A DNA stretch of 38,729 nucleotides from an uncultured Wohlfahrtiimonas sp. GTDB taxonomy: Bacteria > Pseudomonadota > Gammaproteobacteria > Cardiobacteriales > Wohlfahrtiimonadaceae. The translations under genes were made by a program, and so were the position numbers. The DNA lies in NCBI GenBank assembly GCA_947631095.1, contig CANRJX010000008.1, positions 1 to 38,729 on the forward strand, read 5' to 3'. This document shows, in pieces, positions 1-38,729 of the stretch; positions within the stretch are counted from its first letter, which is position 1; each line of letters begins with the position of its first letter. Under the pieces are notes generated by a model that was not told the origin of the DNA, did not search any database, and saw nothing but the letters and a program-made list of their open reading frames with translations.

Positions 1-606
1 GGTCGCTTTGATCGCTTGAGGATCAATATCTGTTGCATCACAACGAGAAGCACCCAAAACACGTGCAGCAATGCCTAAAACACCTGATCCACAACCATAA
101 TCAATGGCTGTGCAATCTTTAACTTCATCTGCATGATTAGACAACCATGTTAAACATAACGCTGTTGATGGATGCGTACCTGTACCAAATGCCAAACCTG
201 GATCGAGCATAACTGTTGCACAATCAGGCTCTGGCGGATCTAAATGAGTTGGGCAAATCCAAAGATTTTCACCAAACTTCATTGCATGGTAGTGATCCAT
301 CCATGAACGTTCCCAATCAGTATTTTGCAAATGATTTTCTTTGATCACAGGCAATGCATTGATTTCCGTCGCCAAGACACTTGCCACACAAGTAAAAATT
401 TCTTGTTCATCACATGGCTTTTCAAATAAGCCTGTCACCAATGTTTCTGGCCACAAAGGTGTTTCACCTGGTAATGGTTCTAAGACTGGATTATCTTCAG
501 CATCGCTATATGTTACAGCGATTGCTCCTGCTGTTAGAAGCGCTTCATCTAATTCATCTGGAGAATACTTTCCTGATTTTAGAGTGAGCTCAAACCATTC
601 CTTCAC
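1..606 (-). CDS. prmA: Ribosomal protein L11 methyltransferase PrmA, N-terminal 202 codons (runs off left edge)
   Basis: PrmA trimethylates ribosomal protein L11 in the cytoplasm using S-adenosylmethionine. The frame read leftwards from a GTG at 606 is open to the window edge. Its start, V-KEWFELTLKSG, and the phrase EPLPGETPLW match the PrmA N-terminal substrate-recognition domain. The linker segment DPGLAFGTGTHPST (about residues 133-146) and the SAM motif DYGCGSGVLG follow, with DATDIDP as the next SAM-contact strand. An AGGAG lies 7 bases before the GTG, which supports this non-ATG start. The C-terminal third of the methyltransferase domain is outside the window. No other family shares this motif order, so the call is firm. 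Confidence 0.95.
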   Translation of the reverse strand, partial: MKEWFELTLKSGKYSPDELDEALLTAGAIAVTYSDAEDNPVLEPLPGETPLWPETLVTGLFEKPCDEQEIFTCVASVLATEINALPVIKENHLQNTDWERSWMDHYHAMKFGENLWICPTHLDPPEPDCATVMLDPGLAFGTGTHPSTALCLTWLSNHADEVKDCTAIDYGCGSGVLGIAARVLGASRCDATDIDPQAIKAT

Positions 607-766
607 GATGCAACTCCTGTAAAGTGTCTAATAAAAAGGCAATGAATACTATCGGAATTTTGAAAGAAGTCAAGTAAAGTTCTCAAAAACATTCCGGAGA
701 GATATTGTATATAAATTACGCAATAAAAGCTGATTTAAAATACTAAACTTTGAAAAGTTAATATTT

Positions 767-1003
767 CTATAAATGTGGATTAATTTTTCTAATCAATTGC
801 TCTTGCGCTTCTGATTTAGGCTCTATCTTAAGTAGCAACAAATCAAATAGTTCAGGATCTTGCATCTCTAAAAGCTCACCCAACAATAATTTTTCTTCAG
901 CTGAAGCTGTTGGATAATAGTTATCTAAATATTGATCAAATAAGCGATCCATTTCACGCATTCCTCTACGCGCACGCCATCTCATTTTTGGTAACTGATC
1001 CAT
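767..1003 (-). CDS. sdhE: SdhE/DUF339 family FAD assembly factor
   Basis: SdhE is a small cytoplasmic protein that promotes covalent flavin attachment to the SdhA subunit of succinate dehydrogenase and the related FrdA. The 78-residue product carries the family signature RRGMREMD near residues 13-20, including the RGxxE core needed for flavinylation. It also has the typical acidic helix ending EMQDPELFDLLL. I chose the ATG at 1003 because GAGGAA sits 7 bases upstream; an in-frame ATG at 1018 has no ribosome binding site. It is read in the same direction as prmA, 160 bases upstream of it. No succinate dehydrogenase genes are in the window. Confidence 0.92.
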   Translation of the reverse strand: MDQLPKMRWRARRGMREMDRLFDQYLDNYYPTASAEEKLLLGELLEMQDPELFDLLLLKIEPKSEAQEQLIRKINPHL

Positions 1004-1033
1004 AGAGCTATTCCTCATTAAAATCGGGCGGTC

Positions 1034-1042
1034 ATTCTAACA
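1034..1042 (-). promoter_or_regulatory. Possible extended -10 promoter element for sdhE
   Basis: Read on the minus strand, this is TG-T-TAGAAT, an extended -10 form (TGnTAnAAT), about 30 bases before the chosen sdhE start. No good -35 hexamer lies at the usual distance; extended -10 promoters often tolerate this. It is an inference from pattern only. Confidence 0.35.
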
Positions 1043-1201
1043 TGATTCTTTTTTTACTGCTTATTCATTACTCAGTTATTTAAACGATTAACAAATTCAT
1101 CTAAGAATACCTGTTAATTACATCAATATATTATAGAATAAATCCGCACCTAAGATTTTGTCAGAGTGCTTTTCTTATACATTCAAGTGAGGGTTATAGT
1201 T

Positions 1202-2722
1202 ATGCTAAAGATTTCACCTGATTCATACGGCTTCCCGGTTCAACTGAAGAAAAGATACGAAAATTTTATTGGCGGTCAATGGGTAGCCCCCATCAAAGGC
1301 GATTATTTTGAAAATATCACGCCCATTACAGGCAAAGCAATTTGCGAAGTCCCTTTATCATCTATAGATGATGTCGAACTAGCACTAGATGCAGCACATA
1401 AAGCACAAAAAACTTGGGGAAAAACTTCTCCTGCCGAACGCGCTGCTATTTTAAACAGAGTGGCGGATAGACTCGAGGCAAATTTGGAATTACTCGCTTC
1501 TGTGGAAACTTGGGATAATGGCAAAGCCATAAGAGAAACATTGGCTGCCGATATTCCTTTAGCGATTGATCATTTTCGATACTTTGCGGGCTGTATTCGT
1601 GCACAAGAAGGAGCGCTCAGTCAAATTGATGAAAACACTGTAGCTTACCACTTCCATGAACCGATTGGAGTCGTTGGACAAATCATTCCATGGAACTTCC
1701 CTATTTTAATGGCTACATGGAAAATAGCCCCTGCATTGGCAGCAGGTAATAGTATCGTTTTAAAACCTGCAAAATTTACACCATTATCTATACTAATCTT
1801 GGCCGAACTTGTGCAAGATATTTTACCACCCGGTATTTTAAACATCGTCAATGGCTCAGGATCTGTTATCGGTGAGCACTTAGCAAGCTCGCCTCGCATC
1901 TCAAAAATTGGCTTTACAGGCTCTACAGAAGTCGGACAAACCATCATGCGTTGCGCAGCTGAAAACGTCATCCCTGTTACCTTAGAATTGGGAGGAAAAT
2001 CACCAAATGTATTCTTTGAAGATGTCATGGATCAAAATGATGGTTATTTAGACAAAGCCCTTGAAGGATTTGCAATGTTCGCACTCAATCAGGGCGAAAT
2101 TTGCACTTGCCCAAGTCGCGTACTAATTCAAGAGTCTATCTATGAAGCATTCATCGATAAAGCAGTCAAACGTGTTAAAGCAATTAAACAAGGCAATCCT
2201 ATGGATCGCACAACCATGATGGGTGCACAAGTTTCACAGCAGCAAGTGGACACCATCATGAAATATATACAAATTGGTAAAGACGAAGGTGCTGAATTAC
2301 TAACAGGCGGCAATCGTGCAAATCTTGAAGGAGATCTAAACAATGGTTTTTATATAGAACCGACCATTTTTAGAGGCACAAATGATATGCGTATTTTCCA
2401 AGAAGAAATTTTTGGCCCTGTACTAGCAGTGACGACCTTTAAAGATGAAGAAGAGGCATTAGCAATTGCAAATGACACTATTTACGGCCTAGGTGCTGGT
2501 GTATGGAGTCGCAATGGCAATATTGCCTATAGAATGGGTCGTGGTATCCAAGCAGGACGTGTTTGGACAAATTGCTACCATCAATATCCTGCGCATTCTG
2601 CATTTGGTGGTTATAAAATGTCAGGATTTGGCCGAGAAACTCATAAAATGATTTTAGATCACTACCAACAAACTAAAAATCTATTAGTGAGCTATTCAGA
2701 AAAACCTGTTGGTTTCTTCTAA
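1202..2722 (+). CDS. aldB: NAD(P)+-dependent aldehyde dehydrogenase, AldB/ExaC type
   Basis: This enzyme oxidises small aldehydes such as acetaldehyde to acids with NAD(P)+ in the cytoplasm. The 506-residue length equals the AldB/ExaC subfamily. The cofactor motif GFTGSTEVG, the general-base region LELGGKSPN and the catalytic cysteine in [11 protein letters not shown] are all present. The GEICTCPS wording is typical of the AldB/AcoD group rather than of betaine aldehyde dehydrogenases. The ATG at 1202 is preferred over the in-frame ATG at 1166 because GAGGG lies 8 bases upstream and the homology begins there. It is a single-gene unit ending at a strong terminator. The exact physiological substrate cannot be told from sequence. 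Confidence 0.93.
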
Positions 2723-2747
2723 TGCTCTGACCATTTCAATAAAAATA

Positions 2748-2774
2748 AAAGCCTGATTCTAAGAATCAGGCTTT
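2748..2774. terminator. Bidirectional intrinsic terminator between aldB and the convergent envelope gene
   Basis: A 13-base perfect inverted repeat (AAAGCCTGATTCT and its complement) has almost no spacer, so the loop forms from the central bases. T-rich runs flank it on both strands. It lies 25 bases after the aldB stop and 22 bases after the stop of the minus-strand gene, so it can serve both. Confidence 0.85.
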
Positions 2775-2796
2775 ATTATTTTCAATCTATCGCAAT

Positions 2797-5328
2797 TTAA
2801 CCTTTACATGAAACGGATAAAACACGTCCTTTTCTGTAAACAATGCGACATTGTTGATTATTTCTTGCACTGCCACACATAGCAGCAGAAATACTAATAT
2901 TATTAACCTTACAGCCAGACAAAACACCTTTACTGTTATGTATCATCGTCATGCGCCCAGCAATGGCTTGTGGAGGTGATGTCAAAATAGTGTCAGACTG
3001 CGCACCTTTCGCACCCATTTTAGGCATCACGCCTCGCACAACTTGATCATTTGCAACACTAGATGCAGTATTGGTATTTGTAGCAGTTGCTGGTGCTCTA
3101 CGGCTATTAGCAGCGACTCGTGCATTCACTTGCAACAATGTTTCCAAAGTTGCATCACCAGTTACTTTATGACTATAGCGTTTTTGAAAGGTTTCAATGG
3201 TCTTTTTGGTTGTTGGCCCCATCATGCCATCAGCTTTTAGCTTATAGCCCAATTTAGCCAATTCACCTTGAATTTTCTTAACAGTTTCTTTTTCAAACTC
3301 TTTGAAAAGAGCATCAGTCAATTCTTCATTCGCTGCCATTTTATTATCTTTTTTGAATTTTAAAACAGCATCGTTGGTGGATTTACCCTGTAGGCCATCT
3401 ATTTTTCCATTGAAATACCCAAGTGCTGTCAAGTACTCTTGAGTCTTTTGCACTTTCTCTTTTTGAATGCGTTGCTGCTCTAATACATCTAAATATGTTT
3501 TCACATAATTTTCTTTATTAGCATCACCCAAAACAATTAATAAAGTACCAATATCTAGCTGAGTAGGATCAACCTCTGGCAATTTATGTTGTTTACGCAA
3601 ATCTATTAAAATTTTGCGTGTTTTTGGACCCAATGTACCTGTTGGCTTATCTTCTAAAAGATTTTTAGCATTCAAATATTGCTGAATTTTCACAATAACT
3701 TGCTTATTCATTTCAGCCATGGTTTGACGGCCTGCTTTGCCATCAGCACTTAACTTATTAGAAGATTGAAAAGCCTTAATCGCTTCTGTTAATTCAGGAC
3801 TATTTTTGCCATTCACTTCACCAGTGAAATTACCCAATGTTGCTAACATCAATTGCAACATAACTGTATCACCAACATCTTCAGGATTAAAACCAGCTAA
3901 GGTATTGGATGCATCAGACGTTAAATCAGAATCATCATGTGCTTCAGTCTCAGTAATGATGCCCTCATCGCCACCTTCTTCTTCAATAATGCCATCTTCC
4001 TCTGTATTATCGATATTTTCAGCAACGACATCATCCATAGATCCATCATTAATCATCTGTCCTTCATTAAATAACATACTTAATGTTTCAGGCAAGAGGG
4101 TACCATTTTGGTTCAAACCGATGCTTTCTTCATAAGCTTTTAATGCATCTACCGTACTTTTACCTGGAATCCCATCTATGACTTGGTCATACAACTCCAA
4201 TTGCTTTAGTTTTTCTTGAACCTTTTTCCAAACAATTTTTTCCAGAGGTGTTTCCCACTTAGCACTCATAATTCCTGTTGGCTTTAAACCAATTGAAGAT
4301 TCAAAATCTTTAATGGCTTGTCGCGTAGAAGGCCCCATTTGACCATCTAAAGTCCCTGCTGGAAAACCTGCCAATGTCAACCATACTTGAAGATTCAACA
4401 ACTTACCCGCAGAAGCATTGCTATCAATTAAGAATCCAGCCGTCATAGATTGCTCACTCGATGATTCCTCAACGGGCAAAGCCTCAAGATCTGTAGCTTC
4501 AGTTGTTTGCTGAATTTCATCAACCACAGAACTTTCTTCTAAATCTGGTGCTGCTTCTTTTTGTGCTTCAACTTCAGGCAATACTTTCACTTCTTCTACA
4601 GTTGTTGCTTCATCAATAATAGGTGCATCGATAGGATTATTACTCCCATCATCTACAATAATTCCAACGGCTGCTGGAATTACTGCATTTTCGGCAATTG
4701 TATTAGCATAAGCTCTTTTAAGAGCAACAATATCAGCCAAGGATAAATGCCCAGTTTCTGGCAATCCTTCAGATTTCTGGAATGACTTTAATGCAACTGT
4801 CGATTCATCATTCCAAAAGCCCGTGACCATGTCTGAATCAGCCTCAAATAAAAGCTCTTGAAGAAAACGAATTCCGTCTTCTTCAAGGTGAGCATACCAA
4901 TCTGGCGTAATTTGAGGTTGCTTTGGTAAGCCACGAGTCGTTTGATAACTTAAAATCGCTTCTTCCAAGCCACGATCATAAATACCTTGTAAGTTAAAAT
5001 TTTCTGAAGGAACAGGAATGCCTAACAATAAAAACCATAAACGCACACGCTCAATCATTGACTGAGATACCCCCGATGATATTTTTTGAGACTGCACCCA
5101 AAGTTTTACATCTGCGTCATTATTCAATACAGCATAGTCATACATCGTAAAACCATTTTTATCTTTGGTATTCAATAATCGTGGTTTTTTATCAATTTGT
5201 GCTTGAACAGCTTCCAGATTTGAAGATGTCATCACAGTAAAGATATCCTGCTCTGTTTTAGAAAAATTCAGGAAAACTGGAATAATTACAATAATTGCCA
5301 GCCAACCATACTTAAGGTATTTATTCAT
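2797..5328 (-). CDS. Large exported or membrane-anchored protein with about eight peptidoglycan-binding-like repeats
   Basis: The product has 843 residues. Residues 8-22 form a hydrophobic N-terminal anchor or signal. An ankyrin-like stretch (about 29-75, with NTKDKNGFTMYDYAVLN) follows. About eight copies of a PG_binding_1-like module then occur near 90-147, 155-206, 309-362, 367-421, 488-541, 545-590, 626-679 and 684-734; good copies read LDGQMGPSTRQAIKDFE and ADGMMGPTTKKTIETFQ. Acidic low-complexity linkers lie at about 225-300 and 425-475. The last 45 residues contain four cysteines and no recognised enzyme domain. The gene overlaps the mnmG stop by TAATG. I prefer the second ATG (5328) because AAGGAG is 5 bases before it and only 2 before the first. 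A cell-wall-binding scaffold is inferred; no catalytic domain is visible. Confidence 0.85.
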   Translation of the reverse strand: MNKYLKYGWLAIIVIIPVFLNFSKTEQDIFTVMTSSNLEAVQAQIDKKPRLLNTKDKNGFTMYDYAVLNNDADVKLWVQSQKISSGVSQSMIERVRLWFLLLGIPVPSENFNLQGIYDRGLEEAILSYQTTRGLPKQPQITPDWYAHLEEDGIRFLQELLFEADSDMVTGFWNDESTVALKSFQKSEGLPETGHLSLADIVALKRAYANTIAENAVIPAAVGIIVDDGSNNPIDAPIIDEATTVEEVKVLPEVEAQKEAAPDLEESSVVDEIQQTTEATDLEALPVEESSSEQSMTAGFLIDSNASAGKLLNLQVWLTLAGFPAGTLDGQMGPSTRQAIKDFESSIGLKPTGIMSAKWETPLEKIVWKKVQEKLKQLELYDQVIDGIPGKSTVDALKAYEESIGLNQNGTLLPETLSMLFNEGQMINDGSMDDVVAENIDNTEEDGIIEEEGGDEGIITETEAHDDSDLTSDASNTLAGFNPEDVGDTVMLQLMLATLGNFTGEVNGKNSPELTEAIKAFQSSNKLSADGKAGRQTMAEMNKQVIVKIQQYLNAKNLLEDKPTGTLGPKTRKILIDLRKQHKLPEVDPTQLDIGTLLIVLGDANKENYVKTYLDVLEQQRIQKEKVQKTQEYLTALGYFNGKIDGLQGKSTNDAVLKFKKDNKMAANEELTDALFKEFEKETVKKIQGELAKLGYKLKADGMMGPTTKKTIETFQKRYSHKVTGDATLETLLQVNARVAANSRRAPATATNTNTASSVANDQVVRGVMPKMGAKGAQSDTILTSPPQAIAGRMTMIHNSKGVLSGCKVNNISISAAMCGSARNNQQCRIVYRKGRVLSVSCKG

Positions 5329-5330
5329 CA

Positions 5331-7223
5331 TTACTCCTTAATTGTTGGAATGAGCCCTTTACGTAAAAGCACTAATAACAGTGAAATTGCTGCCGGCGTT
5401 ACGCCTTGAATACGTGAAGCTTGCCCAATAGTTTCTGGCTTTTGACGAATCAATTTTTCACACTGTTCTCTAGATAACCCCTTAATGGCTGCATAATCAA
5501 CATTTTCAGGCAATTTTGCTTCTTCAAATTTCTTATTACGTGCAATTTCTTCAATACCACGTTGAATATAGCCTTCATATTTAGTTTGAATCACAACTTC
5601 TTCAATTGCTATTTTCGAAAGATCATCAAAACTTGGGGCTTCAGGTAAAACCTCTAACGCTTCAAAAGTAATTTCAGGGCGTTTTAAAAGCGTTAATGCA
5701 CGCATATTGTGTGGCATCACAACTTTCGTTTCTTCTTGCAATTTTTTACCTTGCTCAGATTCAACCGACACCATCCAATCACGTAAGCGATTTTCAGCAG
5801 TCATTCTATCTTCATTTTTTTGCAAATAATGTTGCCATTGCCCTTCGCTCACTAAGCCAAGTTCATAACCAATCGGTGTCAAACGTTCATCAGCATTATC
5901 TTCACGTAGGATTAAACGGTATTCAGAACGAGAAGTGAACATACGATAAGGCTCTTGTACACCTTGCGTGATTAAATCATCCAACATAACGCCAATGTAT
6001 GACTCATGACGCAACGGATACCACTCTTCTTTACCCAAAAATTTACGTGCCGCATTTAAACCAGCAATTAAACCTTGAGCAGCTGCTTCTTCATAACCGG
6101 TTGTACCATTGATTTGACCTGCAAAGTATAAATTTTCAATCGCCTTTGTTTCCAAAGTAAATTTCAAATCACGAGGATCAAAGAAATCATATTCAATTGC
6201 ATAACCTGGTCTTGTGATGTGTGCATTTTCTAAACCTGCGATACTGTGTACCAAATTAATTTGTACATCGAACGGCAAGCTTGTTGAAATACCATTTGGA
6301 TAGTATTCATAAGTCGTTAAACCTTCTGGCTCTAAGAATACATGGTGACGATCTTTATCCGCAAAGCGCATGATTTTATCTTCAACAGAAGGACAATATC
6401 TTGGGCCAATCCCTTCAATTACACCTGCATACATTGGTGAACGATCTAACCCCCCACGAATAATATCGTGAGTTTTTTCATTCGTATATGTTGTCCAGCA
6501 TGAAATCTGCTGAGGATGCGGTAACTTTTCTCTTAAATAAGAAAAATATGGAACAGGATCATCACCTTTTTGTTCTTCCATACCTGAAAAATCAATGGTA
6601 CGACCATCAATTCTTGGTGGTGTACCTGTTTTTAAACGATGGATATTCAGTGGTAATTCGCGCAATTTTTGCGCCAATGTATTTGAAGGAGGATCACCCA
6701 TGCGGCCACCTTCATAATTCGACATACCCACATGAATTAAGCCTGACAAGAACGTACCTGCCGTTAAAACAACAGAATGCCCTGTAAAGCGAATACCGGA
6801 TTGTGTCACAACGCCAGTGATTTTATCGCCTTCGATAATAAAGTCATCCGCGGCTTGCTGGAAAATATAGAGATTCTCTTGCTCTTCAACATATTTTCGG
6901 ACGGCAGCACGATACAATGCACGATCAGCTTGTGCTCTAGATGAACGCACAGCAGGACCTTTCGATGCATTCAATATGCGAAATTGAATACCACCCAAAT
7001 CCGTAGCTTTCGCCATCAAACCACCAAGTGCATCAATCTCTTTAACGATTTGCCCTTTACCAATGCCACCAATGGCAGGATTACAGCTCATCTGCCCGAT
7101 AGTTTCAATGTTGTGTGTTAATAATAATGTGGGAACACCCAATCTTGCAGAAGCCATAGCCGCTTCTGTACCTGCATGTCCACCGCCGACGACAATTACG
7201 CCAAAATGTTTAGGAAAGTCCAT
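5331..7223 (-). CDS. mnmG: tRNA uridine-5-carboxymethylaminomethyl modification enzyme MnmG (GidA)
   Basis: With MnmE, this FAD protein builds the cmnm5 group on U34 of several tRNAs. The 630 residues match the family's usual length. The N-terminal FAD motif [12 protein letters not shown] is at residues 11-22, followed by the MnmG signature [13 protein letters not shown] with its conserved cysteine. A second signature, [15 protein letters not shown], occurs mid-protein, and [16 protein letters not shown] marks the second GidA pattern. The C-terminal helical domain that contacts MnmE and tRNA is intact ([12 protein letters not shown]). The stop codon overlaps the start of the downstream peptidoglycan-binding protein, so the two are probably co-translated. 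mnmE is not in the window. Confidence 0.98.
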
Positions 7224-7259
7224 AAATACACTTATATCTTAAAGAAAAGCAAAAGAGCT

Positions 7260-7288
7260 ATATTATCATTCTTATGATGGAATCCCAA
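7260..7288 (-). promoter_or_regulatory. Putative sigma70 promoter for mnmG
   Basis: On the minus strand, TTGGGA (7288-7283) and TAATAT (7265-7260) are separated by exactly 17 bases. Each hexamer matches consensus at four of six positions. The -10 lies 37 bases before the mnmG start. This is pattern evidence only. Confidence 0.35.
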
Positions 7289-7492
7289 TAATACATACAG
7301 AGATTTACATCTCACAATTCACATTTATCAAATAAATTATCAATAATCTGATTTAAAATTTGGCTAAATCCATATAAACATCTTGTATAGCCTCCTAAGT
7401 GGGTATTGGATAGATATGAAATCAAATGACTTTAGCGTTATAATCATCAAAATACCAACCCTTTAAACTCATGATAAAATAGATAAAAAATA

Positions 7493-8455
7493 ATGATAAA
7501 AGTTAAAAACCTCTATTATGATTACCCAGAAACACGTGCATTAAATAACATCAATTTTGAATTACAACAAGGCTCAATTACAGCCCTTGTGGGACCAAAT
7601 GGTGCAGGCAAAACAACATTACTTCGAAGCATTGCAGACTTAGATGAGCCCATTCAAGGTGATATTTATATTGGCGATTTAAATGTATGGGAATCACCTG
7701 ATAAAGCGCGCCATGCAATCAGTTATTTACCCGACCACTTTGGCTTATATGAGCATTTAAGCCTCCTACAGAACTTAACGTACGCAGGTTGGGCACATGG
7801 GTTAAAAGATCGCAATCTAACTAATGCCATCGAGTGGGTTTTACAAAAAGTTAAACTCGATATGAACATCAATACGCCTGCGAAAAATTTATCTCGCGGA
7901 CAGAAACAGCGTTTAGCTTTAGCACAAATACTCATTCATAGACCTCAAATAGTATTGCTTGATGAACCAGCGTCAGGACTTGATCCACAATCTCGTAATT
8001 CGCTGTCTCATTTCATTCAAGAACTTGCCAAAGAAGGCATGACTTTTATAGTCTCTTCACATATTTTGAATGAGCTAGAAGATTACTGCTCAGGCATTTT
8101 GATTCTAGAAAAAGGTAAAATTCTTTCACATCAAAATTATGAAGCAAAAACTCAAAATGACATTACATCAGCAATTCCTCGCACGATTGAAATTGCGCTT
8201 GTTAACCCTGCAGACAATGAGTCACTCCTAAAACATTTGCAATCACAACTCATTACAGCTGCCATCAAAAACAATATGATTGAATGCACTGTTACTGCTG
8301 ACAATTTGAGTATTTATAATCTTCATAAATCACTTATGGAACACTGGCAGATTATTCACTTTGCATTGAAAGTGGAATCACTGCAAAGCACTTATTTAAA
8401 TATTTTGGGACAATACCAACAAAATGCTCAAGCGACCAAGGAGCAATCATTATGA
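7493..8455 (+). CDS. ABC transporter ATP-binding protein (ABC-2 export type)
   Basis: This is the nucleotide-binding subunit of a two-gene ABC system, 320 residues. Walker A GPNGAGKTT is at 34-42, the signature LSRGQKQR at 133-140, Walker B IVLLDEP at 153-159 and the switch histidine in SSH at 190. The usual Q-loop glutamine position reads YLPDHFGLY, with Asp at 81; this variation is known in some ABC-2 ATPases. The C-terminal 110 residues form an extension like those of NatA/CcmA-type exporters. It ends overlapping the permease start by four bases (ATGA), so the pair is coupled. The substrate is unknown. A -10-like TATAAT occurs at 7439-7444 without a convincing -35. Confidence 0.9.
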   Translation: MIKVKNLYYDYPETRALNNINFELQQGSITALVGPNGAGKTTLLRSIADLDEPIQGDIYIGDLNVWESPDKARHAISYLPDHFGLYEHLSLLQNLTYAGWAHGLKDRNLTNAIEWVLQKVKLDMNINTPAKNLSRGQKQRLALAQILIHRPQIVLLDEPASGLDPQSRNSLSHFIQELAKEGMTFIVSSHILNELEDYCSGILILEKGKILSHQNYEAKTQNDITSAIPRTIEIALVNPADNESLLKHLQSQLITAAIKNNMIECTVTADNLSIYNLHKSLMEHWQIIHFALKVESLQSTYLNILGQYQQNAQATKEQSL

Positions 8456-9822
8456 AAAAATACACCTTGTTTTTGAACAATCCTGAATTTACACGAAATT
8501 TATGGGTCAATTTCTCTTGGATAGGTTTTGCATTAACTCTATTTTTAATAGGTAATATTTTATTATTTGCTCAATACAATTTTCATAATTATTCACCTTT
8601 TTTAAATATCTACCTCTTTTCTTTTCTATGTATTGTTGGCTTTTGGGGATCACAAAATGTCATCAATGCATTCCTCTATGAATTCAAACAAGGAACATGG
8701 GATTATCAAAGACTAAGCACCGTTTCACCGCTGCAAATACTATTGGGTAAATTATTTGGTGCGGCATGCATGCAATGGCTTTTGGGCATAATTTTATTTA
8801 TTGCGATGCTTATCCATTTCCATTTCTTACCTTTTGCACCGACTAATTTCATTATCAACATAACCATCTATTGGTTCATATTTTCTGTATTGATTATTCT
8901 ATTACAATGTAATGTAGTGATTAACTTCTTGCTACTTTGGCGCAAAGGCAGCACAAAAGCGACACGCAAAACCCGATCATCATCGACAGGATTCATATTT
9001 TTAATATTAGGGCTGATTTTTATTCCTTGGGGCGATCACAATTTTTGGTATGTAACATCTGAGAAAACCATTATCCTATTTGGCTTTCTCTTAACAACCA
9101 CACAGTATGTGCTAATTGTAGCTGTCGTTTTAACATTGTGGAGCTTGATCGCGCTTCATAACTTATTGCGCAGTGAATTTGGTCAAAAAGTTTCACCTTT
9201 ATGGTGGGCAGGATTCTTAGTATTTTCATACCTATTTTTTTACGGCACAACATTCCTCAAGTCATTCAATACTATTTATGATCAACAGACCCTGCCATTT
9301 TTTATAAGCAGTGCAATTATTACCGCAATCACAATCTATGTCATGCTGTATTATTCTAAAAAAGATACCGCTGTTTGGGTTCGCATCGGCCGTTATTGGC
9401 AATATGGCGCAAAATACAAACTATTCTATAGCGTTCCTACTTGGCTAATTAGCTATATTTTCATGATTATCTTATCTATGATTGCATGTGCCATGATTTT
9501 CATAGATGAATCTTTAAGCGATGCTTCACGCGCATTTTTGATCGTACTTTCATTTATCTTATTTATTACACGCGATATCTGTATTGTGCTTTATTTAAAC
9601 TTATCTCGCAGAAATAACTACTTAATTGTTGTTTTTCTTCTTTTATACTTAAGCTATCCATTAAACATTAATGTTATTCCTTCAGGGCTTTTCTTCCCGA
9701 GCATTGATGGAACAGCGGGAAGCTTAACTTTAGCCCTCCTTTCACCTTTAGCACAAATAGCCATAATTATTTCGCTATTTAAGATGAATTGGAATAAATT
9801 CATGCCAAGTTTCAAGGAATAA
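8452..9822 (+). CDS. ABC-2 type membrane permease, partner of the preceding ATPase
   Basis: This is a 456-residue, strongly hydrophobic protein with roughly ten membrane segments, consistent with an ABC-2 export permease. Residues 68-90 (NVINAFLYEFKQGTWDYQRLS, partly) resemble the amphipathic coupling region of such permeases. A basic loop, KGSTKATRKTRSS, lies near 170. AAGGAG sits 9 bases before the ATG inside the ATPase gene. No binding protein or accessory gene follows, which suits an exporter. The family is assigned by topology and operon partner rather than by a diagnostic motif, so the cargo cannot be named. Confidence 0.75.
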   Translation: MKKYTLFLNNPEFTRNLWVNFSWIGFALTLFLIGNILLFAQYNFHNYSPFLNIYLFSFLCIVGFWGSQNVINAFLYEFKQGTWDYQRLSTVSPLQILLGKLFGAACMQWLLGIILFIAMLIHFHFLPFAPTNFIINITIYWFIFSVLIILLQCNVVINFLLLWRKGSTKATRKTRSSSTGFIFLILGLIFIPWGDHNFWYVTSEKTIILFGFLLTTTQYVLIVAVVLTLWSLIALHNLLRSEFGQKVSPLWWAGFLVFSYLFFYGTTFLKSFNTIYDQQTLPFFISSAIITAITIYVMLYYSKKDTAVWVRIGRYWQYGAKYKLFYSVPTWLISYIFMIILSMIACAMIFIDESLSDASRAFLIVLSFILFITRDICIVLYLNLSRRNNYLIVVFLLLYLSYPLNINVIPSGLFFPSIDGTAGSLTLALLSPLAQIAIIISLFKMNWNKFMPSFKE

Positions 9823-9894
9823 TCTATTGCATATATCAAAAACATATTAATTGGCTACTATCATTAATGAATAGATTATTAAAAGGAGCGTTTA

Positions 9895-10890
9895 ATGCAA
9901 ATTCCCATTTCACTATTAGATCTTGTCCCTGTTGGTGAAGGTCAAACGATTGCTACCGCAATCAAACAAAGTACTGAGCTGGCTCAGCAAGCAGAACAAA
10001 TTGGCTTTAAACGTTTTTGGTTGGCAGAGCACCATAACATGCCAGGTATTGCAAGCGCAGCAACCTCTGTGCTTCTATGCCACATTGGCAATCACACCCA
10101 TAAAATTAGATTAGGTGCAGGTGGCATTATGCTACCCAATCATTCACCATTGGTGATTGCAGAACAATTTGGAACTTTAGCAACATTATTCCCAGATCGT
10201 ATTGATCTGGGCTTGGGTCGTGCACCCGGTAGTGATATGACAACTGCATCAGCACTTCGCCGTAGCCACCAAGATTCTGAAAGATTTCCACAAGATGTGA
10301 TGGAGCTTCAATACTACTTAAATTCAAATAATGAACAAGATAATGTTAAAGCATTCCCTGGACGAGGCACTCAAATACCATTATGGATATTAGGCTCTAG
10401 TTTATTTGGTGCCCAACTAGCTGCGCACTTAGGCTTGCCTTATGCATTTGCATCACATTTTGCACCTCAAATGCTCAAACATGCCGTCGACATTTACCGC
10501 CAACAATTCAAACCATCAGAACAACTTGATCAACCTTATGTCAGCATTGCTGCAAACTTGGTACTCAGCGAAACTGTAGAAGATGCTCAATACCATTTCA
10601 CATCAAAACAGCAAAGTTTTACAAACTTGCGCAGGAATAAATTAGGCTTAACACCTAAACCCATCAAAGATATTGATGCATATTGGTCTCCTGAAGAGAA
10701 AAAATCGACAAACCATGCATTGTCATGCTCTTTTATCGGTACTGTAGAGTCTGTAAAACCTGCAATCGATGAATTTTTATCTACTTATCAACCGAATGAG
10801 CTAATCGTTACTTGTGGTATTCATAATCAAGAAACACGATTAAAAACCTTAAAATATGCTCAAAATCTACCACAGTTTAAATTTATGTAA
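9895..10890 (+). CDS. LLM-class (luciferase-like) flavin-dependent oxidoreductase, YhbW-like
   Basis: The 331-residue product belongs to the bacterial luciferase-like TIM-barrel family, which uses reduced FMN or F420-like cofactors to oxidise small molecules. Motifs typical of the YhbW subgroup are [19 protein letters not shown] (about 41-59), [15 protein letters not shown] (71-85), and [19 protein letters not shown] lies 7 bases before the ATG. It stands alone between the ABC transporter and a strong terminator. The reaction is unknown; many relatives are annotated only as alkanal monooxygenase-like. The family assignment is secure. Confidence 0.9.
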
Positions 10891-10902
10891 GGTATTTTGT
10901 AT

Positions 10903-10930
10903 AAAAAGCTGAACCTAAGTTCAGCTTTTT
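10903..10930. terminator. Bidirectional intrinsic terminator between the LLM oxidoreductase and tehB
   Basis: A 12-base perfect stem (AAAAAGCTGAAC with its complement) closes a CTAA loop, with A/T runs on each side. It lies 12 bases after the plus-strand stop and 3 bases beyond the minus-strand tehB stop, so it can end both transcripts. Confidence 0.9.
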
Positions 10931-10933
10931 ACA

Positions 10934-11524
10934 TCAGATCTTTTTAGCCAACATGGTCGCAAACTGTAATTTTACTCGATTGCCATTCGCATCCAATCTA
11001 TGGAGCTCACCTACATTTTCGTTATAAGTAATAATCTCCCAATCTTTATAATAGTTTTGTAATTCATTTTCTTTAAACGTAAATGAAAAACCTTGATCAC
11101 AAGGGTATTGTTCTGTATCCATTGCTGAAACAATTAAGTTATAACCACCAATATTTGTATGCGCTTGCATATTTTGAATAATGCTTGGTACACGATCAGC
11201 ATTTAAAAACATAAAAACAACAGTCGAATAGATGAAATCATACTGCTCTTTTATGTCTGCCAAATTGATGTCATACACTGAAGATTTAATATTACTAATA
11301 CCCTCTTCCGCGATTACTTTTTGTAAAAACTGAATACTATTACTATTGACGTCCACAGACGTTAAATCAAAGCCCAGGTCACTTAAAAATAAGCTATTAC
11401 GCCCTTGCCCACAACCAAGATCTAAAGCTTTACACGGCTGAATCATTTCAGTCGCGGCAACAACATCTGAATGTGGCATTGTTAAATTATACTTTTGATG
11501 AAAATAATCGATATTTTTTGTCAT
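10934..11524 (-). CDS. tehB: TehB-family SAM-dependent methyltransferase (tellurite resistance)
   Basis: TehB is a cytoplasmic methyltransferase that volatilises or detoxifies tellurite when overexpressed; its everyday substrate is uncertain. The 196 residues match TehB length. Near-identical family phrases run from end to end: NIDYFHQKYNLT at the start, SAM motif LDLGCGQGRNS (34-44), YDFIYSTVVFMFL, GGYNLIVSAMDT, and GELHRLDANGNR close to the C terminus. No tehA channel gene is adjacent. It is transcribed alone, with a terminator on each side (11595-11614 upstream, 10903-10930 downstream). Confidence 0.95.
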   Translation of the reverse strand: MTKNIDYFHQKYNLTMPHSDVVAATEMIQPCKALDLGCGQGRNSLFLSDLGFDLTSVDVNSNSIQFLQKVIAEEGISNIKSSVYDINLADIKEQYDFIYSTVVFMFLNADRVPSIIQNMQAHTNIGGYNLIVSAMDTEQYPCDQGFSFTFKENELQNYYKDWEIITYNENVGELHRLDANGNRVKLQFATMLAKKI

Positions 11525-11594
11525 GATAGAAATAGCCCTACGTTAGAATATAAGCGATAGATTAACAACATCACCAATAATACATGAAAATAAA

Positions 11595-11614
11595 AAAGCG
11601 CCTAAAAGCGCTTT
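11595..11614 (-). terminator. Intrinsic terminator after the cytochrome c peroxidase gene
   Basis: The stem AAAGCGC/GCGCTTT closes a six-base loop. On the minus strand it is followed by TTTTTTATTTT. It lies 24 bases after the peroxidase stop codon and separates that gene from tehB. Confidence 0.75.
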
Positions 11615-11638
11615 AATAATTAATACAAATTTTACAGA

Positions 11639-12649
11639 CTATTTATCAAATGGCACTGGTTTTGGCGTCTCATTGACTGAAGGAGGTAAAATTGGCATTG
11701 TTAATTGCGGCTGATCACCCGTCAATGTTTTTAAGAATGCAACCACACTTGCAGTTTCATCCTCACTATAATTACGTTTTAGTTGTAAACGAGCCATCGT
11801 TTCTACAGCATCCTCAAGCGTTTGAGCTTCGCCATCATGAAAGTATGGATAAGTTAATTCAACATTTCTTAGAGTTGGGACTTTAAACATAAATCGATCA
11901 GAGTCTTTACCAGTCACCTCTATTCTGCCCTGCGCAGGATTTTCGGTAATATATTCTTCCATCAACCCCATTTTTTGAAATGAACTACCGCCAACAGCTG
12001 TACCATAATGGCAGGCAACACAGCCTGATGTGGCAAACAACTCATAACCTTTAAGCTCTTGCTCTGTTAATGCTGCATCGTCACCTTTGATCCATAAATC
12101 AAAACGAGAATTTGGTGTGACTAATGTTTCTTCAAATACAGCAATTGCATCTGTGATTTCATCAATAGTGATTTCACCATCCCCATAAACCATTTTAAAT
12201 TCTTTCACATAACCTGGAATAGATGCGACGACATCTACTACCATTTCATGTGTAAAGCCCATTTCTTTAGGATTCGCAATTGGTCCACCTGCTTGCTCTT
12301 TCAAATCTTTCGCGCGACCATCCCAAAATTGAGCAATATTATATTTAGAGTTCAAAACTGTTGGTGAGTTAATAGGACCTTCCTGCCAGTTATGCCCAAT
12401 AGAGGTTTTTAAGTTATCACTTCCTCCCATTGATAAGTTATGACAAGAGTTACAAGAAATAAAACCTGATTTAGACAAACGTGGATCAAACCATAATTTT
12501 TTACCTAACTCCACTTTTGCATTATTTTCAATCACTTCAACCTCTATTGGCTGAATAAACTGATCTCTTTTTGATTGCGCTAGGGCAATATTCGCTAAAC
12601 CTACTGATGCTGTCACTGCAATTGAAAAATAGATGATATTTTTTCTCAT
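11639..12649 (-). CDS. ccp: Di-heme cytochrome c peroxidase (CcpA/MauG family), periplasmic
   Basis: This enzyme reduces hydrogen peroxide to water in the periplasm with electrons from small cytochromes c. A signal peptide ends near residue 24 (IALAQ). Two c-type heme motifs are visible: CNSCH at 66-70 and CVACH at 210-214. Classical peroxidase phrases flank them: SIGHNWQEGPINSPT, AQFWDGRAKDL and KVPTLRNVELTYPYFHDG. Met254 (RFMF) is a plausible high-potential heme ligand, which favours a true peroxidase over a MauG-type enzyme; that is inference. Length, 336 residues, is normal. It is a single-gene unit divergent from serS, with its own terminator. Confidence 0.93.
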   Translation of the reverse strand: MRKNIIYFSIAVTASVGLANIALAQSKRDQFIQPIEVEVIENNAKVELGKKLWFDPRLSKSGFISCNSCHNLSMGGSDNLKTSIGHNWQEGPINSPTVLNSKYNIAQFWDGRAKDLKEQAGGPIANPKEMGFTHEMVVDVVASIPGYVKEFKMVYGDGEITIDEITDAIAVFEETLVTPNSRFDLWIKGDDAALTEQELKGYELFATSGCVACHYGTAVGGSSFQKMGLMEEYITENPAQGRIEVTGKDSDRFMFKVPTLRNVELTYPYFHDGEAQTLEDAVETMARLQLKRNYSEDETASVVAFLKTLTGDQPQLTMPILPPSVNETPKPVPFDK

Positions 12650-12764
12650 ACGTTTCTTCCCCTATTTGATATTTATACAACAGTCAAAAACTCTGACCAA
12701 ACGACTACCCCATTCAAAGTCTAATACAGCGTTGTATCTTTTCAAATCTACGTAATTTTCAGCT

Positions 12765-12793
12765 TTGTTATTCATAATATTATTCGTTATAAT
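12765..12793 (+). promoter_or_regulatory. Predicted sigma70 promoter for serS
   Basis: TTGTTA (12765-12770) and a consensus TATAAT (12788-12793) are spaced by 17 bases. Transcription would start near 12800, giving an untranslated leader of about 35 bases that contains the AAGAGG ribosome binding site. Confidence 0.6.
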
Positions 12794-12816
12794 GCAATAC
12801 ATTTTATTTTAAGTAA

Positions 12817-14106
<1,290 letters not shown>

Positions 14107-14121
14107 GCTGTCTTAAATTGA

Positions 14122-14388
<267 letters not shown>

Positions 14389-14392
14389 GCTT

Positions 14393-15379
14393 ATGAAAAA
14401 AATTTCTTTGTTGTGTCTTTTAGCTACAATTGGTTTCTTAAGCCCTACGATTGCGAGGCAATATCCTGCGCCTGAAAATGGCTCAGATGTTATTGGTTAT
14501 ACGGAAGTGATTTACCCTGTTTCGGGTGAATCTTTTGTAGAACTGAGCGTAAAATATGAGGCTGGTTATGATGAGCTCAAATGGGCAAATCCTGACTCAA
14601 ACTATTGGACGCCATCGCCACAAATGCCAATTATTTTGCCATTTGAATATATTTTACCTAAAAAGAAACGCAGTGGAATTGTAGCTAACATTCCGGAAAT
14701 GCGCGCTTATTACTATCCTGCCAATGAAGATGCAGTCTATGTGTATCCAGTTGGCGTTGGAAGAATGGACTGGAAAACACCATTAGGCTCTTGGAAAATC
14801 ACAAAAAAACAAGAAGCTCCTGCCTGGTATCCACCTGAAAGCATCCGAAAAGAACACTTGGAAATGGGTAAAGGATTATTGCCTAAAGTCGTTCCTGCTG
14901 GTCCTGATAATCCACTAGGAAATCATGTATTAAGATTATCTTTACCAAGCTACTTATTACATGGCACGAATGATGTTACTGGTATTGGCATGAGAGTTAC
15001 ACATGGCTGCATGAGATTCTTCCCGAAAAATATCGAAGAACTTTATAGAATTGTTCCTACAGGTGTTGAAGTGACATTTTTAAATGAGCCTGTGAAAGTT
15101 GGTTGGAGAGGTAATGAACTCGTAATGGAAGTTCATCCTCCTTTAGAAGAAGATAATTTAGACACTAATGGCTTAAAACAAATTGCCTATAAAGTGCTAG
15201 AGCCTTATAGAAATGATCCTAACTTACAATTATCTGACCCGCGTTTAATTGATGCAGTCATTGAGAAAATGTCAGGTTTACCAACACATATTGGTCAACG
15301 AGTTGACCACAACACTTCCAGTCTGCAACCACAAAAAAGTGGCAGCGCAATTGATATAGACTGGGATAAATTTAAATAA
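14393..15379 (+). CDS. L,D-transpeptidase, ErfK/YbiS/YcfS type, exported
   Basis: Periplasmic L,D-transpeptidases attach Braun lipoprotein to peptidoglycan or make 3-3 cross-links. The product (328 residues) has a signal peptide (about 1-21), a LysM-like N-terminal segment (about 36-83), then a YkuD catalytic domain. Its active site is visible as LLHGTND with His190 and RVTHGCMRF with His204, Cys206 and Arg208. The sequence has Thr203 and Met207 where S and I are most common, which is conservative. The C-terminal 100 residues resemble the extension of ErfK-type enzymes. Whether it anchors a lipoprotein or cross-links cannot be decided; no lpp gene is in the window. Confidence 0.92.
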   Translation: MKKISLLCLLATIGFLSPTIARQYPAPENGSDVIGYTEVIYPVSGESFVELSVKYEAGYDELKWANPDSNYWTPSPQMPIILPFEYILPKKKRSGIVANIPEMRAYYYPANEDAVYVYPVGVGRMDWKTPLGSWKITKKQEAPAWYPPESIRKEHLEMGKGLLPKVVPAGPDNPLGNHVLRLSLPSYLLHGTNDVTGIGMRVTHGCMRFFPKNIEELYRIVPTGVEVTFLNEPVKVGWRGNELVMEVHPPLEEDNLDTNGLKQIAYKVLEPYRNDPNLQLSDPRLIDAVIEKMSGLPTHIGQRVDHNTSSLQPQKSGSAIDIDWDKFK

Positions 15380-15394
15380 TATCAGGAGAGTTTG

Positions 15395-16594
15395 ATGGCA
15401 TCTATCGAAGAAAGTTTAGCGTTGTTAGAACGTGGAACTGACGAAATTATTTCAATTGAAGGTTTAACTGCAAAGTTAAAAGAAAACCGTCCACTTCGAG
15501 TTAAAGTAGGTTTTGACCCAACTGCCCCTGATTTGCATTTGGGCCACACAGTTGTAATTAATAAAATGAAGCATTTCCAAATGCTTGGTCATGAAGTTAA
15601 TTTTTTAATTGGTGACTTTACAGGAATGATCGGCGATCCTTCTGGCAAAGATACCACACGCAAACCTTTAACTCGCGAACAAGTAATTGAAAACGCTAAA
15701 ACATATCAAGAACAAATTTTTAAAATTCTTGATCCTGAACTGACAAAAGTTGTATTTAATTCATCTTGGTTAGGCGAACTTGGCACAGCTGGCATGATAC
15801 AACTAGCATCACATTATACTGTTGCAAGAATGCTAGAACGTGACGATTTCGAAAAACGTTACAAAAGCCACCAGCCAATTGCTTTACATGAATTTATCTA
15901 TCCTCTGATGCAAGGTTATGACTCGGTCAGTTTAAATACAGATGTTGAACTAGGTGGCACAGATCAAAAGTTCAACTTATTAGTGGGCAGAGATCTTCAA
16001 AAAGCATATGGAAAAGCATCTCAAAGCGTTATTACCATGCCATTATTGGAAGGTTTAGATGGCGTCAATAAAATGTCTAAGTCTTTGGGCAACTACATTG
16101 GCGTTGATGACACTCCGACTGAACAATTTGGCAAGCTAATGTCTATATCAGATACCTTAATGTGGCGTTACTTTGATCTATTAAGCTTTGAACCTACATC
16201 AGTGATTGAAGGCTACAAAAAAGCTATTGATGAAGGCATGAATCCTAGAGACATCAAATTCTTGCTGTGCAAAGAAATCATCTCAAGATTCCATTCTGAA
16301 GCTGACTATGAAGCTGCGCACCGCGATTTTATCGAACGCTTCCAAAAAGGCAACTTACCTGAAAATATCGAAGAAATTACCGTTATTGCACCAGAAGGTG
16401 AAATTCAAATCGGCGCCCTACTGAAAGAAGCTGGCTTGGTTAGCTCTGTGTCAGAAGGTAACCGCTCAATTGATGGTGGTGCTGTACGAATTGATCAAGA
16501 AAAAATTTCTGATCGCGGATTAAAAATTGCCAAAGGCACAACTGCTGTTTTCCAAGTCGGTAAACGCCGTTTTGCTAAAATTACTGTTAATTAA
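15395..16594 (+). CDS. tyrS: Tyrosyl-tRNA synthetase, ~400-residue clade
   Basis: This class I synthetase charges tRNA-Tyr. HLGH at 48-51 is the HIGH motif and KMSKS is at 226-230; an S4-type RNA-binding domain occupies about 335-399 ([20 protein letters not shown]). At 399 residues it belongs to the TyrZ-like clade rather than the 424-residue E. coli TyrS clade. AGGAG lies 6 bases before the ATG at 15395; a TTG just upstream is in frame but too close to the binding site. It lies 15 bases after the L,D-transpeptidase stop and 15 before fdxA. Confidence 0.97.
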
Positions 16595-16609
16595 TTTTTT
16601 GAGGCTATT

Positions 16610-16933
16610 ATGACTTTTGTTGTTACCGAAAATTGCATTAAATGCAAATACACTGACTGTGTTGAAGTATGTCCCGTTGACTGCTTCCATGAAGGTCCTA
16701 ATTTTCTTGTCATTGATCCAGATGAATGCATCGACTGTACTTTGTGCGAACCTGAATGTCCTGCGAATGCAATTGTTTCAGAAGATGATTTAGCTGCAGA
16801 CCAAATGCATTTCTTAGATTTAAATGCAGAGCTTTCTCGCACTTGGCCTGTGATTACTCAAATGAAACCGCCTGCGGACGATGCTAAAGATTGGGATGGC
16901 AAGCCAAACAAGTTAGAACTACTTGAGCGATAA
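16610..16933 (+). CDS. fdxA: Seven-iron ferredoxin FdxA
   Basis: This ferredoxin holds one [3Fe-4S] and one [4Fe-4S] cluster. In 107 residues the ligand pattern of Azotobacter ferredoxin I is present, shifted by one: C9, C17 and C50 for the 3Fe cluster and C21, C40, C43 and C46 for the 4Fe cluster; C12 and C25 are extra. The C-terminal extension (about 58-107, with TWPVITQMK and [11 protein letters not shown]) is typical of FdxA. It is packed between tyrS and rsgA with six bases to rsgA. Confidence 0.95.
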
Positions 16934-16939
16934 TCACAG

Positions 16940-17911
16940 ATGGCGCGTCGATTAACTAAAAAACAGCATGAACGTATTTCTAACAAAAAAGTTGAGCAAA
17001 TTGATGCGCTTAAAAGTTTAGATCCAGACTCTCTCTTTAAAGGGAGAGTCATCACTCAACATGGCCCTCATTTGATGGTCATAGATGAACAACAACAAAT
17101 ATACAAAGCCAATATCCGCCAAAACCTTGAAACAATAGTATGTGGCGACTATGTCTACTTCACATTTGAAAATGATATTCCTGTAGTCCTACAACTGATT
17201 CAACGAAAAAATGAACTCGCGCGAGTTTCATATGGTCAACGCAAAAAATTAATTGCTGCCAATTTAGACCAAATTTTTATTGTTATTGCACCAAAACCAG
17301 AGCCAAGCCCTTCATTAATTGATAGATATCTAATTGCCATTCGTGAATTTAATATTCCAATGGGTATCATTGTTAATAAAGCAGATATGATCGATGAAAG
17401 TAGTGATTTTTCATTCTTAGAAGAATATCAACTTGCTTTTCCTGATATTAAAATTATTTTAACCTCAAAAAACAATGAAGAATCATTGGCTTTACTTCAT
17501 AATGCATTGACAGATAACACCTCGATTTTCGTTGGCCAATCTGGCGTTGGAAAATCATCATTAACCAATAAAATGATCCCTGAGCTTTCATTACAAACAC
17601 AGCGCATTAGCGCAACAACAGGTCTTGGTAATCACACGACATCTGCAACAACCTTGTACTACCTAAATGATAATCAAGGAGCATTGATTGACTCTCCAGG
17701 TGTTAGAAGCTTTAATGTCGATCATTTATCAATAGAATCCATTCATAATGGCTTTCCAGATGTCACACAATACACAAGACGTTGTAAATTCAGTAATTGC
17801 AATCATTTGCAAGACCCTGGCTGTGCGGTAGAGTATGCAATTGAAAATAATCTACTCTCTCAAAGACGAGCTGAAAGCTATCTTCAAATCCTAAAAACTT
17901 CAAGCCTTTAG
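16940..17911 (+). CDS. rsgA: Ribosome small-subunit GTPase RsgA
   Basis: RsgA is a late-acting 30S assembly GTPase. It is circularly permuted: NKAD (G4) at 146-149 comes before GQSGVGKSS (G1) at 199-207 and DSPG (G3) at 251-254. An N-terminal OB fold (about 34-110) precedes it, and the C-terminal zinc knuckle is C282, C287, H289 and C295. The basic N terminus MARRLTKKQHERI is normal for gammaproteobacterial RsgA. Length is 323 residues. The stop codon lies inside a weak hairpin. Confidence 0.97.
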   Translation: MARRLTKKQHERISNKKVEQIDALKSLDPDSLFKGRVITQHGPHLMVIDEQQQIYKANIRQNLETIVCGDYVYFTFENDIPVVLQLIQRKNELARVSYGQRKKLIAANLDQIFIVIAPKPEPSPSLIDRYLIAIREFNIPMGIIVNKADMIDESSDFSFLEEYQLAFPDIKIILTSKNNEESLALLHNALTDNTSIFVGQSGVGKSSLTNKMIPELSLQTQRISATTGLGNHTTSATTLYYLNDNQGALIDSPGVRSFNVDHLSIESIHNGFPDVTQYTRRCKFSNCNHLQDPGCAVEYAIENNLLSQRRAESYLQILKTSSL

Positions 17912-17918
17912 AGCTTGA
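17900..17918 (+). terminator. Weak candidate terminator overlapping the rsgA stop codon
   Basis: TCAAGC and GCTTGA form a six-base stem with a seven-base loop holding the TAG stop, followed by TGTTTTTG. The stem is short, so this may only attenuate. The 160 bases from here to potG hold no other gene I can support. Confidence 0.35.
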
Positions 17919-18071
17919 TGTTTTTGCGAATCACTATACAATACACTGCTTTTATATTTAACATAAATATTACCACTCGACGAGCGGCAGCATTCAAGAT
18001 TCTTCTGGACAAAAAGATTGCAACCAATCGCCTTGATTTTTCACCTAACCGTTTTGAATTAAGGAGCTGTG

Positions 18072-19214
18072 ATGTCAACTATCCTATCCAAAAAATCCTA
18101 TGAGCCATGGCGCGACCCAAGCTCTGTACCCTATATTGAAATCATCGACTTAGTCAAAGTATTTGATGAATACATTGCAGTGAATAATGTATCGCTTGAT
18201 GTTTATAAAGGTGAATTTTTTTCGCTATTAGGCCCTTCAGGTTGCGGAAAGTCAACACTACTTAGAATGTTAGCCGGCTTTGAAACACCAACATCAGGCA
18301 AAATTTTATTGGATGGTGAAGATATTTCCCTGATCCCTCCCTATGAACGCCCGATTAATATGATGTTCCAAAGCTATGCTTTGTTTCCTCATATGACAGT
18401 GGAAGATAATATTGCATTTGGCTTAAAGCAGGAAAAGGTTCCAAAGCCTGAAATAAAAAAGCGTGTTGATCAAATGCTTGAACTTGTTCAAATGGGTAAG
18501 TTTGCAAAACGAAAACCACATCAATTATCTGGTGGTCAGCGCCAACGTGTCGCATTGGCAAGAAGTATTGTTAAAAAACCGAAATTACTCCTTTTGGATG
18601 AACCATTGGGTGCTTTAGACAAAAGACTTCGCGAACAAACACAGTTTGAATTAATGACTATTCAAGAAGAGCTTGGCATCACCTTTGTCATCGTAACCCA
18701 TGATCAAGAAGAGGCGATGACAGTTTCAAGTCGCATTGCTGTTATGGACAGTGGTGAATTAGTGCAAATAGCAACACCTACTGAAATTTACGAATATCCC
18801 AACTCACTGTATGTTGCTGAATTTGTTGGCGATGTTAATATTTTCGAAGGCGTTATTTCCGATATCTCACCCGTTCATACAACCATTAGTAGCTTTGAGG
18901 TTGAAGCGCCATTGATTTGTAATCAAGGTGTCGGCGCAGTTGTGGGTGCACAAGCTTGGCTAGCAATACGTCCTGAAAAACTAGACATATCCTTAACACC
19001 ACCAGAAAACACAAGCAATAACTGCATGATGGGTGAAGTTTGGGATATTGGATATTTAGGTGATATGTCGATTTACCACGTAAAAATGGATAATGGCAAA
19101 ATGGTAACAGTTGCGCAAATGAATCATAAGCGTGCTGTCGAATTGCCGATTAATTACGAAGACCGTGTTTACATCAGCTTTGATGCTGACTCTGCTGTTG
19201 TTTTAATTTCTTAA
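18072..19214 (+). CDS. potG: Polyamine ABC transporter ATP-binding protein PotG (PotA/PotG family)
   Basis: This is the ATPase of a putrescine/polyamine importer. Walker A GPSGCGKST is at 54-62, the signature LSGGQRQR at 152-159, Walker B LLLLDEP at 172-178 and the H-loop His at 210. Phrases such as PPYERPINMMFQSYALFPHMTVE and KFAKRKPHQLSGGQ are closest to PotG; the C-terminal TOBE domain starts about 275. The ATG at 18072 has AAGGAG 5 bases upstream, whereas the adjacent GTG at 18069 is too close. It is followed by two permeases but by no periplasmic binding protein. Confidence 0.92.
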   Translation: MSTILSKKSYEPWRDPSSVPYIEIIDLVKVFDEYIAVNNVSLDVYKGEFFSLLGPSGCGKSTLLRMLAGFETPTSGKILLDGEDISLIPPYERPINMMFQSYALFPHMTVEDNIAFGLKQEKVPKPEIKKRVDQMLELVQMGKFAKRKPHQLSGGQRQRVALARSIVKKPKLLLLDEPLGALDKRLREQTQFELMTIQEELGITFVIVTHDQEEAMTVSSRIAVMDSGELVQIATPTEIYEYPNSLYVAEFVGDVNIFEGVISDISPVHTTISSFEVEAPLICNQGVGAVVGAQAWLAIRPEKLDISLTPPENTSNNCMMGEVWDIGYLGDMSIYHVKMDNGKMVTVAQMNHKRAVELPINYEDRVYISFDADSAVVLIS

Positions 19215-19244
19215 ATGAAATAACAATAATCAAAGGAAGCCACC

Positions 19245-20264
19245 ATGAAAAATCGTCAACAAGAGTTGGGAGCAATGTCTGGGCGCGCAGCAGAATTAAT
19301 GTCGCGCTTAAATTTTATTCACCGTAATTTATTACGTTTTTGGTTATATCGTAATTTTTTAAAAATATTTAATAGCTCTAAAATAATTATTGGCGTGCCA
19401 TATTTATGGCTATTCATATTTTTCATCATTCCATTTTTAATTATTTTACGCATCAGCTTTACAGAAGCAGAAATAGCTTCCCCTCCCTACTCTTCTCTAT
19501 TGAGTTGGGCAGGTGATGGAATATTAGAAATCAAATTAAATTTTCAAAACTACATCACGCTTTGGGAAGATGACATATATATAGCTGCCTATTTGAGCAG
19601 TTTAAAAATAGCGGCACTTTCAACATTTTTGACTTTTTTAATTGGCTTTCCCATTGCCCTTGCACTTTCTCGCCTCCCCAAAAAATGGCGCTTATTTGGA
19701 TTAATGATGGTGATTTTGCCATTTTGGACTTCTTTCTTAATCCGTATTTATGCATGGATGACAATCCTATCACCATCAGGCGTGCTCAATAATTTTATTA
19801 ATCTCATAGGACAAGGCATCGGATTAATTGATCCAGCTTCTCCTGTACAATTGCAACTGCTCGGAACAGAGTTTGCTGTTTATATTGGCATCATTTACTG
19901 TTATTTACCATTTATGGTACTACCAATATATGCAACACTCGATAAAATGGACCATACTTTAGTAGAAGCCGCACTTGACTTAGGTTGCTCTCCGATCAAA
20001 ACTTTTTGGGTGATTACCGCAAGAATTGCACTGCCTGGTATTTTAGCAGGTTGTTTCTTGGTATTTATACCAGCGATGGGAGAATTTGTTATTCCAGACT
20101 TACTGGGTGGGTCAGATGTACTGATGATTGGCAAAGTGCTTTATGATACATACCTACAGGGCATGGATCTACCGCTAGTATCAGCAATTTCAGTGTCATT
20201 ATTACTACTCGTACTGATTCCGATCTATCTTTTCCAACGCATTCAACAAAAACAATTTGAATAA
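19245..20264 (+). CDS. potH: Polyamine ABC transporter permease PotH
   Basis: This is the first inner-membrane permease of the importer, 339 residues with six predicted helices in a MetI-like fold. The EAA coupling loop reads VEAALDLGCSPIKTFW. PotH-type phrases include WTSFLIRIYAWM, YIGIIYCYLPFMVLPIY and GEFVIPDLLGG. The extra 50 residues before the first helix are basic and hydrophilic. AAGGA lies just upstream of the ATG. It sits 30 bases after potG and 9 before potI. Confidence 0.92.
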   Translation: MKNRQQELGAMSGRAAELMSRLNFIHRNLLRFWLYRNFLKIFNSSKIIIGVPYLWLFIFFIIPFLIILRISFTEAEIASPPYSSLLSWAGDGILEIKLNFQNYITLWEDDIYIAAYLSSLKIAALSTFLTFLIGFPIALALSRLPKKWRLFGLMMVILPFWTSFLIRIYAWMTILSPSGVLNNFINLIGQGIGLIDPASPVQLQLLGTEFAVYIGIIYCYLPFMVLPIYATLDKMDHTLVEAALDLGCSPIKTFWVITARIALPGILAGCFLVFIPAMGEFVIPDLLGGSDVLMIGKVLYDTYLQGMDLPLVSAISVSLLLLVLIPIYLFQRIQQKQFE

Positions 20265-20273
20265 GGAGTAGCA

Positions 20274-21077
20274 ATGAGACAAGCTTTAACACGTTTTAAT
20301 AAAATCTCCTTAATCATTGGTTTTGCATTTTTGTATATTCCCATGTTGGTTTTGGTCATTTATAGCTTTAACGAATCAAAATTAGTCACTGTTTGGAGTG
20401 GTTTTTCATTCAAATGGTACCCCGAGCTTTTTAAAACTAAAGGGCTATGGGAAGCTGCAAAAATCACTTTATGGCTAGCTGTTTTTACATCGACATTTTC
20501 TGTGATCTTAGGAACAATGACAGCTTTTGCATTGGTAAAATTCAAACATTTTAAAGGTAAAATGTTGTTTTCTAGCATCACTTATGCACCTATGGTAATG
20601 CCTGAAATCATTATGGGCACATCGCTGGCTTTGGCCTTTTTAGCAATGAATCTGAGCAAAGGTTTTTTCACAATTTTACTAGCCCACATAACCTTTACTA
20701 TGTGCTATGTTACGGTTGTCGTACAATCACGCTTAATCGGCTTTGATCGACACATTGAAGAAGCTGCAATGGATTTAGGTGCTGATCGCTTTAAAACATT
20801 CATCTACATCACTTTACCGATGATTATGCCTGGTGTTATTTCGGGTTGGTTACTCTCTTTTACACTCTCTTTAGATGACCTTATCATTGCAACTTTCACA
20901 ACTGGCCCTGGCGCAACCACACTACCGCTTTGGATCTATTCAAAAGCAAGGCTAGGGATCAGTCCAAATATTAATGCCCTCTCAACGATTATTATCGGAA
21001 TCGTTGCGACGATAACTTTTTTATTCACTTTGTATTCTCACCATAAAGAGCAAAGAGAAAAAAGAGAAACTGAATAA
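20274..21077 (+). CDS. potI: Polyamine ABC transporter permease PotI
   Basis: This is the second permease, 267 residues and six helices. The N terminus (FAFLYIPMLVLVIYSFNESK) and the EAA loop (EEAAMDLGADRFKTF) are typical of PotC/PotI, as is SLDDLIIATFTTGPGATTLP. AAGGAG lies upstream of the ATG. A PotF/PotD substrate-binding gene would usually lie in this operon but is absent. The next gene, 67 bases on, is unrelated. Confidence 0.92.
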   Translation: MRQALTRFNKISLIIGFAFLYIPMLVLVIYSFNESKLVTVWSGFSFKWYPELFKTKGLWEAAKITLWLAVFTSTFSVILGTMTAFALVKFKHFKGKMLFSSITYAPMVMPEIIMGTSLALAFLAMNLSKGFFTILLAHITFTMCYVTVVVQSRLIGFDRHIEEAAMDLGADRFKTFIYITLPMIMPGVISGWLLSFTLSLDDLIIATFTTGPGATTLPLWIYSKARLGISPNINALSTIIIGIVATITFLFTLYSHHKEQREKRETE

Positions 21078-21144
21078 GTCTTTTATTTTAAAAATAAGAT
21101 ATCTATACTGTTAAATCTGATAAAACTTCTGATTGAGCACTTTT

Positions 21145-22182
21145 ATGTTTATGAAAAACAAACTCCTGATATTATTTTTAAGCATTATTCTAAGCCAGCA
21201 ATTTAGCTGGTCGGATACCTTGGAAGCGCAAAGAGAAGAACTCAAAAAAATTCTAACATTACGCCTTCAATATGAAAATCTGAAAAATATTCGTGAAATC
21301 TATGAAAAAGAGCTAAATGTTTTAAAACTTCAATACGAAAGAAATAAACAAATTGCAGACTTTCAGAAAAATCAGCCAGAAGAACAAATTAAAACGCCAA
21401 TTTATACAACTGCGTTTACTTTAATGCCCGCTGCTGAATGGGAAGAAACTTTCATTCAATATGCAAAAGATATCAAACTTACAAAAATTGTTAGAGGCAC
21501 AAATACAGATTTAATTTTCACATTCCCCAATATGTCTAATAGAATTAAAAATCTATTAGACAATTACAACACAGCAATACCTGTTGTAACTGTAAACTCT
21601 GTATTACTTTCATCGGGTAAATTATTGCAATTTGACCAAATAATTTCATCAAAACTTGATGAACAATCTATTTCAGTGGCCACAGAAGGATCATCAATTT
21701 TAAAAATTAATCTGTCTATGAGCTATATTTTGCCTGTTGAAAAAAATCCTAAAACTATTTTAAGTCGTGAACACCCACAAAAAAATGAGATGACACTTCT
21801 CCCATCATTTAAAAGTGATGTGATTATTGAGCTGGATGCTGATAAAGCAAATTCAATTGTGCAAATCGATGCAGTTGACGTCCAAGGCAATAATCTTGCA
21901 ACTAAAGTGACTGAGAAAATCAGCAATGCGAATGATCTAACAACACAATTAATACGTATAGAACTATTGGAAAATTTTATTCAAGCACTGGATGATAAGA
22001 AAATTCAAAATTCTAAAGACGCTTTAGACTTTTTTCTAGCAAACTCTGATGAATATTTAATGGCTGCAAATCAATCTATTCGTCATGTAACAAAATCTTT
22101 TGCTGGTAATATTGAGCAAGTAATTGTTTATACAATCGATGGAACAGTCGAGAAAAAATATGACTTCTCGATATATCCTTAA
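21145..22182 (+). CDS. Unrecognised exported protein with N-terminal coiled coil
   Basis: I do not recognise the family. The 345-residue product begins with a signal peptide (about 3-23, ending SWS before DTLEAQ). A charged coiled-coil helix follows (about 27-75, with heptads such as REELKKILTLRLQYENLK), then a soluble mixed alpha/beta region. No cysteines, catalytic motifs or repeats stand out. The start could be 21145 or 21151; no clear ribosome binding site separates them. It lies 67 bases after potI, so it might share that transcript. It does not resemble a PotF-type binding protein. Intact frame and gene-like codon use support it being real. Confidence 0.7.
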   Translation: MFMKNKLLILFLSIILSQQFSWSDTLEAQREELKKILTLRLQYENLKNIREIYEKELNVLKLQYERNKQIADFQKNQPEEQIKTPIYTTAFTLMPAAEWEETFIQYAKDIKLTKIVRGTNTDLIFTFPNMSNRIKNLLDNYNTAIPVVTVNSVLLSSGKLLQFDQIISSKLDEQSISVATEGSSILKINLSMSYILPVEKNPKTILSREHPQKNEMTLLPSFKSDVIIELDADKANSIVQIDAVDVQGNNLATKVTEKISNANDLTTQLIRIELLENFIQALDDKKIQNSKDALDFFLANSDEYLMAANQSIRHVTKSFAGNIEQVIVYTIDGTVEKKYDFSIYP

Positions 22183-22265
22183 CATAATTTAACATTTAAA
22201 TTAACACATCTTTTCATTGATGCTAAATATATAACTTCCTTAAACGATACAAGAGGTTATACATT

Positions 22266-22559
22266 ATGCAAATGATTTTAAAAACACTTGTTGTACTGGG
22301 TCTTTCAAGCATCTCATCACTAGCCCTTGCTTTAAATATTAACACTGCTGATGCAGAGGCGATGAGCAATGAACTTAAAGGAATAGGTGCGGTAAAAGCT
22401 GAAGCGATTGTTAAGTATCGCACAGAAAATGGTCCTTTCAGCGAAGCAAATGACTTAATTGCAGTCCCGGGAATTGGTCCTAAAACATTGGAACTATTTC
22501 AAGAGCAATTAACATTTGATGATGCCGTTGAACAAAACGACGATCATTTACCCGAATAA
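22266..22559 (+). CDS. comEA: ComEA-family helix-hairpin-helix DNA-binding protein, exported
   Basis: ComEA binds incoming double-stranded DNA in the periplasm and ratchets it through the outer membrane during natural transformation. The 97-residue product has a signal peptide (about 1-23) followed by LNINTADAEAMSNELKGIG and VPGIGPKTLELFQ, the paired helix-hairpin-helix elements of the family. AGAGG lies 9 bases before the ATG. Short forms like this, without the Gram-positive N-terminal domain, are standard in Gram-negatives. Some relatives are annotated only as competence-like helix-hairpin-helix proteins. The fimT-like gene starts 14 bases after its stop. Confidence 0.85.
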   Translation: MQMILKTLVVLGLSSISSLALALNINTADAEAMSNELKGIGAVKAEAIVKYRTENGPFSEANDLIAVPGIGPKTLELFQEQLTFDDAVEQNDDHLPE

Positions 22560-22573
22560 AAAATGAGATGATG

Positions 22574-23101
22574 ATGAATAAAGGCATATCTTTGTTTGAA
22601 ATCATCATCGTCTTATTCATCCTGTGCATTAGCCTATCTCTTGCCATACCAACATTTTCAAATACTCTTGCGAACTACAGATTAAAATCTGCAATTTTAT
22701 TACTGGAAAAAGATCTAAGGTTTGCAAAAACTAAATCCAATCAAATCAAGCAACGTGTTTCTATGTGTATTTCTATAGATCAAATGAGCTGTATTACTGA
22801 CAGTTCACATGAATGGCATAAAGGCTGGATTATATTTATAGATTCTGCCAATTCTTTTAAGCCACAGCACGACAACATTTTAAAAACTCGCGAACCGTTG
22901 CATCCAAGCATTCAAATAACCAGCAGTAGAAATATCGAACGTGGCATTCAATTCAATGCTGGAAGAAAATTTGGTCGAGGATTAGGCACTGGTTTAGCAA
23001 ATGGATATTTCATTATTTGCAATCAATACTTAAACGGCCATAAATTAACTTTAAATATATATGGCCGCTTACGACAAGAACATTACAACAATGATTGTTA
23101 A
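22574..23101 (+). CDS. fimT: Minor pseudopilin, FimT/GspH family
   Basis: FimT-like pseudopilins join type IV pili; some bind DNA during natural transformation. The prepilin cleavage site is clear: KG|ISLFEIIIVLFIL, with Glu at position 5 of the mature chain and a hydrophobic helix after it. The FimT/GspH domain spans about residues 40-165. The C terminus contains GRLR (164-167), which fits the GRxR DNA-binding motif described for transformation-linked FimT. Five further cysteines could form disulfides. Three ATGs are tandem; 22574 has a GAG six bases upstream and gives 175 residues. No other pilus gene is in the window. Confidence 0.85.
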   Translation: MNKGISLFEIIIVLFILCISLSLAIPTFSNTLANYRLKSAILLLEKDLRFAKTKSNQIKQRVSMCISIDQMSCITDSSHEWHKGWIIFIDSANSFKPQHDNILKTREPLHPSIQITSSRNIERGIQFNAGRKFGRGLGTGLANGYFIICNQYLNGHKLTLNIYGRLRQEHYNNDC

Positions 23102-23103
23102 AG

Positions 23104-24177
23104 CTACTCTTTATTACCTACATAAAATTGACTTCGAGTATAAACGCCATAAATATCTCGTAAACCTACCATCAAAACAGCACATACAGGCAATGCTAAT
23201 AAGATACCGAAGAATCCAAATAGCGTACCTCCTGCCATTAATGCAAAAATTACTGCAACAGGATGCATTCCTAATTTATCACCCACTAACTTTGGTGTTA
23301 ACACAAAACTTTCTAATAATTGCCCAACTGTGAACACAATCCCAACTAAAATAAGCAATTTATAATCATGTGTTTGAAACCATGCCATCGTTAAACTGAC
23401 GATAATACCGGTAGATGCGCCTAAATATGGAATAAAGCTGATTAAGCCTGCAATTAAACCAATCAATAAACCAAACTCTAAATTAACTAATGTAAGGCCA
23501 AAACCATAAACTAATGCCAACGCAAACATGACTGATAATTGGCCACGCATAAAACTACCCAACATTTCATTGGCTTCTGTTAAAAATTTAATCACTCGAT
23601 CACGAATTGATAAAGGTATTAAATTCATCAAACGTAAATTAATCAACTCCCAATCACGCATAAAGTAAAACGTTAACATCGGAATCAAAAACAGCCCTGT
23701 TACAAAACCGATGATGGCTAAAGTAGAAGATGTTACAGAGCTAATAATTTTCTTTAATGTTTCACTGATGACGCCACCATAAGTGGACAGTGCTTCTTGA
23801 ACACTCGATAAATTCAATGTCATAAACTCTGGAGATAAGTCTTTACTAAAATACTTAAACACATTTTCTTGCATCCAGCTCAAAATATGAGGAATCTTAT
23901 TCAATAGCAAAATTAGCTGATTCACTAACATTGGTATAAAAATAAGTAACAATAACAGCATGATCAGCACTAAAACTGTAAAAACTATTGTGACTGCCCA
24001 CATTCTAGAGACCTTAGGAAATCCTTTTTGTAGCTTTATAACAAGAGGATTCCCAATGTAAGCCAATCCAAATGCAATTAAGAATGGCGTCAGCACGGAT
24101 CTTAATAAAAATACCAGCCAACAGAAAAATACAATGCACAACCATGTAATAATTTGTCGATTAGAGAGCAAGCTCAT
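23104..24177 (-). CDS. perM: AI-2E/PerM family membrane permease
   Basis: The 357-residue product has about eight membrane helices and belongs to the AI-2E transporter (UPF0118/PerM) family. Members have been linked to export of autoinducer-2 or to sodium/proton antiport; the substrate here is unknown. Family landmarks are the N-terminal helical pair, a large loop at about 65-150, GLLIGLIAGLISFIPYLGA, and the segment ending SFVLTPKLVGDKLGMHPVAVIFALMAGG. AAGG lies shortly before the ATG. It converges on fimT with only two bases between stops and no visible terminator. Confidence 0.9.
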   Translation of the reverse strand: MSLLSNRQIITWLCIVFFCWLVFLLRSVLTPFLIAFGLAYIGNPLVIKLQKGFPKVSRMWAVTIVFTVLVLIMLLLLLIFIPMLVNQLILLLNKIPHILSWMQENVFKYFSKDLSPEFMTLNLSSVQEALSTYGGVISETLKKIISSVTSSTLAIIGFVTGLFLIPMLTFYFMRDWELINLRLMNLIPLSIRDRVIKFLTEANEMLGSFMRGQLSVMFALALVYGFGLTLVNLEFGLLIGLIAGLISFIPYLGASTGIIVSLTMAWFQTHDYKLLILVGIVFTVGQLLESFVLTPKLVGDKLGMHPVAVIFALMAGGTLFGFFGILLALPVCAVLMVGLRDIYGVYTRSQFYVGNKE

Positions 24178-24228
24178 AAATACCTTATATTTTTGTAATT
24201 GATAATGATGAGATTTTACATCAAAAGA

Positions 24229-24262
24229 ATGTCAAAGAGGCATTTTTAAAGTACAATGCCTC
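24229..24262 (+). promoter_or_regulatory. Predicted promoter overlapped by an 8-base inverted repeat
   Basis: ATGTCA (24229-24234) and TACAAT (24252-24257) are 17 bases apart and would drive the plus-strand operon beginning at 24292. GAGGCATT (24237-24244) and its perfect complement AATGCCTC (24255-24262) flank a ten-base spacer, so the dyad covers the spacer and the -10. Such placement is typical of a repressor operator. It may instead be a leader hairpin. Confidence 0.4.
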
Positions 24263-24291
24263 CCTAATATTTTTATATAGGGATTTTTTTG

Positions 24292-24621
24292 ATGATGTCT
24301 AAATTGTCAAAAAGCTTAGTGTTTTTACTAATGAATATTGTTTTCTTTGCATATGCACAGGCTCAATTAGAACTGACTGAGCAGGTTGCTGAAACAGAGA
24401 ACAATAATATTGTCGGTCGCTGGGTCAAAAATGGTCCTGCGATCAAAGAATATCCCGTATGTTATCAAATTTGGACTTGTGAAAGCGGTAAACCCACGAT
24501 TGGTGAATCAATTTCTTTACCAAAAGGAGAATGGGGATTATGTGAAAACTATGCTGACATAACCCACAACAATATCTGCACGAAGTGCGATGCACCCCCT
24601 CCAACCGAAGTTTGTGAATAA
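24292..24621 (+). CDS. Small exported six-cysteine protein, unrecognised
   Basis: I do not recognise the family. The 109-residue product has a signal peptide cut near residue 24 (FFAYAQA|QLEL). The mature part has six cysteines, in VCYQIWTCE, WGLCEN, NICTKCD and the final VCE, consistent with three disulfides or with a metal site (CTKC). AGGGA lies 8 bases before the ATG at 24292; a TTG at 24289 is in frame but less likely. Twelve bases separate it from the rhodanese gene, and the pair probably share a transcript. Confidence 0.7.
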   Translation: MMSKLSKSLVFLLMNIVFFAYAQAQLELTEQVAETENNNIVGRWVKNGPAIKEYPVCYQIWTCESGKPTIGESISLPKGEWGLCENYADITHNNICTKCDAPPPTEVCE

Positions 24622-24633
24622 ATTTTAAATATT

Positions 24634-24915
24634 ATGCTCTATTTAATTGATGTAAGAACGACTGAAGAGTTCAATATGGGTCATTTAGACAATGCAATCC
24701 ATATAGATTATCGTGAAATCCTTCAAGAAATTGACAATATCACCACTGATAAAGAATCCGATATATATCTATACTGTAAATCTGGTGTGCGCTCTGCAAT
24801 TGCGGCACAGCTTTTACATAGCAAGGGATATTATAAAGCTCAAAACATTGGTGGCTATGAAGCACTCAAAGCCCATATTGAAGCCCAAGCCAACGAAGCC
24901 AAACGTACCAATTAA
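24634..24915 (+). CDS. Single-domain rhodanese-like sulfurtransferase
   Basis: Rhodaneses carry a persulfide on an active-site cysteine. The 93-residue product starts directly with LYLIDVRTTEEF and has the active loop CKSGVRS with Cys48. GHLDNAIHI and GGYEALK are the other family landmarks. There is no signal peptide, so it acts in the cytoplasm and resembles GlpE-like enzymes. No clear ribosome binding site precedes the ATG. A role in sulfur supply to the neighbouring Fe-S/lipoate genes is possible but unproven. Confidence 0.88.
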   Translation: MLYLIDVRTTEEFNMGHLDNAIHIDYREILQEIDNITTDKESDIYLYCKSGVRSAIAAQLLHSKGYYKAQNIGGYEALKAHIEAQANEAKRTN

Positions 24916-24933
24916 TTTTATTTGAGGTGTCAT

Positions 24934-25362
24934 ATGAAAAAAATCGCATTATTGCTTCCTATCGTTGCAATTTTATCTGCTTGTGCAACAACCCATTCAA
25001 CAGATGTTGCAACATCTGTTCCTGTAACACAAGCCAGCCAAAATTGGACAACTATTATCCCAGCACATAAAGCAGCACTTAGAAGTTGTATTATTGCAAA
25101 CAAAGACATTCAATCCATTGCAAATATTGATGCGCAACCAGAAGCAACAACATTGACCGTAGCAACTAAAAATGCATCTTTGTTAAATTGTTCAGTGAAT
25201 CCTAAAACAAATCAAGTTACTACAATTACACCTATAACAGATGCAAATTTGCCAAGTTCAAACAAATTCTATCCTGTCGGTAAACGCTTACCTGAACCAT
25301 GTAGAGGCAATGAAAGAATACATGATGAAGAAGGTCGTTTAATGGGAATCTTGTGTTATTAA
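24934..25362 (+). CDS. Predicted lipoprotein of unknown function
   Basis: The product (142 residues) has a lipoprotein signal ending LSAC with Cys17 as the lipidation site; Ala follows, so outer-membrane sorting is expected. The mature part has three more pairs of interest: C46-like SCII, NCSVN and a C-terminal EPCRGN...GILCY region, which may form disulfides. I recognise no family. GAGGTG lies six bases before the ATG at 24934, which rules out the upstream in-frame ATG at 24922. One base separates its stop from the RnfB-like start. Confidence 0.75.
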   Translation: MKKIALLLPIVAILSACATTHSTDVATSVPVTQASQNWTTIIPAHKAALRSCIIANKDIQSIANIDAQPEATTLTVATKNASLLNCSVNPKTNQVTTITPITDANLPSSNKFYPVGKRLPEPCRGNERIHDEEGRLMGILCY

Positions 25363-25363
25363 A

Positions 25364-25996
25364 ATGAACTTAGTAGAAAAAATAGATCAATTGCTCCCAC
25401 AAACACAGTGTGAGCAATGTGGCTTTAAAGGCTGCCTTCCCTATGCTGAATCGCTCAGCAAAGGCGAATCTAATATTAATAGATGTCCACCTGGTGGATT
25501 ACCTGTGATGCGCTCTTTGGCGGCATTGTTAAATCAACCTGAAGCCGACATTGATCCAACTTGTGGCATTACTCAGCCATTACATACAGTTTATATTGAT
25601 GAAACGCTTTGCATCGGCTGTACAAAATGTATCCAAGCATGCCCTATTGATGCGATTGTTGGAACTAAAAAGAAAATGCATACTGTAATTCAATCTGAAT
25701 GTACAGGTTGCGATTTATGCATCGCACCTTGCCCGCTAGATTGTATTTATATCAAACCTAGTGAAGAAGAACATTTTCCTGAAGTTGGCCTATCCGATCT
25801 GCAAAAAGCGCGTGCAGAGAAAACTCGCGCACGTTATCAAGCAAGACAAAAACGCTATGCAAATCGTACAACTATCACTAAAACCTTACCACCCCAAGAA
25901 AAAGTATTGGCCAATCGTTCTAGTGATGCTGATATGTTATCTCTCATCGCTATGGCAAAATCCAAAACTCAAGCTAAACATCAAGAGAGAGATTAA
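25364..25996 (+). CDS. Soluble RnfB-like iron-sulfur protein
   Basis: RnfB is the ferredoxin subunit of the Rnf electron-transport complex. This 210-residue version has the first cluster motif C16, C19, C24, C41, then two [4Fe-4S] motifs at C83/86/89/93 and C113/116/119/123. It lacks the N-terminal membrane helix of classical RnfB, so it should be cytoplasmic. A basic, Ala/Arg/Lys-rich tail (about 143-210) follows. No other rnf gene is present, but nth follows two bases later, an arrangement seen in Moraxellaceae. It probably supplies electrons to another Fe-S enzyme; the partner is not shown by sequence. Confidence 0.88.
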   Translation: MNLVEKIDQLLPQTQCEQCGFKGCLPYAESLSKGESNINRCPPGGLPVMRSLAALLNQPEADIDPTCGITQPLHTVYIDETLCIGCTKCIQACPIDAIVGTKKKMHTVIQSECTGCDLCIAPCPLDCIYIKPSEEEHFPEVGLSDLQKARAEKTRARYQARQKRYANRTTITKTLPPQEKVLANRSSDADMLSLIAMAKSKTQAKHQERD

Positions 25997-25998
25997 AT

Positions 25999-26655
25999 AT
26001 GTCCAAGTTGTATCAACGTAAAATGAATAAAGAAGAGATTCGTTCTTTTTTTACAATCTTACGTGATGACAATCCTCATCCAACAACTGAACTAATTTAT
26101 AACTCACCATTTGAACTATTGGTTGCAGTTTTATTATCTGCACAAGCAACAGATAAAGGCGTTAATAAAGCGACTGTTCCTATGTTTAAAGTTGCAAATA
26201 CGCCTGAAGCAATCGCTGCCCTTGGCATAGATGGCATAAAAAACTACATTAAAACAATTGGTTTATTTAATACTAAAGCAGAGAATCTTTATAAAACTTG
26301 CCAAATTCTTGTGGAAAAATTCAACAGTGTAATTCCTGAAAATCGTGCCGATTTAGAATCATTACCGGGTGTTGGTCGTAAAACTGCCAATGTTATTTTA
26401 AATACCGCATTTAAACAGCCAACAATGGCAGTAGATACACATATTTTCAGAGTATCAAACCGCACAGGATTAGCGCCAGGAAAAGATGTATTGGCAGTTG
26501 AACAAGAGCTAGTCAAGCGTATTCCAAAAGAGTTCATGCTAGATGCCCATCATTGGTTAATTTTGCTCGGCCGTTATATTTGTGTTGCTCGTTCACCAAA
26601 ATGTGCTGCTTGCCTTGTTTATAATGAATGCCAATTCAAGGAAAAAACGGCATGA
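25999..26655 (+). CDS. nth: Endonuclease III
   Basis: Nth is a DNA glycosylase/AP lyase that removes oxidised pyrimidines. The helix-hairpin-helix PGVGRKTA carries the catalytic Lys128, Asp146 is in VDTHIF, and the [4Fe-4S] ligands are C195, C202, C205 and C211 (C-x6-C-x2-C-x5-C). GAGAGAG lies six bases before the ATG at 25999; a second ATG at 26023 matches the E. coli start better but has no ribosome binding site. Length is 218 residues. It overlaps lipB by four bases. Confidence 0.96.
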   Translation: MSKLYQRKMNKEEIRSFFTILRDDNPHPTTELIYNSPFELLVAVLLSAQATDKGVNKATVPMFKVANTPEAIAALGIDGIKNYIKTIGLFNTKAENLYKTCQILVEKFNSVIPENRADLESLPGVGRKTANVILNTAFKQPTMAVDTHIFRVSNRTGLAPGKDVLAVEQELVKRIPKEFMLDAHHWLILLGRYICVARSPKCAACLVYNECQFKEKTA

Positions 26656-27302
26656 TCATTAAAGACTTAGGTTTGACTGAATATATCGATATTTATCATG
26701 CAATGCGTGACTTCACCGATGAGCGCTCTTTTGATACTGATAATGAATTTTGGATCACTGAACATAATTCTGTATTCACACAAGGATTAGCAGGCAAAGA
26801 AGAACACATTTTACAGTTGAGCAATATTCCAATTGTGGCTACTGATCGTGGTGGACAAGTCACTTATCATGGACCAAAGCAGTTGATCTTTTACCCATTA
26901 TTAAATATTAAAAAATATAAATTATCACCACGCCCCTTGGTCAGCTTATTAGAAAATACTACGATTAAAGTATTGGCTGATTTAGACATTAAAAGCTATG
27001 CTAAGCCCGATGCTCCTGGAATTTATGTCATTCATAACGATGAAGAGAAAAAAATATCGTCATTGGGTCTAAGAGTTCGCAAGGGTTGCTGTTATCATGG
27101 CTTATCTTTAAATGTAGATATGGATTTAACACCATTTTCATACATTAATCCTTGTGGTTATCAAGGATTAAAAATGGTTAATGTCAGCGATTTAAATGAA
27201 AATTTTGATATAGACTTAATCAAATCAACTTTTATAGAGTATTTCCAAACAAGTTTTAAAGAACTTGTTGAACATTCATCAAGGAGAACACATGACCACT
27301 AG
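26652..27302 (+). CDS. lipB: Octanoyl-ACP:protein octanoyltransferase LipB
   Basis: LipB moves octanoate from acyl carrier protein to lipoyl domains, the first step of lipoate synthesis. [12 protein letters not shown] (66-77) and the catalytic pair Lys134 ([10 protein letters not shown]) and Cys168 (NPCGYQG) are visible in 216 residues. The ATG at 26652 overlaps the nth stop and has AAGGA nine bases upstream; it is preferred to the upstream start at 26628. It overlaps lipA by 11 bases, so the pair is translationally linked. Confidence 0.96.
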
Positions 27303-28248
27303 CCAAAGACCAGTACAAGGTGAAAAATTAAGAGGCGCTGATAAAGTTGCTCGTATTCCAGTTAAAATCGAACCAACAACAGATGAAACCCGCTTAAAAA
27401 AACCATCTTGGATTCGTGCTAAATATTCTGGTGGTCAAAGAGTAATGGAGCTGAAAGAAATTTTGCGTGGTGCAAAATTAGCCACCGTTTGTGAAGAAGC
27501 AGCCTGTCCTAACTTAGGTGAATGTTTTGGTAAAGGCACTGCGACATTCATGATTATGGGTGCCATTTGTACTCGCCGTTGCCCTTTCTGTGATGTTGGT
27601 CATGGCCGCCCTAACCCATTAGATCCTGAGGAGCCTAAAAATTTAGCAGAAACTGTTTCTGCCATGAGCTTACGTTATGTTGTCATTACTTCAGTTGATC
27701 GTGATGATCTTCGTGATGGTGGCGCTCAACACTTTTCAGATTGTATTACAGCAGCTCGCGGAACAAATCCTGACCTTAAAATTGAGATTTTAACACCAGA
27801 TTTTCGTGGCAGAATGGACATTGCAATAGAAATTTTAGCTAAAAATCCACCAGATGTTTTCAACCACAATATGGAAACTGCACCACGTCTATATAAAGCG
27901 GCTCGTCCTGGTGCAGACTACCAATACTCATTAGATTTATTGAAAAATTTCAAAGAAAAATGTCCAAATGTACCGACCAAGTCAGGTTTAATGGTTGGCT
28001 TGGGTGAAACAGATGAAGAAATCTTAGAAGTTATGCGTGATTTACGTGCACATAATGTCGATATGCTAACAATTGGTCAATATTTACAACCGAGTCCACA
28101 TCACTTGCCTGTTTTGCGTTATGTAACGCCAGAAACTTTTGAAATGTATAAAGAAGAAGGTTTAAAAATGGGCTTTAAAGAAGTAGCTTCCGGCCCGATG
28201 GTTCGCTCTTCTTATCATGCTGATGTTCAAGCATCTTCTTTGATTTAA
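27292..28248 (+). CDS. lipA: Lipoyl synthase
   Basis: LipA is a radical-SAM enzyme that inserts two sulfurs into octanoyl groups. The auxiliary cluster ligands are C67, C72 and C78 ([12 protein letters not shown]) and the radical-SAM cluster ligands C93, C97 and C100 (CTRRCPFC). The conserved C-terminal RSSYHAD provides the serine ligand of the auxiliary cluster. AAGGAG four bases or so before 27292 fixes the start within the end of lipB, giving 318 residues. Soluble ferredoxins and the RnfB-like protein in the window are candidate electron donors. Confidence 0.98.
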
Positions 28249-28280
28249 CCAATTAATATATAGGGTGATCCACAATAGAA

Positions 28281-29300
28281 ATGACTGATAATGCAAAATC
28301 AATTATTAAACTGCAAAAAATTGTATTAATTGTTAGTACGTTATTATTGGCCATCAAATTTATTGCTTGGTGGATCACTGGCTCTGTGGCAATTTTAACA
28401 GATGCCTTAGAAAGTATTGTAAATGTTGTTGCAGGTGGATTTACCCTATATAGCTTATATGTTTCTTATTTACCAAAAGACAAAAACCATCCTTATGGTC
28501 ATGGTAAAGTAGAGTTTTTAGCAGCAGGCATCGAAGGAACACTCATTGCACTTGCTGGCATTTATATTTTGTATGAAGCCATGACACAGCTCATCAGCAA
28601 TCAACATACTGTGCATCAATTGGGATACGGGATAATTTTAGTTTCATTGGCTGGTGTGATCAATTTCATACTAGGCTATATCACTGTAAGAAAAGGAAAA
28701 GAACAGAAATCCCTCCCTTTAATTGCTGGCGGTAAGCATTTAATGACAGATGGCTATTCATCTATCGCTTTAATTATTGGCCTAGGGCTTGTCCTATTGA
28801 CAGATTGGCTGTGGCTAGATAGCCTTATCGCAATATTTTTCAGCATTTTTATAGCATATACAGGATATAAAATTATCCGAGAAGCCATTGCAGGCATTAT
28901 GGATGAAGCTGACGAAGAACTATTAGAAGAATATCTAAAAGTCTTAAATAAACACAGAGCTGAAAACTGGATAGATATTCACAATATTCGTTTTATAAAG
29001 TATGGTAGCAATCTACACTTAGATTGCCATTTAACTGTTCCATGGTTTTTTAACACAAGAGAAGCACATAAAGAGTATGAAAAATTACGCGCAGTAACTA
29101 ACGAATATTTTGATGAGCCTGTTGAATTATTTGTACACATTGATGATTGTATCCCAGAGTCTTGCGAAATATGTACACGCTATGAATGTCCGTTACGACA
29201 AAAGAAGTTTATCAAAAAGGTAATATGGGATATTCATAACACAACACAAATACCTAGACACCATATTGAAAATGCAGAATACAACAATAAAGTTCTTTGA
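28281..29300 (+). CDS. Cation diffusion facilitator (CDF) with cysteine-rich C-terminal tail
   Basis: CDF proteins export Zn2+, Fe2+ or other divalent metals by proton exchange. The product (339 residues) has six helices; Asp41 and Glu44 in TDALES and His153 and Asp157 in KHLMTD line the expected metal site. In FieF the first motif is D-x3-D, whereas here it is D-x2-E-S, a variant subgroup. The cytoplasmic domain extends past the normal end with C290-x4-C295-x2-C298-x4-C303, a possible metal-binding knuckle. The start at 28281 has only a distant AGGGTG. Metal specificity is unknown. Confidence 0.9.
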   Translation: MTDNAKSIIKLQKIVLIVSTLLLAIKFIAWWITGSVAILTDALESIVNVVAGGFTLYSLYVSYLPKDKNHPYGHGKVEFLAAGIEGTLIALAGIYILYEAMTQLISNQHTVHQLGYGIILVSLAGVINFILGYITVRKGKEQKSLPLIAGGKHLMTDGYSSIALIIGLGLVLLTDWLWLDSLIAIFFSIFIAYTGYKIIREAIAGIMDEADEELLEEYLKVLNKHRAENWIDIHNIRFIKYGSNLHLDCHLTVPWFFNTREAHKEYEKLRAVTNEYFDEPVELFVHIDDCIPESCEICTRYECPLRQKKFIKKVIWDIHNTTQIPRHHIENAEYNNKVL

Positions 29301-30057
29301 TTCTCACATACATTTGAATGATCCAAGGCTATTTCATGACTTAGATCAACATTTACTCAATGCCCAGCATAATAATATTGTAGGTTGGATTATTCCTGCT
29401 ACTATCTCCGAGGAATTTGGTGCCATTCACCAAATTACACAGAATTACCCCCAAACCTACGCTGCTTATGGACTTCATCCATACTTTATTCAAAACCACA
29501 CAGAGCATGACTTAGCCATGTTAAAACATACATTGCAAACTCTCCCCTCCGTTGCAATAGGTGAATGTGGCCTAGATGCTATGATTCCTGAACCAAATAT
29601 GGATCGTCAATTATATTTTTTTAAAGCACAAATTAAATTAGCCTTAGAACTAGATCTTCCATTAATTGTTCATACGCGGAAAACGGTTGACTTAGTCCTA
29701 AAAGAAATTCGTAAACATCCGAACCTAAAGGGTGTATTACACAGCTTTTCTGGCAGTATCCAACAAGCTGAAGTTGCAATCAAACACAATTTCTTTCTAG
29801 GTTTTGGTGGTAATTGTACTTTTCCAAGAGCCAATAAACTCCATTCTCTCATTCGTTATTTATCATTAGACAATATATTGCTAGAAACAGATGCACCTTT
29901 TCAGCGAGGTGCTTATAGTAATGCAGCTACTCATTATCCTCGAGATCTCTTAGAAATTGCTAAAGCTATTGCAACCCTGAAAGAGGATTCGCTACAATCA
30001 ATCGCACAAGCAACAACAGCTAATGTTCAAAAGTTATTTAAATTAAAGGAACACTAA
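29272..30057 (+). CDS. TatD-family metal-dependent hydrolase
   Basis: TatD-like proteins are Mg2+-dependent DNases or nucleases. Metal ligands are visible: DSHIHLND (His12, His14), GECGLD (Glu98), HTR (His134), LHSFSG (His157) and ETDAP (Asp207). Length is 261 residues. The start lies inside the end of the CDF gene (29-base overlap); an upstream TTG in the same frame is less likely. It could be TatD, YcfH or YjjV type; NLKGVLHSFSG with LETDAPF does not separate these with certainty. Confidence 0.88.
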   Translation: MQNTTIKFFDSHIHLNDPRLFHDLDQHLLNAQHNNIVGWIIPATISEEFGAIHQITQNYPQTYAAYGLHPYFIQNHTEHDLAMLKHTLQTLPSVAIGECGLDAMIPEPNMDRQLYFFKAQIKLALELDLPLIVHTRKTVDLVLKEIRKHPNLKGVLHSFSGSIQQAEVAIKHNFFLGFGGNCTFPRANKLHSLIRYLSLDNILLETDAPFQRGAYSNAATHYPRDLLEIAKAIATLKEDSLQSIAQATTANVQKLFKLKEH

Positions 30058-31116
30058 ATGATTATCCCTAAGCATTTATCTAGTTTACTCGGCATAGACT
30101 ACCCAATCATTCAAGCGCCTATGGCTGGTGGTTATGTTTCTGCGGAGTTAACGGCTGCTGTATCAAATTCTGGTGGCTTAGGTTCAATTGCAGCGGGTTA
30201 TTTTAAACCTGAACAATTAAGAGAACAAATCCAAACAGTAAGATCTTTCACCAATCGTCCATTTATGGTGAATCTCTTTGTTCCTAATGCAAAGCCTGTC
30301 AGCCGTGACCAAATGGAAGAATTCATCATTAAAGCAGCTGATCTTAATCCTGAAATTAAAATTAATGAGGCAAGCACGCTCTATAACCAAGAAGCCTGGG
30401 CACTGAGCAACCTAGAGTCAATGGTTAATGTCGTCATTGAAGAAAAAGTTAAAATAATAAGCTTTACCTTTGGCACACCAAGTGATGAAATTATTGAACG
30501 CTTACGTGAGCATGATATTTTAATCATTGGCAACTCAACACATTTATTAGAAGCTTATTTATGGCAAGAAAAAGGTGCCGATGCAATTATTTTGCAAGGT
30601 AGCGAAGCTGGTGGACATAGAGCAACGTTCATTGGTAATCCTATGAGAGTTGCTCAATCATCATTTACTTTATTGCAGCAAGGCTTACGCGAATTACAAG
30701 TTCCTGTTATTTCAGCAGGTGGTTACTGTGATGCTAAATCAATGGGCGCTGCATTTTGCTTAGGTGCTTCAGCCATCCTCGTAGGTACAGCTTTTCTAAC
30801 CACACACGAAGCAAATACAACCGATGATCATCGTAAAGCACTCATGAGCAGTAATGAATTAGATAGCTCATTCACACTGTCTTTAAGTGGTGCTTGTGCT
30901 CGTGCACTGAACTCAGAAGGCCTTAAAGAATTAGAAAATAATGATTTACCAACTCTGCCATTTCCTGCGCAAGGTTATATGATTAAAGAATTATTGGGCA
31001 AAGAACAACCTGAAAAATTTAGAGCAATGTATGCAGGTGTTAATGCACAATTTTGTGAAGAGATTTCTGCATCTACGCTAATGCAACGTTGGATTGCAGA
31101 GTTACAATGTCTATAA
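30058..31116 (+). CDS. Nitronate monooxygenase / 2-nitropropane dioxygenase family flavoprotein
   Basis: This FMN TIM-barrel enzyme (352 residues) oxidises nitronates; FabK-like relatives reduce enoyl-ACP. FMN motifs include QAPMAGG (19-25), the catalytic region LQGSEAGGHRATF with His187, and VISAGGYCDA. The C-terminal ALVGTAFLTTHEA phrase (here AILVGTAFLTT) suits the nitronate class rather than FabK. The start codon follows the TatD stop directly, with AAGGA in the preceding frame. Confidence 0.88.
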   Translation: MIIPKHLSSLLGIDYPIIQAPMAGGYVSAELTAAVSNSGGLGSIAAGYFKPEQLREQIQTVRSFTNRPFMVNLFVPNAKPVSRDQMEEFIIKAADLNPEIKINEASTLYNQEAWALSNLESMVNVVIEEKVKIISFTFGTPSDEIIERLREHDILIIGNSTHLLEAYLWQEKGADAIILQGSEAGGHRATFIGNPMRVAQSSFTLLQQGLRELQVPVISAGGYCDAKSMGAAFCLGASAILVGTAFLTTHEANTTDDHRKALMSSNELDSSFTLSLSGACARALNSEGLKELENNDLPTLPFPAQGYMIKELLGKEQPEKFRAMYAGVNAQFCEEISASTLMQRWIAELQCL

Positions 31117-31871
31117 AATATATATCAGTCAATAATCGTGATAATCAGCGAACGATCGCTTATTGTCACGATGTTCCAGATAATAGCCACTGCTCTATTT
31201 TATGGCTCAGTGGTTATTGTTCAGTGATGGATAGTACAAAAGCAAATGCCATTGCAGAATATGCAAGTGAACATCAAATTGAGATGATACGCTTTGACTA
31301 TTCAGGATTAGGAAAAAGTAGTGGTGATTTCTCAATAGCTAATTTTTCTGACTGGTTAGATGAAGCTCTAGCTGTTTATCAACAAATAAAGAGTCGTCCA
31401 ACTATTATTATCGGCTCTTCAATGGGTGCATGGCTATCATTGAGATTGACCGAAGTGTTGGCAGATTGCCATTTACCTTCCCCAAAGGCACTTTTACTTT
31501 TAGCTCCAGCCATTGATTTTACGCATGAAATTCTACTGAAAGCTTTACCTCAACAATTTTTAAAAGCACTGAGCCAAGAAGGGAAAATTGAAATCCCCTC
31601 TGAATATGACTTAGAATCACTAACTTTTTATCAACAATTCATCGAAGATGCTAATCGGCATCGATTGTTTAATCGTCCAGCCACCATTGATGTTCCTGTT
31701 ACCATCATTCATGGCAAACAAGATAAAGACATCCCTTTTAACTTAGGTTTAAAAGCATCACAGCATTTTAGAAACACTCAGTTAATCGCAATAGAAGATG
31801 GTGAGCATAGATTATCTCGTACATCAGATATTCATTTAATCCTAAATACTTTAAAATCATTATTAAAATAG
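31107..31871 (+). CDS. Alpha/beta hydrolase
   Basis: This is a soluble alpha/beta hydrolase of 254 residues. The nucleophile elbow is GSSMG with Ser105; Asp206 (HGKQDKDIP) and His234 (DGEHRLS) complete the triad. FDYSGLGKSSGDF is the oxyanion/loop region typical of small carboxylesterase or ABHD10-like acyl-protein thioesterase relatives. The ATG at 31107 overlaps the preceding gene by ten bases; AGAG is upstream. The substrate is unknown. Confidence 0.88.
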   Translation: MSIKYISVNNRDNQRTIAYCHDVPDNSHCSILWLSGYCSVMDSTKANAIAEYASEHQIEMIRFDYSGLGKSSGDFSIANFSDWLDEALAVYQQIKSRPTIIIGSSMGAWLSLRLTEVLADCHLPSPKALLLLAPAIDFTHEILLKALPQQFLKALSQEGKIEIPSEYDLESLTFYQQFIEDANRHRLFNRPATIDVPVTIIHGKQDKDIPFNLGLKASQHFRNTQLIAIEDGEHRLSRTSDIHLILNTLKSLLK

Positions 31872-31877
31872 AATAAA

Positions 31878-31896
31878 TAATCTAAATATTAGATTA
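31878..31896. repeat. Perfect 8-base inverted repeat with 3-base spacer upstream of the YccA-like gene
   Basis: TAATCTAA, three bases, TTAGATTA. It lies 7 bases after the hydrolase stop and about 35 bases upstream of a -10-like hexamer. It could be an operator, but its AT content makes a chance occurrence possible. Confidence 0.3.
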
Positions 31897-31930
31897 ATAC
31901 GATTTTCTACAGTTTCACTGTAAAATTCGT

Positions 31931-31936
31931 TATACT
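31931..31936 (+). promoter_or_regulatory. Candidate -10 element for the YccA/BI-1 gene
   Basis: TATACT matches the -10 consensus at five of six positions and sits 39 bases before the start codon. No strong -35 hexamer is seen at 16-18 bases. Confidence 0.3.
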
Positions 31937-31974
31937 TTTAATCAGAAATTTTTTATCACTTCAACGGAGGTTCT

Positions 31975-32682
31975 ATGAACTCTTATTATGGTCAAGATGG
32001 AAACTTAGCGCAAAGCCAAGGCAGTGCTTTAGCTGCAAACAAAATCATTAGACAAGCTTATGCGCTAGTGGGCTTATCTTTAATTCCAACAGCAATTGGT
32101 GTATGGGTTGGCTTTTTAAGTGGTGGTTTATTACAAAGCATCGCAATGAATAGCCCAATTATATACTTTATTGGCGTAATGGCTGTATTTTATGGTTTGA
32201 TCTTTATGATCGAAAAAAATCGTAGAAACAGTACTGGATTAGTTTTAATGTTTGTCTTTACCTTTGGTATGGGCTTAATGTTACAACCATTATTAGCGAT
32301 GGTTAGCAGCATGAGCAATGGCATGAATCTAATCAGCACTGCTGTTTTTGGTACCACTGCGATTTTCTTAGGTCTAGCATTGGTTGGTAACAATGCAAGC
32401 AAAGATTACTCATTTTTAGGTCGTTACGTAGGTATTTTGTTCTTTGTACTCATGGGTACAATTATTTTGAATTACTTCTTCTTAAAAATGCCAATGATCT
32501 CTGTAATCGTTTCATTTGCTGTGATTGCTTTCTCTTCAATGATCATTGTTTATCGCATTAATATGGCAGCTCGTGGCGGTGAAGATAGCTATATTTCTTT
32601 AGCATTAGATATTTATATTTCTCTATACAATATTTTCACTAGCTTATTAAGAATCTTAACTATTTTCTCAGGTGATGATTAA
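31975..32682 (+). CDS. Bax inhibitor-1 / YccA family membrane protein
   Basis: The 235-residue product has about seven membrane helices, the arrangement of the Bax inhibitor-1 (UPF0005) family that includes YccA, a modulator of the FtsH protease, and YbhL. Helices begin near residues 32, 60, 85, 113, 145, 168 and 210; the last contains the family Asp-rich ending (SGDD). CGGAGG lies six bases before the ATG. YccA-like function is inferred from the family, not from a specific motif. Confidence 0.88.
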   Translation: MNSYYGQDGNLAQSQGSALAANKIIRQAYALVGLSLIPTAIGVWVGFLSGGLLQSIAMNSPIIYFIGVMAVFYGLIFMIEKNRRNSTGLVLMFVFTFGMGLMLQPLLAMVSSMSNGMNLISTAVFGTTAIFLGLALVGNNASKDYSFLGRYVGILFFVLMGTIILNYFFLKMPMISVIVSFAVIAFSSMIIVYRINMAARGGEDSYISLALDIYISLYNIFTSLLRILTIFSGDD

Positions 32683-32707
32683 TCAATCACTCCACTCATG
32701 TAAAACT

Positions 32708-32738
32708 AAAAAAGCCAGTTAAATCAACTGGCTTTTTT
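32708..32738. terminator. Bidirectional intrinsic terminator between the YccA-like gene and the NadE-like gene
   Basis: A 13-base perfect stem (AAAAAAGCCAGTT and complement) closes a five-base loop, with an A run on one side and a T run on the other. It lies 26 bases after the plus-strand stop and 18 beyond the minus-strand stop. Confidence 0.9.
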
Positions 32739-32755
32739 AGTACTCTGGCTCAATT

Positions 32756-34372
32756 TTATAGAGTATCCATATCAATATTTTCCCAATCCACTAGAGATGG
32801 AAATATCCAGTCATTCTGAAAAGATCGATTGGTTAATTTAGGACTAAAACCAGTTTGCACTCTATTCCACTCTTCCTGATGCAATCGCAAAACTACACTT
32901 GTCACGAGTTTTTTATCTAATCCACTATTAACTATCTGCTTAACAGATTGATTTTTTTCAATATATAAACTCAATATTTTATCGATTTCAAAAATATTCG
33001 TCACTTTGCCTTCATTAATAAAACGTTTTTTTAGGAGTGTATTTTTCGCTTTTTCTAAGACATCATGAGTAAAAATATTTGTTTGATTAGACTCATTGAT
33101 ATACTCTGCCAACTGCACAATCTTAGTATGATAAACATCAGCCAAAGGCATAAACTCAGTCAATGCAAAGCTTGAAATTTGGCCTTTTAATCCAAGTGCA
33201 AGTTGTGTTTTATTCACACTACTCACTGGCCATGCATCTAATAAATCCGCGACTGCAACAAAAATTGCAATTTTAAAACGATCAAATGTGTCTATTTTCC
33301 AACGTTCATCAACCAAATGCTCAGCTTGACTAATAAAACCATGTACCAACTCATTCTCTAACTGCCAGCTATATAATTTAACATCCAAACTGTCGACAAA
33401 TTGCTGAACTTTTTCTTTGGTTTTAGGTGAATCTAATTGAGATTGAATGTATAAGCCTGCAACTTTTTGTGGTCCCAAAGCTTTTAAAGCTATGTACAAT
33501 GTTAGCTGAGAACTGATGCTACCATCCATTAATATCAAGGCTTTACTGTGTGGCGCGGTCGTAATAAATTCTTTAATCACAAACTTAATGGCCCAATATA
33601 ACTCCTTAATATAATTATCAACTTTGTTGTAGATAGGATGCTCTAAATCTAATAGTTGATTCATTGAAGTTATGACAGAATCTTCCTCAAAATGGCGCAA
33701 TATCAACAATGTATTTCCATCAGCATTGGTGATTGATGAATAACCCTCCAAAATAAGGCTATTGGAAACACCTATATTATTGACATAAATAATTGGTATT
33801 TTTTTCTCATACGCTAATGAATGTAAGTACTGCTCTCTTTCAATGCTTAAATCTTTAGACCAAGGAAATGCAGCACAACAACACAATAAATCACACTTAG
33901 ATAATGCTGCTTCTGAAAACAACTCTTCAGAAATCACAATGCCAATTTTGATTCCTTTAAAATCAATCACTGTTTGCTTAGTTCCAGCGATAAAGTAACG
34001 ATTTTCTGCATATAGCTCAACATTTGGAATAATTGTTTTACGATGATTACCAATAATTTTGCCATTCATCATAATCGCAACACTGCTATAAACACCCTCA
34101 GATGTTTTTTCAGGATAACCCACCAATGTTACCGCATAGCCGTTGGTGCACTTAGCAATTTCCAATAAAGCTGATTTACATGATTCTAAAAATTGATCTT
34201 TTAAAAAAAAATCATCTGCGCCATAGCCTGAAACACATAATTCAGGAAAAACAATTAGTTCTGCACCTTTTTCTTGTGATTTTTTAATCGTTTCTATTAT
34301 TTTTATTGTATTTGCTTTAACATCTCCACCGATACTACGTATTTGCTCTAAGGCAATTTGTAGATTATACAT
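32756..34372 (-). CDS. NAD+ synthetase (glutamine-type) homologue with degenerate active sites; probable pseudoenzyme
   Basis: Length (538 residues from the ATG at 34372) and two-domain layout match glutamine-dependent NadE: nitrilase-like glutaminase (about 1-250), then the ATP-pyrophosphatase synthetase domain. The glutaminase keeps Glu44 (FPELC) and Lys112 (HRKT), but the cysteine of the usual ICED motif is Ser148 (VISEE). The SGGxDS ATP loop is DGSISS (283-288). The GNKSE motif is VNKTQ, and YGDxxGG is replaced by ISSFALT (about 399-405). Structural motifs such as NRYF and DVYHTK remain. The frame is open throughout, so it is not an obvious decaying pseudogene. GGAG lies about ten bases before 34372; an ATG at 34381 is possible. 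A regulatory or lost-function role is inferred. Confidence 0.8.
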   Translation of the reverse strand: MYNLQIALEQIRSIGGDVKANTIKIIETIKKSQEKGAELIVFPELCVSGYGADDFFLKDQFLESCKSALLEIAKCTNGYAVTLVGYPEKTSEGVYSSVAIMMNGKIIGNHRKTIIPNVELYAENRYFIAGTKQTVIDFKGIKIGIVISEELFSEAALSKCDLLCCCAAFPWSKDLSIEREQYLHSLAYEKKIPIIYVNNIGVSNSLILEGYSSITNADGNTLLILRHFEEDSVITSMNQLLDLEHPIYNKVDNYIKELYWAIKFVIKEFITTAPHSKALILMDGSISSQLTLYIALKALGPQKVAGLYIQSQLDSPKTKEKVQQFVDSLDVKLYSWQLENELVHGFISQAEHLVDERWKIDTFDRFKIAIFVAVADLLDAWPVSSVNKTQLALGLKGQISSFALTEFMPLADVYHTKIVQLAEYINESNQTNIFTHDVLEKAKNTLLKKRFINEGKVTNIFEIDKILSLYIEKNQSVKQIVNSGLDKKLVTSVVLRLHQEEWNRVQTGFSPKLTNRSFQNDWIFPSLVDWENIDMDTL

Positions 34373-34412
34373 ATTTCCCATTCTCCCTATGGTTTTATGC
34401 CATTATCGCATA

Positions 34413-34424
34413 CTATCATGATAG
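34413..34424. promoter_or_regulatory. 12-base palindrome between the divergent NadE-like gene and recN
   Basis: CTATCATGATAG is a perfect palindrome 41 bases before the NadE-like start and 89 before recN. It is a possible operator, but it is short. Confidence 0.2.
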
Positions 34425-34512
34425 ATCAGTTACCCGCTATTATTTATAGTCAAATTGATCAATAATTGGGTACAATGTGCGCGTTTAACTGTTCTTGCAA
34501 AGGTATACTTAT

Positions 34513-36177
34513 ATGCTAGTTGAATTAACGATTGAAAACTTAGCAATTATTGAAAATTTATCCTTAGAGTTCGATCAAGGATTATCAGTCATTAGTGGTG
34601 AAACAGGCGCAGGTAAATCAATTACAGTCGATGCATTAGGCTATATTTTAGGTGGAAAAGTAGACCAAAGATTAATCAGCCATGATAAAACTCAATGCAA
34701 TTTAATTGCACATTTTGATATTTCTAACATCCCTAAAGCAAAAACATGGTTGCAAGAACAGCTGATTGAATCAAATGATGGAGAATGTATTATTCGTCGC
34801 GTCATCAATAAAGAAGGGCGATCTAAAAATTACATCAATGGGCAATCTATGCCATTGCATGCACTTAAAAGCTTAGGTGAACTCTTAATTGATATTCATG
34901 GTCAGCATGCGCACCAATCTTTAGTCAAAGAAGGTCATCAACGTGAATTGTTGGATCAATATGCGGATACTTATGAAGAGCTCGGCAAATTGCATGCTTT
35001 ATCGAAAGAAATTCGTAAACGCATAGAACAACTCGATCAACTTAAAAATCAAGATGATTCAATGCGTGATCGTATTGATTTTTTAAATTTCCAACTGCAA
35101 GAATTTAAAAACATTGCCCCAAAACAAGGTGAGTGGGAAAGTATCGTTGAGCAACACAATGAAGCAAGCCATGCAGAAGAATTCCAAGAAGGCATTCAAA
35201 AATCACTTTCTTACCTCAATGATGATCGTGGCGTTTTAATCTTATTAAACAAGATTGCTCATCAACTGAATATACTTGCAAAACTCGACGATAAATTTAT
35301 CAATTATGCAAATATGATCAACGAAGCAGAAATTTTATGTTCAGAAGTTTCTAATGATTTAAATCGTATGGACAATGCAGAAATTGATGAACAAGCCTTA
35401 ATTCAATTAGAAAACCGCATGCGTGAATTGAATGATTTGGCTAGAAAACATCGGGTAGAACCTGAAGAGCTATTAAATAAACAAAAAGAGATTGAAAATG
35501 AGATTTCATCACAGTTTTTATCCGATGATGCCATTGAAGATCTTGAAAATGAATTAAAAGAGTATCAAGCTGAATGGCAAAAAATTGCTGATAAAGTAAC
35601 TCAAAAACGCAAAAAATCAATCATATTACTGAATGAACAAATTACAAAAGCCATGCAAGGCTTATCTATGACTGGTGGTGCTTTTGATATTCGTTTAAAT
35701 CCTGAAACAGGTTTTAATCCCTATGGACAAGAAAATGTAGAATTCTATGTTCGTTCAAATCCGGGCATGCCATTTTATCCTTTAGGCAAAGTCGCATCGG
35801 GCGGTGAATTGGCACGAATTAGCTTAGCCATTTCTGTTATTTTAAGCATGAAATCTTCCCTACCGACATTAATATTTGATGAAGTTGATACTGGTGTGGG
35901 TGGTGCAGTTGCTGAAATGATTGGTAAACATTTACAAGAGCTTAGCGATGGTAGACAAGTATTCTGCGTAACACATTTGCCGCAAGTGGCAAGTTTTGGA
36001 CATCATCATTTTGCTGTAATGAAAGCCAAAACTGAAAATCACACAGAAACTCAAATTAAGAAATTATCTGATGAAGAGCGCGTACAAGAAATTGCACGAA
36101 TGCTCGGCGGTGTTAAATTAACAGAAGCGACATTCAATCATGCAAGAGAAATGCTATCTGCTAGCCATTCATCATGA
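34513..36177 (+). CDS. recN: DNA repair protein RecN
   Basis: RecN is an SMC-like ATPase for double-strand break repair. The 554-residue product has Walker A GETGAGKS (29-36), a long central coiled coil (about 150-370), the signature ASGGELAR and the Walker B TLIFDEVDTGVGG. The ATG at 34513 has AAAGG nine bases upstream and matches the family start MLxELxIxNLAII; an upstream TTG is unlikely. No LexA-type CTGT-N8-ACAG box is seen, although recN is SOS-regulated in many relatives. It overlaps the next gene by four bases. Confidence 0.97.
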   Translation: MLVELTIENLAIIENLSLEFDQGLSVISGETGAGKSITVDALGYILGGKVDQRLISHDKTQCNLIAHFDISNIPKAKTWLQEQLIESNDGECIIRRVINKEGRSKNYINGQSMPLHALKSLGELLIDIHGQHAHQSLVKEGHQRELLDQYADTYEELGKLHALSKEIRKRIEQLDQLKNQDDSMRDRIDFLNFQLQEFKNIAPKQGEWESIVEQHNEASHAEEFQEGIQKSLSYLNDDRGVLILLNKIAHQLNILAKLDDKFINYANMINEAEILCSEVSNDLNRMDNAEIDEQALIQLENRMRELNDLARKHRVEPEELLNKQKEIENEISSQFLSDDAIEDLENELKEYQAEWQKIADKVTQKRKKSIILLNEQITKAMQGLSMTGGAFDIRLNPETGFNPYGQENVEFYVRSNPGMPFYPLGKVASGGELARISLAISVILSMKSSLPTLIFDEVDTGVGGAVAEMIGKHLQELSDGRQVFCVTHLPQVASFGHHHFAVMKAKTENHTETQIKKLSDEERVQEIARMLGGVKLTEATFNHAREMLSASHSS

Positions 36178-36863
36178 AAAAATTATTTAAATGGCTAAGC
36201 TATTGCATTTTAGTATTAGTGATTACATTTGGTATCGGAGCATTATTTCATTACCAAGATCGCCTATGGCTAATTACTAAATATTTTGAAAAAGGTCATG
36301 ATTCACCAGATAATCTTAAACCTGAGCAATCGAAAATTTCATTAGAGAATAGAGCCAAAGAAGCTTATGAATATGCAGTAGAAAATGGCTTTGACTTAGA
36401 TCACACTATTTTGATTGATTTTGCCCGACATTCTGGAAAAAATCGTTTTTTTGTTTGGGATTTTGCAGAAAACAAGCCGATCATCGAAAGCTTAGTGGCT
36501 CATGGCTATGGCAATACTGATTTTGAAAGTAGTAACCAAGAGATTATTTTCAGCAACACCCCAAATAGCTACACATCATCTTTAGGTAAATATAAATTAG
36601 GTGCTCGTGCTTACAGTAAATGGGGAATTAATATTCATTATAAAATGCATGGCCTAGAATCAAGCAACAGCAATGCTTATGATCGCTACATCGTTCTTCA
36701 CTCATACAAAATGATTCCTAATGAAGAAACTTACCCCAATTATTTACCAATGGGGTTTAGCCAAGGCTGCCCCGTTATCGACGATGAAACCATGAGAAAA
36801 GTGGATAAGCTTTTGAAAACTAAAAAGAAGCCCGTATTATTATGGATTTACTATTTAGAATAA
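36174..36863 (+). CDS. Murein L,D-transpeptidase-like protein (YkuD_2 family)
   Basis: The 229-residue product has an N-terminal signal-anchor (about 6-26) and a periplasmic YkuD_2-type catalytic domain. Likely active residues are His176 (VLHSY) and Cys199 in FSQGCPVID, with Ser196. It is a different family from the ErfK-like enzyme at 14393-15379. Its ATG overlaps the recN TGA, so the two are coupled, an unusual pairing of DNA repair and cell-wall functions. The bond it makes is not shown by the sequence. Confidence 0.82.
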   Translation: MKKLFKWLSYCILVLVITFGIGALFHYQDRLWLITKYFEKGHDSPDNLKPEQSKISLENRAKEAYEYAVENGFDLDHTILIDFARHSGKNRFFVWDFAENKPIIESLVAHGYGNTDFESSNQEIIFSNTPNSYTSSLGKYKLGARAYSKWGINIHYKMHGLESSNSNAYDRYIVLHSYKMIPNEETYPNYLPMGFSQGCPVIDDETMRKVDKLLKTKKKPVLLWIYYLE

Positions 36864-36865
36864 AA

Positions 36866-37213
36866 TTACGGTTCAGCGCTCATCCAATTCATGCCCACTG
36901 TGATTTCTTGCTCATGTTCAGTACAAACAGTAACCGTTTCTCCTAGGTTATTGGTCACTCCAACAAAAGAATCACCTTGAGAAGAAATTTTATATTCTAA
37001 ATTTGGCCATGGCTCACCGGATGGCAATCTAAGTACAAAATTCTTTTTATAAGGAACACCTTCATCGACAATCAGCTCGCCTTTTGTATTCACACACCCA
37101 GAGGGGACATCATGATGCAAAACTGGATCGAGATAAAATTCAACATCTTGTTGGCTATCTACTGACAAAATATTAGCGTAGGTTGATATCAAATAAATAA
37201 TAATGGCTTTCAT
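36866..37213 (-). CDS. Small exported protein of unknown function
   Basis: I do not recognise a named family. The 115-residue product has a weak signal peptide (about 1-20). Residues 57-107 follow the pattern N-FVLRLPSG...G-VTNNLGETVTVCTEHEQEITV, reminiscent of a short beta-sandwich repeat found at the ends of some type VI secretion spike or effector proteins; no such genes are nearby. Two cysteines (40 and 97) may pair. It converges on the L,D-transpeptidase with two bases between stops. A clear ribosome binding site is lacking. Confidence 0.6.
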   Translation of the reverse strand: MKAIIIYLISTYANILSVDSQQDVEFYLDPVLHHDVPSGCVNTKGELIVDEGVPYKKNFVLRLPSGEPWPNLEYKISSQGDSFVGVTNNLGETVTVCTEHEQEITVGMNWMSAEP

Positions 37214-37259
37214 ACTGTTTCAGATTCCAGTAAGTTTTAAAAAAATGAATGCTTTTAAC

Positions 37260-37448
37260 TTATTTGGAATAAAGCATGATGGCAATCACTACAATCACAG
37301 GCACTGCCATGATAAAAGCAGGAAATATCATTCCTCTTTTATATGAGCTGCCGCGCTCTTTTGCATATTTCCCACCTTGTTTTACAACATAAACTGAAGC
37401 AATACCATACACAATGGCAACTGCGATACTGATTAATAAACTCAACAT
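37260..37448 (-). CDS. Small two-helix membrane protein of unknown function
   Basis: The 62-residue product has two hydrophobic helices (about 2-22 and 42-60) separated by a basic loop with KQGGKYAKERGSSYKRG. GGAG lies six bases before the ATG at 37448, so that start is preferred to the ATG at 37460, which has no ribosome binding site. Small double-helix proteins like this are often of unknown role; no toxin or holin hallmark is seen. A terminator separates it from guaA. Confidence 0.55.
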   Translation of the reverse strand: MLSLLISIAVAIVYGIASVYVVKQGGKYAKERGSSYKRGMIFPAFIMAVPVIVVIAIMLYSK

Positions 37449-37467
37449 ATTACTCTCCATAATAAAA

Positions 37468-37490
37468 GCGATTAATTCATCATTAATCGC
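37468..37490 (-). terminator. Intrinsic terminator of guaA
   Basis: GCGATTAAT and its complement form a nine-base stem with a five-base loop, followed on the minus strand by TTTTATTA. It begins 30 bases after the guaA stop. Confidence 0.75.
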
Positions 37491-37520
37491 CTCTTTAATT
37501 AACTCAAATTGAATACTTGA

Positions 37521-38729
37521 TTATTCCCATTCAACCGTTGCTGGTGGTTTGCTTGTAATGTCATACACAATTCTATTGACGTGTTTAACTTCATTCACTA
37601 AACGCACTGAAATTTTCTGTAAAACATCCCAAGGAATACGTGCAAAATCTGCTGTCATACCATCAATTGATGTAATCGCACGAATGGCCAAAGTATAATC
37701 ATAAGTACGACTATCGCCCATTACCCCTACACTTTTCAAGCCAGTTAATACAGTAAAATATTGCCAAATATCACGATCTAAGCCCGCTTTAGCAATTTCT
37801 TCACGCAAAATAAAATCACTGTCGCGTACAATTTCCAACTTATCTTCGGTAATGTCACCCAAAATTCTGATTGCCAAACCCGGCCCTGGAAATGGTTGGC
37901 GCCATACTAAATGAGCTGGCATACCTAACTCTTCACCCAATAAACGCACTTCATCCTTGAATAACGTTTTTAATGGTTCGATTAATTTGAATGTCATATC
38001 TTCCGGTAAACCACCCACATTATGATGTGATTTAATTGTTTCAGCGGTTGCTGTACCACTTTCAATGATGTCCGTATAGAGTGTACCTTGTGCTAAGAAG
38101 TCTATATCTTTAAGTTTTTGAGACTCTTCATCAAACAGATAAACAAACTCATTACCAATAATTTTACGTTTAGTTTCAGGATCAGAAACACCTGCTAATT
38201 TACTTAAAAAGCGTTCTTTTGCATCAACTTTAATGATATTTAGACCAAATTTACCACTTAAATTATTCATCACTTCATCAGCTTCACCTTTACGGAGCAT
38301 GCCATGATCAACAAATACACATGTCAGCTGAGTGCCAATCGCTTTTTGCAATAAAACACCCACGACACTTGAATCAACACCACCTGATAAAGCTAGGAGT
38401 ACTTTTCTATCACCCACTGTTTCACGAATTTCAGCAATTTGCTGAGTGATGAAGTTTTCCATTTTCCAATCACCCACACATTTACACACTTCTAATGTGA
38501 AATTTTTCAATAGATCAAAACCTTTTTCTGAATGCTGAACTTCAGGGTGAAACTGAACACCAAACCATTTTTTATCTTTATTTTCAATCGCGGCAATTGG
38601 GCAATCATTACTGGTTGCGATCACTTCAAAACCTGTAGGGATTTCAGAGACTAAGTCACCATGACTCATCCATACAATGTGCTCTTCAGGTAAGTTATTT
38701 AACAACAAAGAATCTTTCGTTAAATGTTT
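37521..38729 (-). CDS. guaA: GMP synthase (glutamine-hydrolysing), C-terminal 402 codons; N terminus outside the window
   Basis: GuaA converts XMP to GMP using glutamine and ATP. The frame is open to the right edge, and the first visible residues, KHLTKDS, continue the glutaminase domain. The catalytic His and Glu are in [12 protein letters not shown]; the catalytic Cys lies beyond the edge. The ATP loop LSGGVDSSV and signatures [28 protein letters not shown] and the final PPATVEWE are present. The synthetase and dimerisation domains are complete. No guaB is in the window. Confidence 0.97.

Follow-up and report, generated by a model that had tools for sequence, protein, structure and literature searches.

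What does a gene for a glutamine-dependent NAD synthetase encode once its catalytic motifs are gone and its frame has stayed open? This question is raised by a locus in a 38,729-nucleotide stretch of DNA from an uncultured Wohlfahrtiimonas sp. (the window), where the open frame at 32756-34372 on the minus strand, with 538 codons, specifies a homologue of that enzyme, here called pseudo-NadE. We placed its start at the ATG at 34372, not at 34381, because the orthologues align from MYNLQIA. The features discussed below are as follows:

32756..34372, minus strand: pseudo-NadE gene, 538 aa, stop codon included
33653..34372, minus strand: nitrilase-type glutaminase domain, residues ~1-240 (PF00795 and predicted fold)
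34241..34243, minus strand: Glu44, catalytic acid/base, kept (alignment with canonical NadE)
34037..34039, minus strand: Lys112, catalytic lysine, kept (alignment with canonical NadE)
34004..34006, minus strand: Glu123, second glutamate of the nitrilase site, kept (alignment; role from PMC6946656)
33929..33931, minus strand: Ser148 (TCT), replacing the nucleophilic Cys (Ser in 8/8 pseudo-NadE, Cys in 56/56 canonical proteins)
32759..33613, minus strand: NAD-synthetase (ATP-pyrophosphatase) domain, residues ~254-538, catalytic motifs gone (PF02540 and motif comparison)
33509..33526, minus strand: DGSISS, residues 283-288, replacing the SGGxDS pyrophosphate loop (motif comparison)
33203..33214, minus strand: NKTQ, residues 387-390, replacing NKSE (motif comparison)
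33158..33178, minus strand: ISSFALT, residues 399-405, replacing the YGDMAGG loop (motif comparison; structure model of low confidence at 397-404)

The first-pass annotation had described a full-length, open NadE homologue, and four matches bore this out. Pfam placed PF00795 (carbon-nitrogen hydrolase) on residues 6-236 (2.8e-21) and PF02540 (NAD synthase) on residues 262-505 (2.3e-15). The PRK13981 glutamine-NadE model scored 298.4 bits over residues 3-530, which is below its NCBIfam equivalog cut-off of 479 bits, and PDB entry 5kha aligned end to end over residues 3-531 (E=8e-51). The protein has the NadE-Gln layout, a nitrilase domain fused to an NAD synthase domain in ~540 aa. AlphaFold2, run on an 11-sequence alignment, returned a full-length fold (pLDDT 79.7, pTM 0.79), with weak regions at residues 343-351, at the former YGD loop (397-404) and at the C-terminus; a model from a 3-sequence alignment (pLDDT 44) was discarded. 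In VIA-align the model matched 3n05 (Z 37.1, rmsd 2.2 over 507 residues), 5kha (Z 35.7) and also 4f4h, an agreement that is partly built in because the alignment included canonical NadE rows. Thus, the NadE-Gln fold is predicted to be kept.

The motif list of the first-pass annotation (Ser148, DGSISS, VNKTQ, ISSFALT) proved right by codon check and alignment. In the canonical set, SGGxDS and a Cys at the Ser148 position are each present in 56/56 proteins. The window protein also reads ISEE for ICED, VNKTQ for GNKSE and QISSFALT for YGDMAGG, and the Q-D-D C-terminal residues of NadE-Gln are gone. However, the broader claim that the catalytic motifs are lost applies to the synthetase domain and not to the glutaminase site, where the nucleophile alone has gone. 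In the human and Mycobacterium tuberculosis enzymes this site is built from Cys, Glu and Lys plus a second Glu, which a Tyr holds in position (PMC6946656). In pseudo-NadE, Glu44, Lys112, Glu123, Tyr50 and Glu149 are kept in 8/8 orthologous proteins, and the chance probability that E44, Y50, K112 and E123 would all be retained is 0.006. The proposed loss of both NAD-synthetase half-reactions is upheld, since motifs essential to each are missing and neither would be expected to proceed. Compared with characterised NadE-Gln (PRK13981; 5kha, 4f4h, 3n05), pseudo-NadE shares domain order, length, full-length homology and predicted fold, together with the Glu, Lys, second Glu and Tyr of the glutaminase site; it differs in the Cys-to-Ser change, in the loss of SGGxDS, NKSE, YGD and Q-D-D, and in its score (298 vs 479 bits).

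Wohlfahrtiimonas is a fly-associated genus, placed in Cardiobacteriales, Ignatzschineriaceae, and the nearest named records of the protein come from it (86% and 67% identical, the latter from W. populi). The gene is present in 6/6 Wohlfahrtiimonas genomes and in 2/2 genomes of a second genus, with 30% protein identity between the two genera, and in all eight proteins the ATP loop is broken and Ser148 is present. Elsewhere in the family and order, genera either have no such gene or give only partial matches to other nitrilase-fold proteins; the sole exception is genome G001, whose long NadE belongs to another type. The related genus g4 has no pseudo-NadE in any of its nine genomes, and absence from genus g2 is uncertain because a single genome, 80% complete, stands for that genus. 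A search for other dead members in 369 class-level and 398 phylum-level genomes returned canonical proteins for all 56 nearest two-domain NadE, and the best matches outside the family (289 bits) were likewise canonical.

In the tree, the eight dead proteins lie on one side of a branch with 100/100 support, with the caveat that the branches are long. We therefore tested shared replacements directly. At the 23 positions that are conserved in canonical proteins and changed in both genera, 10 replacements are identical, compared with 2.1 expected under a BLOSUM-weighted chance model, whose simulated maximum was 9. Independent decay in the two genera is disfavoured by the monophyly (100/100) and by these shared replacements. 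In the recN tree the second genus and g4 are sister groups, and the simplest history would have the dead form present in the family ancestor and later, apparently, lost in g4.

For the closest unsaturated species pair, pseudo-nadE shows dN 0.032 and dS 0.69 (dN/dS 0.047), and its pyrophosphatase part alone dN 0.011 and dS 0.44. In the same genome pair, recN gives dN 0.015 and dS 0.288 (ratio ~0.05), and nadE dN 0.019 and dS 0.207 (ratio ~0.09). More distant pairs were left out because their synonymous sites are near or at saturation. By this measure the pseudo-NadE gene is functional. The earlier remark that the reading frame is kept is supported, as long-term retention under purifying selection, by the orthologue dN/dS of 0.047 at dS 0.69 and by presence in 6/6 genomes of the genus. 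A pseudogene or a sequencing error is ruled out by eight concordant copies, their open frames and the dN/dS. As a separate observation, synonymous sites have diverged two to three times as far in pseudo-nadE (dS 0.69) as in recN and nadE of the same two genomes, which may mean low expression.

Comparison of the two domains argues against uniform decay, a point that the first-pass annotation had missed. Of 109 positions near-invariant in canonical proteins, 23 are kept in all eight dead proteins, namely 13/42 in the glutaminase domain and 10/67 in the synthetase domain. Twenty-six columns are newly fixed in both genera. Beside the site, both genera have Phe169 in place of the Ser of the NASP motif, with Trp171-Ser172 after it, and the second genus additionally lacks Pro116, Arg125, Phe127 and Arg179. 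Within the genus, changed positions of the glutaminase domain exceed the domain average in conservation (0.86 vs 0.66, P=0.002), in a test of 20 positions in six related sequences where residues near the folded core are conserved anyway and which is no proof of a ligand. In contrast, changed positions of the synthetase domain follow background drift (0.61 vs 0.63, P=0.66). We read this pattern as a nitrilase pocket that has probably been re-tailored and constrained, sitting on a decayed synthetase domain.

The assembly of the window genome (81.5% complete, 212 contigs) carries an intact short, ammonia-type NadE on contig 26, with LSGGVDS and KYGDGGVD, so that the active NadE suggested to lie elsewhere has been located. 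Its gene adjoins pncB-like and hemW-like genes, and the genome also has a nadC-family gene and adenylyltransferase-family genes. This E. coli-type enzyme resembles pseudo-NadE in the fold of its synthetase domain but has no glutaminase domain, keeps its motifs and is encoded elsewhere in the same genome. Because an intact short NadE is present, the two-domain protein is probably not needed for NAD synthesis, which we infer is done by the separate ammonia-dependent enzyme. A strong short NadE match occurs in 29/32 genomes of the order, including 9/9 g4 genomes. An ammonia-rich animal or manure habitat is a plausible reason why the glutamine-dependent enzyme became dispensable. In two other genomes, G014 (100% complete) and G015 (80% complete), PF02540 gives only weak matches to another ATP-pyrophosphatase type; these organisms may be without NadE and have some other way to obtain NAD. 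Separately, glutamine-type NadE whose motifs are intact is encoded on viral-classed contigs in IMG/VR (L140-L147), one of them 545 kb long.

The surroundings of the gene point to no partner or substrate. In the window, recN is divergent to it, Bax1-I family, L,D-transpeptidase and hydrolase genes lie in the vicinity, and the gene showed no strong match to a promoter consensus. In the second genus the neighbours differ, and an ftsY-like gene adjoins the pseudo-NadE gene. Between the L,D-transpeptidase gene and guaA, a 115-aa open frame (36866-37213, minus strand) has no Pfam match.

With essential residues lost, the fold kept by prediction and purifying selection in place, pseudo-NadE has the properties of a pseudoenzyme. 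We are highly confident that selection maintains the protein and that it does not work as an NAD synthetase; any direct catalytic part in NAD synthesis is very unlikely. The alternative of an enzyme that still makes NAD with unusual motifs, or of a sequence error, could draw on the overall fold and the retained glutaminase residues; the lost ATP-pyrophosphate loop, the 10/67 near-invariant synthetase residues kept in all eight proteins, the agreement of eight sequences and the existence of an intact NadE make it highly improbable. Somewhat less far-fetched, and still very improbable, is a glutamine-NadE that the short NadE has rendered redundant and that is now being lost. The apparent loss in g4 and a divergence between the genera faster than that of recN (30% vs 56% identity) would fit such a relic, but the frame is open in 8/8 copies, the dN/dS of ~0.05 is like that of recN, and the shared dead-state residues predate the split of the two genera. 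Regulation by PII was also considered, since PII binds some glutamine-dependent NadE: in Azospirillum it binds NadE2-Gln and relieves inhibition by NAD+ (PMC7196632). The PII family (PF00543) was found in 0/18 family genomes (G000, G015-G031), 15 with a completeness of 90% or more, and in 13/14 control genomes. PII regulation of NadE-Gln cannot apply where the PII gene is not found, and a role as PII decoy or sensor, excluded on this ground barring a PII homologue that escaped recognition, is barely credible.

Two further explanations, each of which we consider doubtful, deserve more weight. NadE is normally a dimer through its synthetase domain, and pseudo-NadE, with the same fold and a synthetase domain of full length, might enter mixed oligomers with the short NadE through its dead domain and tune it as a regulatory or structural partner. 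NAD synthetases with separate glutaminase and synthetase subunits do exist in Thermus (PMC3376133): in Thermus thermophilus, a glutaminase-type and a synthetase polypeptide form one enzyme with both sites active, whereas the glutaminase domain of pseudo-NadE lacks its Cys and any complex would be putative. The two genes are not adjacent: they lie ~32-40 kb apart in the three Wohlfahrtiimonas genomes that carry both on one contig, but ~620 kb apart in the second genus (G017). Moreover, the lost synthetase-domain sites drift at the background rate, and all nine g4 genomes have a strong short NadE match and no pseudo-NadE, so NadE does without it in that genus. Partnership with the active NadE is possible but unsupported. 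The other explanation, of equal standing, is a new hydrolase or acyltransferase in which a Glu-Lys-Glu-Ser site acts on a new substrate, such as an ester or activated amide, with the synthetase domain as scaffold. Ser148, E44, K112 and E123 are invariant in 8/8 proteins, pocket positions are fixed, and the C387S mutant of Lnt forms an acyl-enzyme (PMC3850990). However, the nitrilase-superfamily enzymes that have been characterised rely on Cys (general knowledge; PMC6946656), the gene context hints at no substrate, and mycobacterial BCG_2279c, with the same Cys-to-Ser change, failed to replace Lnt function (PMC3850990). BCG_2279c is a close parallel for the nucleophile: like pseudo-NadE, it is a nitrilase-superfamily protein with a natural Cys-to-Ser change and an active paralogue; unlike pseudo-NadE, it is a membrane protein of the apolipoprotein N-acyltransferase family, with the nucleophile as the only member of its catalytic triad reported changed and with no second dead catalytic domain (PMC3850990).

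We tentatively favour, with somewhat less than even confidence in the full mechanism, a retained pseudoenzyme derived from glutamine-dependent NAD synthetase, whose re-tailored pocket would serve a ligand-binding regulatory or structural protein. In this mechanism, the glutaminase domain keeps Glu44, Lys112, Glu123 and Tyr50 with Ser148 in the place of the nucleophile, within a newly fixed pocket of Gly51-Ala52, Ser96, His110-Arg111, Phe169 and Trp171-Ser172. Glutamine would not be turned over for NAD synthesis; instead, the pocket would bind a small ligand other than glutamine, or hold a slow or stable Ser adduct. The decayed synthetase domain keeps scaffold residues and probably mediates oligomerisation, and occupancy by the ligand would control a putative partner. 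We prefer this ligand-binding Ser148 pocket because Cys-to-Ser relatives among the nitrilases can still hold ligands: by their titles, the solved structures 4hgd and 5h8l are Cys-to-Ser mutants with ligand, of yeast Nit2 and of a plant N-carbamoylputrescine amidohydrolase, and in Lnt C387S the acyl-enzyme forms while transfer does not (PMC3850990). A more specific and more speculative version, which we regard as unlikely, is a receptor derived from NAD synthetase in which the Ser nitrilase site holds a metabolite, perhaps as a stable acyl-Ser, and the dead domain signals to a partner, in bacteria without PII nitrogen signalling.

We found no prior description of an inactive NAD synthetase paralogue or pseudoenzyme in the openly licensed literature. 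Judged from its sequence, the window protein is a doubly dead amidotransferase kept by selection, and the pseudoenzyme label holds up; an automatic 'NAD synthase' annotation would be wrong for it. Its retention for longer than the age of the genus suggests that an amidotransferase scaffold can find new use once its original catalysis is gone. With one dead paralogue, one live enzyme and no PII proteins, these bacteria offer a simple test system for its role.
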